This document shows positions 1-64,000 of a stretch of DNA of 64,000 nt, piece after piece (position 1 is the stretch's first letter; each line of letters starts with the position of its first letter). The DNA is from Candidatus Bathyarchaeota archaeon. Its GTDB lineage: Archaea; Thermoproteota; Bathyarchaeia; Bathyarchaeales; Bathycorpusculaceae. The position numbers and the translations under genes were made by a program. The notes below the pieces were generated by a model that saw only the letters and a list, made by a program, of their open reading frames with translations, had not been told where the DNA came from and made no database searches. Location of the stretch: NCBI GenBank assembly GCA_026014665.1, contig JAOZHX010000017.1, positions 310,001 to 374,000 on the forward strand. The letters are read 5' to 3'.

Positions 1-159
1 TACATCGGTAGTTTGGGCTGAGAGCATGGTGGCAACGAGCAGTTCCAATGGATTAGTATAGTTTAGAGCGGTTTTTGCATCTGGATACTGCTGTTCTAAA
101 AGTGCGATAATTTTTAGCGTTCTTTCTTTAGGCTCCAAATAAATTTGGGGTTCTTTCAA
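1..159 (-). CDS. nth: Endonuclease III (N-terminal part, runs off the window)
   Basis: The first 53 codons of a minus-strand gene are present; the rest lies beyond base 1. The stretch LLVATMLSAQTTDV at residues 40-53, preceded by an ERTLKIIALLEQQYPDAKT-like helix, is the characteristic opening of endonuclease III, the DNA glycosylase/AP lyase that removes oxidised pyrimidines in base excision repair. The helix-hairpin-helix, the catalytic Lys/Asp and the iron-sulfur cysteines are outside the window. The TTG at 157-159 is chosen because GGAAG lies just upstream; a further in-frame TTG about 14 codons upstream is possible. Assignment rests on recognising the N-terminus only. Confidence 0.82.
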   Translation of the reverse strand, partial: MKEPQIYLEPKERTLKIIALLEQQYPDAKTALNYTNPLELLVATMLSAQTTDV

Positions 160-244
160 CAGGATTCTTCCTAAAGGGTATGACTGATGAAGTGTCAAAT
201 AACTAAGTACATTCTAATAAACGGTTTTCCTGTACATGACACAA

Positions 245-285
245 AACTTTATAGCCCATCTCTGAGCCTTTTGCATAAGGAAGAG
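245..285 (+). promoter_or_regulatory. TATA box and ribosome-binding site of the first PP-loop gene
   Basis: An AAACTTTATAGC element at about 244-255 resembles an archaeal BRE/TATA. A purine-rich AAGGAAGAG at about 277-285 lies 8-9 bases before the ATG at 294. The same AAACTTTA core recurs before the genes at 16001 and 57424. Confidence 0.5.
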
Positions 286-293
286 AAACGCAA

Positions 294-1013
294 ATGAAAG
301 TGGTTGTCCACTGGAGCGGGGGCAAAGAATGCTGCCTAGCATACCACAAAGTCATCAAACAAGGCCACCAAGTCGCCTATTTGCTGAGTTTTGAATACAT
401 GCGACCCTACGTTTTCCACAGTTTCCCCCTCATGGAGCTTCAATCAAAAACTTTAGGCGTTCCGCTTAAAGTGGTCAGAGTGAAAAAACCATACGAAGAC
501 ATCTTAGGTGCCCTTACCAAGCTTAAAGCTGAAGTAGGCATAGAAGGCATCGTCACTGGAGATATAGCTGGAGCCGGCTGCGCGGTTATTCACTCAAGCT
601 ACTATGAAAGCATGGCTAAACAATTAGGATTAGCCTTCATTATGCCAAACGAAGGTGACACCTACGAAATCCTAAAACAAGTGGTGGAAACAGGTTTGAG
701 GCCCATGCTCAACTGTATAAACACCGACTTCATCGGTGAAGAATGGTTGGGACGGAAACTCGACCCCAAATCCATCATCGAACTAAAAGCCCTCGCGGAC
801 GAAAAAGGCATAGACGTTGCCAGCGAGGATGGGCAAGGCTACCATACCACCGTGCTTGAGGCACCTCTTTTCAAAGAAAACATCGTCGTCAACAAATTCA
901 AAATCAAGAAGAAGAAGGAGAAGTCTAAGAACTGGAAACGAAACTGGCTCTACATGGATATCAAAGAATGCTCGCTTGTTCCAAAAACAAGAACTCAAAT
1001 AGAAACAACATAA
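294..1013 (+). CDS. Dph6/MJ0570-family PP-loop ATP pyrophosphatase (diverged copy 1)
   Basis: This 239-residue protein belongs to the diphthine-ammonia ligase-like ATP-pyrophosphatase family, which adenylates a carboxylate and amidates it. The PP-loop is at residues 8-12 but reads SGGKE instead of the usual SGGKD, followed by CC instead of S. The C-terminal signature, normally GEYHT, is GQGYHTT near residue 180. TGD (about 87-89) and GEEWLGR are kept. The C-terminus is a lysine-rich tail. Two relatives lie in this window (4386-5129 and 30269-30943), and the third looks most canonical. This copy may therefore act on something other than EF2 diphthine; that is inference from the altered residues. 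It precedes two radical SAM genes on the same strand. Confidence 0.8.
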   Translation: MKVVVHWSGGKECCLAYHKVIKQGHQVAYLLSFEYMRPYVFHSFPLMELQSKTLGVPLKVVRVKKPYEDILGALTKLKAEVGIEGIVTGDIAGAGCAVIHSSYYESMAKQLGLAFIMPNEGDTYEILKQVVETGLRPMLNCINTDFIGEEWLGRKLDPKSIIELKALADEKGIDVASEDGQGYHTTVLEAPLFKENIVVNKFKIKKKKEKSKNWKRNWLYMDIKECSLVPKTRTQIETT

Positions 1014-1139
1014 TTTCATTCGTTTTTCTCAGCAATATGGCAATATTCCTGATAAGTGGTCTTACTTTAAAAAATCGAGTTTTTTTGAGTAAACTAAATA
1101 ATCCCCAAAGCATAGTCTCTACATGTTTCAGGGAAGAAC

Positions 1140-2552
1140 ATGAAAACTCGCATAACTCTTGTAAACCCACCTTACCCCATCGGCTCTCATCAGCATCCGC
1201 CTTTTATGCCGCTGGGACTCGGATACTTAGGTGCGGTCCTGTACAAGAATCACTTTGAAGTCAACGTTATTGACTGTCAAGCTCAAAGAATCAGTCACCA
1301 ACAATTCAAAGAAGAAATCGCCAAGTTCAAACCCGATATAGTCGGCGTAACCTCAACCACCTTAACGTACAAATCTGCCCTCCAAATTATAAAAACCGTA
1401 AAAGAAATCCATCCCAACGCCATAACAGCCATTGGAGGATCTCACGTTACCTTCTGGGACGATAAGGCTCTCCAAGAATCACCAGGCCTCGACATCGTTG
1501 TAAGAGGCGAAGGCGAAGCTACCATGCTGGAGCTCGCCCAACGGGTCGAAAATCACCAGCCCTTCACTGATCTCGCGGGAACGACCTGCAGAAAAGGCAA
1601 TGAAATCGTAAAAAACGCCGACCGCCCCTTCCTCGAAGACCTCGATAGCTTGCCGTTTCCTGCCCTGCACCTCTGGCAAAAGGTAGGCGACCTGCGAAAA
1701 TACGGAACAATCCCCTACCCCGTCATGACCAGCCGCGGCTGCGTGTACTGGTGCAATTTCTGCACTGCTGTCCGCATGTTCGGCAGAAGATATCGCATGC
1801 GTACCCCAAAGAACGTTGTGGACGAACTAGAGTTTCTGCACAAGAATTACCATGCTACACAATTCACATTCTACGATGACGCATTCACTGTTGACCAATC
1901 CCGCACAGCCGAAATCTGCGACGAAATACAACGTCGAGGACTCAAAATTAAATGGGACTGCGAAACCCGCGTGGACATGGTCAGCAAAGAACTCCTCGTC
2001 AAGATGCGGCAGGCAGGATGCATCGCTGTCTGGTTTGGCGTGGAGTCAGGTTCAAAGAAACAATTAACCAGCATGGGGAAAGGCTTCTCCTTAACGCAAA
2101 CAAGACGGGCGTTTAAATGGGCAAAGGAAGCAGGGTTAATGACTGTTGCAGGTGTTATCTTGGGTTTTCCAGGCGAAACCAAAGAGAGCGCATGGGAAAC
2201 CATACGCTTTGTCAAAGAACTCAACCCCAATGACGTGGGCTTCTACATAGCCACACCTTATCCAGGAACTCCCATGTACGAACAAGTCAAAGCCAACGGC
2301 TCCCTAAAAATAACGGACTTCGACAGATACGACACTGCAACACCAACCTTCGAAATTCCAGGTATGACCATGCAAGAACTAACGCAAATCCGCGAACAAG
2401 CCTTCCAAAGTTTCTACCTTAGCCCAGCATACTTCATAAGCGCATTGGGCATGTTTAAAAAGGGCAAAATGTGGGGATTAGGCGCCACACGGCTCATACT
2501 GGCGCATTTTCGACGAGCCCTCCAAGCTAAAGCAAGCAGCATCCTCAAATAA
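1140..2552 (+). CDS. B12-binding-type radical SAM protein 1
   Basis: This 470-residue protein has an N-terminal cobalamin-binding-like Rossmann domain (about 1-150, with PPYPIG, GLGYLGAVL and GEGEATMLEL) and a radical SAM barrel from about residue 190. The [4Fe-4S] cysteines are C201, C205 and C208 in RGCVYWCNFC. FYDDAF (about 243-248) and GFPGET further on are typical of the BchE-like class. The DxHxxG cobalamin ligand motif is not visible, which is common in this class. Known members do methyl transfers, ring closures and C-C bond formation; no substrate can be read from sequence. ATG at 1140 follows GGGAAG. The next gene encodes a second protein of the same family 25 bases downstream, so the two are probably co-transcribed. 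Confidence 0.88.
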   Translation: MKTRITLVNPPYPIGSHQHPPFMPLGLGYLGAVLYKNHFEVNVIDCQAQRISHQQFKEEIAKFKPDIVGVTSTTLTYKSALQIIKTVKEIHPNAITAIGGSHVTFWDDKALQESPGLDIVVRGEGEATMLELAQRVENHQPFTDLAGTTCRKGNEIVKNADRPFLEDLDSLPFPALHLWQKVGDLRKYGTIPYPVMTSRGCVYWCNFCTAVRMFGRRYRMRTPKNVVDELEFLHKNYHATQFTFYDDAFTVDQSRTAEICDEIQRRGLKIKWDCETRVDMVSKELLVKMRQAGCIAVWFGVESGSKKQLTSMGKGFSLTQTRRAFKWAKEAGLMTVAGVILGFPGETKESAWETIRFVKELNPNDVGFYIATPYPGTPMYEQVKANGSLKITDFDRYDTATPTFEIPGMTMQELTQIREQAFQSFYLSPAYFISALGMFKKGKMWGLGATRLILAHFRRALQAKASSILK

Positions 2553-2577
2553 CAACGCCAACCTGGAGAAAGCCATT

Positions 2578-3939
2578 TTGATACTGCTTATGACCACAGC
2601 TCCACCAGAAAAATCACCCTGGGGCATGGCAGGAAAGCTTCCTCCACTTGGCTTAGCTTACGTTGCGGCGGCGCTCCGAAAAAACGGGTATGCCGTTGAA
2701 ATCTATGATAATTACCTAATGGAACGTTCAATCGAAGAAGTCAAAGCAGAGATTAGAAGACGGCAACCAGAAATCGTCGGCATCACCTGCAGCAGCCTAA
2801 CATATACCCGCTGTGTTGAAACCGCTAAAGCAGCCAAAGAAGCATATTCCGCATGCAAAATCGTAGTCGGCGGACCACACCCGTCATACATGCCTCAAAC
2901 CATGCTTGAGCACAAAGAAATAGATTATGTGGTTCTTGGCGAAGGCGAACAGGCGATGACGCAACTCGCAGAAAGCATCCTTCGAGGGAGACAGAACAAT
3001 GAAATCGGCAAAATTCCTGGTGTTGCATGCAAGGTCGACGATGAAATTTCAAAGGTACCACCCGAATTCATCAACGATTTAGACGTGGTTCCTTTTCCTG
3101 CTCGCGATTTATTGCCTATGAAAATGTATGACCGAACATTCATGTATCTAGACGTGAAACCCGTCGATACCATGAGTATTCTACGCGGTTGCCCCTACCA
3201 ATGTGCTTACTGCGAAACCCGAGAACTCTGGGGAACCTCCTGCCGAGCTTTCTCCCCGCAAAGGGTCATCGCAGAAATCAAGCATATGGTTGAGAATTAC
3301 GGTTCAAGAGGCATCTATTTCGTCGGTGACAACTTTACTATAAACAAAAAACGCACCCAAGAACTTTGCCGACTAATCAAAACAAACAAGATAGACATAA
3401 AGTGGACCTGCGAAACCCGTGTTGATTTAGTAGACAAAGAACTCCTCTTTGACATGAAATTGGCAGGTTGCCAGACCATCTTCTTCGGTGTTGAATCAGG
3501 CTCGCCGCGTATCCAGCAGAAACTCAATAAAAACATCGACCTCCAAGAAGTCAAACGAGTCTTTGAGCTCTGCCGACAGGTCGTAGTCCGCACAGCAACA
3601 TCGTTTATGCTTGGAATTCCCGGGGAAACAGTTGAAGACATGAAAGCAACCTTCAAATTCGCTAAAAGCCTAAACGCTGATTGGTGTCAATTCAACATCT
3701 ACATCGCCTGTCCAGGCAGCAAACTCTACGATGAAGTCGTAAGCCAAGGCTTGTATGACCAAATGGACAACTACTTGGCAAGGGTGAAGACCGAAGATTT
3801 CGATTACGACTTGCTTGTGAAGATTCAAAAGGACTTCCAGCGTAACTGCCAAAAATCCGCGTCTAGACTGATTCGAGTCATCCGCCAAGAAGGCATAGGT
3901 AGCGCCGTCCGAAAGGGCGCCAAACTGATTTTCCACTAA
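2578..3939 (+). CDS. B12-binding-type radical SAM protein 2
   Basis: This 453-residue protein has the same architecture as its upstream neighbour. The N-terminal half holds LPPLGLAYVAAAL, EIVGIT and VVGGPHPSYMP and the GEGEQAM motif. The radical SAM cluster is C205, C209 and C212 in RGCPYQCAYC. GDNFTINKKR, WTCETRVD and FFGVESG follow, matching protein 1 position for position, so the two are paralogues. The start is a TTG at 2578 preceded by TGGAGAAAGCC. Two paralogous enzymes of this kind in tandem often act on successive or symmetric steps. Archaeal GDGT ring synthases belong to the broader family, so a lipid substrate is possible but not shown. Confidence 0.87.
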   Translation: MILLMTTAPPEKSPWGMAGKLPPLGLAYVAAALRKNGYAVEIYDNYLMERSIEEVKAEIRRRQPEIVGITCSSLTYTRCVETAKAAKEAYSACKIVVGGPHPSYMPQTMLEHKEIDYVVLGEGEQAMTQLAESILRGRQNNEIGKIPGVACKVDDEISKVPPEFINDLDVVPFPARDLLPMKMYDRTFMYLDVKPVDTMSILRGCPYQCAYCETRELWGTSCRAFSPQRVIAEIKHMVENYGSRGIYFVGDNFTINKKRTQELCRLIKTNKIDIKWTCETRVDLVDKELLFDMKLAGCQTIFFGVESGSPRIQQKLNKNIDLQEVKRVFELCRQVVVRTATSFMLGIPGETVEDMKATFKFAKSLNADWCQFNIYIACPGSKLYDEVVSQGLYDQMDNYLARVKTEDFDYDLLVKIQKDFQRNCQKSASRLIRVIRQEGIGSAVRKGAKLIFH

Positions 3940-3945
3940 ACGCCG

Positions 3946-4248
3946 CTAAACAGGCACGTTCATGATTTTTAGGATTTCCGCATAGGCTTTTGTAGGCAGT
4001 TTGCTGTCGGTTACGTTTTTGATAAGCATGCGTCCCCCTTCAAAGAGGCTAATCTCCATTTTCATGTAGTCAAAAATCAAAAGCATGGGGGCTTTCACGC
4101 GAATTTTGATGTGTTGTTTTTTTATTTTTTCGCATGCTTGCTCCATGTTAAATTTAAGTTGCGGAGTTGGAGCTATGTCAGCTGTGGTTCCTCCGCAGAG
4201 CCAAACGATGTTTAGGGTTAGGTTGCCGAGGGTTTGTTTTTCTGACAT
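3946..4248 (-). CDS. Conserved-looking hypothetical protein, 100 aa
   Basis: I do not recognise this protein. It is a compact soluble sequence with alternating hydrophobic strands (LTLNIVWLC near the start, APMLLIFDYMKMEISLF in the middle) and a Lys-rich helix between them. No signal peptide or transmembrane segment is visible. The ATG at 4248 is clear. Its stop lies 7 bases from the stop of the convergent radical SAM gene. It is followed on the same strand, after about 140 bases, by nothing until the PP-loop gene, which is transcribed towards it from 5129, so they may share a transcript. Confidence 0.6.
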   Translation of the reverse strand: MSEKQTLGNLTLNIVWLCGGTTADIAPTPQLKFNMEQACEKIKKQHIKIRVKAPMLLIFDYMKMEISLFEGGRMLIKNVTDSKLPTKAYAEILKIMNVPV

Positions 4249-4385
4249 TTCGCTTTAACTCCATATTGTTTTGTTTAGGCGCGTAGTTGCCTAATCAATA
4301 TTGCGATGAAAAGGGGTAATGAGTTTTTTCGGTGGTTTTCCCAAGGGTTCCCATCGGTTGCTGGATTCTGGGTCGGTGGAGTTTT

Positions 4386-5129
4386 CTACTGGCTGCTTTG
4401 ACTTTTGGGTTTAAGCGCTGCTTCCTCAATATCCATGTAGAGGAAGTTGCCTTCACGGTAGGGTGAGCCGCCAAAATCAACCACTCGGCTCCTCTTTGTG
4501 AACTTGGTGATTTCGACGCGTTCCTTAAAGAGGGGTGCGTCAAGCGTGGTGGAGTGGTATTCGCCTGGTTCGCCTGAAACATCTATGCCTTTACCAGCTG
4601 GACCCACAAGGGGCTTCATGTCTTCGATGCATTTTCTATCAATCGCTCGTCCCAGCCATTCTTCTCCAAAATATCTCTGGTCGATGCAGCTGAGGATAGC
4701 CTTTACGCCAGTTGCCTGTTCCATCTCCATGATGCGTTTGCGGTAGCGACTGCCGGGAATTAGGTTAAGTGGGCGGTCCCAGAGTGGCATCATAAGTTGG
4801 ACGCCGAGTTTTCTGCATGCGTCTTTCCATACTCGGCGGTGGTGGACGTTGTCTATGTCGCCTGTGACTATGGCTTGGACACCTTCTTCTTTATGCAGGC
4901 GCTCAAGGGTGCCCATGATGTCACCATAGCGGTTGTCTGTGATCTTTACGAATTTGTGCGGCAACCCCAATGTTTTGGCTTGTAACTCGATGACTTTGAA
5001 GCTGTGGAAAACGTAGGGTTCCATGTAAATATAGGTGACTAGGCAGGCGACTTCGTGTCCTTGTTCGATGATTTTGTGCAGGGCAGTGCAGCAGTCTTTT
5101 CCTCCGCTCCAGTGAACAACCACTTTCAT
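4386..5129 (-). CDS. Dph6/MJ0570-family PP-loop ATP pyrophosphatase (copy 2)
   Basis: This 247-residue protein is a close relative of the gene at 294-1013: the N-terminus MKVVVHWSGGKDCC, EPYVFHSF, LQAKTLGLP and GEEWLGR all correspond. The PP-loop SGGKD is intact at residues 8-12, with CC after it. The C-terminal GEYHSTTLDAP at about 198-208 is nearer to the Dph6 consensus than copy 1. An extra stretch around residues 110-140 is rich in Arg and Leu. The likely chemistry is ATP-dependent amidation through an adenylate, and diphthine is the family's known substrate. Copies 1 and 2 flank the two radical SAM genes on opposite strands, which suggests an old local duplication. Confidence 0.8.
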   Translation of the reverse strand: MKVVVHWSGGKDCCTALHKIIEQGHEVACLVTYIYMEPYVFHSFKVIELQAKTLGLPHKFVKITDNRYGDIMGTLERLHKEEGVQAIVTGDIDNVHHRRVWKDACRKLGVQLMMPLWDRPLNLIPGSRYRKRIMEMEQATGVKAILSCIDQRYFGEEWLGRAIDRKCIEDMKPLVGPAGKGIDVSGEPGEYHSTTLDAPLFKERVEITKFTKRSRVVDFGGSPYREGNFLYMDIEEAALKPKSQSSQ

Positions 5130-5182
5130 TCTAATTCAGCATCCAAATTGGGTTTTGTTGTTAGACTAAAGGCGTGAACGTA

Positions 5183-6073
5183 TTAAGCGTTTACGGAAGC
5201 CTTTGAGGAAGTTTTAGGCTTGCGGGTTTGTGCAGCTGGAGCTTTCGGAGCTTTCTTAACGGGCTTTTTGAGTGTGTTTTCTTGCGGTTTTTGCTCTTCT
5301 TCCAAAGGCTCATCTTTGGTCTTTCTGCGTTTAAGAATTATAACTGCGATAATGATGATTACGATTGCAGTGACGGCGGCGGCAACGTAAGGAGTGGTTG
5401 TTGAACCAAGGGCAGAGCCGTGTGTTTCGATTTGTTGATTGCCAACTTCCCATAGGTTTGAAGCTACGAGTTTGGATTCGGTTACGCTAATCAGCTGACT
5501 ATTGGCGACCTCTGTTCTGTAATCGACAAGAACTCCTGTGGCTTTATCAAAGTAGTATTCGTAGGTTAGCGTTACGTCGCCTAGGTCTTGGATGTTTTCT
5601 GTGGATTGGATTTTCAGATAGTTGGTTTCGCGGGTTCCGCTCTTGTAGGTTCGGCTTACTGTGTCATTTATATGCCATGGGTCTGTCAGCAACGGATTTA
5701 CGGCATCTCCCTTCTTTAGGTTTGCACCGATAAATGGCAGAGAGTTACACTCGCCAGTGTCAATATCGCAAAAACCTGTTCCATGTGTTTCTGTTCCATT
5801 CTTATAAGTTGTCCTTACATCAGTAAATATGGTTGTTCCAGTCACGTTTACCACCGTGACACTAATCAACTTCGTTTGGTTTACCTCTAGTAGGCTTGGT
5901 GGGGTAGGGTCTGAGGTTGGCACGAGCAAAGTCAGATGCGCCAGCCTGTCATACTGAAAAACGTCGCCTTGCGAAACGCCTACTACGTCAGCGCCAACCT
6001 GCAAAATCATCGTACTAGAGAGCATAAAACCTAGAATTAGCAAGATAGATATTATTGAAGCAAATTTTGCCAT
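5183..6073 (-). CDS. Secreted membrane-anchored protein with basic tail
   Basis: The 296-residue product begins with a signal peptide (hydrophobic about 8-28), followed by an extracytoplasmic domain of beta-strand character with several N-glycosylation sequons (NVT, NGT, NDT). A single transmembrane helix at about 229-247 follows, then a Lys/Pro/Ala-rich cytoplasmic tail. The fold resembles the conserved archaeal surface proteins that contain a DxxTG-F-x-YE-Y strand pattern, but I cannot name a family. A 12-bp inverted repeat sits about 40-100 bases upstream of its ATG. It is a surface protein of unknown function. Confidence 0.7.
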   Translation of the reverse strand: MAKFASIISILLILGFMLSSTMILQVGADVVGVSQGDVFQYDRLAHLTLLVPTSDPTPPSLLEVNQTKLISVTVVNVTGTTIFTDVRTTYKNGTETHGTGFCDIDTGECNSLPFIGANLKKGDAVNPLLTDPWHINDTVSRTYKSGTRETNYLKIQSTENIQDLGDVTLTYEYYFDKATGVLVDYRTEVANSQLISVTESKLVASNLWEVGNQQIETHGSALGSTTTPYVAAAVTAIVIIIIAVIILKRRKTKDEPLEEEQKPQENTLKKPVKKAPKAPAAQTRKPKTSSKASVNA

Positions 6074-6113
6074 GTTACATTACTCGCTTTCCAAGGGTAC
6101 ACCTTAGAGGATG

Positions 6114-6176
6114 CTGCTGTTTCTATAAAACATTCTCTTTTTTCTAATGCCACTTATTAAACAGTAGAAACAGCAG
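6114..6176. promoter_or_regulatory. 12-bp inverted repeat with 39-base spacer
   Basis: CTGCTGTTTCTA (6114-6125) and its perfect reverse complement TAGAAACAGCAG (6165-6176) flank an AT-rich spacer. It lies between the stop of the wHTH membrane protein gene (6217) and the start of the secreted protein gene (6073), both on the minus strand. It could be an operator for the latter or a long stem at the 3' end of the former. Confidence 0.45.
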
Positions 6177-6216
6177 ATAAATAGGCTATTGGGCCCCTGT
6201 CAAAGTTTAGGCTTTG

Positions 6217-6672
6217 TCATTTGCCTTTCTTGCGAAATCGCAAGGCTTCAAACAGAAAAATCATAGCGGAAACAACCGTCACCAAAGTCAAGAGCCAAAA
6301 AGATTCCTGGACAGGAGCGCCAACAAGCAAGTGCGGCACCAATACAGCTATTTCCCCAATCAAGACACCGATGAAAATAAAGCCGAATACAGCAAAGCTT
6401 GGAATCAGGGTTTTTCCAAGCCAGATAAAGCCTTTCATGTTTTTCTTTTCTTTCACAACGTAGTTACCATAGTCATCCTTGACGACTAAGCCTAAATCTA
6501 TGAGTTTCTGTAGGTTGCGGTAGGCAACGCTGGGGCTGCTAAGGTTGGCTCCACGCATCAAGTCGCGTGGTCCAACAGGCTTCCCAACTTTGACGAGGTA
6601 GAGGTAGCTTTGAAAGGTTGATGCGTTTAACTCTTTTTCTTCTTGCTCCAAGCATGCCACCCAATACGCCAA
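6217..6672 (-). CDS. Winged-helix membrane protein
   Basis: The 151-residue product has an N-terminal winged-helix region (about 10-75): GPRDLMRGANLSSPSVAYR forms the helix-turn-helix, followed by LIDLGLV and a DDYGNYVV wing. Two transmembrane helices follow, at about 85-110 and 122-142, and the tail ends FRKKGK. This layout is common in archaea for membrane-tethered transcription regulators. The start is uncertain: TTG at 6672 is used, but GTG at 6660 and a nearby TTG are also in frame. Its target is not evident. Confidence 0.68.
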   Translation of the reverse strand: MAYWVACLEQEEKELNASTFQSYLYLVKVGKPVGPRDLMRGANLSSPSVAYRNLQKLIDLGLVVKDDYGNYVVKEKKNMKGFIWLGKTLIPSFAVFGFIFIGVLIGEIAVLVPHLLVGAPVQESFWLLTLVTVVSAMIFLFEALRFRKKGK

Positions 6673-7040
6673 TTAGTCTATCTTGCGCTTAAAAAACCAA
6701 ACGCAAATCCCATGGACCACAGCAGCTTCAAAAAGAGAGCAGCCTTCGCTAAGGAAATTGAGATTTTATTGCCTACCTAAAAGTGAAAAACAGTAAAGAA
6801 ACAACAACTCCTTCTTCTTGAGGGAAGCGGGAACGGGTTATGCTATTTGTAGTTGGTTAACTTTCCTGTTGGATTAGTAAACAAAGACAGATTTTAGTTA
6901 GGTAGCCTAAACTAATCGGTTTTTTCCTGACTTACTTTAGGGGTGTATTATACTGATCGTTTGAATGCTAAGGTGCAGCACCCGCTTTTTGCGTGTTTAC
7001 CGTAATTGATATTAAGCGAGTTTCCAAAGTATCGAAAGCG
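6673..7040. other. Intergenic region before cbiB
   Basis: No convincing gene was seen in these 368 bases. A TATA-like TGTATTATACTG lies at about 6944-6955, in the right place to drive cbiB. A short perfect GGTGC-A-GCACC hairpin at 6972-6982 is followed by CGCTTTTT. I see no recognisable cobalamin riboswitch. Confidence 0.4.
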
Positions 7041-8069
7041 ATGCAGTTCCAACTTGATCCTTGGTTAACACAAAATGCAATCAACATACTGGTTGCCTTA
7101 GCCATGCTGATTTTAGCTGTCCTGCTGGATTTATTACTCGGCGACCCATCTCCCAATTACCCTGACAGACTGGTATTCAAACTCCATCCAACGGTTCTGA
7201 TGGGCAAGTTCACCAAAAAAATCGAGCCTTACTTCAAGAATCCGAACGCAGGCATGGAAAAGTTCCTCGGCGTCCTGCTTGGGTTAACAGTGATTGCCGT
7301 CTTTACGCTTCCTGTCTTCTTTGGCTTATGGTTCATAGTCACTTACATAACCTGGGCTTCTTTAGGCATCTTCATCTACGCTTTCGTAGGCATCATACTG
7401 CTCAAAATGACCATATGCATCAAACTTGAAACTGACTGGGCAAAAGCAGCAGCTAAAGCCATAGAAGCCAACGACTTAGATGAAGCAAAAAAATACAGCC
7501 ACTTCAGCCGTCGTGACAGCAAAACCCTCAACGGCAGCCAAATCAGCAGTGCAGTCATCGAATCCATGGCTGAGAACCTCATCGACTTCAAACTTTCACC
7601 CATGATGTCGTTTGCCCTCTTCGGAGTCACAGGCGCCATCGCTTTCCGAGCCATAAACACCCTCGACGGCATGGTAGGATTCAAAGACAAAGAACACATA
7701 AACACCGGCTGGTTTAGTGCAAACCTTGACACAGTCGTCAACTACATACCCACAAGACTCACCGCCCTGCTCATGGTGGTTGCCGCAGCCATCCTGCGCA
7801 TGGACGCCAAAAACGCCTGGCGAATCGCCCGCCGAGACCACAGAAAAACACCCAGTCGAAACCACGGTTGGCCCATGGCAGCTGTTGCGGGCGCCCTGCG
7901 CATACAGCTTGAAAAACCTGGACAATACATCCTTGGCGACCCACAAGAAACTTTGACTGGTAACAAGATTTTAGGTGCCCTCCGCATCCGGGATGTCACC
8001 ATTGTATTGTGGATGCTTCTTTGTGTGCTCGCTGTAATAATTATCCGTTTATTCTTTGTTCCTATTTGA
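7041..8069 (+). CDS. cbiB: Adenosylcobinamide-phosphate synthase CbiB/CobD family
   Basis: CbiB attaches the aminopropanol-phosphate arm to adenosylcobyric acid at the membrane. From ATG 7041 the protein has 342 residues, a little over the usual length. It shows the family hallmarks LLLGDP near residue 30, HPTVLMGKF, then SAVIESMAENLIDF and FRAINTLDGMVGF. It has about five hydrophobic helices, including one at the N-terminus and one at the C-terminus. An in-frame GTG at 6993 would add 16 residues; ATG is preferred because the family starts close to the first helix. The matching decarboxylase that makes aminopropanol phosphate is at 14264-15379, and nucleotide-loop genes are at 25-33 kb. Confidence 0.9.
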   Translation: MQFQLDPWLTQNAINILVALAMLILAVLLDLLLGDPSPNYPDRLVFKLHPTVLMGKFTKKIEPYFKNPNAGMEKFLGVLLGLTVIAVFTLPVFFGLWFIVTYITWASLGIFIYAFVGIILLKMTICIKLETDWAKAAAKAIEANDLDEAKKYSHFSRRDSKTLNGSQISSAVIESMAENLIDFKLSPMMSFALFGVTGAIAFRAINTLDGMVGFKDKEHINTGWFSANLDTVVNYIPTRLTALLMVVAAAILRMDAKNAWRIARRDHRKTPSRNHGWPMAAVAGALRIQLEKPGQYILGDPQETLTGNKILGALRIRDVTIVLWMLLCVLAVIIIRLFFVPI

Positions 8070-8243
8070 GTTTCTTTTGTCTTTTGGTCTTTATGTGGGT
8101 GTGGTGGTATGTTGAAGATGCCTACATTGCCACGTAGAAAAGCGATAGCGCTTCATTTAGCAAAGATTCTAAAGGCTACATGGGAATCCCAAATTTTAGA
8201 AAGCCTTAATTTCAGCTTCTTTCATAGCCGTATAAGGTCGAGC

Positions 8244-9908
8244 ATGAAGTTTACCCGCAGGTTTCCTCTTGTTTTGCTGCTGGTCATCATCGTGGTTTTA
8301 CCCAATGCTTCTTTCTACCCAGCAATCAGCGGCGCGTCTGCTGTTGAGGATAAACCCTTTTTCGGAGTTACGTTCGGCGGCAACACCACTAGTGAAGCTA
8401 AAGTGCTCATCGATGAAGTGAAAGGCTACATAAACCTCTTTGTGGTCGATAATTGGGATGTCGCCCTAAACGAGACTGCTCTGACTGAGATTTGCCAATA
8501 TGCTTACGACGCAAACTTGTACTTCATGGTTTACTTTAGCTTCATATTCTCTGCGCCGTCCCAACTGAACAGTAGCAGACTCAACCTATTCCAAGAAGCA
8601 GGCCTCGTTCCCTTCCATACCGCTTGGTTGAGTTCAGCAAACGACAGGTGGGGAGACAAATTCTTAGGCGCTTACGTTCTCGATGAACCCGGCGGCAAAC
8701 AAATAGACAAGCAACATTACAGTGGCTTTGCCACAAACTATGCTGGAAGAAACCAAACAACCTTCATTAATGTTACAAGCTACAGCGATGCTGCAAACCG
8801 TTTTGTCCGCGGAGTGAACGGCTACATGCGACTCCTCAACAATGCAACCTACCTCAACTCCATCCCCAATGCCACTGGCCGCGTTATTCCGGTGTTCACT
8901 GCTGATAACGCTCTTTACTGGTTTGATTATCTAGCAGGTTACGACACGGTGTTTGCTGAATTGGGCTGGAACCACAACGAAGCGCAACATATAGCGCTCT
9001 GCAGAGGCGCCGCAAACGTTCAAAACAAAGAGTGGGGCGCTATCATAACTTGGGCAACCAACGACCCGCCCTACATGGCGACAGGAACCCAGATGCTAAA
9101 AGAACTCAACATAGCATACGAAGCAGGCGCCAAATACCTCATTGTATTCAATTACCCGCAAATCAACCCTTACGGTGCCTTAACTGACGAACACTTTAAC
9201 GCTATGAAAAATTTCTGGAACAGAATCCACACATCGCCACGCAAAAATGTGGTTAAAAGCGGGCAAGTGGCGTTTGTTCTTCCGAAAGATTATGGATGGG
9301 GTATGCGGTTGGCAGATGACAGAATCTGGGGTCTGTGGGATGCAGATGAGTTGGCGCCAGAGATCGGCACGAAAATAGTTTCTTTAATCAATCAGTACGG
9401 CACCAACTTAGACATAATCTACGATGACCCGAGATTCAACTATACAGAGAAATACTCAACTCTCTACTATTGGAACGGCACAACCTACCAAACATCCGGA
9501 GTCTTCAACCTTTCAGCACCTACCGTCCTATACCCCTCGATCGTACTGGTAACCGCCATAGTGACATGCGTCCCTTCTTACCTTATGATTAAAAATAAAA
9601 AGCGCAGACCATCCAAAGTGCAGACAATTCATCTTCCACGATCCAAAGCAACGCTTAAAGGTTTAGGCAAGGGCGAGTTGGAGTTTGTTGATGACAAATT
9701 AAGGTTCTACAAGCAAGAAGGCTACTTCAAGAACCGCCAAGAGTTGATACGGGAAATTCCCCTCGGCATGGTTGAAGGATTTGAGCGGCTTGATAACACT
9801 TTGGTCATCACATGGAACGGAACCACCGACACGCTGTTCATCCAAAACCCAAAGCTACTGGCGTCTATAGCCCAGAGTATATTCGATAAATTGGAGCAAC
9901 AAAGGTAG
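8244..9908 (+). CDS. Secreted glycosidase-like TIM-barrel protein with C-terminal PH-like domain
   Basis: The start ATG 8244 gives 554 residues with a signal peptide (hydrophobic about 8-35) and avoids a 45-residue N-terminal extension lacking family character. The ectodomain (about 45-400) has a barrel-like pattern reminiscent of glycoside hydrolases: INLFVVDNW, GAYVLDEPGG (possible acidic catalytic residues), FAELGWN and AKYLIVFNYP. It has many NxT/S sequons. A transmembrane helix at about 430-455 is followed by a cytoplasmic domain of beta strands (about 465-545) ending in a helix. The reading frame stops at TAG 9906-9908 but stays open in the same frame through 19 more codons into the next gene (9966-10478). 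No exact enzyme family could be named. Confidence 0.7.
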   Translation: MKFTRRFPLVLLLVIIVVLPNASFYPAISGASAVEDKPFFGVTFGGNTTSEAKVLIDEVKGYINLFVVDNWDVALNETALTEICQYAYDANLYFMVYFSFIFSAPSQLNSSRLNLFQEAGLVPFHTAWLSSANDRWGDKFLGAYVLDEPGGKQIDKQHYSGFATNYAGRNQTTFINVTSYSDAANRFVRGVNGYMRLLNNATYLNSIPNATGRVIPVFTADNALYWFDYLAGYDTVFAELGWNHNEAQHIALCRGAANVQNKEWGAIITWATNDPPYMATGTQMLKELNIAYEAGAKYLIVFNYPQINPYGALTDEHFNAMKNFWNRIHTSPRKNVVKSGQVAFVLPKDYGWGMRLADDRIWGLWDADELAPEIGTKIVSLINQYGTNLDIIYDDPRFNYTEKYSTLYYWNGTTYQTSGVFNLSAPTVLYPSIVLVTAIVTCVPSYLMIKNKKRRPSKVQTIHLPRSKATLKGLGKGELEFVDDKLRFYKQEGYFKNRQELIREIPLGMVEGFERLDNTLVITWNGTTDTLFIQNPKLLASIAQSIFDKLEQQR

Positions 9909-9965
9909 CTGCTTGAGAAAAAGGAAAAGCTGCAAGAAGAGGTTACAAAATTACAGGACGATGGC

Positions 9966-10478
9966 ATGGAAATCATTGACTTACTGTTTAACGTTTTAAG
10001 GAATCTAAACAAGAAAAACATAGATTGGATGCAAATAGAAAGCTGCCTAAACCAGCGCCGAGAATTTAACCCCTTCAACCTGGACTTTTCTAAGCTTTCA
10101 GTGGCCATACAGGGGCATCTTGCGTTAGAGACCTCAAAGGAAACCTACAACTTACTAAAAACTCTCTATGAGCATTTTTCATCGCTAGCCAAGAAAAACG
10201 TTATGCAGCAAGGGATTTGTCCCGACTACCGAGAACTAAAAACAATAATTTTAACGTATTACACACTCAACGACGTCATACTCAGCATGGTGATCGGCGA
10301 CAGGAGCAGCCAAAAAGAAATAGATGAACTCCTACTGATGCTGGAAGCAATGCCAAAGAGAAACAACTCAAAACTTAACGTCGCTGCCTTTAGAGACGCA
10401 ATTGCCGCAATAGGCAAAGACACAGGTGTAGAAGATGCCGTTGCAAAGTTGAGGATTCTATTTAGAGCACTACTTTGA
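9966..10478 (+). CDS. Alpha-helical protein, possibly the C-terminal part of the preceding gene
   Basis: This 170-residue, mostly helical protein has no recognised domain. It is in the same frame as the gene ending at 9908, and the 19 codons between the TAG and this ATG contain no stop and encode a coiled-coil-like run (LLEKKEKLQEEVTKLQDDG). It may therefore be an independent translationally coupled gene (AGGA lies about 8 bases before the ATG) or the tail of a longer protein interrupted by one amber codon. Its own sequence has Leu-rich helices and ends AVAKLRILFRALL. No signal peptide is present, so as a fusion it would lie on the cytoplasmic side of the membrane. Confidence 0.6.
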   Translation: MEIIDLLFNVLRNLNKKNIDWMQIESCLNQRREFNPFNLDFSKLSVAIQGHLALETSKETYNLLKTLYEHFSSLAKKNVMQQGICPDYRELKTIILTYYTLNDVILSMVIGDRSSQKEIDELLLMLEAMPKRNNSKLNVAAFRDAIAAIGKDTGVEDAVAKLRILFRALL

Positions 10479-10582
10479 GATGAATACGTCCCGTGTTTGC
10501 CTTGGTCGGTGTGCTGCGAAACCTACATATGCTCCAACGGAAAGAGTACTCTCAAGCGGAGTAACTGAGGACTTAAACCAAA

Positions 10583-11392
10583 TTGCCACCAACAGAAAAC
10601 TTCAAAGACAGCATCCACCAAGCCAACGTGGTTGTCCACCGTTCAGAAGCAAAATACTACGAAGCGCTCCACCCAGAAGTATACAGTAAAAAAGAACAAA
10701 AAAGAATCACCAGCATCCTAACAGCCGCCGACAAAATGGTTCTAAACAATGGCAAGAAAGCTCTTGATTTCGGCGCTGGAACCGGAAACTTGACTGGTAA
10801 ACTTCTAACCTTGGGATACTCCGTTACCGCCATAGATATTTCTGCTGAGATGTGTGCCATACTAAAGGTCAAATTCAAAACCGCCATAGAAGCTGGCAAA
10901 CTTCAAGTTATCAATTCACCCATTGAAGCAATCAGTTTTGCCCGAGGCGAATTCGATTTAATCGCATGCTATTCTGTTTTACACCATCTGCCAGACTACA
11001 TCGGCACACTTGAAAAGTTATCAGGCTATCTCAAAGAAGGCGGCGTTCTATACATTGACCATGAAGCCTCCCCCTTCTATTGGAAGGATGAACCTAACCC
11101 TTTCGCAAACTTAGTTAAACTCCTGTATTTCCATTCGATTCCAACATTCAACATCCTTTATTTTTGGGTTGCAGGCATAAGGGTGCCTTCCATAGATTAC
11201 ACTCTCTCCGATTACTGGCACAAAAAAGAGCACCCCCTCGACCACGCTGCAATACAAAAAGCCCTCAAAGCTTATGCGTTCAGCAAACGGGTTGATTACT
11301 ACCAGACAGGAACCTGGATTGCAAACCCCATATTTTACGTCTACAAACTCGTCTGTAAGCCAGAAATGAGTTATTGGCTGGCTAAAAAGTAA
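10583..11392 (+). CDS. Class I SAM-dependent methyltransferase
   Basis: The 269-residue product has the Rossmann SAM-binding motif LDFGAGTG at residues 61-68, the acidic loop VTAIDIS about 15 residues later, and a YSVLHHLPDY post-motif typical of Methyltransf_11/25 enzymes. The C-terminal third has aromatic-rich hydrophobic stretches (LYFHSIPTFNILYFWVAG), which suggests a membrane-associated or lipid-like substrate. The start is a TTG at 10583. It is convergent with the large PQQ-propeller gene. The substrate is unknown. Confidence 0.8.
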   Translation: MPPTENFKDSIHQANVVVHRSEAKYYEALHPEVYSKKEQKRITSILTAADKMVLNNGKKALDFGAGTGNLTGKLLTLGYSVTAIDISAEMCAILKVKFKTAIEAGKLQVINSPIEAISFARGEFDLIACYSVLHHLPDYIGTLEKLSGYLKEGGVLYIDHEASPFYWKDEPNPFANLVKLLYFHSIPTFNILYFWVAGIRVPSIDYTLSDYWHKKEHPLDHAAIQKALKAYAFSKRVDYYQTGTWIANPIFYVYKLVCKPEMSYWLAKK

Positions 11393-11419
11393 ATTTTAAC
11401 TCAGAACAGTCTGCTTAAC

Positions 11420-11427
11420 AAAAAAAG
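11420..11427 (-). terminator. T-tract terminator for the PQQ-propeller gene
   Basis: A run of seven T on the minus strand follows a C-rich stretch about 25 bases beyond the stop codon at 11450, fitting an archaeal U-tract terminator. Confidence 0.45.
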
Positions 11428-11449
11428 GAGGGGGAAAGGTGCCATTTTT

Positions 11450-14071
11450 CTAATGTCGACGCCAAAGGGCTATGCCGACGATTGCGATTGCGATGATTAT
11501 AGCGACTGCAGCTAACAATATGTAGAGAGCCAATGTCCCCGTTACATCTCCGGGGACCGTTCCCTTTTCACCTGGCTGCTGAGTTGGTTCCCCTATAGCC
11601 ACAGCGGTTTCGGCTAAAGAGGGGAAGTAAGATCCGGATCCTGGGAAGCTAGCGATTATTGTGTGGATGCCTGGGATTTCTGGGTTGAACATTAGGCTGA
11701 ACATGCCGTTTTCGTCAGTTGTGGCGTTGCCTATGTGGAAGTAATTGCCGTTTGGATCGATGGTGTCGACGGTTACTTCAACGCCTTTAATGTTTGTAGG
11801 CTTGGTTCTTTGGTGGTACACGTACTCCATCCATTCAGACATGTATGCATCAGCGATGGCTGGTTTGCCTTTTGCGCCTGGAGATTGGTCTGTGACTGTG
11901 CCTTCGATTAATATCGGGGTTCCTAAGGTTCCAGCTTTTGAGGTTTCGACTGTAGTTGCAGTTTGGCCCTTGCCGTAGCAGTAGATTCTGTTGTCCATGT
12001 TGTCGAAAGCTATTGCATAGCCGTCGGAGATGATTATTGTTGAACATAAGCCTGTCATGTTCCACAGGTTTGCCCCTGTGTCGGCATCAAAGCAGTATAT
12101 GCTCCATCCAGTGTACAGGGGCTGTGTATGGGAGTGCTCCCCAGTGGTGACAAAGATTTTTCTATCCGCGATGGAGACACCAGCGCCGCTGCCTACAGGC
12201 CAGTATTGGTATGGTCCTTCAAGCCCGCCCTTGTTTAGGGTGGTGTTCCAAAGTAGCTCTCCAGTCTTGATATCGTAGCAGTGGAGTACTCCTGCATATC
12301 CAACGGAGTAGAGTCTTCCGTAGGCAATGTTGCCGCCTAAGCCGTATAAATCGAATTGTTCAGATGGCTGAGTGGGACCCCAAACGAGATCGCCAGTGTC
12401 TAGGCTGTAGCCATACCATTGTAGAGTTTCTTTTTGCCGCACCGTAAAGATTCTGTCTGCAAGGCTGACTGGACCCATGGTAACTGTTGCGTTACGCACT
12501 GGTGGTTGCTGATAATCTTTTTTCCAAATCAGTTGCCCTCTCTGGGTTTGATTGAGGTTGAGAGTCCATATGCTGTATTGGCTGACGCCATATTGGAAGG
12601 CAGTGATTCCGTTTACTCCTAGAATGCGGTCAGGGTTATAATTATCGTCTTGAACGACAGTGCTGATGGTTCCTAAGTTTGCCGGTGCCGTAACATTCCA
12701 TGAATAGCCTTTAGTTCCGTCGACTGTGCGTCCTATGGGTTCTCTCCACATCCAATAGTAAGCTTCACCTGGACCTGCACCAGGTTGACCGTATGGAATT
12801 CCAAGGTTGTTGTTGGGGAATCCTAAGGCAACGCTGGAGTTCCATAGTGCAAGCCAACCATTCGAGTTGTAGATGTATATGAGAATTTCGCCGTTTGGTC
12901 CTGTTACGCGGGTGCCTGAAGGCACGTTAGCTATGTTGCATATCCAGTTTCCAGTCCAACCATCGTACATCTGCCATACTGCAGAGTTTGCAGGAGTATT
13001 AAATGAATAAACAGTTCCGTTTATCATAGTGTAATTGTAGGTTGTGGCTGCTGATTGTGTGTACGTTGACCAAAGGTAGGCACGAGCTCCGAATTGGTTG
13101 GGTGACTGATAATTGTAGATTTGCCCAAAAGATAGTTGCGGATACTGCCAAGGTATGTTTGTGTTGCCAATGTGGGCAGGTGTTTGAGAACCGATTTGGA
13201 TGGGACCAGTGCTGTTTTGATAGAAAATCTGTTCTCCAGTTCGAAGATCAACACAGTACCATCCGTATCGCGGAGCCTTTGGTTCATTGTAGTACAATCT
13301 GCCGCCGATGATTATCCCCGCACTCCAAAAAGTTTCATACGCACTTCCCGTATGGTAGCTGATTTCGTCGTATGGTTCTCCCACGATTCCTCCGAAGGTG
13401 GTTGGTTTCGCCCAAACAATGTGAGCAGTGCCTGGTGCTTTGCTGTAGGGGTTAAAGTTACCGATGGGATTGCCTCCGCCCAACCAGTTTCCTGCAATAA
13501 CCGACCATGCCCTGTTGGTGGCGTAGATTGGTCGTGTCCAATAGTCCTCTGGAAGAGGTACGCCTGGTGGTCCTGGTATTGGCTCCTGTTGAACCGTAAG
13601 AGTGACAGGCGGACTTACGCTGGGAAGCAAAGTATCATTGACATAAAGTGGATTATATATGCCACTTGGTGCTGCAGGAAGACCAGTATATGTATGGCCC
13701 GGAAATCTAGCAACAAAAGTATAATCTCCAACCTCATCAGGTGTGTAGATAGTGTAGCTGCCTCCAACCGGATCTGATGTAAATGGTCCAAGAGTTTCGT
13801 TGGTTCCACCAGGTTTTGTAACATCCACGTAGAAGGTAAATCTGTCTCCATATTCACCGCTTGCCGTTTGAGGAAGCTTGTCGAGCCAGAAAACGACTAG
13901 CGCTTGTTGCCCCACTCCAATGGGGTTTGGTGAGACAGCGATATAGGTCCAAGTTGGAAATACCCATGGCGGGTCATGCGCGGTAGCAGGCAAAGCAATC
14001 AGCGAAGATGCAACGGTCAACATCAGAAAAATAGCAACTGTTGCCAATAGTTTTTTTCCAAAATCAATCAT
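11450..14071 (-). CDS. Large surface protein with PQQ-like beta-propeller (paralogue A)
   Basis: The 873-residue product has an N-terminal signal peptide (hydrophobic about 10-30), an Ig-like domain (about 38-165, with PNPIGVGQQALVVFW), and a beta-propeller of PQQ/PQQ-like repeats (about 190-690; blades end in patterns such as CVDLRTGE, DIKTGELLWN and CFDADTGANLWN). A second Ig-like domain follows (about 745-830, GVEVTVDTIDPNGNYFHIG), then a low-complexity linker and a C-terminal transmembrane helix ending WRRH. A paralogue with the same domain order is at 41467-44046. It is probably an abundant cell-surface or S-layer-associated protein. The propeller could bind a cofactor or carbohydrate, but no catalytic residues are evident. 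Confidence 0.82.
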   Translation of the reverse strand: MIDFGKKLLATVAIFLMLTVASSLIALPATAHDPPWVFPTWTYIAVSPNPIGVGQQALVVFWLDKLPQTASGEYGDRFTFYVDVTKPGGTNETLGPFTSDPVGGSYTIYTPDEVGDYTFVARFPGHTYTGLPAAPSGIYNPLYVNDTLLPSVSPPVTLTVQQEPIPGPPGVPLPEDYWTRPIYATNRAWSVIAGNWLGGGNPIGNFNPYSKAPGTAHIVWAKPTTFGGIVGEPYDEISYHTGSAYETFWSAGIIIGGRLYYNEPKAPRYGWYCVDLRTGEQIFYQNSTGPIQIGSQTPAHIGNTNIPWQYPQLSFGQIYNYQSPNQFGARAYLWSTYTQSAATTYNYTMINGTVYSFNTPANSAVWQMYDGWTGNWICNIANVPSGTRVTGPNGEILIYIYNSNGWLALWNSSVALGFPNNNLGIPYGQPGAGPGEAYYWMWREPIGRTVDGTKGYSWNVTAPANLGTISTVVQDDNYNPDRILGVNGITAFQYGVSQYSIWTLNLNQTQRGQLIWKKDYQQPPVRNATVTMGPVSLADRIFTVRQKETLQWYGYSLDTGDLVWGPTQPSEQFDLYGLGGNIAYGRLYSVGYAGVLHCYDIKTGELLWNTTLNKGGLEGPYQYWPVGSGAGVSIADRKIFVTTGEHSHTQPLYTGWSIYCFDADTGANLWNMTGLCSTIIISDGYAIAFDNMDNRIYCYGKGQTATTVETSKAGTLGTPILIEGTVTDQSPGAKGKPAIADAYMSEWMEYVYHQRTKPTNIKGVEVTVDTIDPNGNYFHIGNATTDENGMFSLMFNPEIPGIHTIIASFPGSGSYFPSLAETAVAIGEPTQQPGEKGTVPGDVTGTLALYILLAAVAIIIAIAIVGIALWRRH

Positions 14072-14263
14072 TCTTTTGGTCTCCTAAGAATGATCTGATT
14101 AAAAATAAGGATGATAATTTCTAATAAACGTTTTCAAGAAACAGCGTTTGCCTGAAAGCTATGCTTTCAACCGCCTCATTGAAGGAAAATTAAGTGTTGA
14201 TTCGTTTCTAGCAAGTTAATCTAAAGTTAAACTGCGCCATTGCTTGAGGCACCCATTGAAACA

Positions 14264-15379
14264 TTAATGGATTGTTAGCGCCCTCTTTATTGATTCCACG
14301 AGTTGTTGGTTGTCTTTGCTTGAGCGAACTGTAACTCGGAAATAGCTATCATCCATACCCATAAAAGTGCAGCAATCCCGAATCAGAATGTGTTCTTTAG
14401 CCAAAAGCTCTTTGAGCATGGTAGAGGTAAGCTTACGATTCTGGATTTTTACTAGTAAAAAGTTTGTTACTGACGGGTAAACATGTAACCCTTCAATTTC
14501 ACCAAGCGCCTTGGCGAGGGCTTCACGGTTTTTAGCGATGGTTCGCTTTGTGTTCTCTATGAATTCCTTGTCGTTGATAGCTGACGTCGTGACTTGACAT
14601 GCCAACCCATTGATGCTCCATGGCAACCGCATCGTTTCAAGTTTATCAATCAGGTTCACAGCGGCTAAGGCGTAACCAAAACGTATGCCTGCCATGCCAT
14701 AGAACTTGGTGACTGAACGGATGACAAAAAGGTTCTCGTAATCCTTCACCGAGCCCGCAAGCGTGTTCTTTAGGCTCTGGTCAGAAAATTCGATGTAGTT
14801 TTCGTCAACGCTAAATATGATGTCTTTTCTGCTGCAGAAATCAACGAGTTCTAGAAGTTGATCTTTACTGTAGAGGGTTCCTGATGGACTATGCGGATTG
14901 CAGATGGAAAGAATCCTTACGCCATCAGTTATTGCTGCCTTGATTTTATCAATTTCAAGCGAGAAATCTGCGGGCAACTGCACAAAGACGGGCTCGCCAC
15001 CAACTCGAAGCGCCGCTTTCTCATATTCAGAGAAAGACGGCACGGGAATGAGCGCTTTTAAGCCCCTCGGCAAAATCTCGGTAATTAAGTAGATTAGCTC
15101 GATTGAGCCGTTGCCCAACAGTACATTTTCTGCTTTGACGCCGTTGCCAACATACCTGGCGATTTCCTCTTTGAACTCCACAGGGTTCGGGTCGGGGTAA
15201 TAGCGTATTAGTTTAGCATTTTGTCTCACGGCTTCCAAGGCTTTGGGTGAAGGCCCAAGAAAGTTTATGGGTCCGCTGAACTCGAGCACTTCTTCTAACG
15301 GAATGTTGTATTTTCTGCTAAAGCCCCAGATGTCTCCGCCATGGCTTACGAAGCGGCGTTTCTTACATGTGCTCGACAC
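14264..15379 (-). CDS. cobD: L-threonine-O-3-phosphate decarboxylase (cobalamin pathway, PLP enzyme)
   Basis: This 371-residue fold-type I aminotransferase-like protein opens with SHGGDIWGFSRKY (about 12-24) and FSGPINFLGPSP, the signature of the cobalamin-type threonine-phosphate decarboxylase rather than of histidinol-phosphate aminotransferase. The PLP lysine should be K225 in SVTKFYGMAGIRFG. NPHSPSG and the Asp in VDEN are present. It would make (R)-1-amino-2-propanol phosphate for CbiB (7041-8069). The start is a GTG at 15379 with GGAGG upstream; it overlaps the end of the upstream gene by 17 bases, so the two are co-translated. A HisC role cannot be fully excluded. Confidence 0.82.
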   Translation of the reverse strand: MSSTCKKRRFVSHGGDIWGFSRKYNIPLEEVLEFSGPINFLGPSPKALEAVRQNAKLIRYYPDPNPVEFKEEIARYVGNGVKAENVLLGNGSIELIYLITEILPRGLKALIPVPSFSEYEKAALRVGGEPVFVQLPADFSLEIDKIKAAITDGVRILSICNPHSPSGTLYSKDQLLELVDFCSRKDIIFSVDENYIEFSDQSLKNTLAGSVKDYENLFVIRSVTKFYGMAGIRFGYALAAVNLIDKLETMRLPWSINGLACQVTTSAINDKEFIENTKRTIAKNREALAKALGEIEGLHVYPSVTNFLLVKIQNRKLTSTMLKELLAKEHILIRDCCTFMGMDDSYFRVTVRSSKDNQQLVESIKRALTIH

Positions 15380-15923
15380 TCTTCTCTTCCTCCATCAACC
15401 GTGCGATTTCTTTTTCTACCGTCAGGTGTGCTTTGAAGTGAGCGTTGTAGAGGTTAACAACCTTGTATAGCCAATAGATTACCCCAAAGCCTAACGTGAC
15501 TATGGTTATCAATGCATATGTTTTTATCGGTATTGTCTGAGGCATAAACATCCGCTCGGGAAAAGCAGCCGCAAGAAATGCATCTTGGTTGCGCTCATGT
15601 GTGATTAAATCTTTGGATAACAAGTAAACGATCAGAAAGACAGGTACGATTAGGATGATGCTGGCAGCCCACACCTTCGCGTTCATCCTCTTAGGTAGTT
15701 GGCTCATTGGAGGCGGCTGTTTCCCCTTGTTCCGCAAATACTCTGCAACCTGCTCTTCCAACGCCGCTTCTTTCTGGAAATGGCGGTTTCTGCCCTCCAC
15801 CAAGCGCCAAAACATCGGAAAGAAAGCTATGCCGAAAGTCACCACTGCTCCCAAGAACCACATGGAGAACCATATTTTTCGGTCACTGATCTCATGCGGG
15901 TTGGATGTGGTTTGCATAGGCAT
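15363..15923 (-). CDS. Membrane protein of unknown function, about 186 aa
   Basis: The protein has three hydrophobic helices, at about 20-43 (IWFSMWFLGAVVTFGIAFF), 84-104 and 133-155, with a charged amphipathic segment between the first two and a Glu/Lys-rich tail. The ATG at 15923 is used; a TTG one codon upstream is also in frame. The gene overlaps the Thr-P decarboxylase start by 17 bases, so they form an operon, though nothing in the sequence points to cobalamin. It faces the glycosyltransferase gene at 16001 across a 77-base divergent promoter. Confidence 0.7.
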   Translation of the reverse strand: MPMQTTSNPHEISDRKIWFSMWFLGAVVTFGIAFFPMFWRLVEGRNRHFQKEAALEEQVAEYLRNKGKQPPPMSQLPKRMNAKVWAASIILIVPVFLIVYLLSKDLITHERNQDAFLAAAFPERMFMPQTIPIKTYALITIVTLGFGVIYWLYKVVNLYNAHFKAHLTVEKEIARLMEEEKSVEHM

Positions 15924-15963
15924 CAAACTTTTTCATTCAATTGCTGAGAAGGTTGGGGTAGCC

Positions 15964-15976
15964 AAACTTTATAAGG
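15964..15976. promoter_or_regulatory. Bidirectional TATA element
   Basis: AAACTTTATAAGG is near-symmetrical (TTTATAAG one way, CTTATAAA the other). Rightwards it lies about 28 bases before the ATG at 16001, implying a nearly leaderless transcript. Leftwards it lies about 45 bases before the ATG at 15923. Confidence 0.5.
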
Positions 15977-16000
15977 CTTTCAATTGGCACATACAGCTAA

Positions 16001-16699
16001 ATGAGCCACGCCAAAATGCTGCTTTCCATAATTATCCCCATGTACAATGAGGAATTAACGGTAGGCAACATCATCGACCGAACCCACGCAGTGCTCAAAC
16101 AAATCGGGTTACCCTACGAAATCCTCGTAGTCGACGACCACTCCCACGACCGCTCCCTGGAAGCTGCCAAAAAACACGGCGTGCGACTGTTTATGTTAAA
16201 CCATCACCTCGGCAAAGGCTATGTGCTTCGAGCTGGGTTCGCCAAAGCCAAAGGCGACATCGTGGTTACAATCGACTCCGACGGCTCACACCGCCCCGAA
16301 GAACTCCCAGAAGTCCTCACACCTATCCTCCAAGATAAGGCAGATTTGGTGATAGGTTCCCGTTACATGAATCATAAACCGGTGGCTGCTCGGAAACTCA
16401 ACCGCTTCGGAGTGCGAATCTTCAATTACCTAATCGAAATCTTCACCGGAGTCGCCATCACTGATTCTCAGTCAGGCTACCGCGCCATGAAACGCAGCGT
16501 TTTAGATAAACAGAAACTTTACGCTCGCGAATACGAAATAGAATCTGAAATGCTCGTCAAAACTGCCAAGGCAGGTTTTCGAGTGGCTGAAGTGCCCATC
16601 AGCTTCGAGCAACGCACGTACGGGCGCAGCGGCGTTGACCCCTTGTGGGATGGGGCCAAGATTTTGTTCTCGATTGTCGTGGCTCGTTTTAGGGGGTAG
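16001..16699 (+). CDS. Glycosyltransferase family 2, dolichyl-phosphate mannosyl/glucosyltransferase type
   Basis: The 232-residue, single-domain GT-A protein starts with SIIIPMYNEE (about 9-18). It has the nucleotide-sugar acidic pair D45-D46, a DSDGS metal-binding motif at about 92-96, and SQSGYRAMK near residue 160, as in DPM1-type polyprenyl-phosphate glycosyltransferases. No transmembrane helices are present, as in soluble DPM1. It would charge a polyprenyl phosphate with a sugar for glycoprotein or glycolipid assembly. The next gene starts 5 bases after its stop, and a third glycosyltransferase follows. A relative is at 27474-28202. Confidence 0.86.
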   Translation: MSHAKMLLSIIIPMYNEELTVGNIIDRTHAVLKQIGLPYEILVVDDHSHDRSLEAAKKHGVRLFMLNHHLGKGYVLRAGFAKAKGDIVVTIDSDGSHRPEELPEVLTPILQDKADLVIGSRYMNHKPVAARKLNRFGVRIFNYLIEIFTGVAITDSQSGYRAMKRSVLDKQKLYAREYEIESEMLVKTAKAGFRVAEVPISFEQRTYGRSGVDPLWDGAKILFSIVVARFRG

Positions 16700-16703
16700 T
16701 GAT

Positions 16704-17693
16704 GTGGCGCAAAACATACCCGTAAAAGTTTCAATCATCGTTGCCGCCTACAACAATCAAGCCACCATCGGCGAATGCCTAAAATCCCTGTTTGCACAAA
16801 ACTACCCAAAGGATGCTTTTGAAGTCATCGTTATGGACGGCGGCAGCAAAGACGAAACCGTGAAAATCGCCCAGCAGTTCCCAGCCAAGGTGCTTTCAAT
16901 CCGCATCAACTGCCCGGCAGCCTACAACTACGCCCACAAAATCGCCGCATACCCGATTTTGGGCTTTGTGGATGCAGATGCCAAAGTCGAAGCAGACTGG
17001 CTGCTTAAGCTTGTGCCCCATCTTTCAGAGCCCCAAGTTGCCGGCGTCAGCGGTAGCATCGAAACTTGGAACATGGATAATCCGTGGGCGAGAAGCATCG
17101 GCTATGAACTCAAAATGCGCTATAGCCGCATCGGCAAATACACGGGACGCATAGCCACCATGAATTTGCTGCTCAAGAAATCGGTGATTGAGGAGGCTGG
17201 CGGCTGGGACGAGAAGCTTCCCAGTCAATACGATACGGATTTGGGCTACCGCATCAGCGCTAAAGGCTACAAAATCGCCTACGAACCCAGCGCTGTATGC
17301 TACCACTTCAACCGTCCCACCCTCAAAGCGTACTATCGGCAGCAGCTCCAGTACGGCAAGAACACCCTAAAACTCTACTTCAAGCATGGACGCTTGGCAA
17401 GAGGCGACGAAATCACCGATGTAAGCATGAACATTCAGCCTGCCGTTTTGTTAGCCGTTTTAGCTTGCCTTGTGCTGGGCGTTGTGCCGTTGCTTAGGCT
17501 GCTTTGGCTGGTTGCAGGCTTAATGCTTTTGGCAGTAACAGTTTACTTTGCTTATTCAGCCATGAAAATGGCAGTTAAATTCCATGATTGGACGGCAATG
17601 CGCTTGTTTGTGCTTTACTGGGTTCGGTCGGCAGCATGGTTTGACGGCGCCACAATAACCTCGGCGAAGTTCTTGGCGGGGAGGAGCAACTGA
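16704..17693 (+). CDS. Glycosyltransferase family 2 with C-terminal membrane helices
   Basis: The 329-residue product begins at a GTG at 16704, preceded by AGGGGG; an in-frame TTG at 16635 inside the previous gene would add residues without GT character. The GT-A domain has VSIIVAAYNNQ, VMDGGSKD and FVDADAKVEADW (DxD-like), then GGWDEKLPSQYDTDLGYR (acceptor-side acidic motif). Two or three hydrophobic helices follow at about 250-300. The inner-leaflet membrane location fits transfer to lipid-linked sugars. It is the middle gene of a three-glycosyltransferase operon; its stop overlaps the next start (TGATG). Confidence 0.85.
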   Translation: MAQNIPVKVSIIVAAYNNQATIGECLKSLFAQNYPKDAFEVIVMDGGSKDETVKIAQQFPAKVLSIRINCPAAYNYAHKIAAYPILGFVDADAKVEADWLLKLVPHLSEPQVAGVSGSIETWNMDNPWARSIGYELKMRYSRIGKYTGRIATMNLLLKKSVIEEAGGWDEKLPSQYDTDLGYRISAKGYKIAYEPSAVCYHFNRPTLKAYYRQQLQYGKNTLKLYFKHGRLARGDEITDVSMNIQPAVLLAVLACLVLGVVPLLRLLWLVAGLMLLAVTVYFAYSAMKMAVKFHDWTAMRLFVLYWVRSAAWFDGATITSAKFLAGRSN

Positions 17694-18889
17694 TGGCTCC
17701 TAAGGTCTGTTTCATATCGCCTGAGTACTGGCCGCTTACAGGTGGCACAGGCAGCTACGTCTACTACCTCAGCAACGAACTGCTCAAAAACGGCTACAAA
17801 ATTTACGTTGTCACGGGCTCAAACCAAACCCGAGACGTGAAAGTCAACCCTCAGCTCGATGTGTCCTTCCTGAAAATCCCAAAAATGCCCATCGTCAAAT
17901 CCTTCATGCTCGCAGGCAGCAGCTACCGCAAGCTCCAAAGCGTCCGCCAAACCGCCAACGTCGACATAATGCACCCACAGTTGCCATTGACGCCTAACTT
18001 TGCGGTGCCACCGAACTTTGGCAAATCGCTTGTCTGCACCGTGCATTCCACTTGGAAGGGGGAAGCGCAAGCCATCCGCGGCGAACCCTACCTGAGGCTG
18101 AACGCTAATGAGAAGTTTATGGTGAGTTTTAACTGGTTTTTGCGGTTTTTCGAGGATGGTATGCTGGCGAGAGCGAGAAAAATCATCGCTGTCAGCCACT
18201 TCACTAAGTGGGAACTCACAAACTACTACAAGATCCCAGCAAATAAAATCAGGGTTATCCACAACGGCGTGGACACTCGCAAGTTCAAACCAGCCGTGGA
18301 TAAGCGTAAGGTCAAGGCGGCGTTCGGCTTTAACCCCGATGACTTGACTATTGTTTCTGTAGGCAGATTGTATGCACGTAAGGGCTTGTTCACGCTCATC
18401 GAAAGCATGCCCGCCGTCACCCGCCGCTTCCCAAACGCCAAATTCATCATCTCGGGAAAGGGGCAAAGCGACGAAATGAAAAAACTAGTCGCCCACGCAG
18501 AGCGCCTCGGCGTGAGAAGCAACATCGTCTTCACAGGTTACACCCCAGACAAAGTCCTGCCCAAACTCTACCAAGCCGCCGACGTCTTCGCCTTCAGCAC
18601 CTTCTACGAGCACCACCCCTTCGCCGTGCTGGAAGCCCTCGCCACAGGCTTGCCCGTCGTCACAACCACCGTGGGCGGCATTCCCGAAACCATAAAAAGC
18701 GGCAAAAACGGCTTGCTGGTCCAACCCTTCAACTCAACGCAGTTCTCTGACGCAATCCTCTACCTGCTTGAGCACCCTCCTGAGGCGGCGGAGATGGGCC
18801 TCAAAGCACGCCGAACGGTGGAAGAGGAACTGGATTGGCACATAGTTGTCAAGGATGCGATGAAAGTCTACGATGAAGCCCTAAGTTAA
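17693..18889 (+). CDS. Glycosyltransferase family 4
   Basis: This 398-residue GT-B protein has an N-terminal acceptor domain with GGTGSYVYYLSNEL (about 17-30) and a C-terminal nucleotide-sugar domain with SVGRLYARKGL, the EX7E-type region in FYEHHPFAVLEALATGLPV, and VGGIPE. It probably extends a lipid-linked glycan from an NDP-sugar donor. The ATG overlaps the previous stop. Its 3' end overlaps the end of the convergent DUF362 gene by 4 bases. Confidence 0.88.
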   Translation: MAPKVCFISPEYWPLTGGTGSYVYYLSNELLKNGYKIYVVTGSNQTRDVKVNPQLDVSFLKIPKMPIVKSFMLAGSSYRKLQSVRQTANVDIMHPQLPLTPNFAVPPNFGKSLVCTVHSTWKGEAQAIRGEPYLRLNANEKFMVSFNWFLRFFEDGMLARARKIIAVSHFTKWELTNYYKIPANKIRVIHNGVDTRKFKPAVDKRKVKAAFGFNPDDLTIVSVGRLYARKGLFTLIESMPAVTRRFPNAKFIISGKGQSDEMKKLVAHAERLGVRSNIVFTGYTPDKVLPKLYQAADVFAFSTFYEHHPFAVLEALATGLPVVTTTVGGIPETIKSGKNGLLVQPFNSTQFSDAILYLLEHPPEAAEMGLKARRTVEEELDWHIVVKDAMKVYDEALS

Positions 18890-19848
18890 CCAACTTGCGT
18901 GCTTTCACCGCGATAAGCCATCGTCACTTTCTGAAACAGTTTGACAACATCCAATGAGCAAAAAAAGAATTTCGTGAGGTATTCGTGCCGGTAAATCATC
19001 ATCTGCGCTTTAACGGGCAAGTCGATTCTGGGCGGCTCAAACCTGCGCGCTACCTCATCCACCCGCAACCCGTCCACAGCGATGTTCTCCTCTCGCAAGC
19101 CCGTTTTGCTTGCAATGTAGCCGAGATAAGTTTGCTTCCAGTTTAGCTTCATGATTTTGGCGGCGGTTATGTCGAGGGCTAAGGCGTCGTTGCCAGTTAG
19201 CATCAAATCCATCTTGATTGGTTTGCCCTTTGTGGGTCCGTTGCCCTCAATGCCAACCCTTGCATCCATTACCGTGAGCTGAGGCTTAAAAATTGTGTAA
19301 AGGCGGTAGAAGACTTCGGGCAGGTATGGGTGCAGGTAGATGCGTCTATTGCTGGGCACGCAGCCGAACAGGTTCTTGATGGCGCCGCTGTACGCTGTGA
19401 ACTCATGCGTCTTCATCAACGGCAAATCGGCAACGGCGTCGGCGTCCAAAACGGTCTTGGGTAGAAACAGCCGCTTTAGTGGTGTGTTGCCTTGGAACTT
19501 GACCTCGACCACCTTGTCTTCGGAGAGGTTAATCACTGTGCCGCCTGCCTTTTCCACCGCGGCTTGAACGCCTGTCTTATCAAACGCTGTCCAGCACGGA
19601 TAGTTGAACCCGTTGGATTCGCCCACGATCACTTTGCTGTTGCCGTCACGGAGCAAACCCACCAGCTCCGCCATCAACTCGGGGCAAGTCACCACACCAG
19701 GCAGGTACTCGGGATGGCTAAGGTTGGGCTTGATGAAAACTGTGCCCTTGCCACGCAGTCCTGAACCAGCGACGGCTTCCCTTAAAATGCCGCTTATGTC
19801 ATCTTTGACGCGGTAGATTTTCACGCTTTTCATGTTTGGCTCAGGCAT
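18886..19848 (-). CDS. DUF362 domain protein
   Basis: The 320-residue product shows the DUF362 pattern FIKPNLSH (about 37-44), IVGESNGFNYPCWTAF, DADAVADLPLMKTHEFTAYSGAIKNLFG (spanning about 130-160) and MDARVGIEGNGPTKG. The family is of unknown function and often occurs next to iron-sulfur proteins; no ferredoxin domain is fused here. Its start overlaps the stop of the upstream radical SAM/SPASM gene by 8 bases, so the two are translationally coupled. An internal Met (MKSVKIYRV) five codons in is an alternative start. The partner suggests a role in handling a radical SAM product or a polyaromatic or lipid substrate, but this is speculative. Confidence 0.82.
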   Translation of the reverse strand: MPEPNMKSVKIYRVKDDISGILREAVAGSGLRGKGTVFIKPNLSHPEYLPGVVTCPELMAELVGLLRDGNSKVIVGESNGFNYPCWTAFDKTGVQAAVEKAGGTVINLSEDKVVEVKFQGNTPLKRLFLPKTVLDADAVADLPLMKTHEFTAYSGAIKNLFGCVPSNRRIYLHPYLPEVFYRLYTIFKPQLTVMDARVGIEGNGPTKGKPIKMDLMLTGNDALALDITAAKIMKLNWKQTYLGYIASKTGLREENIAVDGLRVDEVARRFEPPRIDLPVKAQMMIYRHEYLTKFFFCSLDVVKLFQKVTMAYRGESTQVG

Positions 19849-21268
19849 TGTTCGCCGCCTTCACTCCTTGGAGGCAACCGGGGTCGCCGTTTAGCATGTC
19901 GCCGTTATGGTACGCTGCCGACCGCGCCCTGCAGCCACCGCAGATAAACTTGTATGTGCATTTACCGCATGAGCCCTTTAGGTTGGCGCGGTTCCGTAAT
20001 GCCTTAAACAGGGGGGCGTTTAGCCAGATGTCCTGGAACTTTTCAGTTTTAAGGTTGCCAACATTAACGGGCAAGAACACGCAGGGGTGCACGTCTCCCT
20101 GTGGCGAAATCGAACAGTACAGTCTTCCTGCGCCGCATCCGCCTATGAATTCGCCCAGCGGCACCGCCTTCTTTGTGACTTTGACTGTTTGCATGTGCGC
20201 TAGTGCCATGGTGACTTCGCCTGTGCCTGATGGACCTTGGCATTGAAGCGCAACCCTTGCAAGTTGCGGCGCAGTAGCAAGGATGGTTGTTTTGCACCCT
20301 GCCGACATCCGATTCAGCAAGTACCGCATGACGTCTTCGCGTTCTTGCGGGCTGAGGTCTTGGTCAAAGTGCGCTTTGCCTCTGCCTGTGGGAATGAAAT
20401 TAAAATATGTGAAACGTTCCGCTTGCAGTTGCTCAGCCAAATCGATTATTGCGGGTAGTTCCGCCATGTTGTTTTTGCCCACTGTTGTGGCGATGCAAAC
20501 GCAAAGGTCAGCGTCAACACAGTTCTTGAGCCCTTCAACCGCTCTAACGAAGGTGCCGGGGACGCCGCGGAATTCATCATGGGTTTTTGCTGAAGCGCCA
20601 TCTATGCTTACGTCAATGTAGTTTACTTTGGCTTCTTTTAGTTTTTTCACGTTTTCTTTTGTGAGCAAGGTGCCGTTTGAGGCTACGGAAACGTAGAGTC
20701 CGCGGTCGGCGGCGTGTCTTGCCACTTGGAAGAAGTCTTTTCGGGTGAGGGGTTCTCCTCCGCTGAAAGCCAAGGCTGTCACGTGTGCGTCAGCTAACTG
20801 GTCAACAACCGACAACGCTTGCTCGGTGGTTAACTCCTCTTCTTGGACTGCGCCGCTGTTTGAGTAGCAGTGCTTGCATTGGAGGTTGCATTTGTGGGTG
20901 AAATCCCAAACCACCAGAAAAGGTGCACAAAGCGATAGGGGTTTTTGGATTCCAAAATAAGCAAACGATTCGATCAAGTTAAGAACCGCATTCCGAGCAT
21001 ACCTATCGGTCAGCAACTTTTCAACCTTAGCCCGCTTAAACCCCAGAGTCCTGCGCAGGAACTCGACCCAGAAACCGATGATTTGTGAGTACAAACCGCT
21101 GCACTTGCCGCATCTAATGTCGGTTTTGCCAGCGTAATCATCCAGCGCCGCCTCAAGAACCGTTCTGCCGCATCCGCTGCACTTTTTGAGCGACATCTGG
21201 AGCATCTTTTTAGTCATGGGCAGGGTTATCACTGCGTTCCAGAACGTGTCATGGCTAAGGATGCTCAA
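19841..21268 (-). CDS. Radical SAM/SPASM domain protein
   Basis: The 475-residue product has an N-terminal zinc-ribbon-like pair (C30-x2-C33 and C53-x2-C56), a helical linker, then a radical SAM core with C127, C131 and C134 in KCNLQCKHC and FSGGEPLTRKDF. A C-terminal SPASM region is rich in Cys (GGCGAGRLYCSISPQGDVHPC, then CGKCTYKFICGGCRA in two pieces) and would bind auxiliary [4Fe-4S] clusters. Such proteins mature peptides or modify proteins, and archaeal members are also linked to heme or lipid chemistry. No precursor peptide gene is visible beside it. The start is a TTG at 21268; ATG at 21217 is possible. Confidence 0.85.
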   Translation of the reverse strand: MSILSHDTFWNAVITLPMTKKMLQMSLKKCSGCGRTVLEAALDDYAGKTDIRCGKCSGLYSQIIGFWVEFLRRTLGFKRAKVEKLLTDRYARNAVLNLIESFAYFGIQKPLSLCAPFLVVWDFTHKCNLQCKHCYSNSGAVQEEELTTEQALSVVDQLADAHVTALAFSGGEPLTRKDFFQVARHAADRGLYVSVASNGTLLTKENVKKLKEAKVNYIDVSIDGASAKTHDEFRGVPGTFVRAVEGLKNCVDADLCVCIATTVGKNNMAELPAIIDLAEQLQAERFTYFNFIPTGRGKAHFDQDLSPQEREDVMRYLLNRMSAGCKTTILATAPQLARVALQCQGPSGTGEVTMALAHMQTVKVTKKAVPLGEFIGGCGAGRLYCSISPQGDVHPCVFLPVNVGNLKTEKFQDIWLNAPLFKALRNRANLKGSCGKCTYKFICGGCRARSAAYHNGDMLNGDPGCLQGVKAANNA

Positions 21269-21879
21269 TGAGGACAGTCTCCAAGCGGCTTTGATAGTTA
21301 ATTGATATTGTGGGCGATGTAAAGATTTCTATAAAAACCTCAAAATCGTCGGCTTACCAACCGTGCATCAATTTGCCTGCAAAACACAACTAGTAATACA
21401 ATCTACTCAACCGCATGGCTTAACCTAGCAGGTATCCTAATAACGATAATGCCTTCTTTAGTGCTCTTTAAATCCAACTGGCGCTTTCTAGATTGGCTTA
21501 ACACTGCTTGCTTTAGGCGTTATTGCGCTTGCTCTCTCTTCTTGGTTTCAGCCAAGGATTACCTGTTTCCCCACTGGCCAAAATGCTTGACGCTTTGTCT
21601 TTTTCCGTATTGGCTAACAGGCATTGTTTGTATAGTCTTCATGGGCGTTTGCTCTGGCATGATGTGGTGACGAACAAAAGAGATAGAGACAATCAATCCA
21701 CGAAATCAGTAGGCGACCTGCAGCAAACCGCGCACGCATGAATAGCAAACCCTTTTTAAAGGAGGAGGGGAGGCGTGGCAGAGCAACAGGCTTATAATTT
21801 TTCCGCATACGTTTCCATACACGGCTTAATAAAAGGGGGCTATCAGAAAAAATTCGCCGCAGACAGCCCATGATAATTT
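21269..21879. other. Gene-poor stretch, possible remnant of a membrane protein
   Basis: No intact gene was recognised in 611 bases. On the plus strand, one frame around 21415-21470 encodes a transmembrane-like run (AWLNLAGILITIMPSLVLF). A different frame from about 21491 encodes another (IGLTLLALGVIALALSSW) that ends at a stop near 21590. This looks like a small membrane protein broken by a frameshift. A 28-base element shared with 33455-33482 lies at 21761-21789. Confidence 0.35.
21761..21789 (-). repeat. Short dispersed repeat, copy 1
   Basis: Read on the minus strand, this is TGTTGCTCTGCCACG followed by CCTCCCCTCC. It matches 33455-33482 (+) with one inserted base. Both copies lie downstream of a gene on their own strand. 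Confidence 0.5.
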
Positions 21880-23361
21880 TTAGCGTTTCTTTTGTTTTTC
21901 AGCGTAAGCCTTCTCTATGGCTACCCTGTGGACATTATTGTACGCACAGAACGGAATGATTTTCTTGTCTGGAGTAATGTAATGAACAACACACCGTCGA
22001 ACCCTGTTCACATCAAAATTATAGCTATCCATGAAAGCCATGCAACCCAGCAGGAAAATTCTCCTACGGATTTTCCCAAGCGACTGATAAGATGGCGAAA
22101 GATGCATACGCATGATCGAATTCATCAACGTTAGCATTCCAACTTCCTTGGTGACCAAGAACATATCCATCGACATCATCGATGCCATAAACAATGAAGA
22201 CAAAAGAGACATCTTTCCTTTCGACTCAGCAGATTCAGCCGTTTTCCGTATCATGTTAAAAAATCGGTCAAAATTCACAAAACGGTTGATAGGAAACATT
22301 TTGCCGTCTTTGGCAACGTAAATCCAGTTAACAATACCACATTGAGGACTGCAACTAAACAGCGGCCAAGGCTTCTGCATGAACTTACGCATAATCTTTA
22401 TCGGAGAAGTCATAACCGACATAGGAAACAAATCAGTAGTTTTAATTTCGCCGTTGGTTTGCGCCTCCACATCCTCAGCAAAACTCCATTCTCGAAAGTT
22501 CTCGCGAAAAGGGTTCTCAGTCGCTCTTCCCGTAAAAGCAATAGGCTGAAAAATTAAGCCACGAACGATGTCAGTGTTTTTGGCGGCAAAACGAATCATG
22601 TCGCCAACTTCTTTGTCGTTGAGGCTCTTCATCAAAGTATTAACCAAAATAACCTCCATGTCGTACTTTCGGCAAACCTCAATTGCTTTAAGTTTCATCT
22701 CCACAAGAGGCAACCCACGAACTTTTTTGTTGAATTCTTCATGAAAACTATCAAACGACAAATACACGATGTTTAAACCATTATCCTTAAGCCGCTTAGC
22801 TAAGCCTTCATCAGTAACCAAATGAGTGCCATTGGTGGCTAAAATGGTCATAAACTTCAACCTATGAGCAACAGCTATGATTTCATGCATGTCTTCCCGT
22901 TCAAGAGGTTCGCCACCACTGAACAGAATCGCAGGTGGTTTAGGGTTAGCCTTAGCGGCAAACTCAAGCATACCGATTAATGCTTCTTTAGTCGGTTCAT
23001 AATCAGTGCTTTCCTGATTAGGAAAAGTGGAAAAACAAACCGCACAATGAAAATTGCAACGCTTAGTCACATCAATAACGCCAATAACCGTACCTGAAGC
23101 ATGATTAACACAAGTCTCACAAACATACGGACAACCCTCAGGGTTCCGTGGAGCGTTGAGATCTCCCAAATATTGAAACTGATCATACTTTTGCATATGC
23201 TCAAAAATCGACGTGCTTTGCCAATGAGTAGCTCTAAAACTACCATGTTCAGGACATTGTTTAGTAATTTGAATCTTGCCACTAACACTACGTAATTGGG
23301 CATCAATCTTTTTCTGGCATTCAGGACAAATGCTCTTAGTCTCACTCAAAACAGCAACCAT
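21880..23361 (-). CDS. tes: Tetraether synthase-like radical SAM protein (Tes family)
   Basis: The 493-residue product has N-terminal Cys pairs (C12-x2-C15, C36, then C77, C81 and C84 in a GCPYVCETCVNH segment) ahead of a radical SAM core with C102, C106 and C109 (RCNFHCAVC) and FSGGEPLERED. This arrangement of auxiliary-cluster cysteines before the SAM motif is that of the MJ0619/Tes family, which joins two archaeol tails to form GDGT tetraethers. The C-terminal half has Met-rich hydrophobic helices (about 375-420) and closing cysteines. The gene directly upstream encodes a DGGGP-synthase-like UbiA protein and overlaps it by 16 bases, supporting a lipid role. A related MJ0619-like enzyme with another substrate remains possible. 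Confidence 0.8.
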   Translation of the reverse strand: MVAVLSETKSICPECQKKIDAQLRSVSGKIQITKQCPEHGSFRATHWQSTSIFEHMQKYDQFQYLGDLNAPRNPEGCPYVCETCVNHASGTVIGVIDVTKRCNFHCAVCFSTFPNQESTDYEPTKEALIGMLEFAAKANPKPPAILFSGGEPLEREDMHEIIAVAHRLKFMTILATNGTHLVTDEGLAKRLKDNGLNIVYLSFDSFHEEFNKKVRGLPLVEMKLKAIEVCRKYDMEVILVNTLMKSLNDKEVGDMIRFAAKNTDIVRGLIFQPIAFTGRATENPFRENFREWSFAEDVEAQTNGEIKTTDLFPMSVMTSPIKIMRKFMQKPWPLFSCSPQCGIVNWIYVAKDGKMFPINRFVNFDRFFNMIRKTAESAESKGKMSLLSSLFMASMMSMDMFLVTKEVGMLTLMNSIMRMHLSPSYQSLGKIRRRIFLLGCMAFMDSYNFDVNRVRRCVVHYITPDKKIIPFCAYNNVHRVAIEKAYAEKQKKR

Positions 23362-24260
23362 CCAGCAAGTGCTTCAACGATAAGCGCCAAAGGCAACAGC
23401 ATCATAGACATAGTAACCATGCGTTCATACTTGCGTATTTCCTCCAAGGTCGAAGCTGACGTGAATAACCGCACAGAAGCATAAATCAAAAGAGCACTCC
23501 AAACCAGAATCAACGGCAAATAATAAACCGTAAAATGACCCTCAAAAAAAGGCAAAGCTGGCAAAGGCGCAAGAATCCCAGTCAAAAGGAAAAAAAATCC
23601 GCCAACTCTAGCAGCCCCTAAACTGCCGATTTTTTGAGGCAAGGTTGGATAGCCAACCTTCGCGTCGCCTTCAGCACTAAAAATATCACGCAAAACGTTT
23701 CCCCCAATCGTGCCAAACGCAATGGGATAAAGCGTTAACGAAATTAAAGTGATTGTGCCAGTGACAGTTGCTTGCCCAAATAAGAAGGCTGTTCCAGTCA
23801 AAACTCCCATGAGCAAGTTTGCAGCGAACCCAGACTTGCGTTTTACTAAGTACGAGTAAATCAAAAGCAGTACCGAATCAGCAGCTATAATGACAAAACT
23901 GAGCCAATTAATAAAAAAAGAAAAAATTAAACCCAAAGCAAAAAGCACAGCTGACACCGCAACTGCATGCTTGTAAGTGAGCGCACCTGAGGGGATTGGA
24001 CGTTTTGGCTTAATGATTGCGTCGCTCATACGGTCAAAGTAATCGTTTATGGCAAACCCAGCTGAAGCGATGAACGCCATGGAAAAAAAAGTCAACAACG
24101 CAACTAAAACAAAACTCAAGTTCCCAAACATAGTGGGAACTTCGGCGAAGTTACCTTTGAGGATAGCCAACGCCGTTAAAACTGCCAAGCCACCAGTCAT
24201 GAGCCAATAAGGAAGCCGCAGAAGAGCGATGAGTCCTTTGGCTGGTGAGGTAGTGCTCAT
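23346..24260 (-). CDS. UbiA prenyltransferase, probable digeranylgeranylglyceryl phosphate synthase
   Basis: The 304-residue membrane protein has eight or nine hydrophobic helices. The first Asp-rich motif NDYFDRMSD at about 68-76 leads into KPKRPIPSGAL, as in archaeal DGGGP synthases, which add the second geranylgeranyl chain to form archaeol precursors. The second motif is DIFSAEGDAKVG at about 190-201. The ATG overlaps the GalE-like stop by 4 bases, and its own end overlaps the Tes-like start, making a tight three-gene operon. Heme-o or menaquinone-type UbiA enzymes are alternatives, but the RPIPSG motif and neighbours favour lipid synthesis. Confidence 0.83.
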   Translation of the reverse strand: MSTTSPAKGLIALLRLPYWLMTGGLAVLTALAILKGNFAEVPTMFGNLSFVLVALLTFFSMAFIASAGFAINDYFDRMSDAIIKPKRPIPSGALTYKHAVAVSAVLFALGLIFSFFINWLSFVIIAADSVLLLIYSYLVKRKSGFAANLLMGVLTGTAFLFGQATVTGTITLISLTLYPIAFGTIGGNVLRDIFSAEGDAKVGYPTLPQKIGSLGAARVGGFFFLLTGILAPLPALPFFEGHFTVYYLPLILVWSALLIYASVRLFTSASTLEEIRKYERMVTMSMMLLPLALIVEALAGWLLF

Positions 24261-25192
24261 AGCTGGAGGTTCCTGTCAGCTATGACTTCTTTTATTGCTT
24301 CTTCTAGGGTGACTTTGGGGTTCCAGCCGAGTTCTTGTTTGGCTTTGCTGTTGTCAAACCAGATGGTGTGGATGTCACCTTGCCAAGATACACCCGTAGT
24401 GGTTATCACTGTTTTATTTTGGATTCCAAGGATTGTTAGCATCATCTTGGCAAGGTCGATGATTTTTATGGTTTTGCCAAAGCCTACGTTATAGGTTTTG
24501 CCGTTGGCAGTTTTTGATTGGCCAACCGTAACCAATAAATCTACTACGTCAGATACGTGGACAAAGTCTCTTGATTGTTTTCCGGTGCCGATGATTTCCA
24601 ATTTGTTGGGGTTTTGGGCTATTTTATCTAGGAAATCATGGATAACTCCGTGACAACGTAAGCCGTAGACATTGGCGAACCGTGTGATCACTATGTCTAA
24701 GCCGTATTGTTCATGGTACATTTGGCAGTATTCCTCACCGACAACCTTGGATAAGCCGTAACATGAAAACGGGTGAAAACCATACTCTTCGGTGGTCGGC
24801 AGCTGGGTAGGATTGCCATAAACGGCTGCGCTGGAAGCGAAAACGAGTTTAGCATCGTCTTTGCGTGCCTTCTCCAGAACGCACAGGGTGCCTTTGGCGT
24901 TTGTGTCAAAATCCTCCATGGGATTCTCCATCGAGTAAGGAACCACAACCTGCGCTGCCAAATGGTAAATCAAGTCGGTTTTGGGTTGGCTGCAGAGGGT
25001 TTTTAGGTCCAAAATGTCAGCTTTGACGAACTTGGCTTGCGGAACATCCTTGACGTTTTCAATTTTGCCGCTTGATAAGTTATCGTAAATAGTCAAGTCA
25101 TTAGTTAATTGTTGGAGTTTGTTGCACAGGTGGAAGCCTATGAATCCTGCTCCACCAGTAACCATTACCCTTTTCCCCTCAAGTTCACCCAT
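24257..25192 (-). CDS. galE: NAD-dependent sugar-nucleotide epimerase (UDP-glucose 4-epimerase type)
   Basis: This extended short-chain dehydrogenase of about 311 residues has VTGGAGFIGFHLC near the N-terminus, the SSAAVYGNP motif, and the catalytic YxxxK as YGLSKVVGE at about 146-154. GKTYNVGFG and GWNPKVTLEEAI close the domain. It probably interconverts UDP-Glc/GlcNAc and UDP-Gal/GalNAc. ATG 25192 is used because a TATA-like AGAATATAGG lies about 20 bases upstream; an in-frame GTG at 25201 is possible. As first gene of the lipid operon it may supply sugar for glycolipid headgroups. It is divergent from cobS with only 47 bases between starts. Confidence 0.85.
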   Translation of the reverse strand: MGELEGKRVMVTGGAGFIGFHLCNKLQQLTNDLTIYDNLSSGKIENVKDVPQAKFVKADILDLKTLCSQPKTDLIYHLAAQVVVPYSMENPMEDFDTNAKGTLCVLEKARKDDAKLVFASSAAVYGNPTQLPTTEEYGFHPFSCYGLSKVVGEEYCQMYHEQYGLDIVITRFANVYGLRCHGVIHDFLDKIAQNPNKLEIIGTGKQSRDFVHVSDVVDLLVTVGQSKTANGKTYNVGFGKTIKIIDLAKMMLTILGIQNKTVITTTGVSWQGDIHTIWFDNSKAKQELGWNPKVTLEEAIKEVIADRNLQL

Positions 25193-25239
25193 GGAGTTCA
25201 CGACAAAGCCTATATTCTAATTAGGCAAGTTTTAGGTAT

Positions 25240-26076
25240 ATGTCGCCTGTGAAAACTATAAAAACTTTTAGGGATTTGCTGTCTTTCCTAACCATCATCC
25301 CAGTAGGCGGAAAAGAAGACTTCGTCTTCACCACAGCAGAGAACGTTTGGCTTTTCCCGGTGATTGGCGGCTTTATCGGGCTGCTTGCAGGTGCATATTT
25401 TGTTGCTTCAAGTGCAATCGTTGAGTTTTTGCTTGGCTTAATCAACAAGCTCATTGCTTTGCCAACGGGTTTTTTAGCAGCACTTATTCCTGCAGCCATG
25501 ACAATCGCTTTTTTGCTGGTTATAACTGGGCTTCAGCACTTTGATGGTTTAATCGACCTTGGCAACGCGTTGGGCTTACGTAATGTGCACGATAGAAAAA
25601 TGAAGGCTCACGCTTGGACAGTAACCTATGCAGGCGCATTTTTGGCGTTGGCAGTGGAGTTTTTGGCGTTTGCCGGATTGTTCTTTATCAAGCCTATGTT
25701 TGGGTTTGCAGCTGTTCTTTTGGCTGAGGTTTCAGCGAAATTGGCGATGGTTACGATTGTCTGGGTTGGTAAGCCTTCTCATAAAGGGTTAGGCTCGATT
25801 TTCCTTGCCAAAGCCAAAAAGAAACTTAACGCTGTGGCTTACGTGGTTTCGGTTTTGATCGGGTTTGCTGTTTTCTGGTTGTTTGGCAATGCGTATTTGG
25901 GTTTGGTTGGTGTTGGACTGCTTTTAATCAGCGTTCCTGTGGCATTTGCCATGAACAGGGTTTCAGACAGCGTTTTCGGTGGGGTTTCAGGCGACATGAT
26001 TGGAGCAACCAACGAAGTAGCAAGGGCAGTTACGTTGGTTTTGCTTGCAGCTGCACTATGGGTGGTGGCTGCATGA
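25240..26076 (+). CDS. cobS: Cobalamin synthase CobS (copy 1)
   Basis: The 278-residue integral membrane protein joins AdoCbi-GDP and alpha-ribazole (phosphate). Family motifs are LLSFLTIIPVG near the start, HFDGLIDLGNALG at about 107-119 (metal-binding Asp/His) and GGVSGDMIGATNE at about 247-259. It has six or seven hydrophobic helices. Its TGA overlaps the ATG of cobY (ATGA), so the two are coupled. A second cobS-cobY pair with the same arrangement lies at 32057-33450; the copies are clearly diverged (for instance KMKAH against KIEVMH after the first motif), but both keep the catalytic motifs. Confidence 0.92.
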   Translation: MSPVKTIKTFRDLLSFLTIIPVGGKEDFVFTTAENVWLFPVIGGFIGLLAGAYFVASSAIVEFLLGLINKLIALPTGFLAALIPAAMTIAFLLVITGLQHFDGLIDLGNALGLRNVHDRKMKAHAWTVTYAGAFLALAVEFLAFAGLFFIKPMFGFAAVLLAEVSAKLAMVTIVWVGKPSHKGLGSIFLAKAKKKLNAVAYVVSVLIGFAVFWLFGNAYLGLVGVGLLLISVPVAFAMNRVSDSVFGGVSGDMIGATNEVARAVTLVLLAAALWVVAA

Positions 26077-26696
26077 AGATTCCTGCTTTGGTTATGGCTG
26101 GAGGAAAAGGCAGCCGAATGGGACTGCCGATGGAGAAGCCGTTGTTGCCGTTTCTGGGAAAGCCGTTGATTGATTGGGTTGCAGAAGCGATTTTGTCTGC
26201 GCAAAAAATCAGCGAGTTTTGCGTAATCACAAGTGCGAACACGCCACAAACCGAGGAGCACTGCCAAAGCAAGGGCTGGCGAATCCTGCGTACGGAAGCC
26301 AAAGGCTACCACAGTGACCTTAAAGAAGCGGTTTCTAGGCTTGGTTGGATGGGTCCAGTGCTTACGATGCCTTCGGATGTGCCAGCGATAACTGGACGTT
26401 TTTTGGATAGGGTTGTGGGTGAGTTTGAGGTTTGTGGTATGGAGTTCTTAGCTGTGTTTGTCCCTATTAAAGCAAGGCAGGATTTGGGGCTTTCGATTTC
26501 CTCCACTGACGAGTACAAGGGTGTTTGGCACGCTGTTTCAGGCATAAACATTATAAATGGAAGCAAAATTCAAGGGGAAGGAAAAATCGAGACAGCAGCT
26601 ATGATAACGGAAGAAACAGAAGTTCTGTTAAACATAAACACCAAAAAAGACGTGGAAATCGCCGAGAACATCATGCGAAGAAGAGAACGGTGCTGA
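26073..26696 (+). CDS. cobY: GTP:adenosylcobinamide-phosphate guanylyltransferase CobY (copy 1)
   Basis: The 207-residue nucleotidyltransferase has the GTP-binding signature MAGGKGSRMG at residues 8-17, EKPLLPFLGKP, a TMPSDVP metal-site motif at about 98-104, and a terminal LLNINTKKD. CobY is the archaeal replacement of bacterial CobU and guanylylates AdoCbi-phosphate. The ATG at 26073 overlaps the cobS stop; the GTG/ATG region upstream is inside cobS. Its immediate partner makes the next step's enzyme. The pair is followed by a dispersed repeat rather than another cobalamin gene. Confidence 0.88.
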   Translation: MKIPALVMAGGKGSRMGLPMEKPLLPFLGKPLIDWVAEAILSAQKISEFCVITSANTPQTEEHCQSKGWRILRTEAKGYHSDLKEAVSRLGWMGPVLTMPSDVPAITGRFLDRVVGEFEVCGMEFLAVFVPIKARQDLGLSISSTDEYKGVWHAVSGINIINGSKIQGEGKIETAAMITEETEVLLNINTKKDVEIAENIMRRRERC

Positions 26697-27010
26697 AGCG
26701 ATTTTTTCAATACCCCCTTATTTAAAGTGTAAAACGGTCTTTGCATGGGTGTGGGAGCTTTGGGGTTGCCACATAGTGGTTTGTTGTTGTGGTTGTTTTT
26801 TTGGGTTTGGGTTGTTTTTCTGTTTGTGTTCGTGTTTGGTGATTTTGGTTTTTTCATCACATGTAGTCATGTTTCAATGTTGAAAGCTAGGCGTTGTGGT
26901 TGTGGAAGCATGTTGAGGTCGGCTAAAATTTTACAAGCCACGGCAGATCTTAGCTCATGATGCGGTCTTAACGCAGAGACCAAATGCCCACAAACCCTAA
27001 AGAGCGGAGT
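26697..27010. other. Intergenic region holding dispersed repeat copy 1
   Basis: These 314 bases between the convergent cobY and DUF1616 genes hold the GT-rich repeat at 26743-26912 and otherwise nothing recognisable. Open frames exist on both strands here but show no conserved protein. Confidence 0.45.
26743..26912 (+). repeat. Dispersed GT-rich repeat of about 165 bp, copy 1
   Basis: This aligns with 61148-61303 in the same orientation. Conserved blocks include GGTGT-GAG-TTTGGGG, GCCACA, GGTTTGT, TTTGGGTTTGG, TTTTTCTGTTT, TGTTGAAAGC and GTTGTGG. A six-base stem TTTCAA-TG-TTGAAA lies near its 3' end. Aligning the two copies forces frame changes, so it does not behave as a coding sequence. 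Confidence 0.55.
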
Positions 27011-27523
27011 TTAGTGGCTGGTTACTTGGATGTTTAGGACGCAGAAGTTGTGGGTAAACTCTAAGATTCCGTTGTTTTCTTGCCAAAGCTCGAAGACCAC
27101 CCAGTAGTTTCCGATTTCAATAGGTGAGATGGTTACTTCCGTTTGGTTGGTGGCGCCATTTGGCAGGTTGTTTATGGTATAGGTTTGACTTGGCTGGGTG
27201 TCAATGGGGTAGGTAGATAGGTTTTTTGTAATTTTGATTTCAACGGTGTAGTTTTCTGTGCTTCCCCAGTGGTTAGCGACGCCGACGTATACTTTGAATT
27301 GCTGATTAACTGTAAGTGTTTGAGGGTAGTCAACGGCTTTGTTTTGAGTATCGAGCAGATAAATGGAGTTATACGCTTCAGGCTTTAGAAAATATGCTGC
27401 GTATGTAAAATAGCCTGCGATTGAAACAGAAACGATAATTAGGGCAAGGAGGACAGCGACTACATAGCCCTTGTCATCGTCTATATGGGCTATTTTTCCA
27501 AGTTTTTCTAATTGTAGACGCAT
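27011..27523 (-). CDS. DUF1616-like membrane-anchored protein
   Basis: The start ATG 27523 gives 170 residues: a short cytoplasmic helix (RLQLEKLGKIAH), one transmembrane segment (about 20-43) and an extracytoplasmic beta-sandwich (about 60-165) with NxT sequons. The pattern YTVEIKITKNL with NLPNGAT and IGNYWVVFELW matches the DUF1616 family, which in archaea commonly sits beside glycosyltransferases. The start overlaps the preceding GT2 gene by 50 bases but has GAGGG upstream; longer in-frame starts lie wholly inside that gene. Its role in surface glycosylation is inferred from context. Confidence 0.72.
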   Translation of the reverse strand: MRLQLEKLGKIAHIDDDKGYVVAVLLALIIVSVSIAGYFTYAAYFLKPEAYNSIYLLDTQNKAVDYPQTLTVNQQFKVYVGVANHWGSTENYTVEIKITKNLSTYPIDTQPSQTYTINNLPNGATNQTEVTISPIEIGNYWVVFELWQENNGILEFTHNFCVLNIQVTSH

Positions 27524-28202
27524 CCAAGAACCCTCTGACCATAGTGCTAAATATTTCAATCCCTGACTTAAACCTTCGCAGTTTCGGTTTCCCATACTTG
27601 CGTGCCTTGTATGTTGTTGGAATCTCCACCATGCTGAAGCCTTCCTTAGCAAATTGTATAAGCATCTCTGTGGCGTATGCCATGTCGCCTTCGTTGAGTT
27701 TTACTTTGTCGATTGCTTCATGGGAGATTGCTCGAAAACCTGACTGAGTGTCGCTGAGTAGTTGGCTATAGAAAAAGTCGTAGAAGGTTGTTATGACTTT
27801 GTTGCCGATGAAATTCATCAAGCCCATGGCTTTGTTTGGGTCATACATGCGTGTGGCAAGAACCATGTCTGCGTCGGTTTCTAGCATCTTTTCAATCATG
27901 CGGTTAATGTGGCGAACCTCGTATGTTCCATCGCCATCGACCATTACGATTATGTTGCCTTTGGCGTTTCTCATACCTGTTTTAAGTGCCAAACCATAGC
28001 CGCGCCTTGGTTCGATGATTAGCCTGCAGAAATCTAGGTCTTTTACGATTTCTTTGGTACCGTCAGTAGAGTCGCCGTCCACCACAATTATCTCCTTTGG
28101 ATACGATAAATCGTTGTGGATAGTCGTTACTGTTTCCAGAATGTTGCCTGCTTCGTTGAGCGTCGGAATAACGACGGAGACCAAATCAACCTTCGATGTC
28201 AT
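27474..28202 (-). CDS. Glycosyltransferase family 2, polyprenyl-phosphate type (second copy)
   Basis: The 242-residue product has VSVVIPTLNEAGN at about 8-20, acidic VDGDSTDG at 41-48, VDGDGTY at 88-94 and SDTQSGFRAIS at about 148-158, resembling the gene at 16001. No membrane helix is present. It likely makes polyprenyl-phosphate-linked mannose or glucose. It sits downstream of a GT4 gene (45 bases between them) and upstream of the DUF1616-like gene, which overlaps its end. Together they form a minus-strand glycosylation operon inserted between the two cobS-cobY cassettes. Confidence 0.86.
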   Translation of the reverse strand: MTSKVDLVSVVIPTLNEAGNILETVTTIHNDLSYPKEIIVVDGDSTDGTKEIVKDLDFCRLIIEPRRGYGLALKTGMRNAKGNIIVMVDGDGTYEVRHINRMIEKMLETDADMVLATRMYDPNKAMGLMNFIGNKVITTFYDFFYSQLLSDTQSGFRAISHEAIDKVKLNEGDMAYATEMLIQFAKEGFSMVEIPTTYKARKYGKPKLRRFKSGIEIFSTMVRGFLDASTIRKTWKNSPYRR

Positions 28203-28247
28203 GGGCTAACTTCCATTTCAAAGGGCTATATTGCTTCCGCAACAATG

Positions 28248-29405
28248 CTAAATAAGCTCTTCGTATATTTCGGCAAGCCTTCCAACGTTTACATCCCAAC
28301 TAAACTTCTCTTCCACCAAAGCACGCAACTCTTTGCTGCGTGAAGTAAAATCTACTCCTGCAAAGTCTAAAACCGCCTCCGCCAGCAACTTAGGCTGATT
28401 AGGCGGCACAAGCTTACCATAATCATCCATCAATATTTCGTTTACTCCCCCAACATTGGTGGCGACAACCGGCAAGCCGCACGCCATGGCTTCAAGCGCA
28501 ACCAATGGCAATCCCTCACCAGACTTTGAAGGCAACACAAACAAGTCAGCCACGTTATAATAAGAGGGCAAATCTTCATCGCTGACAAAACCCGCTAGCT
28601 TGAAATTATCTGCAATCCCCAACTGCTCAATTCGCATCTGAACATTGCTCATGTCTGGTCCTTTGCCCACAGAAACAAACACGATTTTTCGGTTCTTCTT
28701 CACTGCAATGTTTGCGCAGTCAATTAAGGTGTCAACGCCGTTCTTGTAAACAAGCCGCCGCACCGTAACAACCACAAAAGCATCCACGGGTATCCCGAGT
28801 TTTCTCCGCATCTCCAACCTCTTCGAAGCCATGGGCTTAAACTTTGCCAAATCAACGCCGTTGTGCAGCACAACCACTTTTTTGGGTTGAGCTCCGAGGC
28901 TGAGAACATAATTCTTGGTGGCGTTGCTGACAGCTATGATTTTGTCTGCGTCTTTGAGGGTCTGTTTTCCTACGGCAAGGTCATTTAAGCGTTCGACTGA
29001 ATCGAAAAAGTTGTCGTATTCGATGAAGGTGTTGTGCTGAGTAAGCACAAACGGCTTGCCATACCACTTAGCAAGTTTAGCAGCGACCAACGATGTGAGA
29101 TATGGGTGACCGTGCGCATGGATGATATCGCTGCATTTCGCTGCCTTCATGAATGTTTGGAGGCTGGTAGGCATGGGAATCGAATACGGAATTCCCAAAC
29201 GAAAACCAGTGTTGAGCGATTCGTAACATTGAACAGGGATGCCGTCGACTACATAACTTTTAGGCGTATCTATCCTATTCGTAACAACGAGGGGTGCATA
29301 ACTTCTGCAGCTTAGCCGTTTACTTTGTTCATAAACAACCTTCTCTATACCGCCAACATGAGGCAGAAACGTGTGCGTAACGATGCAGATCCTTCTTTGA
29401 GCCAT
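28248..29405 (-). CDS. Glycosyltransferase family 4
   Basis: This 385-residue GT-B enzyme starts MAQRRICIVTHTFLPHVGGIE (acceptor-side glycine loop). The donor domain has VVTVRRLVYKNGVDTL, the acidic motif in SKSGEGLPLVALEAMACGLPV at about 287-307 (given in the family as EX7E), and TNVGGVNEI. The ATG at 29405 is chosen over an upstream TTG at 29429. It is the first gene of the minus-strand glycosylation set ending at 27011. Confidence 0.87.
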   Translation of the reverse strand: MAQRRICIVTHTFLPHVGGIEKVVYEQSKRLSCRSYAPLVVTNRIDTPKSYVVDGIPVQCYESLNTGFRLGIPYSIPMPTSLQTFMKAAKCSDIIHAHGHPYLTSLVAAKLAKWYGKPFVLTQHNTFIEYDNFFDSVERLNDLAVGKQTLKDADKIIAVSNATKNYVLSLGAQPKKVVVLHNGVDLAKFKPMASKRLEMRRKLGIPVDAFVVVTVRRLVYKNGVDTLIDCANIAVKKNRKIVFVSVGKGPDMSNVQMRIEQLGIADNFKLAGFVSDEDLPSYYNVADLFVLPSKSGEGLPLVALEAMACGLPVVATNVGGVNEILMDDYGKLVPPNQPKLLAEAVLDFAGVDFTSRSKELRALVEEKFSWDVNVGRLAEIYEELI

Positions 29406-29529
29406 GAGAGCCAACTGGTAAATCCTCAATCAACACTCTATTATAGTTTTACAATAAACAACGCTCAAAGCTTGCAAATTTCCCAATCATTATAGCTTAA
29501 CGAAAATCGATTTGCTAAACTCACTCTTG

Positions 29530-30018
29530 CTAAGTCAAATTGCCGTTATCTGCATTTTTGAGTGCTTGTGTATAAACGTTCGAAGACACACCTGCAACCA
29601 AAGCAGCAATCGCATCGTTCGTCAACGGTGGCAACTGCTTTAAAAGTCCGGGCTTCGCCTGGTCGAAGCGTACAAACTCAAACATTCCCCGCGACCCGCC
29701 GATGTAGGTGGCTATTGCCATACCTATGAGTTCATCTGCTACCAAGCCGGGTCTGCCCAAGAACCTCTCTTTACTCAGCCCTGGGATGCGACCGTTCTCT
29801 GCCTCCTCCTGTGCATGGAAGGCGGCAACGATTAGCGTGGAGACGTTTACGTCTTGGAGGGCGTCGAGAAATTCTGCTTTAAGTAGTTGGGCTGCTTTTT
29901 GTGGTGTTTCTATGCCTGGGTGAGGTACGTACATTTCGAGTGCGCTGTCGATTAGACTTTGAAGGGTTATGCCTCTGTCTTCTAGGTAACTCAACAAGGG
30001 TGGGGGTTGTTGTGTCAT
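29530..30018 (-). CDS. cobZ: Alpha-ribazole phosphatase CobZ
   Basis: This 162-residue soluble protein belongs to the PgpA-like superfamily but matches the archaeal CobZ form: ALEMYVPHPGIET at about 26-38, LDALQDVNVSTLIVAAF, GRIPGLSK, then DELIGMAIATYIGG at about 96-109 and a C-terminal ALVAGVSSN. CobZ removes the phosphate from alpha-ribazole phosphate, a step of nucleotide-loop assembly. It is divergent from the operon starting at 30269, separated by 250 bases that contain the 18-bp palindrome. Membrane helices expected of true PgpA are absent. The name rests on recalled resemblance to the methanogen enzyme. Confidence 0.82.
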   Translation of the reverse strand: MTQQPPPLLSYLEDRGITLQSLIDSALEMYVPHPGIETPQKAAQLLKAEFLDALQDVNVSTLIVAAFHAQEEAENGRIPGLSKERFLGRPGLVADELIGMAIATYIGGSRGMFEFVRFDQAKPGLLKQLPPLTNDAIAALVAGVSSNVYTQALKNADNGNLT

Positions 30019-30180
30019 GTTGCTTCAACGCTGAATTTTACGTGTGACGACTGTTTTAAGGGTTGTGAAGAGGATTTACCGTAAGCCTTATATGAAAAGT
30101 TTAGGATAAACCACCAAAACGGTTGCAACGAAATTTGCTAAACATAAAGAAAAATTGGTTTGCTCTGCTCAAAAATTTAG

Positions 30181-30198
30181 TAGATAACCAGTTATCTA
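30181..30198. promoter_or_regulatory. 18-bp perfect palindrome, candidate operator
   Basis: TAGATAAC-CA-GTTATCTA has perfect 8-base arms. It lies 71 bases before the ATG at 30269 and about 160 bases before the divergent cobZ start. It would suit a dimeric repressor acting near the promoter of the PP-loop-cobT-cobS-cobY operon. Confidence 0.5.
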
Positions 30199-30268
30199 AA
30201 TGGTTGATAAGTAAAACCTTATTTTGTTGTTTAACTGTTTCTATACCAATCGGAGGAAAAAATTTAAG

Positions 30269-30943
30269 ATGAAAGTTGTTGCTTCATGGAGCGGCGGCAA
30301 AGACAGCGCCTACGCATATTACTTGGCAGTCCAAGAGGGACACCAAGTCCTCAGCCTCTTAACTATGATGATGAGTGAATCCAAATCAAATTTCCACATG
30401 ATACCTGCAGGCATCCTTGATGCGCAGGCGGAAGCGCTTGGAATCCACTTGATCAAGAAAACCACCTCAGCGGCGACCTACGAAGCTGACTTTAAGGCAG
30501 CCCTAAAAGAATGCAAAGCACAGGGTACTGAAGGGTTGGTCACAGGCGATATCTACGAGGTGGCGGGGCATGAAGAAGGTTGGCTGGCGCGGATTTGCAG
30601 AGAAGTCGGCTTAACCCCCATCAAACCGTTATGGATGGGCGATACTAAGCTGATTTATCTTGCATACCTCAAAACAGGCTTTAAAGCCACCGTTGTGCGA
30701 ACCAACCTCTCGAAGCTCGGCGAAGAATGGCTGGGCAGGACCTTGGATAGAAAATTCTATGAGGACATCGTCAAGCTGGAAGGCATCGATCCCTGTGGCG
30801 AAGGCGGCGAATACCACACCGTAGTTACTGATGGTCCAGGTTTCAAGAACAGGATTGAGTTGCAGGAAACCGAAAAGCATAAACTCGAAGGCGGCTTTGG
30901 CTATTTAGAAATCAAAAAATTCAGATCAGTGCCAAATAGGTAG
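30269..30943 (+). CDS. dph6: Dph6/MJ0570-family PP-loop amidoligase (canonical copy 3)
   Basis: The ATG at 30269 follows a strong GGAGG and gives 224 residues; an upstream in-frame ATG at 30224 lacks these features. The PP-loop SGGKDS at 8-13 is exact, as are TGD and the C-terminal GEGGEYHTVVTDGPGF (about 180-195), the diphthine-ammonia ligase signature. Known members complete diphthamide on EF2 by ATP-driven amidation. Two diverged paralogues lie at 294 and 4386. It is the first gene of a transcript running into cobT (5 bases apart), cobS and cobY, so a cobalamin-related amidation or salvage role is an alternative to diphthamide. Sequence alone favours Dph6. Confidence 0.83.
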   Translation: MKVVASWSGGKDSAYAYYLAVQEGHQVLSLLTMMMSESKSNFHMIPAGILDAQAEALGIHLIKKTTSAATYEADFKAALKECKAQGTEGLVTGDIYEVAGHEEGWLARICREVGLTPIKPLWMGDTKLIYLAYLKTGFKATVVRTNLSKLGEEWLGRTLDRKFYEDIVKLEGIDPCGEGGEYHTVVTDGPGFKNRIELQETEKHKLEGGFGYLEIKKFRSVPNR

Positions 30944-30948
30944 ATTGC

Positions 30949-32049
30949 ATGGATAAAAAATTCGATGTCTTGTTCGCCAACAATGAGCTGAAAGCTCGAG
31001 GTTTCCTTGACGAAATCGAGGCAAAGAACCCCCTCTTCATATGTACGATTGCGACTACGGAAACAGGCAAGATACCCGGGTTGTCAGCGGCTGGTGCAAA
31101 CCCAGATTTTACCGATTTCACTCCGCCTGCAGACGCAGAACTCCTGCTTTTAGGCAAGTGCAAATCTATCCAGGGCGTCCCGATTACTCCTGATGGTATC
31201 CCAACTCCAGCGCTCATAACTACTTCAGCCTTGCATTTAGCTGACATACCCGTGCTTGTGGTTAACGGCGGTGTGAAGGTTAAGCCTCAGATTCCTTTCG
31301 TGGACATAGGCGGCAACAGTGGCAGAGACATCCGTACTGGCGACGCAGTGGATAACGTAGATGAAGTGATTGAACGCGCAGAGACTCTTGGCGAACAGTT
31401 AGCTAAAGCGTCTGATTACCTTGTTATCGGTGAAAGCATCCCCGGCGGAACCACAACCGCGCTTGGTGTACTCTCAGCGTTAGGTATCCAAGCAGAAGGT
31501 AAAGTAAGCAGCACCCTTCCTGAAAACCCCCACAGCTTGAAAGCGGAAGTTGTGGCAACGGGCTTGAAGGTGGCGGGTGAAAAATTTGGCAGTCTAAGGG
31601 GCAATCCCATAAAAGCGGTTTCCTGTGTTGGCGACCCTATGATGCCTGCTTTGGCGGGTTTAGTCATTGGTGGAGCGCGGCAGGGGCCTGTTTTGATGGC
31701 TGGTGGGACTCAGATGACTGCGGTTTTGGCTGTGATTCACGCTTTGGAGCCTGACGCTCTTTGTAATGTGGCGGTTGGCACGACTAGATGGGTTGCTAAA
31801 GATAAGATGTCTGACATCTGCGGCATCGTTAAACAGTTCTGTGAGGTGCCCATCTTGGCGGCTGACTTGGATTTTGCTCCTTCACAGTATCCGGGTTTGC
31901 GGATTTATGAAACTGGCTTGGTTAAAGAGGGCGTTGGGGCTGGCGGGGCGTCGATTGCTGCGATGGCGAAGACCAGCGGCGCCGTGGACAGGGAAATTCT
32001 TCTTAAGGAAATAGAGCGTAACTATGCTTTACTGATGAGCATAAAGTGA
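30949..32049 (+). CDS. cobT: Archaeal CobT-type nicotinate-nucleotide:base phosphoribosyltransferase
   Basis: The 366-residue product has the archaeal CobT-like pattern: IATTETGKIPGLSAAGANPDF at about 25-45, GDAVDNVDE, GESIPGGTTTALGVL at about 161-175, and GGARQGPVLMAGGTQM in the C-terminal half. CobT makes alpha-ribazole phosphate from the lower-ligand base, the substrate of CobS and CobZ. It follows the Dph6-like gene by 5 bases and precedes cobS by 7. A Glu near the C-terminus (TGLVKEGVGAGG region, about 325-336) matches the position of the family's catalytic base. Confidence 0.88.
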   Translation: MDKKFDVLFANNELKARGFLDEIEAKNPLFICTIATTETGKIPGLSAAGANPDFTDFTPPADAELLLLGKCKSIQGVPITPDGIPTPALITTSALHLADIPVLVVNGGVKVKPQIPFVDIGGNSGRDIRTGDAVDNVDEVIERAETLGEQLAKASDYLVIGESIPGGTTTALGVLSALGIQAEGKVSSTLPENPHSLKAEVVATGLKVAGEKFGSLRGNPIKAVSCVGDPMMPALAGLVIGGARQGPVLMAGGTQMTAVLAVIHALEPDALCNVAVGTTRWVAKDKMSDICGIVKQFCEVPILAADLDFAPSQYPGLRIYETGLVKEGVGAGGASIAAMAKTSGAVDREILLKEIERNYALLMSIK

Positions 32050-32056
32050 ACTAGGC

Positions 32057-32839
32057 GTGGTCGTTAAACAGCTAAAGAATCTCCTATCTTTCTTGACCGT
32101 TTTTCCAGTTGCCATGGACGAGAACTTGCTGACGGATTGCGCCAAGAACATGTGGGCCTTCCCCCTCATCGGCGCCTTCCTTGGTTTGCTCGCTGGACTG
32201 TTCGGTTGGGCAGCGTACCAGTTTTTGCCCGCCATCGTCGTAGGCGCACTGACGTTGGCGTTGCTGCTGTGGATGACTGGGCTGCATCACACTGATGGGT
32301 TGCTGGATTTCGGCGATGGCGTTATGGTGCATGGGTCAGCAGAGCGCAAGATTGAGGTTATGCATGACCAGCTTACGGGTGCGGGTGCGATTGGGTTGTC
32401 TTTGATGACGTATTTAATTACGGCTTTTGCGTTCACTGCATTGGGGAGCCGAGTGTCCATCGCAGGTTTGGTGGTTCCCCTCATTTTGCCCGCTGTCATA
32501 GTGGTTGAAGCCTGTGCCAAGTTGTCTATGGTCGTGGCTGCGTGGGCTGGCAAATCGGTGCATGAAGGTATGAACTCTGCTTTTCTGGCGGCTATGCATG
32601 GTCGTGGCGGCAACTGGCGTTTGGCGTTGGCTGTGGTGCTTTCTTTGGCTTTGGCTTTTCCGTTGTTGAGTTGGGCAGGTGTCTTTGTGGTTTTGACTGG
32701 TGCACTTGTCGGGTTAGTTATGGTTGCGGTGGCGCATAGACATTTTGGCGGGGTCACCGGGGATGTGTTTGGAGCAACCAACGAGTTGGCACGTATGGTT
32801 TGTGTGATTGCGCTTTTGGCGGTGGCTGCATGGGTGTAG
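32057..32839 (+). CDS. cobS: Cobalamin synthase CobS (copy 2)
   Basis: The 260-residue membrane protein has LLSFLTVFPVA, the active-site HTDGLLDFGDGV at about 79-90 and GGVTGDVFGATNE at about 236-248. It has five or six hydrophobic helices, with a His-containing HRHFGG before the last motif. The start is GTG 32057, just after the cobT stop. It ends TAG at 32837-32839 and overlaps the start of cobY by 10 bases. Compared with copy 1 (25240) it is shorter and diverged along its length, indicating an old duplication or separate acquisition. Confidence 0.91.
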   Translation: MVVKQLKNLLSFLTVFPVAMDENLLTDCAKNMWAFPLIGAFLGLLAGLFGWAAYQFLPAIVVGALTLALLLWMTGLHHTDGLLDFGDGVMVHGSAERKIEVMHDQLTGAGAIGLSLMTYLITAFAFTALGSRVSIAGLVVPLILPAVIVVEACAKLSMVVAAWAGKSVHEGMNSAFLAAMHGRGGNWRLALAVVLSLALAFPLLSWAGVFVVLTGALVGLVMVAVAHRHFGGVTGDVFGATNELARMVCVIALLAVAAWV

Positions 32840-33450
32840 CGGCGTTGGTTATGGCGGGCGGAAAAGGCACGCGGATGAGGTTGGCAGAGGAGAAGCCGCT
32901 TATAGAAGTCTGCGGTAAACCCGTAATTGAATATGTGCTTGCAGCGCTGCGTGAAGCTAAAAAAATCGATTGCATAATCGTTGCAACCTCCAAATCTACG
33001 CCGAAAACGACCGAGTTTATGAAGCGGCTTGGCGTTCAAGTGGTTGAGACGCCGGGCAAGGATTATGTTTCTGATATGGGCTATGCTGTTCAAGCCCTCA
33101 AACTTGGTGTTTTTTTAGCGGTTGCCGCTGATTTGCCGTTGGTGAAGGGCGAAATGATTGATGCTGTTGTGGAGCGTTATGAACGCTGTGGGAAACCAGC
33201 CTTAACCGTTGCGGTGCCTATCGAAATCAAACAGAAGCTTGGCATGAGCGTCGAGTACTCTTTTAAAGCTGATGACCGCGATGTGGTTCCTGTGGGCATA
33301 AACGTCATAGACGGCAGTAAACGCTATGGCGACGAATGGCTCGACCAAGACATCTGCCTGATGGATCGCGAGGAGTTAGCGGTAAACATAAACACAGTCC
33401 AAGAACTCCAACTGGCAGAATGCTTAATGGTTGAACAAACTAAAAAATAG
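32830..33450 (+). CDS. cobY: GTP:adenosylcobinamide-phosphate guanylyltransferase CobY (copy 2)
   Basis: The 206-residue nucleotidyltransferase has MAGGKGTRMR at residues 8-17, EKPLIEVCGKP and AVAADLPL (metal-site Asp) at about 98-105, and ends with a VNINTVQEL segment as in copy 1. ATG 32830 lies inside the end of cobS in another frame. The first copy (26073) has TMPSDVP at the metal site and a longer middle insert, so the two may differ in substrate preference. A C-rich element shared with 21761-21789 follows its stop by 5 bases. Confidence 0.88.
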   Translation: MGVAALVMAGGKGTRMRLAEEKPLIEVCGKPVIEYVLAALREAKKIDCIIVATSKSTPKTTEFMKRLGVQVVETPGKDYVSDMGYAVQALKLGVFLAVAADLPLVKGEMIDAVVERYERCGKPALTVAVPIEIKQKLGMSVEYSFKADDRDVVPVGINVIDGSKRYGDEWLDQDICLMDREELAVNINTVQELQLAECLMVEQTKK

Positions 33451-33454
33451 TTCT

Positions 33455-33482
33455 GTGTTGCTCTGCCACGACCTCCCCTCCC
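33455..33482 (+). repeat. Short dispersed repeat, copy 2
   Basis: GTGTTGCTCTGCCACG-A-CCTCCCCTCC matches the minus strand of 21761-21789 apart from one extra A. It begins 5 bases after the cobY stop and could be a pyrimidine-rich 3' end or the trace of a small insertion. Confidence 0.5.
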
Positions 33483-33529
33483 CCCTATAAATACATCAAA
33501 GTTTTTGGTTTTTATTTTTAGGATGAAGA

Positions 33530-33716
33530 GAACACTCAAACTATACGAGTAAGCGGCCAAATCTATATTAGCAACATTATCAAGCAACTGTAAAGATTTC
33601 TCCTGAACTGTTGGCTGTCTTGCCTGCACGAAAGAAAAGCACGAACTCAAAAACAGAAAAGATAAAATAATGATTACTAAATATCGCTTATATCTTAAAA
33701 TTTTAATCATGCTCAT
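33530..33716 (-). pseudogene. 5' remnant of a secreted protein gene
   Basis: From ATG 33716 the first 50 or so codons encode a clear signal peptide (YLVIIILSFLFLSSCFSFV) and a plausible mature start (QEKSLQLLDNVANIDLAAY) like other secreted proteins of this lineage. After about residue 58 the frame degenerates and runs into the short repeat and then antisense to cobY. Nothing matching the missing body is found downstream. I read it as a truncated gene. Confidence 0.45.
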
Positions 33717-33867
33717 GCGCCACTCCTTTTTTTCGAGTAAACGCTTGCTATATTTGATTTGATTTATATATTTTATCGTCAGTTTTAATATTTGAAATAA
33801 AACGAATGTGAATTCATTGGGTAAATTATATAAGCGGGGAAAAGCTAAATGCCGTTAGTGAAGCAGT

Positions 33868-35034
33868 GTGAATAGGGCTGTTTAGCGCTTGCTTGTTTAA
33901 TGGTGTCCTCAACGTTTTTTGTTAATTGCACAACTATTCAAGCAACCCAAGCAACTGCAAAGAATACTTGGCAAACCATGCAGTCCTTACTAGAACCATT
34001 AGCTGGCATTGCTGTAACGGTAAGTGAATATATATATTTGGCGGCAACACCCAAGAATACCGCCTTTTTGTGTACGACCCCCAAAACCAAACATTAACCC
34101 AAACAGCATCCATGCCAACATACAGAACAAGATTCGGCGTAGCAGTAGTAGACCGCAAAATCTACACAATAGGTGGACAAGGAGCACCCTGTCATGGACC
34201 AACCAACATTAACGAGGTCTATGATACGCAAACAGACACCTGGGAAACAAAACAACCCACAATCGACACAGGTTCTGTGATGATCGCTAATGCTGTCAGG
34301 GGCAAAATATATGTCATGACATATTCAAACGTGGATGTTTATGATCCAGAAGCAGACACTTGGACAAGAATATCAGCATTGCCACAGGAAGTATTAGGGC
34401 CCCGCTACTCATGTGTAATGATGACAAAATATACATAATAAAAGACAGTATAGGCGATGACGTTTACGCATCAATCGTAGGAGAAGGCAAACTGCACATT
34501 TACGACACAACGACGAATACTTGGAGCACAGGAGCAACCCTGCCCACATTCTACAAGCTTTGTCGCGTGGTGGCAATCACAGGGGAGCATGCTCCAAAAC
34601 AAATCTACGTGGTGGGCGGAATGATAATTCGTGGTTTTACTAATTATCAGGGTGTTAATGCATCTTTCAGATATGACCCAACAACGGATTCTTGGAGTAA
34701 AGCATATGATATGCCCACTGCACGCTATGAGGCTGCGGTTGCTGTAGTAGAGGATAAAATTTATGCTATTGGCGGTGCAACAAAGCTACCGGGGGGTTGG
34801 GTAGCCACTCTAACGGATGCTGTTGAAGTGTATACGCCTTTTGATTACGGTGCCGTTCAGTCCTCGATGGCCCCATCAAAAAGTTCAGACTCGCAGCCAA
34901 TCTTCCCAGAGGCGACAGCGGCAGTTATTGGAACAGTCGTAGCAGGCACAATCATAGCGGCAACAATCATGCTAGTGTACCACCGCAAACGCCTAAAACT
35001 AAAAACTGCCAATCAAGCAAACATAGAAACTTGA
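33868..35034 (+). pseudogene. Frameshifted kelch-repeat surface protein
   Basis: Pieces of one kelch beta-propeller protein lie in three frames. The first (from about 33900) has FFVNCTTIQ and NTWQTMQSL. The second (about 34035-34420) has GGNTQEYRLFVYDP, YTIGGQ and VYDTQTDTWE. The third (about 34410-35034) has DDKIYIIKD, IYVVGG, YAIGGAT, then a transmembrane helix (about 34925-34985) and a basic tail. Frame breaks lie in the TATATATA run near 34030-34040 and at about 34405-34415. The signal peptide appears also split from its GTG start near 33868. Two or three separate breaks make true decay more likely than a single base-calling error. Confidence 0.7.
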
Positions 35035-35513
35035 AATGTTTATTGGTTTAAAAAACTACTCTGGCAGAGGAACTTAACTTGTTGCATGAATGTTTGCTGT
35101 TGTGAATGACTTTGTTATACTTTATTGGCTGCGAGCTTGAGCTTTTTCAAGGGAGGAAGTTAGAGCAGGAAAGAGCGCATGTTTTTGGGGTTATTTGTTG
35201 GCACTTGCTGGCGGCAGCCTTCACACCCAGCCTGCACCTATACAAGACGCAGAACAGAAAAGCAACCCCAAGCATGTCTCAACTTGACTGAAATCTTGCT
35301 TTTGAAACATTAACCATTCATCCAAAAAAAGAAAGTTTTATGGAAAACACGGTTAGTATCCTGTGTAGTAGAAGTCTATGGTCGTAGCTGAGGAAAGCGT
35401 TAGGTTTACGCTGTTGCCCCACTCCATCCATTGCCCGCCATCCGTAACCACCACGTAGTAAGCTGAATTGCTAAACACCAAATATTAGAAACAAGCAATT
35501 TGGCAAAGTGGAG
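35035..35513. other. Gene-poor stretch after the kelch pseudogene
   Basis: Apart from the C-terminal fragment at 35353-35481 (minus), I see no gene in these 479 bases. Short open frames on the plus strand have no protein-like character. Confidence 0.4.
35353..35481 (-). pseudogene. C-terminal fragment of a secreted protein
   Basis: A 42-codon frame reads SAYYVVVTDGGQW, then MEWGNSVNLTLSS and TIDFYYTGY before TAA. This strongly patterned beta-rich end is typical of secreted archaeal proteins. Upstream the frame is closed by TAA and no start or signal peptide exists. With the remnant at 33530-33716 it suggests one or two surface-protein genes were lost here. Confidence 0.4.
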
Positions 35514-35846
35514 TTAGCCGATTTTGCTGCCTTCAGCAATGTCTTTCTCTGGCTGCAACACCACGACGTTGCCCGCCGGGTCCTCAGCCGCCAATATCAT
35601 GCATTGTGACTCGAGCCCCGCTAGCATGCGCCGTTGCAGGTTGAGGAGGAAGACGCATTTTTTGCCCACCAACTCTTCAGGCTTATAGTATTTTAGTAGT
35701 CCTGCGATGGCTTGGCGTTTTTCTGTGCCGAAGTCAACGATTAGTTTTATGAGTTTTTTTGATTCCGCAACTTGGGTGGCTTCAAGAATTTTTCCTACGC
35801 GGAAGTCGAATTTTTGGAAATCAGCAAACGATACTTCTTGCGACAT
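35514..35846 (-). CDS. Stand-alone tRNA-binding domain (MetG C-terminal/Trbp111 type)
   Basis: The 110-residue protein is a single OB-fold: FDFRVGKILEATQVAESKKL at about 13-32, VDFGTEKRQAIAGL, and a VFLLNLQRRMLAGLESQ segment, as in the C-terminal domain of methionyl-tRNA synthetase and Trbp111. In many archaea this domain is a separate gene annotated as the methionyl-tRNA synthetase beta subunit; it binds tRNA in a structure-specific way, usually as a dimer. The ATG at 35846 is unambiguous. It lies 42 bases downstream of the endonuclease V gene on the same strand. Confidence 0.9.
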   Translation of the reverse strand: MSQEVSFADFQKFDFRVGKILEATQVAESKKLIKLIVDFGTEKRQAIAGLLKYYKPEELVGKKCVFLLNLQRRMLAGLESQCMILAAEDPAGNVVVLQPEKDIAEGSKIG

Positions 35847-35888
35847 ACAATCACGCTCAGGCTTGTTTTATAGGGTGTGTTTAGATAT

Positions 35889-36551
35889 TTACTTTGTTTT
35901 CCCCTGCAGGCTGATTCTGCATTTCGAAGCTAACTTGTGCGCCCAAAGCAGCGGCTCGGGAATTCTGCCCTTGGCGCAATGCAAAACAATGTTTACAGCG
36001 GTCTGAAGCGACACCATGTTGCCGACGCTGACGTAGACAGGTTTAGCACCCGCCTTTGTTGTGACAACTTCGCCGATGACCTCACCCGAATCAAACAGAA
36101 ATGTTCTGCCATCCCGCTGCGCTTCTTGCCCTATTAAACGGCTCTTTGCAGCACCAACCGTCGCCTTCTTTAACACTAAACCTAAATGACTAGCAAACCC
36201 ACACCGATACGGATGTGCAAAGCCCTGAGCATCTACCAGAAAAACATCTGGCTGATGCTTAAGCTTTTGGATTGCTGCGATGGCGGGCGGGATCTCCCGA
36301 AAGGACAGCAACGTCGGAACATAAGGCATCTTCACCCGACAAACGGCAACCTGACTCTCCAAAAGCTCAAGAGTGTCATAATCATGAATGGTTACCGAAC
36401 CGATGCCTAACTCGCCAACGTAGGAAACATCCACACCTCCGACAGTTCGAAGCTGAGGAGGCAACCGGTCTTCTAAAATCAGCTTCTTAGAGAGGCAAAC
36501 CTGCGTTTCATGTGCCCGCTTAACCGAAAAATTCTTCGACAGCTTGGGCAA
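35889..36551 (-). CDS. nfi: Endonuclease V
   Basis: The 220-residue product has the catalytic Asp motif VGGVDVSY (D41), PYVPTLLSFRE (Glu about 89) and VDAQGFAHP (Asp about 110) followed by GFASHLGL. It cleaves one nucleotide 3' of deaminated adenine (inosine) in DNA or RNA. The usual HPR tripeptide reads HPYR. The start is a TTG at 36551, directly after the translin stop, so the two genes are co-transcribed. The length is normal for archaeal members. Confidence 0.9.
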   Translation of the reverse strand: MPKLSKNFSVKRAHETQVCLSKKLILEDRLPPQLRTVGGVDVSYVGELGIGSVTIHDYDTLELLESQVAVCRVKMPYVPTLLSFREIPPAIAAIQKLKHQPDVFLVDAQGFAHPYRCGFASHLGLVLKKATVGAAKSRLIGQEAQRDGRTFLFDSGEVIGEVVTTKAGAKPVYVSVGNMVSLQTAVNIVLHCAKGRIPEPLLWAHKLASKCRISLQGKTK

Positions 36552-37283
36552 TCACGCATTAACCTTCTTTCGTTTGCGCTTGATTGTCGGTTTTGGCAGC
36601 TCAAGCTTTTTCAGTTGATCTTCAAGTGACTTTCTGCGAACTTCCAGTGTTATGTCGCCACGCGTAGTCTCAATTATCCGACGTGCAGTGTCGGATTTAT
36701 GCCTTAGCCCGGGCACGAGCATGTAAGCTTCATCTAGGGATAAGAGTTGGATAAAGATTTCATCCATCACCTTTAGGCATTCTTCGCCCCTCTCTACGGC
36801 GCCTTCCCGCAGATTATCTAGCGCTAAACGTCGGTATTCGCCGATGACATCTGCTAAACCCAACACGTATTCGACTGAGGGCACGCTGATTTCTTGCGGG
36901 GTAACAAAGCGGTTTTCGCGAACCAGCGTTAGGAAGATGTTGGCTTCAGAGTACTCTTGCAATGCAGCGCTAAACATACCGCCGTAGACTATTTCGGGGC
37001 ATTCTTCGGCTTGGGCTTGGAGGCTAGTGATTTTTTCTTTGGCGCTGGCAACCATGGCTTGAGCCTCATCTAGACGTTTTTGATGGATAAGCAAGATGGC
37101 CTGTTTGGAGAGGCTGGTGGCTTTGCGTATGCTCTCATGCGTTTCTTCTCGGATCTTATTCTTGTCTAGGAGTTCAGCTTTTACTTCTTGTATGACTTTT
37201 TCTAAGGAAGACAAAACGGGGAGCACCTGATAAGAAGAATATTTTCTGTTGCTTATTTCAATTTCTAAAAACGCTGAGTTCAT
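36552..37283 (-). CDS. Translin/TRAX family protein
   Basis: The 243-residue, all-helical protein has VVYGGMFSAALQEYSEANIF-like helices (here EIVYGGMFSAALQEYSEA, about 98-115), VPSVEYVLGLADVIGEYRR and the C-terminal EYxVPGLRHKSDTAR. Archaeal translin relatives bind single-stranded nucleic acid, and in some the TRAX-like acidic residues cleave RNA; E113 and D153-like acids are present in the right helices. The ATG overlaps the stop of a 63-residue gene by 3-4 bases, and endonuclease V follows at once. A nucleic-acid processing operon is likely. Confidence 0.87.
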   Translation of the reverse strand: MNSAFLEIEISNRKYSSYQVLPVLSSLEKVIQEVKAELLDKNKIREETHESIRKATSLSKQAILLIHQKRLDEAQAMVASAKEKITSLQAQAEECPEIVYGGMFSAALQEYSEANIFLTLVRENRFVTPQEISVPSVEYVLGLADVIGEYRRLALDNLREGAVERGEECLKVMDEIFIQLLSLDEAYMLVPGLRHKSDTARRIIETTRGDITLEVRRKSLEDQLKKLELPKPTIKRKRKKVNA

Positions 37284-37471
37284 GTTTGTTGGCTATCTAT
37301 CCATCTTTCAACCAGCAACTTGCTATCACCTAACGCGAAGCTGACTTTAACAAAGATCGTGTCTGAGCCCTTAAACGGAAACATGCTATCTTCCGCTAAG
37401 TCTTTTGGCAGGTAAACCAGATACTTGCCGTCTTTTCTTCGAAACAGCCTTCCTTTCCCTTCGCTTACCAT
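37280..37471 (-). CDS. Small AbrB-like or conserved hypothetical protein, 63 aa
   Basis: The protein is short and basic, with a beta-rich pattern GRLFRRKDGKYLVYLPKDLAEDSMFPF that resembles a single SpoVT/AbrB swapped-hairpin unit; GSDTIFVKVSF and LVERW follow. It overlaps the translin gene start (ATGA), so it is translationally coupled. It is probably a nucleic-acid-binding partner of translin; identification is tentative. Confidence 0.65.
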   Translation of the reverse strand: MVSEGKGRLFRRKDGKYLVYLPKDLAEDSMFPFKGSDTIFVKVSFALGDSKLLVERWIDSQQT

Positions 37472-37555
37472 TTGAACAACCGCTTGATTAAATTTAAACG
37501 ATAGGCAACCAAATAAGTATATAAATTTATCCAGCTTCCATCTGAAAACAAAATT

Positions 37556-38518
37556 TTAGCGGCTTGAAACCTGAATAGGCCTCTGCAAACGGCTCAAAAG
37601 CACCACGCGGCTCTCAGGCGCCTCATCAATGACACGATAACCCGTTTTCTGCGCCAGTTCTGCTGCGAATGCCTTAACTTCGCCGTGCATGGGCATGCTG
37701 TCAAACCCGAGGCGCAATCCAGAGAAACCGATGTGCATGTAAGCTTTGGCTTCGATGTAGGTTGGATTTGCCTTCTCCACTAGCTTAGCGTACTCCTCAA
37801 TCAAACCCATGTTGCGCTCCCTCACCAGCGTCATCCGCAAAACCGTGGGGCAGCGGAAACTCGGCAGCAAGCCAAGTGTCTCGTTGAGTTTTTCCCATGC
37901 ACTGGGGAATTGGGGGCGGCAAACCTGCTTGTAAACCTGTTGATTTGGCGCACAAACCGAAATGTAGAGCTGCGTGGGTTCTTTGCTGAGCCTAGCCAGT
38001 TTCGAAGGTAAAGTACCGTTCGAAACCAAAAACGTAGTTAAACCTCTCCCATGGAAGACAGCTAAGAGTTCACCTAGCGGCTCGTAGAGTGTAGGTTCCC
38101 CAGTGAGGCTGATGGCAACCTGGTTGGGACGAAGTGCCTCTTGGAATTTTCGCCAATTCGTCTTCTCATTGCCTTTGTAGCCGCTAACGATTCGCTCCTG
38201 CGCACGAAAACATCCTTCCACGATTTCTTCAGGCGTATCCCGATTAGGATTATGCATCTCGTCCCAAGTGACCTGCAAATCGCCGCTTTGCGCACGCCAA
38301 CAGAACAAGCACTGCTGCGTACAATAATAAAGCGAAGGCGTCATCTGGATGCAACGGTGGCTTTGGATGCCGTAAAACTTCTGTTTATAACAGGGTCTAT
38401 CGTGCACTATGGATTCATAGAGCCACTTGCACCGCTTAACCGCAGAGTGAGATCCCACTAAATGGTACTTCTGCTTCTTGAGGGCGCTCAAAAGCGGAGA
38501 TATCTGCTGCTTTTCCAA
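37556..38518 (-). CDS. taw1: tRNA 4-demethylwyosine synthase Taw1/TYW1
   Basis: The 320-residue radical SAM enzyme forms the tricyclic imidazopurine core of wyosine at G37 of tRNA-Phe, using pyruvate and N1-methylguanosine. The SAM cluster is CTQQCLFCW, preceded by an auxiliary cluster region with three cysteines (RCKWLYESIVHDRPC, HRCIQM). SLTGEPTLY and VSNGT follow, then EAKAYMHIGFS. TTG 38518, with GGTGG 9 bases upstream, is preferred; earlier starts add about 50 unrelated residues. The G37 N1-methyltransferase Trm5-like enzyme that precedes it in the pathway is at 44351-45205. Confidence 0.92.
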   Translation of the reverse strand: MEKQQISPLLSALKKQKYHLVGSHSAVKRCKWLYESIVHDRPCYKQKFYGIQSHRCIQMTPSLYYCTQQCLFCWRAQSGDLQVTWDEMHNPNRDTPEEIVEGCFRAQERIVSGYKGNEKTNWRKFQEALRPNQVAISLTGEPTLYEPLGELLAVFHGRGLTTFLVSNGTLPSKLARLSKEPTQLYISVCAPNQQVYKQVCRPQFPSAWEKLNETLGLLPSFRCPTVLRMTLVRERNMGLIEEYAKLVEKANPTYIEAKAYMHIGFSGLRLGFDSMPMHGEVKAFAAELAQKTGYRVIDEAPESRVVLLSRLQRPIQVSSR

Positions 38519-38734
38519 CTTTATCCACCGAAACTTAGCTAAATTAGGAAAACTCTGCAATTTAAAAATCCCTATCCTACATAAACAGATTTCAAGGGGC
38601 AAACCGCACATAGCTGTCTTATCTGATTTCAGCAGTGCATTAAACGTTTTAATGGTAAAGTTTAAAATTAACACTTAATTAAATCATCAGCATCAGTCAC
38701 TATTGATAGCTATCTATCGGGGAGAGCAGAGGAT

Positions 38735-40807
38735 TTGAAAAAACAAATTGTCACTTTAACCATTCTAGTCTTAATTTCACTTGCCGCCGTTTGCGCGCCA
38801 TTGGAGGTTTTGGCGCAAACAAACATTGGCGTGCAAATCTACCAGACAACCCCCAGTACCTCCTCTGGACCCGTTGGCACTCGGGTAAACATACTGGGAA
38901 GCATACATACCCCCAACAGCACTTACCAAGTTATATTAGGCAAGACCGTGGTGACCACGGGGACCTCAGAAGGTTACTACGTCAACGCAAACTTCACTGT
39001 TCCCGAACTGCTAAATGGTCCCTACGCGTTAATTCTTAGAGACGTAAGCATAAACATAAACTATAGCCAACGTTTCACCGTTGAAACAGGCTACGGCATA
39101 AACGCCATTCCCTCATCTGTACAGGAAGGCAACACCCTCAAAGTCAACGTGAGCGTAACAGGTGGAATACCAGGCTCCTCATACACAGCCACCGTCACAG
39201 TTGAACCCCCAAGCCCTGCCTCAAAATACACAAAAACCGTCACCCTTGGAGCAGTCAACGCCCAAGGAACCGCCATCGCCCAAGTCAATTTTCCCGATGC
39301 CACTTTCCAACCTGACGGTTCAACCACCGACTACGTAGGAACCTACAAACTATACTTCAACCAAACCGATTCCCTGGCAGAAAGCCAGTTCTCCGTAAAC
39401 ATCCTTGATTCAACAAGCTATCATCAAGGACAAACAGTCAACATAAAAGCAACAGGCTACCAAGCAAACCAAGCCGCCACCATAACCATAAGCAACTCCA
39501 AAACCAGCACCACGCTGGCTACTTTGCCTGTTACTGCGGGAACAGATGGCGTCATCACCGCCTCATGGGTGGTTTCCTCCGACGCAACAATTGGCGATTA
39601 CATAGTGAAAATATCACCTGACGGTACCTCCAAACTAATCCAAGATACCCAAACCTTCAACGTTCCAGGCTATTCGGTTAAAATAAAAACAACCAACATA
39701 GCCGGCGACCCCGTGCCTGACCTTTCGGTTCAAGCTCGAGACCCAGCAAACAATGTTTATGACGCGACAAGTGACTCATCGGGGAACGCAAACTTCAAGC
39801 TTGAGAAAGGCACGCATGTTCTCACCGCTTACTTGAACGGAGTTAAAGTGGGTGAAACAAACATAACTGTTACTGGAGAAGGCACATTTACTTTACGGTG
39901 TGAACTAACCAACCTAAAGATCACAGTGAAAAACACAAACGGTACCCCCATGCCATTTGTTAATCTAGACATATCCTACAAATACGGCAGCTCAAAAACA
40001 GGCACCGCTTCAGGTAAAACAGACCCCTTTGGAAGCTTCACTTTAGCCTCAGCTCTAACCGAAGCCACATACACCATTGAAGCTTCAATGTATGGCCAAA
40101 TCTTCAATCTGCATAATAACACCTTCACCAACCTGCCCTCACAAGCTACATCAGAAATCGTTATCGTTTGCCCCAGCCAAAACATAACAATAAACGTTGT
40201 AGGCTACAGTCAAGAACCCATACCATACGCCCGCATAGAACTCGTTGAAATCTCAAACGGCCTATTCTACTCGGCCATAACGGACAGCCACGGCTCAGCC
40301 ATAACCGAAGTTACTTTCGGCATGTACCGTGCCAGAGTGTACAAAGACAATATCCTGATAAGCGAAACCAACCTACCTGCCTTCAACGAAAGCCAAAAAC
40401 AAATACGCTCAACAATTTACGGCATAGACCTCTCAGTCTCGGTCGTCGACTTCTTCGGCAGCCCCATAGCCAACGCCAACGTCATAATTAACCGTCCTGA
40501 AACAGAAAAACTCACCAGCAAAACCCAAAGCAACGGCATAGCCACCTTTAACAACATCATCGGTGGTGACATGCAAATCATAGCCTCTCCCGGGGATACT
40601 CAAAGTGACTACCAAGCAGTAAAACTCACAGTTGACCAACCGACCACGGTACAGATTAAACTCGCAAAGTACATAGCGCTTGGACCCCTTCTCCTGCCTG
40701 CAACTGCCCTAGGCACCATATCGATAATCATTCTTGCTATAGTGGTTTTTCTATTCGTCGAAATTTACCGCTGTAAAAGGAAAAAACCCGCATCTGCTAC
40801 AGGCTAA
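38735..40807 (+). CDS. Large membrane-anchored surface protein with Ig-like/CarboxypepD-reg repeats
   Basis: The 690-residue product starts at TTG 38735 after AGAGG. It has a signal peptide (about 5-27, ending LAQT), two or three beta-sandwich domains (about 30-310), then four tandem units of a carboxypeptidase regulatory-like fold (from about 312, 400, 485 and 565). Each unit has the pattern V-x-N-x-x-G-x-P-x-P-x-A-x-V followed by D-x-x-G-x-A. A transmembrane helix at about 655-680 and a Lys/Arg tail end the protein. NxT/S sequons are numerous. It is probably an adhesin or structural surface protein; no enzyme motif is seen. Confidence 0.78.
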   Translation: MKKQIVTLTILVLISLAAVCAPLEVLAQTNIGVQIYQTTPSTSSGPVGTRVNILGSIHTPNSTYQVILGKTVVTTGTSEGYYVNANFTVPELLNGPYALILRDVSININYSQRFTVETGYGINAIPSSVQEGNTLKVNVSVTGGIPGSSYTATVTVEPPSPASKYTKTVTLGAVNAQGTAIAQVNFPDATFQPDGSTTDYVGTYKLYFNQTDSLAESQFSVNILDSTSYHQGQTVNIKATGYQANQAATITISNSKTSTTLATLPVTAGTDGVITASWVVSSDATIGDYIVKISPDGTSKLIQDTQTFNVPGYSVKIKTTNIAGDPVPDLSVQARDPANNVYDATSDSSGNANFKLEKGTHVLTAYLNGVKVGETNITVTGEGTFTLRCELTNLKITVKNTNGTPMPFVNLDISYKYGSSKTGTASGKTDPFGSFTLASALTEATYTIEASMYGQIFNLHNNTFTNLPSQATSEIVIVCPSQNITINVVGYSQEPIPYARIELVEISNGLFYSAITDSHGSAITEVTFGMYRARVYKDNILISETNLPAFNESQKQIRSTIYGIDLSVSVVDFFGSPIANANVIINRPETEKLTSKTQSNGIATFNNIIGGDMQIIASPGDTQSDYQAVKLTVDQPTTVQIKLAKYIALGPLLLPATALGTISIIILAIVVFLFVEIYRCKRKKPASATG

Positions 40808-40840
40808 AGTCGATAAAATTCCACCTTTATTGGAAAAAAG

Positions 40841-40849
40841 TTTATATGG
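40841..40849 (+). promoter_or_regulatory. TATA box for the Cys-rich protein gene
   Basis: AAAAAGTTTATATGG (box at 40841-40849) lies about 75 bases before the GTG at 40923, giving a leader of roughly 50 bases with GAGGTG as ribosome-binding site. Confidence 0.45.
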
Positions 40850-40922
40850 CATCCAAGAGACATAAAGAAAATCAAGAGAGAAACCACAAACAAATTTTGA
40901 TTTGACAATTGAGGTGTACCCG

Positions 40923-41219
40923 GTGGCTCAACCAAAAGCGTGTTCACCAACGTGCCCATCTTTTAAATGCGCCAAAAACTCAGCGTACTTCCGCGGAAGA
41001 GACAACGTCTGGTGCAGATTAGCCGAAGAACCCTGCAACGTCGCAAACTGCACCTACTCCATGTGCTTTAAGCGACGATTGCTTCCGAAAGGAATCTGCG
41101 GTGAAACCGTTAAACGAAAGACCGTTGAACATGACCTAGACGACGACTTCCCCCAAGTTGCATCGATTAAACTTAAAGGAAAGGCACTTCGTAAACTCGG
41201 CGACCAAGACTTCTACTAG
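40923..41219 (+). CDS. Small Cys-rich protein, 98 aa
   Basis: I do not recognise a named family. The N-terminal half has eight cysteines in a metal-site-like arrangement (ACSPTCPSFKC, then WCRLAEEPCNVANCTYSMC), enough for two zinc sites or an iron-sulfur cluster. The C-terminal half is charged (KRKTVEHDLDDDFP). The GTG at 40923 is chosen because GAGGTG precedes it by 6 bases; an in-frame TTG lies at 40902. It has its own TATA box and a hairpin terminator, so it is a single-gene unit. Confidence 0.68.
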   Translation: MAQPKACSPTCPSFKCAKNSAYFRGRDNVWCRLAEEPCNVANCTYSMCFKRRLLPKGICGETVKRKTVEHDLDDDFPQVASIKLKGKALRKLGDQDFY

Positions 41220-41226
41220 TATTAAG

Positions 41227-41260
41227 ACAGGAAATAATCTTCCTGTTCCCTTCCCTTTTT
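41227..41260 (+). terminator. Hairpin terminator after the Cys-rich gene
   Basis: ACAGGAA-ATAATC-TTCCTGT (41227-41246) forms a 7-bp stem, followed by a pyrimidine run ending TTTTT at 41256-41260, just beyond the stop at 41219. Confidence 0.55.
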
Positions 41261-41466
41261 GATTTTCACACACCGCGTTCCCATTCCGTGGTTGTTGTCT
41301 TTAAAGCACCGCTGCCTCAAAATTGAAAGGGGCTGATGTGTTTTGTGGCGAATTAGAAGAACAGCTATTGAAATAATTTAATATACAACTAGAGCAGAAA
41401 ACCATTCTGTTGGCTGGGTAAATCAAAGGTTTGCCTAAGCCACAAATGATTGCAGGAGAAAAAAGA

Positions 41467-44046
41467 ATGAAAAAAAATAAGGCACAGCTGATTTCACATT
41501 TCGTTACGGTTCAAACTGAAAAAACAAAAAATCTTAAAAATAGACGACTCTTGAGCATCATTACGATTGTATCTCTTCTATTGACTATGTCGATTTGCAT
41601 ACCAACGACGGATTCTCAGGTTACTATGAGAGAATTTACACTTTTCGTAGCCGTTGGACCTCAAACTATTGGCGTTGGCCAATCAACTCAAATTGTTGTT
41701 TGGGCTAACGTTGTTCCGATGACATACATTTCGCAAAATCTCAGTGCAGGCGCAGGATTGCTTCGTTTTCCGCGTTACCATAACTATGTCGTAACTATAA
41801 CTGATCCAGACGGTCAAAATGATACCAGAACGTTCAAGGAGACTGACTCGCTTGGTACAGTTGCCTTTAACTACGTTCCCACAAAAGTTGGCACTTATAA
41901 GGTCTCTGCATACTATCCTGGTGAATCCTTTGAGAATGTGGAGTTTTTCAAGGCTAACGTGGCTTTCAAACCAGCGCAATCTAGAGTTGCAACATTTGTA
42001 GCTCAACAAGAACCTATTCCCTACTGGACCGAAACTCCATTGCCGACTGAATATTGGACACGTCCCATCGATGCATCAAACCAGCAATGGGCAAGTATAG
42101 CCAGCAACTGGCTAAGAATGGGCATGGGCGGCTCACAAAATAGGTATTGGACTAACTTCCAACCTTACGGTACTGCTCCCAATACGGCTCATATATTGTG
42201 GTCTACAGTATTTGACAATGGAGGCTTAGTCGGAGGTGAGGTAGGAGAAAGTGGGTACTACACAGGCGAATCCTATCAGAGTAAATTCGCACCAATCATC
42301 CTTAATGGAAAACTTTATTCGAACACACGAGTCGGACCCGCCACAACCTTGGGCTATGTCTGCTATGACCTCGCTACCGGAAAAGAACTCTTTAGACGAA
42401 GCGATTATACGCTAACATGTGCTTTCTCATTTTCCAACCACTGGGAAAACGCCCATGGTACTATCGACTTTCTCATACAACGTAGCGGCACAAACATGTA
42501 TTTCTTTGACCCGCGTAACGGCGAAAACGTATTCAACATAACCAATGTTCCCTCTGGAGGCGCTCTCATAACCGTGGTTACTCCCGAAGGAGTCACTAAC
42601 GACCTGAATATATATACTCTTTCAGGAGGCAACCTGACAAAATGGAGCTTCTACGAAACCGTCAAACCCACTGGAACCCAAACTTCTTGGTCCCCTTCGA
42701 GAACCACAGCTTACAACGGCACAGCGGGCATAATCTATAACGTTGCTATTCCTCGTCCTCAAAACTCAGCAGGACAATTTCTCTCGGGAGATTATGCTTT
42801 CGGTACTAACGGTGGTGAATGTGACGGCACATGGATAATTGGAAGGTCGGTAAACACCACGACTGCTCCCCCCACGGTTTACCTAACAGGCATTCGATGC
42901 AGTGACGGCAAGAAAATGTGGGAAACAAGCCATCAGTTACTTGAAGACCCAAGCATCTGGCGAGGTGGTGGCGGAACACATTTGGACACCGAAGGCGGAG
43001 TCTACTTGAACTATAAAAAAGAGACTATGCAAGCTCTCGCCATAGACATAAACAACGGACAGGTTAAATACTACACGCCTCCCCGAAATGCCAGCGACTG
43101 GGGAAGCTACACTTCAGGTTGGTGCATGGACAGTGCTTACGGCAAATTATTCATTGGAACCTATGATGGGTACATGAATGCATATGACATTAAGACGGGA
43201 AAACTACTTTGGCAATACTACTCTGGCGACGCTGGACTTATGACCCCATATGGAACATACCCATTCTTCCTGGGCATTTACATGGGTATGGGCATAGCCG
43301 ATGGAAAAGTTTTCGCTGCTACTGGCGAGCATTCTGCTAACGACCCACTCTATAGAGGCGAACGGTTACATGTCATTAACGCGACAACTGGAGAAGGCGT
43401 ATGGTCTATTCAGGGCTGGTGGACGGACTTTGCCATTGCAGACGGGCAATACACAGCATACAACGGCTATGATGGAAGGGTATATTCATTCGGTAAAGGA
43501 CCAAGCGCCATGACAGCAACAGTTTCACCGAAAGTTTCCGTAAGCGGCAGCAGCGTACTAATCGAGGGAACAGTGACTGATATATCAGCTGGCACTTCTC
43601 AATACCTTCAGACAAAACGCTTCCCGAATGGTGTTCCCGTCGTTTCTGACGAAAGCATGAGTTCTTGGATGGAATACGTTTACATGCAGCAACCAAAACC
43701 GACGAATGCAAAAGGCGTCAAAGTGATGATCGACGTCATCGACTCTAACAATAATTACCGCAACATTGGTGAAACAACCAGCGACATGAACGGTTGCTTT
43801 AGCTTTGAATGGAAACCAGACATACCGGGCAAATACACTGTAATCGCTAGCTTTGCAGGTTCAGAATCATACTGGCCATCACAAGCACAAACAGCTTTCG
43901 CTGTCGACGAAGTTCAACCAACACCAACACAGCAAGCACAAACTGCCTCAGAACCGCCGATGGAACTCTATTTTGCCATATCAACGATTTCCATAGTCAT
44001 CGCAATCGCAATCGTGGGCTTACTGCTGCTTCGAAAACGACCATAA
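41467..44046 (+). CDS. Large surface protein with PQQ-like beta-propeller (paralogue B)
   Basis: ATG 41467 follows GCAGGAGA and gives 859 residues; an in-frame ATG at 41446 is possible. Domain order equals that of the gene at 11450-14071: hydrophobic signal/anchor (about 30-55), Ig-like domain with QTIGVGQSTQIVVWA, PQQ-like propeller blades (CYDLATGKELF, DIKTGKLLWQYYS, VINATTGEGVWS), Ig-like domain with GVKVMIDVIDSNNNY, Thr/Gln-rich linker and C-terminal transmembrane helix ending LLRKRP. The shared TRPIDA/ATNxxWxxIxxNW block after the first domain confirms paralogy. It is a probable cell-surface protein. A poly-T terminator follows. Confidence 0.82.
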   Translation: MKKNKAQLISHFVTVQTEKTKNLKNRRLLSIITIVSLLLTMSICIPTTDSQVTMREFTLFVAVGPQTIGVGQSTQIVVWANVVPMTYISQNLSAGAGLLRFPRYHNYVVTITDPDGQNDTRTFKETDSLGTVAFNYVPTKVGTYKVSAYYPGESFENVEFFKANVAFKPAQSRVATFVAQQEPIPYWTETPLPTEYWTRPIDASNQQWASIASNWLRMGMGGSQNRYWTNFQPYGTAPNTAHILWSTVFDNGGLVGGEVGESGYYTGESYQSKFAPIILNGKLYSNTRVGPATTLGYVCYDLATGKELFRRSDYTLTCAFSFSNHWENAHGTIDFLIQRSGTNMYFFDPRNGENVFNITNVPSGGALITVVTPEGVTNDLNIYTLSGGNLTKWSFYETVKPTGTQTSWSPSRTTAYNGTAGIIYNVAIPRPQNSAGQFLSGDYAFGTNGGECDGTWIIGRSVNTTTAPPTVYLTGIRCSDGKKMWETSHQLLEDPSIWRGGGGTHLDTEGGVYLNYKKETMQALAIDINNGQVKYYTPPRNASDWGSYTSGWCMDSAYGKLFIGTYDGYMNAYDIKTGKLLWQYYSGDAGLMTPYGTYPFFLGIYMGMGIADGKVFAATGEHSANDPLYRGERLHVINATTGEGVWSIQGWWTDFAIADGQYTAYNGYDGRVYSFGKGPSAMTATVSPKVSVSGSSVLIEGTVTDISAGTSQYLQTKRFPNGVPVVSDESMSSWMEYVYMQQPKPTNAKGVKVMIDVIDSNNNYRNIGETTSDMNGCFSFEWKPDIPGKYTVIASFAGSESYWPSQAQTAFAVDEVQPTPTQQAQTASEPPMELYFAISTISIVIAIAIVGLLLLRKRP

Positions 44047-44069
44047 AAAGGGCAACAATTATACCCAAC

Positions 44070-44086
44070 TTTTTTTTATTTTTTTA
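44070..44086 (+). terminator. Poly-T terminator after PQQ-propeller paralogue B
   Basis: An almost uninterrupted T run (broken by a single ATT) begins 24 bases after the stop at 44046 and fits archaeal U-tract termination. Confidence 0.55.
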
Positions 44087-44110
44087 TACAGCGCAAAAGA
44101 GAAGTTATTT

Positions 44111-44272
44111 TTATTTTGATTGGACTCGTTTAACGACGGGCGGCTTGACCTTCTTCAAAATCCTATAGCCGCATATGATGCATTTGGTTTCTCCGCCGCG
44201 TAGGTCCAACTCGTCTGATGGCACGCGGGAGCCGCATCTCATGCATTCATAAACAATTCCTGTTCTCTCCAT
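44111..44272 (-). CDS. rpo12: DNA-directed RNA polymerase subunit P (Rpo12)
   Basis: This 53-residue zinc-ribbon protein has YECMRCGSRV and CIICGYRILKKVKPP, the near-invariant archaeal RpoP/Rpo12 pattern; the eukaryotic counterpart is Rpb12/RPABC4. The four cysteines bind one zinc. The ATG at 44272 (MERTGIVYEC) is preferred to a 17-residue longer start. A TATA-like GCTTTTAAAC lies about 35 bases upstream. It is divergent from the Trm5-like gene. Confidence 0.92.
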   Translation of the reverse strand: MERTGIVYECMRCGSRVPSDELDLRGGETKCIICGYRILKKVKPPVVKRVQSK

Positions 44273-44305
44273 TAGAAACGCCTCTGCCATAAAGAAAGGT
44301 ATTTT

Positions 44306-44315
44306 GCTTTTAAAC
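44306..44315 (-). promoter_or_regulatory. TATA box for rpo12
   Basis: Read on the minus strand, GTTTAAAAGC lies 34 bases before the rpo12 ATG, leaving a leader of only a few bases. Confidence 0.45.
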
Positions 44316-44350
44316 ATTTCCAATACGTAAAGGCTAAAGAGGATACTATC

Positions 44351-45205
44351 TTGAGGATTAGGCTTAAAGAAAAAGTTGCTAACGTGCTTCCTGCAGAAGC
44401 GTTAAGCAAAGTTTACAGCTCCTTTGACATAATCGGCAACATAGCCATCCTCAAAACTGCCGGGGGCGACACAGCTGGTGCGGAGGCATTTGCCAAACAT
44501 ATAATGGCAACTCACAAGAAGCTCAAAGCCGTCTACGCACAAACCAGCCCCGTCAAAGGCGACTTTCGTGTCAGGTCGCTGGGGCTACTGGCAGGCGAAA
44601 AAATCACAGAAACATCATATCGAGAGTCAGACTGCATCTTTAAGGTTGATGTAGAAAAATGCTATTTCTCACCTAGGCTTTCGCACGAGCGAGCCCGCAT
44701 TGCAGCGCAAGTGCAACCTGGAGAAACAGTGGTTAACATGTTTGCAGGCGTCGGCTGCTTTAGCATAATCATCGCCAAATCGGTGTCTCAAACCAAAGTT
44801 TACTCCATCGACATCAACCCAACTGCATTTTGCTACATGCAGCAAAATGTCCGGTTGAACCGTGTCTTCGGCAAGGTGCAGCCCCTGCTTGGAGACGCAA
44901 AAAACATCATTGAAACACAACTGCAAGGAGTCGCCGACCGCGTGCTGATGCCTCTGCCAGAATTAGCCCTCCAGTACCTGCCAACGGCAGTGTCTGCGCT
45001 TAAAGCGTCGGGCGGAAAAATACACTACTACGACTTTGAACATGCAGTTGGCGGAGAAGACCCTCTTGAGAAAACCAGGCAAAAAGTAGCTCAAATACTC
45101 GATGGTTTAAGTGTAGACTATGGGTTTGTGTCTTCTCGAGTGGTACGCAGCACCGGTCCAAATTGGTTTCAGACGGTTTTAGACATAGAGGTAAACCATT
45201 TTTAG
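44351..45205 (+). CDS. trm5: Trm5-family tRNA (guanine37-N1)-methyltransferase
   Basis: The 284-residue class I methyltransferase has the Trm5/Taw2 layout: N-terminal substrate domain with RVRSLGLLAGE, then CYFSPRLSHERARIA (about 113-127), SAM motif MFAGVGCFSI at about 138-147, acidic SIDINPTAF, and a DRVLMPLPELALQYL catalytic-loop segment at about 197-211. It makes m1G37, the substrate of Taw1 (37556-38518). The related Taw2 aminocarboxypropyltransferase has a similar sequence, so the exact reaction is not certain, but the PLPEL loop favours Trm5. The start is a TTG at 44351. Confidence 0.83.
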   Translation: MRIRLKEKVANVLPAEALSKVYSSFDIIGNIAILKTAGGDTAGAEAFAKHIMATHKKLKAVYAQTSPVKGDFRVRSLGLLAGEKITETSYRESDCIFKVDVEKCYFSPRLSHERARIAAQVQPGETVVNMFAGVGCFSIIIAKSVSQTKVYSIDINPTAFCYMQQNVRLNRVFGKVQPLLGDAKNIIETQLQGVADRVLMPLPELALQYLPTAVSALKASGGKIHYYDFEHAVGGEDPLEKTRQKVAQILDGLSVDYGFVSSRVVRSTGPNWFQTVLDIEVNHF

Positions 45206-45291
45206 CGGGTTAAGGCTATAGCCGCTTTTTTATAACCAGTTGGCGATAACTATTTATGTAATTCAATGATTCTTTTATTATCGGTGTTTTG

Positions 45292-45504
45292 ATGGAAACC
45301 GAAAAGAAAATGGAGCATGCGTTAGCAAAAACAACGCAAAATATGGCTGAAACCTTCCTGGCAATCATGGATAAATTGGCAGGGAAAGAATCAGACATTA
45401 AACTGAGCTTTGAGGACTTGACTCTTGAGGTCGGTATGTTAAAAGCTAAGCTCAACGGCGCAATCGTACTCGACATCGTTTACGCTAAAGAAGCCGAAAC
45501 ATAA
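45292..45504 (+). CDS. Small helical hypothetical protein, 70 aa
   Basis: I do not recognise a family. The sequence is acidic and helical at the N-terminus (KMEHALAKTTQNMAETFLAI) with a beta-like C-terminus (LSFEDLTLEVGMLKAKLNG, IVLDIVYAKE). The ATG at 45292 follows GGTG. The next gene starts 22 bases after its stop, and both products have similar lengths of alternating helix and strand, so they may form a small complex. No membrane segment is present. Confidence 0.6.
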   Translation: METEKKMEHALAKTTQNMAETFLAIMDKLAGKESDIKLSFEDLTLEVGMLKAKLNGAIVLDIVYAKEAET

Positions 45505-45526
45505 TCTATGCGAGGCAGGGCAGTAG

Positions 45527-45919
45527 ATGGCTCTTGCCATCATAGCAGGGATGATAAAATCAGGAAAAATCAAAGTATCCTCTAAAAACGTTGATGCCCT
45601 CGAAATTACAGCAGCAAATCAGAAAATAGACGTTAACGCCATCGATAAGGCAATTTTTAAGGAGACTCTCGCAGCCACACGCCGAGGGAAAGGCAAAGGA
45701 ACGCTTTCGCAACTTAAAACCATCCAAAGCAGCCTCGGCATGGCTAGAGATGCTGCGGAGGAACTTGCAGCTGCCGGTATCACCATCACTCTCTCATACA
45801 AGGGCGATGCCGTTGTCACCATGGGGTCGCAGGCTAACCCTAAATTATCAAGCCTCGCCACAGGAACAAAAGCCATAGAAATCAATCGTCCCCTAAAACT
45901 CATAGAACTAGCTGTTTAG
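45527..45919 (+). CDS. Hypothetical protein, 130 aa, paired with the preceding gene
   Basis: No family is recognised. The N-terminus is a hydrophobic helix followed by strand KIKVSSKNVDALEITAANQK. The middle is basic (ATRRGKGKGTLSQLKTI) and could bind nucleic acid. SSLGMARDAAEELAAAGITI and a C-terminal beta region follow. It is probably co-transcribed with the gene at 45292. The function is unknown. Confidence 0.58.
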   Translation: MALAIIAGMIKSGKIKVSSKNVDALEITAANQKIDVNAIDKAIFKETLAATRRGKGKGTLSQLKTIQSSLGMARDAAEELAAAGITITLSYKGDAVVTMGSQANPKLSSLATGTKAIEINRPLKLIELAV

Positions 45920-45990
45920 CCTCTAAGCCACAGCTTAGGTGGCAATAAAATTTTAATAACTACCGCTTATTCTATGCTGTTGTGATTGGT

Positions 45991-46260
45991 ATGAAGAGAA
46001 AACTTATGGATATCCTTGCTTGCCCCATCGACAAGTACCACCCGCTGGAACTGCATGTTTTTGAAGAAAAAGACGAAATAGTTGAAGGCTTAATCGTGTG
46101 CCCAAAATGCCTCCGATGGTACCCCATTAGAGAAGAAATCCCTGAAATGCTGCCCGATGAGTTGCGCAAAGAAGCTGAGGACTTGCCTTTCTTGAAGAAG
46201 TGGAAAGAGAAGGTACCTCAAAAAATTGTTTCTGAAGGCAAACCCTTCAACCTAACATAA
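45991..46260 (+). CDS. Trm112-like zinc-binding protein
   Basis: The 89-residue protein has DILACPIDKYHPLELHVF at the N-terminus and GLIVCPKCLRWYPIREEIPEML in the middle, the Trm112/YcaR pattern with a CPxD site and a CPxC site. In archaea Trm112 activates several RNA and protein methyltransferases (for example Trm9-, Trm11- and Mtq2-type). The ATG at 45991 is preferred over GTG 45982. It is convergent with the Gfo/Idh-type oxidoreductase gene. Confidence 0.82.
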   Translation: MKRKLMDILACPIDKYHPLELHVFEEKDEIVEGLIVCPKCLRWYPIREEIPEMLPDELRKEAEDLPFLKKWKEKVPQKIVSEGKPFNLT

Positions 46261-46264
46261 CATT

Positions 46265-47215
46265 CTATCTTTCTATTTGTATTGCCCTGTTTTTGGCTGA
46301 AGACCGAATTGCAGCAGTTGCGACTTTTAGGGCTTGAACGCCGTCTTCGCCTGTGACGAGGGGTTTCTTTTTGTCAACGATGCAGTCTACGAAGTGTTGA
46401 AGCTCCAACTTGAGCGGTTCTTGGAACACGGTGCGGGGCTGCACGGTTTCGTTTTTTTGTTCAATGGCAAGGTCTTGGGTGATGTAGTCAAGTCGCATTA
46501 TGGCTTCGCTTCCAGTAACCGTTAAGGTGCGTGTCTTGTAGGGGGTGAGCCAGTTGGTTTCTATAAATGCGCTCTTGCCGTCCTTGTAGGTGAGCATGAT
46601 ATGAGCATAGTCTTCGAACTTTTTAATACGCATATTGCCCATCTTTGCATAAACAGAAGTCGGCTGTTCCCCTGAAATAAAACGCATAACATCTATGTCA
46701 TGGATAGCGGTGTCTTTGACGACGCCAACGTCGCCTATGCGTTCAGGCCACTGAGAAACGCGTTTAGCAGTCGCACAGACCAACTCACCGATTTTTTTAT
46801 CCTCCACAGACTGACGTATCTGCCGCAAGCCTGGGATAAACCGCATCAGGAAACCCACGGTTAGGTGCAAGCCACTCTCTTGGGCTGTGTCAACGAGTTT
46901 TTGGGCTTGCTGGGGGGTGGTCGCCATCGGTTTCTCGACAAGCACGTGTTTGCCTGCCCTGAGTGCTTTGAGGGCTTCTTTGGCTAAAATGGTGGACCAT
47001 GTACAGACGTTAACGGCTTCGATGCTTTTGTCTTTGAGCATCTCCGTGCTATCGCTGTAGGCTTTTACACCATATTGGTTAGCCATGGCTTGCGCCCGCT
47101 CAGGGTTCACATCACAAACCGCAACAAGCTCGGTTGAGGAGAGTTCTTTGTAGACACGGGCGTGGTTCTTGCCCCATTGTCCAGTGCCGATGACGGCTAC
47201 GCCAAGTTTATTCAT
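46265..47215 (-). CDS. Gfo/Idh/MocA-family sugar-nucleotide oxidoreductase
   Basis: The 316-residue product has the NAD-binding VIGTGQWGKNHARVY at about 8-22, the EKPMA motif (about 94-98, including the conserved Lys), and DTAIHDIDVMRFI at about 166-178 with the His-Asp pair used in catalysis. Family members near UDP-sugar genes are typically UDP-GlcNAc 3-dehydrogenases or related. Its ATG overlaps the stop of the UDP-sugar-dehydrogenase-like gene (4 bases), and it is the last gene of the 46-51 kb sugar-nucleotide operon. Confidence 0.86.
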   Translation of the reverse strand: MNKLGVAVIGTGQWGKNHARVYKELSSTELVAVCDVNPERAQAMANQYGVKAYSDSTEMLKDKSIEAVNVCTWSTILAKEALKALRAGKHVLVEKPMATTPQQAQKLVDTAQESGLHLTVGFLMRFIPGLRQIRQSVEDKKIGELVCATAKRVSQWPERIGDVGVVKDTAIHDIDVMRFISGEQPTSVYAKMGNMRIKKFEDYAHIMLTYKDGKSAFIETNWLTPYKTRTLTVTGSEAIMRLDYITQDLAIEQKNETVQPRTVFQEPLKLELQHFVDCIVDKKKPLVTGEDGVQALKVATAAIRSSAKNRAIQIER

Positions 47216-48555
47216 CTTCTATCAGTTCCTCTTCCCAGTCCACAGTATATGAAGCCTTCTGCTCTTACTTTTTGCGGTTCCAACTTACCCGTAAAATCCA
47301 CAACCACAGCTGGAAGCTTCATCAACGCTTTGAGTTTCCTAAAATTTAAGCGGTCACTTTCCATCTGCGCCGATAAAAAGATAAGGCAATCCGCTGCGTC
47401 AACCGCTTCCGTGAGAGTATTTTTCACCACCATAGAATCTGCCGCTTCCCGTTTAGCCTGCTTATAAACAGAGACTTTTGCGCCCTTCTGCTCCAGCAAC
47501 CTGACAAACACATCAAACGTTCCGTGGTTAGGTTCACCTATGAGGGCAATCCTTGCCCGACGAAGGGTCTTTCCGCAATCACGAAGGGCGTCCTGAGTCA
47601 AATTGACTGCATACTTAACCATACCCTCGTTTATCTGCCTAGCTAAAACCTGCAGTTTTAGCTTGACGTTGAGGTTCTCAGCGCTGTCAAGCAGCAAACA
47701 CGCATCACTGCTCCTGTTGGCGTCCTCCAACACAGCGGGGTAAAAGATTGATGATTCAACGTCAAGCATGTTTAACACCTCAAAGTAATCCATTTTTACG
47801 TTTTCGCAAAAAACTGCAAGTTCGTTAGCTAATGCGCGATCCACGTCCTGTTTAGCAATAGAAAACAAAGTAGCTAATTCCGCCGTCTTAACATCAACAA
47901 CTTGTTTTACTGTTTTTGCTACTGTGGATAGTATGGTTACGGCGGCTGCCAAGCTGGTTGGGTCAGAGGCTGCAACCTTTAACTCTAAATCATCTGTTAA
48001 GTGTGGCACCGTCACAACTGGTATGTAAGCTAAACCAAAATCTTGCCCCAACTTCAGCCCTGAAGTATTTTCCAAAGTCTCCTTCAAGGTGCCATCGATA
48101 AAGCCAAAACCTGCAACACCGCCGTAAACAACGAGCGCTCCTCGCTGAAGTGTTTCTCCAACCTGCTTGGCGGCATTTGAGACAGTGGAGTAGTCAGGTT
48201 TTTTTTGTTCGTCCACCCTTGCCTCGACGGCTATCACCGTAATGTCGCTTTGTGCAAAAGCCTTCTTTGCGTCGCCGCTGACACTCACCTGCCCCTTGGT
48301 TATGTACCTTTTTAGTGCCATCTCGGCTTCCACGGTTGAGTTAGGTGTTTTGCCTCTTGACACCTTTTTAGTTACGCTTGGATCAGCGTCGATGCATGTA
48401 ACTTTGAAGCCAGCTTCTGCAAACATGTTCGTAAAAAAAATTCCCCTTTGACCGCACCCTACAACTGTCACATTGTAGTTTAACCGCTTTTCAGGAGTAT
48501 CTACGTCTTGGGGGGTGAGGTTTAAAGGGGCAAGCATCGACAGAGAATCTCCCAT
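47212..48555 (-). CDS. UDP-glucose/UDP-ManNAc dehydrogenase-family protein with unusual active site
   Basis: The 447-residue protein has the three-domain family layout: N-terminal NAD domain (TVVGCGQRGIFFTNMFAEAGF at about 30-50, with D56-A-D58), central helix TAELATLFSIAKQDVDRALANEL (about 224-246) and C-terminal UDP domain (from about 325). Active-site elements are altered. The usual STVPPGTT reads GGVAGFG; the central-helix Asn (N-x-x-R/F) is missing. The GGHCIPxDP loop is reduced to SSDACLLLDS, where C286 and D290 may still correspond. It may oxidise an unusual sugar nucleotide or have lost activity. The neighbours are GlmM-like and Gfo/Idh-type genes. Confidence 0.78.
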   Translation of the reverse strand: MGDSLSMLAPLNLTPQDVDTPEKRLNYNVTVVGCGQRGIFFTNMFAEAGFKVTCIDADPSVTKKVSRGKTPNSTVEAEMALKRYITKGQVSVSGDAKKAFAQSDITVIAVEARVDEQKKPDYSTVSNAAKQVGETLQRGALVVYGGVAGFGFIDGTLKETLENTSGLKLGQDFGLAYIPVVTVPHLTDDLELKVAASDPTSLAAAVTILSTVAKTVKQVVDVKTAELATLFSIAKQDVDRALANELAVFCENVKMDYFEVLNMLDVESSIFYPAVLEDANRSSDACLLLDSAENLNVKLKLQVLARQINEGMVKYAVNLTQDALRDCGKTLRRARIALIGEPNHGTFDVFVRLLEQKGAKVSVYKQAKREAADSMVVKNTLTEAVDAADCLIFLSAQMESDRLNFRKLKALMKLPAVVVDFTGKLEPQKVRAEGFIYCGLGRGTDRR

Positions 48556-48566
48556 CTGTTGGTTTG

Positions 48567-49937
48567 CTAGAGGGCTTGTAGTATCTGTTTGATTTTTGAA
48601 CTGTATTCTTCGATTAGCTTTTGTGCTTTTTCTTGTGTTTTCGCTTCGGCATAGAGCCTAAAAATGGGTTCGGTACCGCTTGGGCGAATAAGAATAGCGC
48701 TGCTGTCTGGGAACCAAATTTTTACGCCGTCAATTGTGCTGATGTTTTGATCCTTGACTTGCTCGTAGATTTTTTGTTGCAAGCTTTCTTTTTTATCATC
48801 TTGACAGGGAATTTTGCCCTTCTCAATATAGTATTGGGGTTGCTCTGCGACGAGTTGAGCCAGCGATTGACCCGTCTGGGCCATAATGTTTAGCAGCAAC
48901 GCTGTTGTCATGGCGCCGTCTCGGACGGCTTGGTGGGGTCCGTAGAAGATTCCGCCGTTTTCTTCACCGCCGAGTTGTGCGTTAATCTCCTTCATTTTAT
49001 GGGAAACTGTTACGCTGCCGACTTTAGTCAAAATAAGCTCGCCATTGTAGGCGTCAACTGTGTCTTTAATCAGCGTCGAGGAGCTTACTGGCGTGACGAT
49101 CTTTGCGCCTGGATTTTGTAGTAGAAACTGCTTGATGACTATAGCGAAGGTTTTGTCCCCCCAATAGATCGCACCGTTGGCTCCGACAAAGATAGATCGG
49201 TCTGCATCGCCGTCGAAAGCAACGCCTATGTCGGCGCCGATTGCTCTCACGGTGGCAGCTAAATCGCCGAGGTTTTCAGGTCTAGGTTCGGGTAATCGCC
49301 CGGGAAAGGTACCATCGATGTTGGCGTTTATGCTTGTTACTTTGCAGCCGAGTTCCCTGAGCAGTCGTGGGGCGGCAATTCCTCCGACGCTGTTGGCTGC
49401 GTCGATGACAACGTGGAAATGTTTACTGGCTATTTTTGCGGGGTCAACGTGTTTTTTTATTGCTTGAGCGTATTCCTCGTTGATTCCAACGAGCTCACTT
49501 TGCTCACCCAGTTTATTCCATGGGGCGAAGACGGTTTTTTCTTCAAAGTATACGTCTTCTATTTCTGTTTCCTGTTCATGCGAGGTTTCTATACCGTCGC
49601 TCCAAATCACCTTGATGCCGTTGTATTCAGGTGGGTTGTGAGAAGCAGAAATGATGACGCCGCCATCCATCCTGTGGTTTTTTACGGCGAATTGAATGGC
49701 TGGAGTCGAAGCCATACCTACAAAGTGAACGTTGCAGCCCGTGGCCGTTAAACCCGAGATGACTGCCTTTGCAAACATGGGACCGCTGGTCCGAGCATCA
49801 TGACCTAAAAGTATGTTTTTGTTTGCTCCAAAAAATGTACCAATTGATGCTCCAACTTTTATCGCCATTTGCGGGGTCAATTCCACATTGACAAGACCTC
49901 GAATACCGTTTGTTCCGAAAAGTTTTCGTGCACTCAT
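48567..49937 (-). CDS. glmM: Phosphoglucosamine mutase / phosphomannomutase
   Basis: The 456-residue alpha-D-phosphohexomutase has the phosphoserine loop SASHNPPEYNG with catalytic S99, the metal-binding DGDADR at about 243-248, the sugar-binding GGEENGG at about 325-331, and the phosphate-binding RPSGTEP near residue 418. In archaea this family supplies GlcN-1-P, Glc-1-P or Man-1-P. The product would feed the nucleotidyltransferase encoded just upstream (22 bases away). The exact hexose preference cannot be read from sequence. Confidence 0.9.
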   Translation of the reverse strand: MSARKLFGTNGIRGLVNVELTPQMAIKVGASIGTFFGANKNILLGHDARTSGPMFAKAVISGLTATGCNVHFVGMASTPAIQFAVKNHRMDGGVIISASHNPPEYNGIKVIWSDGIETSHEQETEIEDVYFEEKTVFAPWNKLGEQSELVGINEEYAQAIKKHVDPAKIASKHFHVVIDAANSVGGIAAPRLLRELGCKVTSINANIDGTFPGRLPEPRPENLGDLAATVRAIGADIGVAFDGDADRSIFVGANGAIYWGDKTFAIVIKQFLLQNPGAKIVTPVSSSTLIKDTVDAYNGELILTKVGSVTVSHKMKEINAQLGGEENGGIFYGPHQAVRDGAMTTALLLNIMAQTGQSLAQLVAEQPQYYIEKGKIPCQDDKKESLQQKIYEQVKDQNISTIDGVKIWFPDSSAILIRPSGTEPIFRLYAEAKTQEKAQKLIEEYSSKIKQILQAL

Positions 49938-49959
49938 ATAAAGATCAACTCTGTGGGTA

Positions 49960-51045
49960 TTAACAGTTGAGTTTAGCTTTTAAAACGTTTTCCGAGACTT
50001 CTTTCGCCGGACATATGGCTGAGCCTTCAGGCAAGCAAACGTTATCTTTTATTCTTGCTTGATCGCCTACTATGCAACCTGGGTCAAGTTTTACGTTTTT
50101 CCCTATTTTTGCGCCCTCACCGATGATTACCCCGTTTAACACCGCACCATCGGCGATTTCAGCCTCGGCAAAAAGCACGGAGTTGCTTATCCTGACGTTT
50201 GACCCGATTTTGGCGTTTTTGCCAACGACAGCATAGGGTCCGATGACCGACTTTTCGCCTACCGTTACGCCTTGGTCTAAAGCGATAGGTTGTTTAACCG
50301 CAAACCCTTCTGGGCTGATTTGGTTTTTCATTGCCAGCGAATCAAGTATCACTTTATTTGCCTCCAAATACTCCTGCGGTTTCCCAATATCCATCCACAA
50401 CCCATTCATGCAAAAACCCATAAGTTTGCCTTCGTCAGCAAGTTTTGGGAAAACCTCCCGCTCAATTGAAACCGCCCGTCCCGCTGGGATGTATTCGAAA
50501 ATCTTTGGGCTCAAAACGTAAGCTCCAGCGTTGATTAAGTTGCTGGGCGCTTGCCCTTTGGCTGGTTTTTCTATGAAGCGTTTAATGCTATTGCCGTTGA
50601 CCAATTCAGCGACACCGAAGCTGCAGGGGTCATCGACGCTGCACAAGGTTATAGTTGCTAAAGCCTTTGTTTTTCTATGTGTTTCTAGAAGTGCTTGGTA
50701 GTTTATGTCTGCAAATATGTCGCCGTTTAGAACTATGAAAGGCTCATTGTACCCAAGGAGTTTTTCCGCCTTTTTTATAGGCCCCGCTGTGCCCAGCGGC
50801 TTTTTTGGTGGATCGATGGAGAATTTGACTTTTAAACCATATCTTGGTGGCTTTTGCTGCCTGATGTAGAACTGGGTTAATGCGTTAACTGCAAGTATGG
50901 CTTCGTCGACGCCGTTTTTGGCTAATCGCTCAAAAATCCACTGTAACAACGGCTTGTTGACTATGGGGAAGAGGGTTTTGGGTCTGGCACAACTTAGCGG
51001 TCGCAGCCTAGTTGCATAGCCGCCTGCTAAAATCAACGCTTTCAC
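49960..51045 (-). CDS. Sugar-phosphate nucleotidyltransferase with left-handed beta-helix
   Basis: The 361-residue protein has an N-terminal GT-A-like pyrophosphorylase domain: LAGGYATRLRPLS at about 6-18, RPKTLFPIVNKP, FIVLNGDIF (metal Asp) and FIEKP. The C-terminal half (about 245-345) has hexapeptide repeats of the left-handed beta-helix (VIGPYAVVGKNAKIGSNV). It makes an NDP-sugar such as GDP-mannose, UDP-GlcNAc or dTDP/UDP-glucose. GTG 51045 is the start, with AAGGTG 5-6 bases upstream. It lies between guaA and glmM in one operon. Confidence 0.88.
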   Translation of the reverse strand: MKALILAGGYATRLRPLSCARPKTLFPIVNKPLLQWIFERLAKNGVDEAILAVNALTQFYIRQQKPPRYGLKVKFSIDPPKKPLGTAGPIKKAEKLLGYNEPFIVLNGDIFADINYQALLETHRKTKALATITLCSVDDPCSFGVAELVNGNSIKRFIEKPAKGQAPSNLINAGAYVLSPKIFEYIPAGRAVSIEREVFPKLADEGKLMGFCMNGLWMDIGKPQEYLEANKVILDSLAMKNQISPEGFAVKQPIALDQGVTVGEKSVIGPYAVVGKNAKIGSNVRISNSVLFAEAEIADGAVLNGVIIGEGAKIGKNVKLDPGCIVGDQARIKDNVCLPEGSAICPAKEVSENVLKAKLNC

Positions 51046-51107
51046 TGTGTCACCTTAATTATGCTTTACAGTATTAGCGTTTTTTTATATAAACCGTTAT
51101 GAATTTC

Positions 51108-52658
51108 TTACTCCCACTCTATCGTTGCAGGGGGCTTATGGGTAACGTCGTAAACCACACGGGTTACCTGCGGAATCTCGTTTGTGATGCGCGTTGAGAT
51201 CTTTTCAAGCACGGAGTAAGGAATCTTAGCGAAACTCGCCGTCATGGCTTCACGGCTTTCCATGCACCTTATCGCAACAACATAACCATACGCGCGTGCG
51301 TCGCCTTTGACACCGGTTGCTTTGGTGTCTGTCACCACCGAGAAGTATTGCCAGAGGTTCTCTGAACAGCCACTTTTCTCAATCTCTTCACGAACAATTC
51401 TATCAGATTTCTTTGCGATGGCGACTTTTTCCTCGCTCAACTCACCGATTATCCGAACCGCCAAACCTGGACCAGGGAACGGTTGACGATTAACGATTTC
51501 TTTAGGTAAATCCAGCATGCGGGCGACTTTGCGGACTTCGTCTTTATAGAGGTCTCGGAGAGGCTCGAGGATTTTTTTGAACTTGATTTTTTCGGGTAAA
51601 CCTGCTACGTTGTGATGGCTTTTTATTTTGTCGCTGTTTTTTCGAAAGCCTGATTCGATGCGGTCAGGGTATATGGTGCCTTGAATGAGGTATTGGGCAC
51701 CTGATTCATTTGCGATTTCTTCGAAAACACGGATGAATTCTTCACCCATGATTTTACGTTTTGTTTCAGGCTCTGTGATGCCTCGTAATCTAGCCATAAA
51801 ACGCTCCTGCGCATTCGCTACGACGAAATTTATAGGAAATTTTTGGAACGCTTCGCGAATTGATTCCGGTTCGCCCTCCCGCATGAATCCATGATCAACA
51901 AACACCGCAGTGAGTTTATCGCCTATTGCTTTGGCAGCCAAAGCGGTTGCGACGCTGGAATCTATGCCTCCGCTTAAGCCGATGATGGCTCGACTTCCAC
52001 CTGTTTCGACTTGGAGTTCTTTGACCATTTTGCCGATGAGGTCTTCCATTTGCCAGTTGGCTTGGCACTTGCAGACTTGAAATATGAAGTTCTGCAGCAT
52101 CCGTGTGCCCTTCTCCGTATGAATGACTTCGGGGTGCCATTGTAAGCCATAAATGGGCTTTGACTTGTGGCGAAACGCTGCAACAGGACAGTTATCTGTG
52201 TGCGCTAAGGGCTCAAATTCTGGAGGGGCAACGGGCACGGTGTCTCCGTGGCTCATCCAAACCTGCTCATGCTCGCTTAGCCCTTCCAGGACGCCGACGG
52301 GTTTGTCGATGGTGACTTGGGCGATGCCGTATTCTTTGCACGTTGCAGGCTCAACTCTGCCATTAGTTATTTGCGCAAGCAGTTGATGCCCATAGCATAA
52401 GCCAAGAATCGGCAGGTTCACTTCCAAGATGCGAGGGTGCAGTTTGGGTGCGTTGGGTTCGTAGACGCTTGAAGGTCCGCCTGAAAGAATTAAGCCTTTA
52501 ACATTAAATTTCTCGTTTAAAGCCACCACTTCCTCGGGCGAGATGTCATGGGGAACGATTTCCGAGTAGACGCCGTGCTCCCTGATTCTTCGTCCGATTA
52601 AATGGCAGTATTGTCCGCCGAAATCCAACACCAATATAGTGTCATATTTGGTTTGCAT
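51108..52658 (-). CDS. guaA: GMP synthase (glutamine-hydrolysing), single chain
   Basis: The protein has about 516 residues. The N-terminal class I amidotransferase has LVLDFGGQYCHLIGRRI, nucleophile Cys in GLCYGHQ (about residue 88) and WHPEVIH (catalytic His-Glu). The PP-loop is LSGGIDSSV at about 225-233, and the C-terminal dimerisation domain ends in PPATIEWE. It converts XMP to GMP. Many archaea split this enzyme in two genes; here it is fused. ATG 52658 is preferred over GTG 52670. GMP synthesis ahead of a sugar-nucleotide operon would suit GDP-sugar production. Confidence 0.94.
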   Translation of the reverse strand: MQTKYDTILVLDFGGQYCHLIGRRIREHGVYSEIVPHDISPEEVVALNEKFNVKGLILSGGPSSVYEPNAPKLHPRILEVNLPILGLCYGHQLLAQITNGRVEPATCKEYGIAQVTIDKPVGVLEGLSEHEQVWMSHGDTVPVAPPEFEPLAHTDNCPVAAFRHKSKPIYGLQWHPEVIHTEKGTRMLQNFIFQVCKCQANWQMEDLIGKMVKELQVETGGSRAIIGLSGGIDSSVATALAAKAIGDKLTAVFVDHGFMREGEPESIREAFQKFPINFVVANAQERFMARLRGITEPETKRKIMGEEFIRVFEEIANESGAQYLIQGTIYPDRIESGFRKNSDKIKSHHNVAGLPEKIKFKKILEPLRDLYKDEVRKVARMLDLPKEIVNRQPFPGPGLAVRIIGELSEEKVAIAKKSDRIVREEIEKSGCSENLWQYFSVVTDTKATGVKGDARAYGYVVAIRCMESREAMTASFAKIPYSVLEKISTRITNEIPQVTRVVYDVTHKPPATIEWE

Positions 52659-52782
52659 ATGGTGGCTCACGACTATTGGGGGTTAGGCTCTAATTTAACA
52701 TTGCTGTATAGTTTCTGCCAAAGCTAAATGATTTTCCAAGGTTTACTGCTGGTTTGCATTCATTATTTGAGTAAAAAAACTA

Positions 52783-52792
52783 AACTTTTATT
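52783..52792 (+). promoter_or_regulatory. TATA box of the Lrp-family gene
   Basis: AACTTTTATTAA lies at 52783-52794. It places transcription start near 52815, downstream of an in-frame ATG at 52800, which supports the later start at 52869. Confidence 0.45.
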
Positions 52793-52868
52793 AACTTAAA
52801 TGTCTGATTATCAAAAGTATGTCCCAAAAAATGGGACTAAACTGAAAGAACGTGCAGGAAGTATAATC

Positions 52869-53312
52869 ATGGAATTGAATGAAACTGACGTTAAGATCCT
52901 AAAGGGTCTTCTCGAAGATGCAAGGTTCTCTAGCCGACAAATCGCCAAAAACGTGGGCGTATCCGTGGGCACCGTCTTATCTAGAATAAAAAAGATGGAA
53001 GACGAAGGACTCATCAAAGGCTACTCCGCCATTTTAGACCACGAAAAACTCGGCTACCAACTCACAGTTCTAACCGAAATCACTGTTTCCAAAGGAAGGC
53101 TTGTTGAAACCGAGAATGAGATAGCTAAAATCCCAAACGTATGCGGCGTCTACGATGTCACAGGCTTAACAGATGCCATCATCGTAGCGAAATTCAAAAG
53201 CCGTGAAGATTTAGGCGCTTTCACCAAAAAACTCCTCGCCCTTCCTTACATAGAACGCACAAACACACACGTCGTGCTGACTACCGTAAAAGAAAATTTC
53301 CGTCTACTCTAA
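52869..53312 (+). CDS. Lrp/AsnC-family transcription regulator
   Basis: The 147-residue product has an N-terminal winged helix (LNETDVKILKGLLEDARFS, then SVGTVLSRIKKMEDEGLIKGY) and a C-terminal RAM/ACT-like domain with VCGVYDVTGLTDAIIVAKF. The ATG at 52869 has AGGAAG upstream and starts at the usual family position; an ATG 23 codons earlier lies upstream of the predicted transcription start. Effectors are usually amino acids. The next gene downstream is a flippase-like protein after 137 bases. Confidence 0.9.
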   Translation: MELNETDVKILKGLLEDARFSSRQIAKNVGVSVGTVLSRIKKMEDEGLIKGYSAILDHEKLGYQLTVLTEITVSKGRLVETENEIAKIPNVCGVYDVTGLTDAIIVAKFKSREDLGAFTKKLLALPYIERTNTHVVLTTVKENFRLL

Positions 53313-53449
53313 CCTTTTTCTTGCTAGACTACAAAATTATTTGAGCTCTAAGATTCAGGTTCAATCTGATTATGTAGCAAGAGCTTGAAATTGTTAATTT
53401 AACCTGTTGTTGGCGCTGTACAGTCACTTAGGTTTAAGAAGCGCTTAGA

Positions 53450-54595
53450 ATGGATGTATGTAAGCGGTTGGGTTGTATACGAGCGATAGGTTGGAAACTT
53501 AGGGTGCGTTTGCCTAAGGCGGTCAGCAAGCACAAGTCTACCATATTGATGCTTCTTGGTTTAGTAGCCTTCATTATGTATTTGGCGTTCTTTGTGGGCT
53601 TAGATTCGTTATTTCAGCTCATTAGCCAACTAAACTTTGAGCAGTACTCTCTGTATTATTCTATAGCGATAGCCGCGTTGCTCTTGAGTATCGTGTTTGA
53701 CTCTTTAATATGGCACAGCTTGCTTCAAGGATTGAAAGTAAAGTTGAGTCTCAAAAAAGTGGTTGTGTACAATTGGATCGGCAACTTCGTTGAGATGGTT
53801 GTTCCCTGCGAGACTGTCTGTGGAGAAGTCACTCGAATCTACCTCGCCAAAAAGGAAACCAAACAGAATGTAGGAGCAACTGCGGCGCCCATTATCACCT
53901 CAAGAATTCTAAGTACGTTTGTTTATACTGGGGGGTTGCTCATTGGTTCTCTTGTACTCTTATCAAGTCGGCAGATGCCCCCTTATTTGGTTGGAACATT
54001 GTTGCTTGTTGCTGCTGGCTCACTGGGATTGATTGGCATCGTGTTATTTTTGGCGCTTAAAGAAAGCGCGGCTGAAAAATTAGTCAAAGTTGCTATGATT
54101 ATAATTCGGGTTATTTCGAAGGACAAGGTCAAACAGGAAAAGCAGCAGGAAAGCCTGCGGTTATCCCTTTATTCTTTCGGTGAAGCTTTCAGAACTTACA
54201 AGAGGACTCCTCGGTTGCTGATTAAACCGTTCATTTATGCAATCGTGGCCTGGCTTTTCACTTTGCTGGTTTACCTTATGGTTTTCTACTCTCTTAACTT
54301 CACAGCGATCTCACTGGTTGATCTAGCATTGGTGTACTGTGTCTCTTCAACCGTTGAAACAATCACTGCAGGTTTCCCAGTCGGAGCGGTCGAAATTACG
54401 ATGATAACCTTCTATACGGTGCTGGGGGTACCCATACTCATAGCTAGTGCAGCCACAACCTTGACGAGGTTGTTGACGTTCTGGTTCCAAATAATCGCAG
54501 GCTACCCGATATTCCATTTAACGGGGCTAAAGCAACTGCTCAAAGGTGGTTTCTCTCAGACGCTTCTAGAAACAACGGCTACTAAATCAAATTAG
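53450..54595 (+). CDS. Lysylphosphatidylglycerol synthase-type (UPF0104) membrane protein, flippase-like
   Basis: The 381-residue integral membrane protein has about eight hydrophobic helices. The conserved family elements are FVEMVVPCETVCGEVTRIYLA at about 125-145 and TAGFPVGAVEITMITFY at about 304-320, where Pro and Glu lie in membrane re-entrant loops. Members include archaeal AglD-like proteins and bacterial MprF flippase domains; they are thought to move polyprenyl- or phospholipid-linked groups. With five glycosyltransferases in the window, lipid-linked sugar transport is a fair inference. It is convergent with the PadR gene. Confidence 0.8.
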   Translation: MDVCKRLGCIRAIGWKLRVRLPKAVSKHKSTILMLLGLVAFIMYLAFFVGLDSLFQLISQLNFEQYSLYYSIAIAALLLSIVFDSLIWHSLLQGLKVKLSLKKVVVYNWIGNFVEMVVPCETVCGEVTRIYLAKKETKQNVGATAAPIITSRILSTFVYTGGLLIGSLVLLSSRQMPPYLVGTLLLVAAGSLGLIGIVLFLALKESAAEKLVKVAMIIIRVISKDKVKQEKQQESLRLSLYSFGEAFRTYKRTPRLLIKPFIYAIVAWLFTLLVYLMVFYSLNFTAISLVDLALVYCVSSTVETITAGFPVGAVEITMITFYTVLGVPILIASAATTLTRLLTFWFQIIAGYPIFHLTGLKQLLKGGFSQTLLETTATKSN

Positions 54596-54607
54596 CAAAT
54601 CTCTACT

Positions 54608-55063
54608 TTACTTCGAACGTTTGCATTCCTTGTATGAGGCGGCGCAGTGCATGCAACAAAAAGCCATCTCTTTGCCGTCGATGACTTCGCGGTAGGCACC
54701 TTCGTAGACTTTGCAGCCGCAGTGAGCGCAGACGTAGAGGCTAGGTTCGATGGCGATTGATACCAGCTCAGCAAAGCGCTTGAACAGTCCCGTGCAGAGT
54801 TCTCGGCCTGCCGCTGTTAGTTCAAAGACTTTCTTCACTTTATCTCCCAAAGGCTGCAAGGTATGTTTGACTAAGCCTTTGTCTTCTAGTTCTTCTAAAA
54901 ATGGATAAACTAGGCTTGGGCTGATTTCTTTTTTTACCCGTTTTTTGAATTGGCTTATTATGCTGTAGCCGTGGGCTGGCCCTTCATAGAGTATGGTTAG
55001 TATGTAGAAGCGTGAGAAATCGCTAATTATATCGTCTATGTTACTTTTTGCTTCTTTTGCCAT
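54608..55063 (-). CDS. PadR-family regulator fused to a TRASH/YHS-like metal-binding domain
   Basis: This protein of about 151 residues has a PadR winged helix (FYILTILYEGPAHGYSII, SPSLVYPFLEELEDKGLVKH, then an ELTAAGREL wing) followed by a C-terminal Cys-rich domain: YVCAHCGCKVYEG and FCCMHCAASY. The latter has the spacing of TRASH/YHS domains that bind copper or other metals. The fusion would make a metal-responsive repressor. ATG 55063 (MAKEAKSN) is preferred over 55084. The divergent neighbour is the FAD dehydrogenase at 55223. Confidence 0.8.
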   Translation of the reverse strand: MAKEAKSNIDDIISDFSRFYILTILYEGPAHGYSIISQFKKRVKKEISPSLVYPFLEELEDKGLVKHTLQPLGDKVKKVFELTAAGRELCTGLFKRFAELVSIAIEPSLYVCAHCGCKVYEGAYREVIDGKEMAFCCMHCAASYKECKRSK

Positions 55064-55169
55064 GTCGCTCGCCAATTTATGCAAGGTTTAAGGTATTAAA
55101 TGTTTTTTAGATATATCTTAAAAATACACATTTAATCTACCTGCTTCTTGCAAGCTTAACTGCACTAAC

Positions 55170-55179
55170 AAATATATGG
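55170..55179 (+). promoter_or_regulatory. TATA box upstream of the FAD dehydrogenase gene
   Basis: CAAATATATGG at about 55169-55179 lies 44 bases before the TTG at 55223. GAGAGGGCAG at 55207-55216 is a possible ribosome-binding site. Confidence 0.45.
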
Positions 55180-55222
55180 CACCTGTGACATGTAATTCTG
55201 GGTTCCGAGAGGGCAGACAACC

Positions 55223-56605
55223 TTGAAATACGACGTAATAATCGTGGGTGCAGGTCCAGCCGGCATATTCTCAGCATTAGAACTAACGGAAAAAACAAAC
55301 CTCAACGTCCTAATATTGGATCGAGGACCAGACATCGACAAACGCAAATGCCCCTCCAGCCGCGGGTTTGAATGCGTCCATTGCGAGCCATGTTCAGTGC
55401 TCTCAGGCTGGGGTGGTGCAGGTGCTTACAGTGATGGCAAACTCACCCTATCCACTGAAGTCGGCGGCTGGCTAAACCAGTACGTATCGACCAAGGAACT
55501 TCAAGAGCTTGTAAAACACGTTGATAACGTTTATTTGAAATTCGGTGCCAGCGAACAGGTATATGGCACTGAGAATGCCGAAGTCGATGAAATTGAACGA
55601 AAAGCTTCCCTTGCAGGGCTCAAACTTATCAAGCAAGAAGTTCGCCACATGGGCACAGACAAATGCCTCGAAACGCTATACCGCATGCGCAGGGAACTCA
55701 ATGGCAAAATAACCTTCCAACCTAAAACCGAAGTCAAAGGGCTCATCGCTGAAAACCAAACCATACAAGGCGTTGAAACAGTAAACGGCGAAAAATTCCT
55801 AGGCAAATATGTCATAATTGCTCCCGGCAGGAGCGGCGCGGAGTGGTTGCAAACGGAAGCCCAGGTCCGAGGACTAAAAACGGTTAACAACCCAGTCGAC
55901 ATCGGTGTCCGTGTTGAGCTTTTGGCTTCAGTTATGGAAAACCTCACAAAAACGCTCTATGAACCCAAACTTGTTTATTACTCACGATTATTCGACGATA
56001 TGGTTCGTACTTTCTGCGTTTCGCCTTATGGTGAAGTTACTACAGAATCCTACGATGGCGTTTTGACTGTTAACGGTGGAAGCCACGCAGAAACCAAGAC
56101 AGCGAACACCAACTTTGCGATCCTCGTCAGCACCTCCTTTACTGAACCCTTCAAAGAGCCGATTGCCTATGGCAAATACATAGCCCGCCTATCTAACCTG
56201 TTGAGCGGTGGCGTTATGGTTCAGCGGTTAGGTGACCTCAACCATGGGCGACGCTCCACGCCTGAACGTATATCACACAGCGTAGTTACGCCTACCCTCA
56301 AAAACGCCACGCCAGGTGACTTAAGCTTCGTCTTGCCTTACCGCTATTTAGCCGACATACGTGAGATGCTCCAAGCGCTAGATAAAATCTCTCCAGGAGT
56401 AGCCTCGCCAGAAACCTTGCTCTATGGTGTAGAAGTCAAATTCTATTCTTCTCACCTGCAACTCAACCATGCTTTGGAAACTAAAATCCAAAACATGTTC
56501 ACCATAGGAGACGGCGCAGGCGTCACTCGCGGCTTAATCCAAGCATCCGCTTCAGGCGTCATCGTCGCAAGGGAAATCCTTAAACGTGAAAAGCTGAATG
56601 CATAA
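55223..56605 (+). CDS. FAD-dependent dehydrogenase, COG2509 type
   Basis: The 460-residue product has the dinucleotide-binding VIIVGAGPAGIFSALEL at about 5-21, a Cys-rich block KCPSSRGFECVHC and EPCSVLSGWGGAGAYSDGKL (about 47-75), and the C-terminal FAD motif MFTIGDGAGVTRGL at about 429-442. The Cys block followed by GxGGAGxxSDGKL marks the uncharacterised FAD-dependent dehydrogenase family (COG2509). Its substrate is not known. The start is a TTG at 55223. The zinc-ribbon gene starts 5 bases after its stop, linking it to the SPFH operon. Confidence 0.84.
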   Translation: MKYDVIIVGAGPAGIFSALELTEKTNLNVLILDRGPDIDKRKCPSSRGFECVHCEPCSVLSGWGGAGAYSDGKLTLSTEVGGWLNQYVSTKELQELVKHVDNVYLKFGASEQVYGTENAEVDEIERKASLAGLKLIKQEVRHMGTDKCLETLYRMRRELNGKITFQPKTEVKGLIAENQTIQGVETVNGEKFLGKYVIIAPGRSGAEWLQTEAQVRGLKTVNNPVDIGVRVELLASVMENLTKTLYEPKLVYYSRLFDDMVRTFCVSPYGEVTTESYDGVLTVNGGSHAETKTANTNFAILVSTSFTEPFKEPIAYGKYIARLSNLLSGGVMVQRLGDLNHGRRSTPERISHSVVTPTLKNATPGDLSFVLPYRYLADIREMLQALDKISPGVASPETLLYGVEVKFYSSHLQLNHALETKIQNMFTIGDGAGVTRGLIQASASGVIVAREILKREKLNA

Positions 56606-56610
56606 CTAAC

Positions 56611-57354
56611 ATGGCTGTAGCACAAAGTATCAGATGTTCGCATTGCGGCGCCCCAGTGGAGTTTAAGCCGGGGGAAATCATAGCTACCTGCAAATATTGC
56701 GGTTTCACAACTGTTATCCAAACAGGTGAAGCCTTCACCTTTGAGCATTCATTGCTTTTAAACAGTTACAGTCCAGAGCAAATGGAGAACCTTGTGAAAG
56801 ATTGGATGCGTTCAGGCTTCATGAAACCGCCCGATTTAGCCAAAAAATCGAAAATCACTGAAAAAAACCTTGTTTACTTGCCGTTCTGGGTGGTCAACGT
56901 TGAGGCTTCAACCACGTACAAAGGAATTTTTGAGCGAATTGCGCCTCCTATCGTTAAGGAAGGGGAGATTAAGAAAGAGTACAACTGGTTGGTTTTGGCT
57001 CGGCAAGCCGCAGGCTTTCCAACCAGGGCATATGATGTGCCGTTAGCAGGCAAGATACCGTATGATTTTAGAAGAATCGAAGGGTTTGCAAAGCTGCTTA
57101 ACAGCGAGATGGAACGCACCCAAGCAATCGAGATAGCTAAACAGCAGATTGATGCCCATCACCGTTTTCTGCTCCAGCAAGATATCGATAAAGTTGTTGA
57201 AGCAACAACGACTGTGAACATCAAGCAGATGGTGTATTTGCATGCACCAGTTTGGTTCATAAAATATGAGTATAAAGGCAACAGCTACCAAATCATTGTG
57301 GACGGCGCCGTAGGCATGGTTTTAAAGGGCGACATACCTGCCTTCAAGTTCTAA
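56611..57354 (+). CDS. Zinc-ribbon protein of unknown function
   Basis: The 247-residue protein has an N-terminal zinc ribbon (IRCSHCGAPVEF and ATCKYCGFTT, about 7-31). A mixed alpha/beta domain follows with a YLPFWVVNVEASTTYKGIF segment (about 91-109) and a similar second half (YLHAPVWFIKYEYKG, about 211-225), suggesting an internal duplication. No transmembrane helix is present. It is followed after about 70 bases by the coiled-coil/SPFH/membrane genes and may belong to that module. It somewhat recalls zinc-ribbon proteins encoded next to YdjI-type SPFH proteins in bacteria. Confidence 0.68.
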   Translation: MAVAQSIRCSHCGAPVEFKPGEIIATCKYCGFTTVIQTGEAFTFEHSLLLNSYSPEQMENLVKDWMRSGFMKPPDLAKKSKITEKNLVYLPFWVVNVEASTTYKGIFERIAPPIVKEGEIKKEYNWLVLARQAAGFPTRAYDVPLAGKIPYDFRRIEGFAKLLNSEMERTQAIEIAKQQIDAHHRFLLQQDIDKVVEATTTVNIKQMVYLHAPVWFIKYEYKGNSYQIIVDGAVGMVLKGDIPAFKF

Positions 57355-57365
57355 TTCGATTTAAC

Positions 57366-57378
57366 AAACTTTAAAAGC
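57366..57378 (+). promoter_or_regulatory. TATA box of the coiled-coil/SPFH operon
   Basis: AAACTTTAAAAGC (57366-57378) lies 46 bases before the ATG at 57424, which has AGGGGAAATGAG as ribosome-binding region. It suggests independent transcription of the 57424-59293 genes. Confidence 0.48.
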
Positions 57379-57423
57379 AACCGTTTTTTTATAACGGAAT
57401 GCTAAATTTAGGGGAAATGAGAA

Positions 57424-57963
57424 ATGAGCGAAAATAAAGATGTTTATGCCCAAGCGAAAAGTCAAATGAGGCTTTCCGAGCGTATTGCAGCAGCGCTCCC
57501 AGGTTTCCGTGGATACAAGGAAAAGGAGCTTAGACGTGAATCAGACAAATTAATTAGGAATCATCTCTACCTCAAGCTATCTAAAGATAAAGACAACGTT
57601 AGAACGATTGCACAGAAAATAGCAGACAAACGCTACTTAGATATTCTGCCAGATGTTGACCGATTGAATGCGAAAATGGATCGCATAGCCCAAAAAGTTA
57701 ACCATGCATCCTATGGATACTCCGGTTTCTATGATGTGGTTAAGATTAAAGAGGAAAGTCTAGACCGCATGATAGCTTACGATAATCAATTGCTTGACAC
57801 TGTCAGCGCTCTAACCTCTGAAATCGATGCGCTCAAAGCGCAACTGTTAGGCGGGGATTATTCGAACTTGAAGAGTAAGATTCAAGGTGTTGCAGACAAG
57901 ATTGAAATGTTTGAGGACGCCTTTGATAAGCGAGCAGAAGTAATCATGGGAGTGACTGCATAA
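57424..57963 (+). CDS. Alpha-helical coiled-coil protein, 179 aa
   Basis: The protein is almost entirely helical and charged, with basic N-terminal helices (LRRESDKLIRNHLYLKLSKD) and acidic, Leu/Ile-spaced helices at about 125-175 (LLDTVSALTSEIDALKAQLL). It lacks a signal peptide or membrane helix. No Pfam family is recognised; the size and layout recall small PspA/LiaH-like partners of membrane-stress modules, but sequence similarity cannot be judged by eye. Its TAA overlaps the ATG of the SPFH gene, so the two products are made together. Confidence 0.68.
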   Translation: MSENKDVYAQAKSQMRLSERIAAALPGFRGYKEKELRRESDKLIRNHLYLKLSKDKDNVRTIAQKIADKRYLDILPDVDRLNAKMDRIAQKVNHASYGYSGFYDVVKIKEESLDRMIAYDNQLLDTVSALTSEIDALKAQLLGGDYSNLKSKIQGVADKIEMFEDAFDKRAEVIMGVTA

Positions 57964-58940
57964 TGCCACAAGTTATTGAATGGACAAACGTGGGAGCAGA
58001 AGACATAGTCTGGCGATACCCCAACGAAGACATAACATGGGGAGCCCAACTAATCGTACACGAATACGAGATGGCAGTGTTCTTCCGAGACGGCAAAGCC
58101 TATGACGTGTTCGGTGCAGGGCGACACACGTTAACCACGCTTAATCTACCCCTAATCACTGGCTTGCTGACGAGGCTCGTGGGGTTTGGCGGCAACAAAC
58201 CATTCAAGGCAACAGTGCTTTTCATCAGCACCAAAGTCTTCGCTGGCAAATGGGGTACAAGAGCGCAGACCACTGAGCTTGCTCCTCTGCAAGTATATGG
58301 GCAATTCTGGTTCAAAGTCGGCGATGCTTCGCTTTTCGTTAACGAAGTTGTGGGCGGACAAAAAGCCTACACTACCCAAAGCGTCAACGATTTCCTCCGC
58401 GGCTTCCTTAACGAAAAAATAATCGACGAGCTCAGCCACTACGACCTTGTCACCGTGTTCACACGCCTAGACGAAACCAGCGTCATCGTTAAAAACTCAC
58501 TCATAGACTACTTCAAACGCGTCGGCATCGAACTAACCGACTTGCGCTTCGAAGGCATAGACACCACACCTGAATACCGTGAACGCCTCTTCTGGCTCAA
58601 GACAGGACAAACCGCACCAGGAGACGTGCTTCGCATGGAAACCGTAAAAAGCGCAGCAGCGTCGCTTGGCCAAGGTGGCGGAGCAGGAGCGCTGGGAGCA
58701 GGCATGGTGCTTATCCCACAGATCATGACTCCCACTGGACAACAGCAAGCAGCACCCGTTGCGGCATTGGTCATCTGTCCCAAATGCGGTGAGAAAGTTC
58801 CGGCAACAAGCAAGTTTTGCCCCAACTGCGGAACACAACTGACCCCTCCGTCAGCTGAAACGATGAAGTGCCCTAACTGCGGGAAATCCATCCCAGCTAG
58901 CAGCAAATTCTGCCCTGAATGCGGATATAAATTCGGCTAA
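57963..58940 (+). CDS. SPFH/stomatin-like protein with two C-terminal zinc ribbons (YdjI type)
   Basis: The 325-residue protein begins VIEWTNVGAEDIVWRYP, has an SPFH (band 7) domain at about 30-215 (AVFFRDGKAYDVFGAGRHTL; GQFWFKVGDASLFV; a YFKRVGIELTDLRFEGI segment), an Ala/Gly linker, and two zinc ribbons at about 272-291 and 300-322, each C-P-x-C-G...F-C-P-x-C-G. This matches the COG4260/YdjI family found in bacteria and archaea near coiled-coil and zinc-ribbon membrane-stress proteins. It lacks the N-terminal membrane helix of classic stomatins, so membrane attachment may depend on the small membrane protein encoded next (8 bases downstream). Confidence 0.84.
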   Translation: MPQVIEWTNVGAEDIVWRYPNEDITWGAQLIVHEYEMAVFFRDGKAYDVFGAGRHTLTTLNLPLITGLLTRLVGFGGNKPFKATVLFISTKVFAGKWGTRAQTTELAPLQVYGQFWFKVGDASLFVNEVVGGQKAYTTQSVNDFLRGFLNEKIIDELSHYDLVTVFTRLDETSVIVKNSLIDYFKRVGIELTDLRFEGIDTTPEYRERLFWLKTGQTAPGDVLRMETVKSAAASLGQGGGAGALGAGMVLIPQIMTPTGQQQAAPVAALVICPKCGEKVPATSKFCPNCGTQLTPPSAETMKCPNCGKSIPASSKFCPECGYKFG

Positions 58941-58951
58941 GAGGCACCGTG

Positions 58952-59293
58952 ATGAGTGAAAGCAACCGCACTCTGTTGACAATCGGCGTCTTCTTCCTAA
59001 CCATAGTAGTCGCCATACTGCTCTACGCTGCCCAACTCATCGATTGGCCGCTGATTGTTCCAGTTGTTTTGCTGCTCTCAGGTTTATGGATGCTGGCGCT
59101 GGGCGCAATAAGGGAAAGCAAACCCGTCAAATATGAACGCAGTGGATTTAGCACCATGGCGCTGGGGCTGGTTGCAATCGCTGTCGGCGGAGCCTGGTTT
59201 TTAGCAGTGCTCAATTTGTGGATTTACGCGATAGTGGTAATCCTAATAGTAGTCGCAGCCCTAGCAATCGCAGCAGCCCTAAAACGCAAATAA
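58952..59293 (+). CDS. Small membrane protein with four helices
   Basis: The 113-residue product has hydrophobic segments at about 7-27, 33-51, 67-85 and 88-108, with a short RESKPVKYERS loop in between and the tail KRK. The ATG at 58952 follows GAGG at 58941-58944 (in-frame GTG at 58949). It is last in the SPFH operon and could anchor that complex, as small membrane partners do in Lia/Psp-type systems. This is inference from position. A T-rich terminator follows. Confidence 0.7.
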   Translation: MSESNRTLLTIGVFFLTIVVAILLYAAQLIDWPLIVPVVLLLSGLWMLALGAIRESKPVKYERSGFSTMALGLVAIAVGGAWFLAVLNLWIYAIVVILIVVAALAIAAALKRK

Positions 59294-59302
59294 CCTTCCA
59301 AA

Positions 59303-59316
59303 TTTTTTTTTCTTAT
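59303..59316 (+). terminator. Poly-T terminator of the SPFH operon
   Basis: A run of nine T followed by CTTATTTC begins 9 bases after the stop at 59293. Confidence 0.5.
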
Positions 59317-59406
59317 TTCTTAGCGTTAACAAATCTATTTACACAGGTTAGTGGTCCCTTAGGCAAAGGCTGCAAAAGCTACACGGAACAATTTTTCGAT
59401 TATATT

Positions 59407-59420
59407 GGAAACTTTATACT
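59407..59420 (+). promoter_or_regulatory. Promoter-like element pointing into the SIS gene 3' end
   Basis: GGAAACTTTATACT matches the AAACTTTATA boxes seen elsewhere in the window. No plus-strand gene follows; transcripts would begin near 59446 and run antisense to the 3' end of the SIS-domain gene. Confidence 0.3.
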
Positions 59421-59459
59421 GTTGAGGTCCCTATAGGACATACGCAGGTCACCAAATGC

Positions 59460-60614
59460 TTACTCTGTTATTGAGTGGTACCAGCTTAGGATGTATTCAG
59501 GCAGGTCTAAGCCTCTTTGCGTGAGCCTTTCCGCCAGTTTGACGGGCAATGGGCTGAGAACGTATGCTGCTCGAGTGTAGAACCTTCTCGGAATGCCTAC
59601 TCTGGGTTCTTCGGGCAACACAATTTTGAGGTCGGATTTCTTGGCTAATGGTGAGTTGTCGCAGGCAGTTATTGCTAAAACTGACCCGTTGAATTTCTTG
59701 AGGGCGTCACACCATAACAGGACAGGTTTGGTTTCGCCTGTGTAAGAAATTAGAATTTCGACGTCGCCAGCTCTTGGTCTTGGTGTGTTGACGCCTCGCG
59801 CCATGAACACATTATCGCCTAAGAAGCTTTTGATGTGGAAGAGCCGTATGCCAGTCATTTGAGCAACTTGATTTGCCGTTCCTTTTCCGCCCAAGAAAAC
59901 GTTGGTTCCCCTCTCAAGCATGTCTACAAGGCGAGTGTAGGTTTCTGACTCAACATTGGCGTCGATTAAGTTGCCGATAATTTCGAATTCTTCCTCGCAT
60001 AGCTTAAAAATCCCATCTACGTCGAATCCTCGGAAGAACGCTTCAATCATCATGTTGAGCAATTCAAGCGTTCCCAACTCAAAGATATCACCCATTATCC
60101 CTGTTTCACTGTAAACAGCAGAGGGCTTAGATTTTCCGCGCCCTTCAATTTGGACAACGTTGCCGTACCTCTTTGTGACCTGAGCCAGAGGCGATTCTAG
60201 GTTCGACGTTAACAACCCCATGGAAAAACGGTCTGTTCCTTTCTCGTCAATGTACATTGAAAGGTCTTGAGCCATAACAAGCGGATCGTTGGATGAGCCA
60301 CTGCCTGAATTCATCAAGAGAAGCGTTTTCTTGAAGCGTTTCTCCAAATCCATGGCTGCATCGTACATGTTTTTGCCTGGAAAACCTGGATCGTCGGGTG
60401 TCAAAACAACTTTTTGTCTAGTGTCAGTTTTGCCTCGGGTAAGTAGGCTCATGGCTGCGTTTAACGAGTAGAGTGAGCGTCCTGAGCCGCTGCAGATTAT
60501 GCATTCAGCCGCCTTCAATTCTTCATAGAATAACTCTAAGCTGCTTTTATTTATCGCAAGTATGTTGTCGCGTATTTTGTTAGCAAAGCCTATGGTGCTT
60601 ATGGTTGCTTTCAT
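59460..60614 (-). CDS. Double SIS-domain phosphosugar isomerase-like protein
   Basis: The 384-residue product has two SIS domains: the first at about 30-190 (AECIICSGSGRSLYSLNAA; LLLMNSGSGSSND) and the second at about 225-365 (NVFLGGKGTANQVAQM; VEILISYTGETKPV). The G-S-G-x-S phosphosugar-binding motifs appear in both. The layout recalls the isomerase half of GlmS and archaeal glucosamine isomerases, but the GARP and IPRRFYTR region is distinct. It might interconvert a sugar phosphate for the surface-glycan pathway. ATG 60614 is chosen; GTG 60635 is in frame. Confidence 0.78.
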   Translation of the reverse strand: MKATISTIGFANKIRDNILAINKSSLELFYEELKAAECIICSGSGRSLYSLNAAMSLLTRGKTDTRQKVVLTPDDPGFPGKNMYDAAMDLEKRFKKTLLLMNSGSGSSNDPLVMAQDLSMYIDEKGTDRFSMGLLTSNLESPLAQVTKRYGNVVQIEGRGKSKPSAVYSETGIMGDIFELGTLELLNMMIEAFFRGFDVDGIFKLCEEEFEIIGNLIDANVESETYTRLVDMLERGTNVFLGGKGTANQVAQMTGIRLFHIKSFLGDNVFMARGVNTPRPRAGDVEILISYTGETKPVLLWCDALKKFNGSVLAITACDNSPLAKKSDLKIVLPEEPRVGIPRRFYTRAAYVLSPLPVKLAERLTQRGLDLPEYILSWYHSITE

Positions 60615-60758
60615 GTGAACGGCATCTCGGCTCACTGTTGTTTCAAATCACTATATTATGTTTGCGATTGGTGTATAACAGACTAAGCGGTTAAATTAAA
60701 AATCGAGATAACTAATAACTAAAAATTTTAGAAGCTCTTGCACGCTGGGTTCCCTGTG

Positions 60759-60959
60759 TTATTCTCTGCCTTCGGGAGATTTATGTTCAGTCAACATGTG
60801 CCTGTCCATTTGGGCGTGCGTTTTGAAGGCTTTGCCGCATATTTGGCAAATTACTTTGCCGACTTCTATGCCACGAATTGGTTCTTCATGCAGTGGAGGA
60901 GCTTGGGGCAGTTTAGAGCGGTTTTTGACTTTTTGGCCGTAAGGCGGTTTTCTCTCCAT
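60759..60959 (-). CDS. Small C2H2 zinc-finger protein
   Basis: The 66-residue product ends in a textbook C2H2 finger: ICQICGKAFKTHAQMDRHML-TEH, with C-x2-C-x12-H-x4-H spacing. The N-terminal half is basic (ERKPPYGQKVKNRSK), fitting DNA or RNA binding. ATG 60959 is taken as start; the upstream open frame runs into the dispersed repeat and has no protein character. Single-finger proteins of this sort are known in Thermoproteota and may be transcription factors. There is no obvious operon partner. Confidence 0.7.
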   Translation of the reverse strand: MERKPPYGQKVKNRSKLPQAPPLHEEPIRGIEVGKVICQICGKAFKTHAQMDRHMLTEHKSPEGRE

Positions 60960-61349
60960 AACAGTGCACTTCACTATAAGAGGCTTCGCTGTTCTCTTAA
61001 AGGTATGTGATTTCAGCCAGAAATAACAACGCTCCTTAAGCTCCTTAAACGGGAAATAAAAAGATGGGACTTGTCGGTGGCTAAGTTCTGTTGGTGAAGT
61101 GGGTTTTGTGAGTGCTGATAGCGTTGATGGTCGTTTTCTCTCTTTATGTGGGTGTTGCAGTTTTTGGGGCGCCACAAGATGGCTTGTGGTTGGGGTTGCT
61201 TTTTGGGTTTGGTTTATTTTTCTGTTTTTGTTTTGTGTGTGGAACCATGTTTTCTCCACATGCCCTGCATGGCTTCATGTTGAAAGCGCTGTGGTGTGGT
61301 GACCAGCGCCCATAAGACTCTGGGTTAACGAGAAAGTTTTGGTTTACTG
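60960..61349. other. Intergenic region holding dispersed repeat copy 2
   Basis: These 390 bases between the C2H2 gene and the DUF996 gene (both minus strand) contain the repeat at 61148-61303. The remainder shows no gene I can support. Confidence 0.4.
61148..61303 (+). repeat. Dispersed GT-rich repeat, copy 2
   Basis: This is the counterpart of 26743-26912. Shared blocks include GGTGTTGCAG/GGTGTGGGAG, GCCACA, TGGCTTGT/TGGTTTGT, TTTGGGTTTGG, TTTTTCTGTTT and TGTTGAAAGC, in the same order and spacing. It may be a structured RNA or a decayed mobile sequence. Confidence 0.55.
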
Positions 61350-62006
61350 TTATGGTGGGGGAAGTTGCCTTCCGCAGCGTGGACAGAAGACTGCAGTTGC
61401 ATCGACGGGTGCGCCGCAGTTAGGGCAGAACCGTGTTCCCTGAGCGGGGGGTGGCATGGCTGTGGGTGTGGGCGGTCCGTAGGCATATGGCAGTTTCATG
61501 GTGAAGAATGCTATTGCCGCAATCAGCCAAGCGATGAATATGAACAGTAAGCCGATGAAGACTATCGTGAGGATGGCGCCAACAAAGAGCAGGGTTCCTG
61601 CCGTCCTGAAGAGTTGTTCACCTGTATGGTTTGCAAGCGCGTAAAAGCATCGCCTGAAATTTAGAGCCATCAGCAAGAAGAAGACGAAGATAACCGCTAT
61701 AACTGCGAGTAAAGCCAACGTACCTAATCCTGCTCTGATTAACGAACCTGAGGATATGCCGCTTAAAACTCCGGTTAGGGCTGTTCCAATTAATCTTGCA
61801 GAGAGAGCTATTATGGCGATGACGCCGAAGATGACGCCTCGAACAGCATTCTGGTATATGGTGTCATCCCTGTAGTATTCTGAGAGACCTTTTAAGCCAA
61901 TCAAGAGAAGTATTATGCCGATTATGCCTACCACAGGGGCAGCGCTGAAAATAAGCAGTACGGTACCTATGCCGGCTAAAATTTTACTTGATTCAACTGA
62001 ACTCAA
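61350..62006 (-). CDS. DUF996 membrane protein with C-terminal zinc ribbon
   Basis: TTG 62006 with GAGGCGTT upstream gives 218 residues. The N-terminus SSVESSKILAGIG with VVGIIGIILLLIGLKGLSEYY is the DUF996 pattern. There are about four hydrophobic helices up to residue 170, a Pro-rich linker (PPTPTAMPPPAQGT), and a C-terminal zinc ribbon with CPNCG and CPRCG. Zinc ribbons at the end of membrane proteins are common in this lineage; the same motif closes the SPFH protein at 57963. The function is unknown. Confidence 0.8.
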   Translation of the reverse strand: MSSVESSKILAGIGTVLLIFSAAPVVGIIGIILLLIGLKGLSEYYRDDTIYQNAVRGVIFGVIAIIALSARLIGTALTGVLSGISSGSLIRAGLGTLALLAVIAVIFVFFLLMALNFRRCFYALANHTGEQLFRTAGTLLFVGAILTIVFIGLLFIFIAWLIAAIAFFTMKLPYAYGPPTPTAMPPPAQGTRFCPNCGAPVDATAVFCPRCGRQLPPP

Positions 62007-62181
62007 AACATAACGCCTCAACACAGGGCAGTAAACGCTTGAATAAAAAAGTTTTGCAGAAATTTTGGTGTGCATATCAAGATGGCGTTGAAATGAATGA
62101 GTGACCACCAATCAATCCTTGCCTGTTAAGGGTAACACTAAATAAACTACGTACATCATACCGAAATAGGAGAAATCATTA

Positions 62182-63714
62182 TTGACTAGCAACGTAGAAT
62201 CTGCCTACAAGGAGCTTCTTTCTAAATTCAAAGACATAATGGTGTTATCGACCGCTCAAGGCATCATCCACTGGGACATGGAAACCATGATGCCGCCCAA
62301 AGCCGTCGAACAACGTAGCCAACAGCTGGCGTTGTTGAGCCGTCTGCACCATAAACTCGCCACTGACCCAGACATAGGCAAACTTCTCAAAACCATCCAA
62401 ACAAGCCTTGACTATGAGAGCATGGGACAAGTTGAAAAACGCAACCTCTACCTCATAAACAAAAGCTACCAAGAACAAACGGCGCTGCCTGAAAGGCTTG
62501 TCTCTGAGCTTTCCATGCAAGAAGCCATCACGGTGAATTTGTGGAAAAAGGCGAAAGCAAAAAAGGACTTCAACCTATACAAAGCTGACCTCAAAAAACT
62601 CCTCGACCTTAGCAAACAAGCCGCCGAAATCCTGATGAAAGTAAAAGAAACTAAAACCCCCTATGAAGCTCTCATCGATAACTTTGAACCAAAGATGCCC
62701 GCGCAAACCATAACCGAAACGTTCAATCAGCTATTAGCAGGGCTAAAACCTCTTATAGCCAAAATTGAGAGCTGTCAAACCAAACCCTCGACCGACATTC
62801 TTAATTGTCCTGTGCCGGTTGAGGAGCAACGAAAGATTGCCCAACTCATAACCCAAATGCTTGGCTACGACACCGTCTCAGCGGCGGCTTGCGGAAGGAT
62901 CGATGAAACAGAGCATCCCTTTACCTCAGGTTGCTATGATGATGTCCGTATAACTACTCACTACCATCCCGACAATTTTTCAAGCTCCATCTTCTCGGTG
63001 CTGCATGAGACTGGACATGCAATCTATGAGAAAAACCTCAACCAAGAATGGAAATACCAGCCTGTCGGCTCCACATGTTCCTTTGGCATCCATGAATCCC
63101 AATCTAGATTCTACGAGAACATAATCGGGCGCTCCCAAGAGTTTTGGGCGAGCTTTTTGCCGAAAATCAGGCAAACCTCATCAGCCCTATCCAACGTTGA
63201 GTTAGAGCCCTTCGTTCAAGCCATAAACAGGGTTGAGCGCTCAAAAATACGCATCGAAGCTGACGAAGTGACCTACAGCATCCATATAATCATCCGCTTT
63301 GAACTGGAACGGGATCTCTTTGCAGACAAACTCAATATAGACGAGTTGCCTCAGGCGTGGAACCAAAAATACGCCGATTACTTAGACGTCAAAATACAAA
63401 ACGATTCTGAAGGCGTCATGCAAGATACACATTGGGCAAGCGGACTGTACGGTTATTTCCCAAGCTATGCATTGGGTAACATCTACAGCGGACAAATCAG
63501 AACAGCCCTCACCAAAACCGCACCAAACTGGCTCAATCAACTATCAGAGGGAAACCTCCAAACCGTCAACGAATGGCTAAAGGACAACATCCATTCCAAA
63601 GGCGACCTCTATGATCCCCAAGAGCTCATCAAATTAGCGACGGGGCAAGAATTGGATTCTCAGCCTTTCCTACAATACCTAAACGAAAAGTACGCCAGAC
63701 TCTATGGGTTCTGA
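62182..63714 (+). CDS. Carboxypeptidase Taq-type metallopeptidase (M32)
   Basis: The 510-residue, mostly helical product has the M32 zinc motif HETGH at residues 275-279 with the third ligand Glu in ESQSRFYEN (HESQ, about 305-313), plus the family signatures HWDMET near residue 30, DVRITTHY at about 254-261 and the C-terminal GxYxGQIRTAL. It removes C-terminal amino acids from peptides in the cytoplasm. The start is TTG 62182 with AGGAGA upstream. The length is normal. It is followed by a small convergent membrane-protein gene overlapping by 13 bases. Confidence 0.93.
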   Translation: MTSNVESAYKELLSKFKDIMVLSTAQGIIHWDMETMMPPKAVEQRSQQLALLSRLHHKLATDPDIGKLLKTIQTSLDYESMGQVEKRNLYLINKSYQEQTALPERLVSELSMQEAITVNLWKKAKAKKDFNLYKADLKKLLDLSKQAAEILMKVKETKTPYEALIDNFEPKMPAQTITETFNQLLAGLKPLIAKIESCQTKPSTDILNCPVPVEEQRKIAQLITQMLGYDTVSAAACGRIDETEHPFTSGCYDDVRITTHYHPDNFSSSIFSVLHETGHAIYEKNLNQEWKYQPVGSTCSFGIHESQSRFYENIIGRSQEFWASFLPKIRQTSSALSNVELEPFVQAINRVERSKIRIEADEVTYSIHIIIRFELERDLFADKLNIDELPQAWNQKYADYLDVKIQNDSEGVMQDTHWASGLYGYFPSYALGNIYSGQIRTALTKTAPNWLNQLSEGNLQTVNEWLKDNIHSKGDLYDPQELIKLATGQELDSQPFLQYLNEKYARLYGF

Positions 63715-63893
63715 GCGACCGGTTTTTTAGTGATTTCCCTGTAGATGTAAACCGCGACATAGACGATGATTGAGCCGATGAAGAGGAAGACGCCGGTGTA
63801 ACCGACCACAGCGTTATAATAGTTAGCGCCGTAGAGGAAGAGTAGAAAACCAAGAGCAAATACGCCAAGTAAGGTCCAATCAAGCCAAGACAT
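63702..63893 (-). CDS. Small two-helix membrane protein, 63 aa
   Basis: The product has two hydrophobic helices, at about 5-22 (DWTLLGVFALGFLLFLYG) and 30-50 (VVGYTGVFLFIGSIIVYVAV), and the tail YREITKKPVAQNP. The ATG at 63893 is clear, with GGGGGAAC upstream. Its 3' end overlaps the carboxypeptidase gene by 13 bases. No family is recognised. An overlapping frame at 63629-63883 is a shadow. Confidence 0.65.
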   Translation of the reverse strand: MSWLDWTLLGVFALGFLLFLYGANYYNAVVGYTGVFLFIGSIIVYVAVYIYREITKKPVAQNP

Positions 63894-64000
63894 CAGAGTT
63901 CCCCCGTCGAATTAGGCATTCAATACCAGCCTTCAAAATATAAAGATTTACCGCAGAAAGGTTAACCCTTAGCAGATTCATCGCAGACAAAACTCCATTA

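Follow-up and report, generated by a model that had tools for sequence, protein, structure and literature searches.

According to a 2021 review (PMC8211752), selenocysteine and pyrrolysine are the only cases for which stop-codon read-through has been shown in archaea. One genome of the Bathyarchaeota, JdFR-11, is reported to carry a pyl cluster (PMC9723677). We analyzed an in-frame amber codon in a window of 64,000 nucleotides from the genome of a Candidatus Bathyarchaeota archaeon (contig JAOZHX010000017.1, positions 310,001 to 374,000; GenBank assembly GCA_026014665.1). Our results suggest that this codon likely represents a recent amber nonsense mutation specific to the lineage, i.e., an ordinary gene breakage.

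Translation of the plus strand of the window, on which all parts of the locus are located, confirmed that the TAG at 9906-9908 is the sole in-frame stop across 8244-10478. Beyond it, 19 codons remain open up to an ATG at 9966, and the frame closes with a TGA at 10476-10478. The coordinates given in the preliminary description are correct. The same frame is also open upstream of 8244, as far as an ATG at 8109. The position 8244 is the likelier start, since the Met of the closest homologue (L004) aligns there and is followed by a signal peptide. The probable start codon and the N-terminal signal peptide or membrane helix therefore occupy 8244..8345 (helix 7-22 of the model). Downstream of the TAG, the ORF running from ATG to TGA (9966..10478; 170 codons) covers a helical C-terminal domain and has a putative start of its own; it is delineated by homology, kept residues and codon usage. 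Past the stop, this frame is the only one with a coding-like codon usage (0.141 bits per codon, the remaining frames scoring −0.029 and −0.128). The open frame after the stop is more than a chance occurrence, because homologues exist in the same frame and are joined to the part preceding the stop.

We then considered the region that follows the transmembrane helix, which we refer to as the tail (9615-10475; 287 codons). AlphaFold2 predicts a PH-like domain, a long helix and a helical C-terminal domain. The PH-like domain (9642..9905) is modeled with the PH fold, a seven-stranded barrel capped by a C-terminal helix, and Foldseek matched it to PH domains (probability 1.00, E-value 4e-3, TM-score to target 0.66 for 1eaz). 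Nothing noteworthy matched the C-terminal domain in Foldseek, and no sequence match to the tail was obtained in Pfam, NCBIfam or PDB. The amber codon (9906..9908) lies within the helix that joins the two domains of the tail: a single helix of 53 residues (tail residues 79-131; pLDDT of about 85-94) is predicted to run through the stop at residue 98, and the 19 open codons (9909..9965) continue it. This prediction agrees with the helix continuity across the TAG that had been guessed at before.

The tail, read through the TAG, was used as a query to search the 91 genomes of the taxonomic family. Relatives were found in 22 of these genomes (E ≤ 0.01) and most matches cross the site uninterrupted. 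Homologues that could be aligned across the TAG position (21 in total) were compared to the sequence of the window, the linker being loosely aligned in some of these members. The position is occupied by a sense codon in all 21 homologues and the amber codon is kept in none of them. The residues at the site are mostly Lys (14 homologues: 12 AAA and 2 AAG), then Glu (three), and Gln, His, Ile and Leu (one each). A five-way alignment with the closest relatives is gapless at the site (LEQQR-stop-LLEKKE vs LDAQR-K-TLEHKE). An unbroken paralogue is even present in the same genome (L055): it has AAG at the site and its own end, on TAG, at the C-terminus of the family. Homologues did not consistently end at the PH-like domain, the pattern named in the preliminary description as evidence against a single gene. 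Moreover, the PH-like and C-terminal parts were not seen as adjacent genes split at this point in any of the 163 genomes of the order. Given the sense codons of all 21 homologues, the unbroken paralogue and a stop located inside a continuous predicted helix, the two open frames are, as judged from these alignments, one ancestral gene. The central claim of the preliminary description is thereby supported. Of all the genomes searched, this one alone carries the stop.

The tail family is uncharacterized and found in Bathyarchaeota: its relatives belong to Candidatus Bathyarchaeota, and the members that align with the tail end to end (e.g., L034-L052 and L055) share 24-34% identity with it. No tail homologue above ~36% identity was found in the searches made. 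For the part following the stop, a single-protein search of the genome contigs gave no closer relatives, an alignment-based search returned apparently the same relatives as before, and none were found among viral contigs. Three stand-alone tail proteins (L037, L048 and L055) present an N-terminal hydrophobic helix and basic residues, followed by the PH-like domain. The hydrophobic N-termini of several stand-alone proteins suggest that the module formed by the PH-like and C-terminal domains may often be membrane-anchored. Two members (L035 and L048, from genomes G016 and G031) are extended by a long proline-rich segment, which terminates in both with a common motif (VRRLRKTILGY / FGRRLRKAIMGY). 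At another locus (L047 and L059; G029:C26:102222-103341), a complete tail gene is immediately preceded by the end of a gene for a membrane protein that has a PH-like domain of its own, an arrangement resembling a tandem duplication of the portion encoding this domain. Finally, a second disrupted member of the family was observed in G017 (L053 and L060; G017:C2:30629-31445, minus strand). Its C-terminal domain resumes in another frame, with matches covering positions 19-195 and 204-280 of the query and a short gap in between, so that a frameshift or an assembly error appears to be responsible; this differs from a split of the TAG type.

The part of the gene that precedes the tail belongs to another family. 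Residues 1-414 and the transmembrane helix define a multicopy family of Bathyarchaeota, with homologues in 59 of the 91 genomes and nine matches in this genome. The extracellular domain (8346..9490) is predicted to be a TIM-barrel. Its best Foldseek matches are GH42 and other glycoside hydrolases or barrel enzymes (E-value ~1e-6) with low TM-scores, and we therefore describe it only as glycoside-hydrolase-like. Searches of Pfam, NCBIfam and PDB sequences with the barrel part yielded no match. The domain is followed by the transmembrane helix and a basic stretch, KNKKRR (9528..9605; helix 429-454 of the model), where the alignment to L004 and L005 stops. The nearest barrel homologues, found in G082 and G081, are ~65% identical and end right after the transmembrane helix. 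An internal TAG that had seemed to be present in a barrel paralogue of the same genome (G000:C11) was discarded as irrelevant, because it is located just before the start codon of the paralogue.

Two barrel proteins, one from G031:C2 (L058) and one from this genome (G000:C2; L062), are uninterrupted and consist of a barrel, a transmembrane helix, a linker and the C-terminal domain, without the PH-like domain. With the exception of these two fusions, no barrel gene was detected near the tail homologues (flanks of up to 1.5 kb). No significant remnant of a tail was found beside the barrel homologue of G082, which argues that the tail was acquired by fusion rather than lost. The simplest history is probably that a gene encoding the barrel and the transmembrane helix was fused in this lineage to a separate gene encoding the PH-like and C-terminal domains, and that the stop arose afterwards. 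The ancestral protein would have comprised, in this order, a signal peptide, a TIM-barrel ectodomain, a transmembrane helix, a cytoplasmic PH-like domain and a helical C-terminal domain.

The preliminary description had proposed three options for the TAG: a recent nonsense mutation, read-through or pyrrolysine insertion, and two coupled genes. Recent and ordinary breakage is the most likely explanation because every comparable relative reads through the site, and it is the option that fits best. A single substitution in the joining helix would suffice, for instance AAG to TAG; AAG is one substitution away from TAG, and Lys codons of these two types (AAA or AAG) are found in 14 of the 21 homologues. 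With standard termination, the product would be a membrane protein that stops behind the PH-like domain, and the C-terminal domain would be missing or made only weakly. Such a loss could be tolerated, since further members of both families (barrel and tail) are present in the genome. The direction of the mutation, its recency and its effect on the product are what we infer here. One observation counts against a nonsense mutation: the part following the stop appears to show no clear extra decay relative to the part preceding it. Considering the columns that are invariant in the other 20 sequences, the window retains 12 of 14 after the stop and two of four before it, and the two residues lost after the stop are conservative changes (L to V and D to N). 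Profile scores are low and about equal on both sides of the stop (difference of −0.13 vs 0.08 in the others; sd = 0.33). This lack of additional decay implies that the mutation is recent, that the fragment is still translated, or that the base is wrong. The last of these, an error introduced at this one base by sequencing or assembly, or else a variant present in a minority strain, is improbable in our view; a single-base error would nonetheless be sufficient, the surrounding sequence is intact and the contig is probably metagenomic, given the fragmentary assembly and the fact that its relatives are mostly MAGs. Translation of the fragment after gene fission, with ribosomes stopping at the TAG and a separate C-terminal protein being re-initiated from the ATG at 9966, 57 bases further on, is likewise unlikely. 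The downstream frame is open and coding-like, its conserved residues are kept, and an AGGA is found 8 bases upstream of the ATG. In addition, the C-terminal domain may work apart from the PH-like domain, as the fusions of G031:C2 and G000:C2 contain the former without the latter. However, the Shine-Dalgarno energy of this ATG (−3.9) is equaled or bettered by 26% of the internal ATGs of the window, and 87% of the best gene starts in the window present an SD that is as strong or stronger. A start at 9966 also falls inside the joining helix and removes the near-invariant position 110, and the split form was found in no genome searched (163 of the order). The option of two coupled genes, which our results do not support, keeps a low probability.

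Programmed read-through of the amber codon or insertion of pyrrolysine, giving a short and a long form of the protein, was found to be highly improbable. Although the downstream domain is conserved and in frame, and JdFR-11 offers a precedent for pyl genes within Bathyarchaeota, the machinery was not detected. The best PylS matches in this genome, which is 94% complete, reach 30 and 22 bits relative to a cut-off of 178, and PylD has no match. PylS is also absent from the 91 genomes of the family, a search with a strict E-value finding only the control, Methanosarcina acetivorans. No CUA anticodon is present among the 40 tRNA matches to RF00005, intron-containing genes included, with the caveat that this model could miss an aberrant tRNA-Pyl. 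The search for pyl genes suggested in the preliminary description gave a negative answer for PylS, PylD and a CUA tRNA, and the corresponding option is not supported. Furthermore, folding of the 131 bases surrounding the stop is no better than that of shuffled sequences (z = 0.30), none of the 21 homologues keeps the TAG, and the archaeal cases recognized in the 2021 review are limited to the two amino acids mentioned above. TAG terminates 11 of the 53 long ORFs of the window, which stand in for the whole genome here, which supports the earlier remark that a general reassignment of TAG is unlikely here. A switch that needs no pyrrolysine was also considered: the TAG could be maintained for regulation, with near-cognate read-through or re-initiation producing a membrane protein that stops at the PH-like domain and, at a lower level, a full-length or separate C-terminal form. 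We regard this scenario as quite unlikely. As a separate observation, many tRNA genes of this genome contain introns (e.g., Met, Gly, Ser, Pro, Trp and Tyr; L083, L093, L095-L100 and L102 of genome G000), and most of them are missed by ARAGORN with default settings. For L102 the anticodon is ambiguous, since ARAGORN assigned it to Ser-CGA and another placement of the intron would give CAA.

For annotation purposes, the two predicted genes are best treated as one interrupted gene, which should not be cited in support of amber recoding among Bathyarchaeota. More broadly, the locus is of interest for the protein family itself, which joins a barrel ectodomain through the membrane to a PH-like domain and an uncharacterized helical domain, and whose tested members have no sequence match in Pfam, NCBIfam or PDB.

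Compared to known systems, the locus resembles the methanogen pyrrolysine genes mtmB, mtbB and mttB in having an in-frame amber codon within an open frame. It differs from them in that no Pyl machinery was found, that the gene encodes no methylamine methyltransferase and that the amber codon is not conserved. It also resembles a nonsense-interrupted gene, or young pseudogene, in having a single stop in an otherwise intact frame, a sense codon in all relatives and intact family members elsewhere in the genome. In contrast to such genes, the frame contains no further frameshifts or stops, which indicates that the locus is at most a very young pseudogene. Finally, the tail aligns from end to end with the Bathyarchaeota family that combines a PH-like domain and a helical C-terminal domain. 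Elsewhere this family is stand-alone or follows a short N-terminal membrane segment, whereas here it is placed behind a barrel protein with a transmembrane helix and carries the stop.
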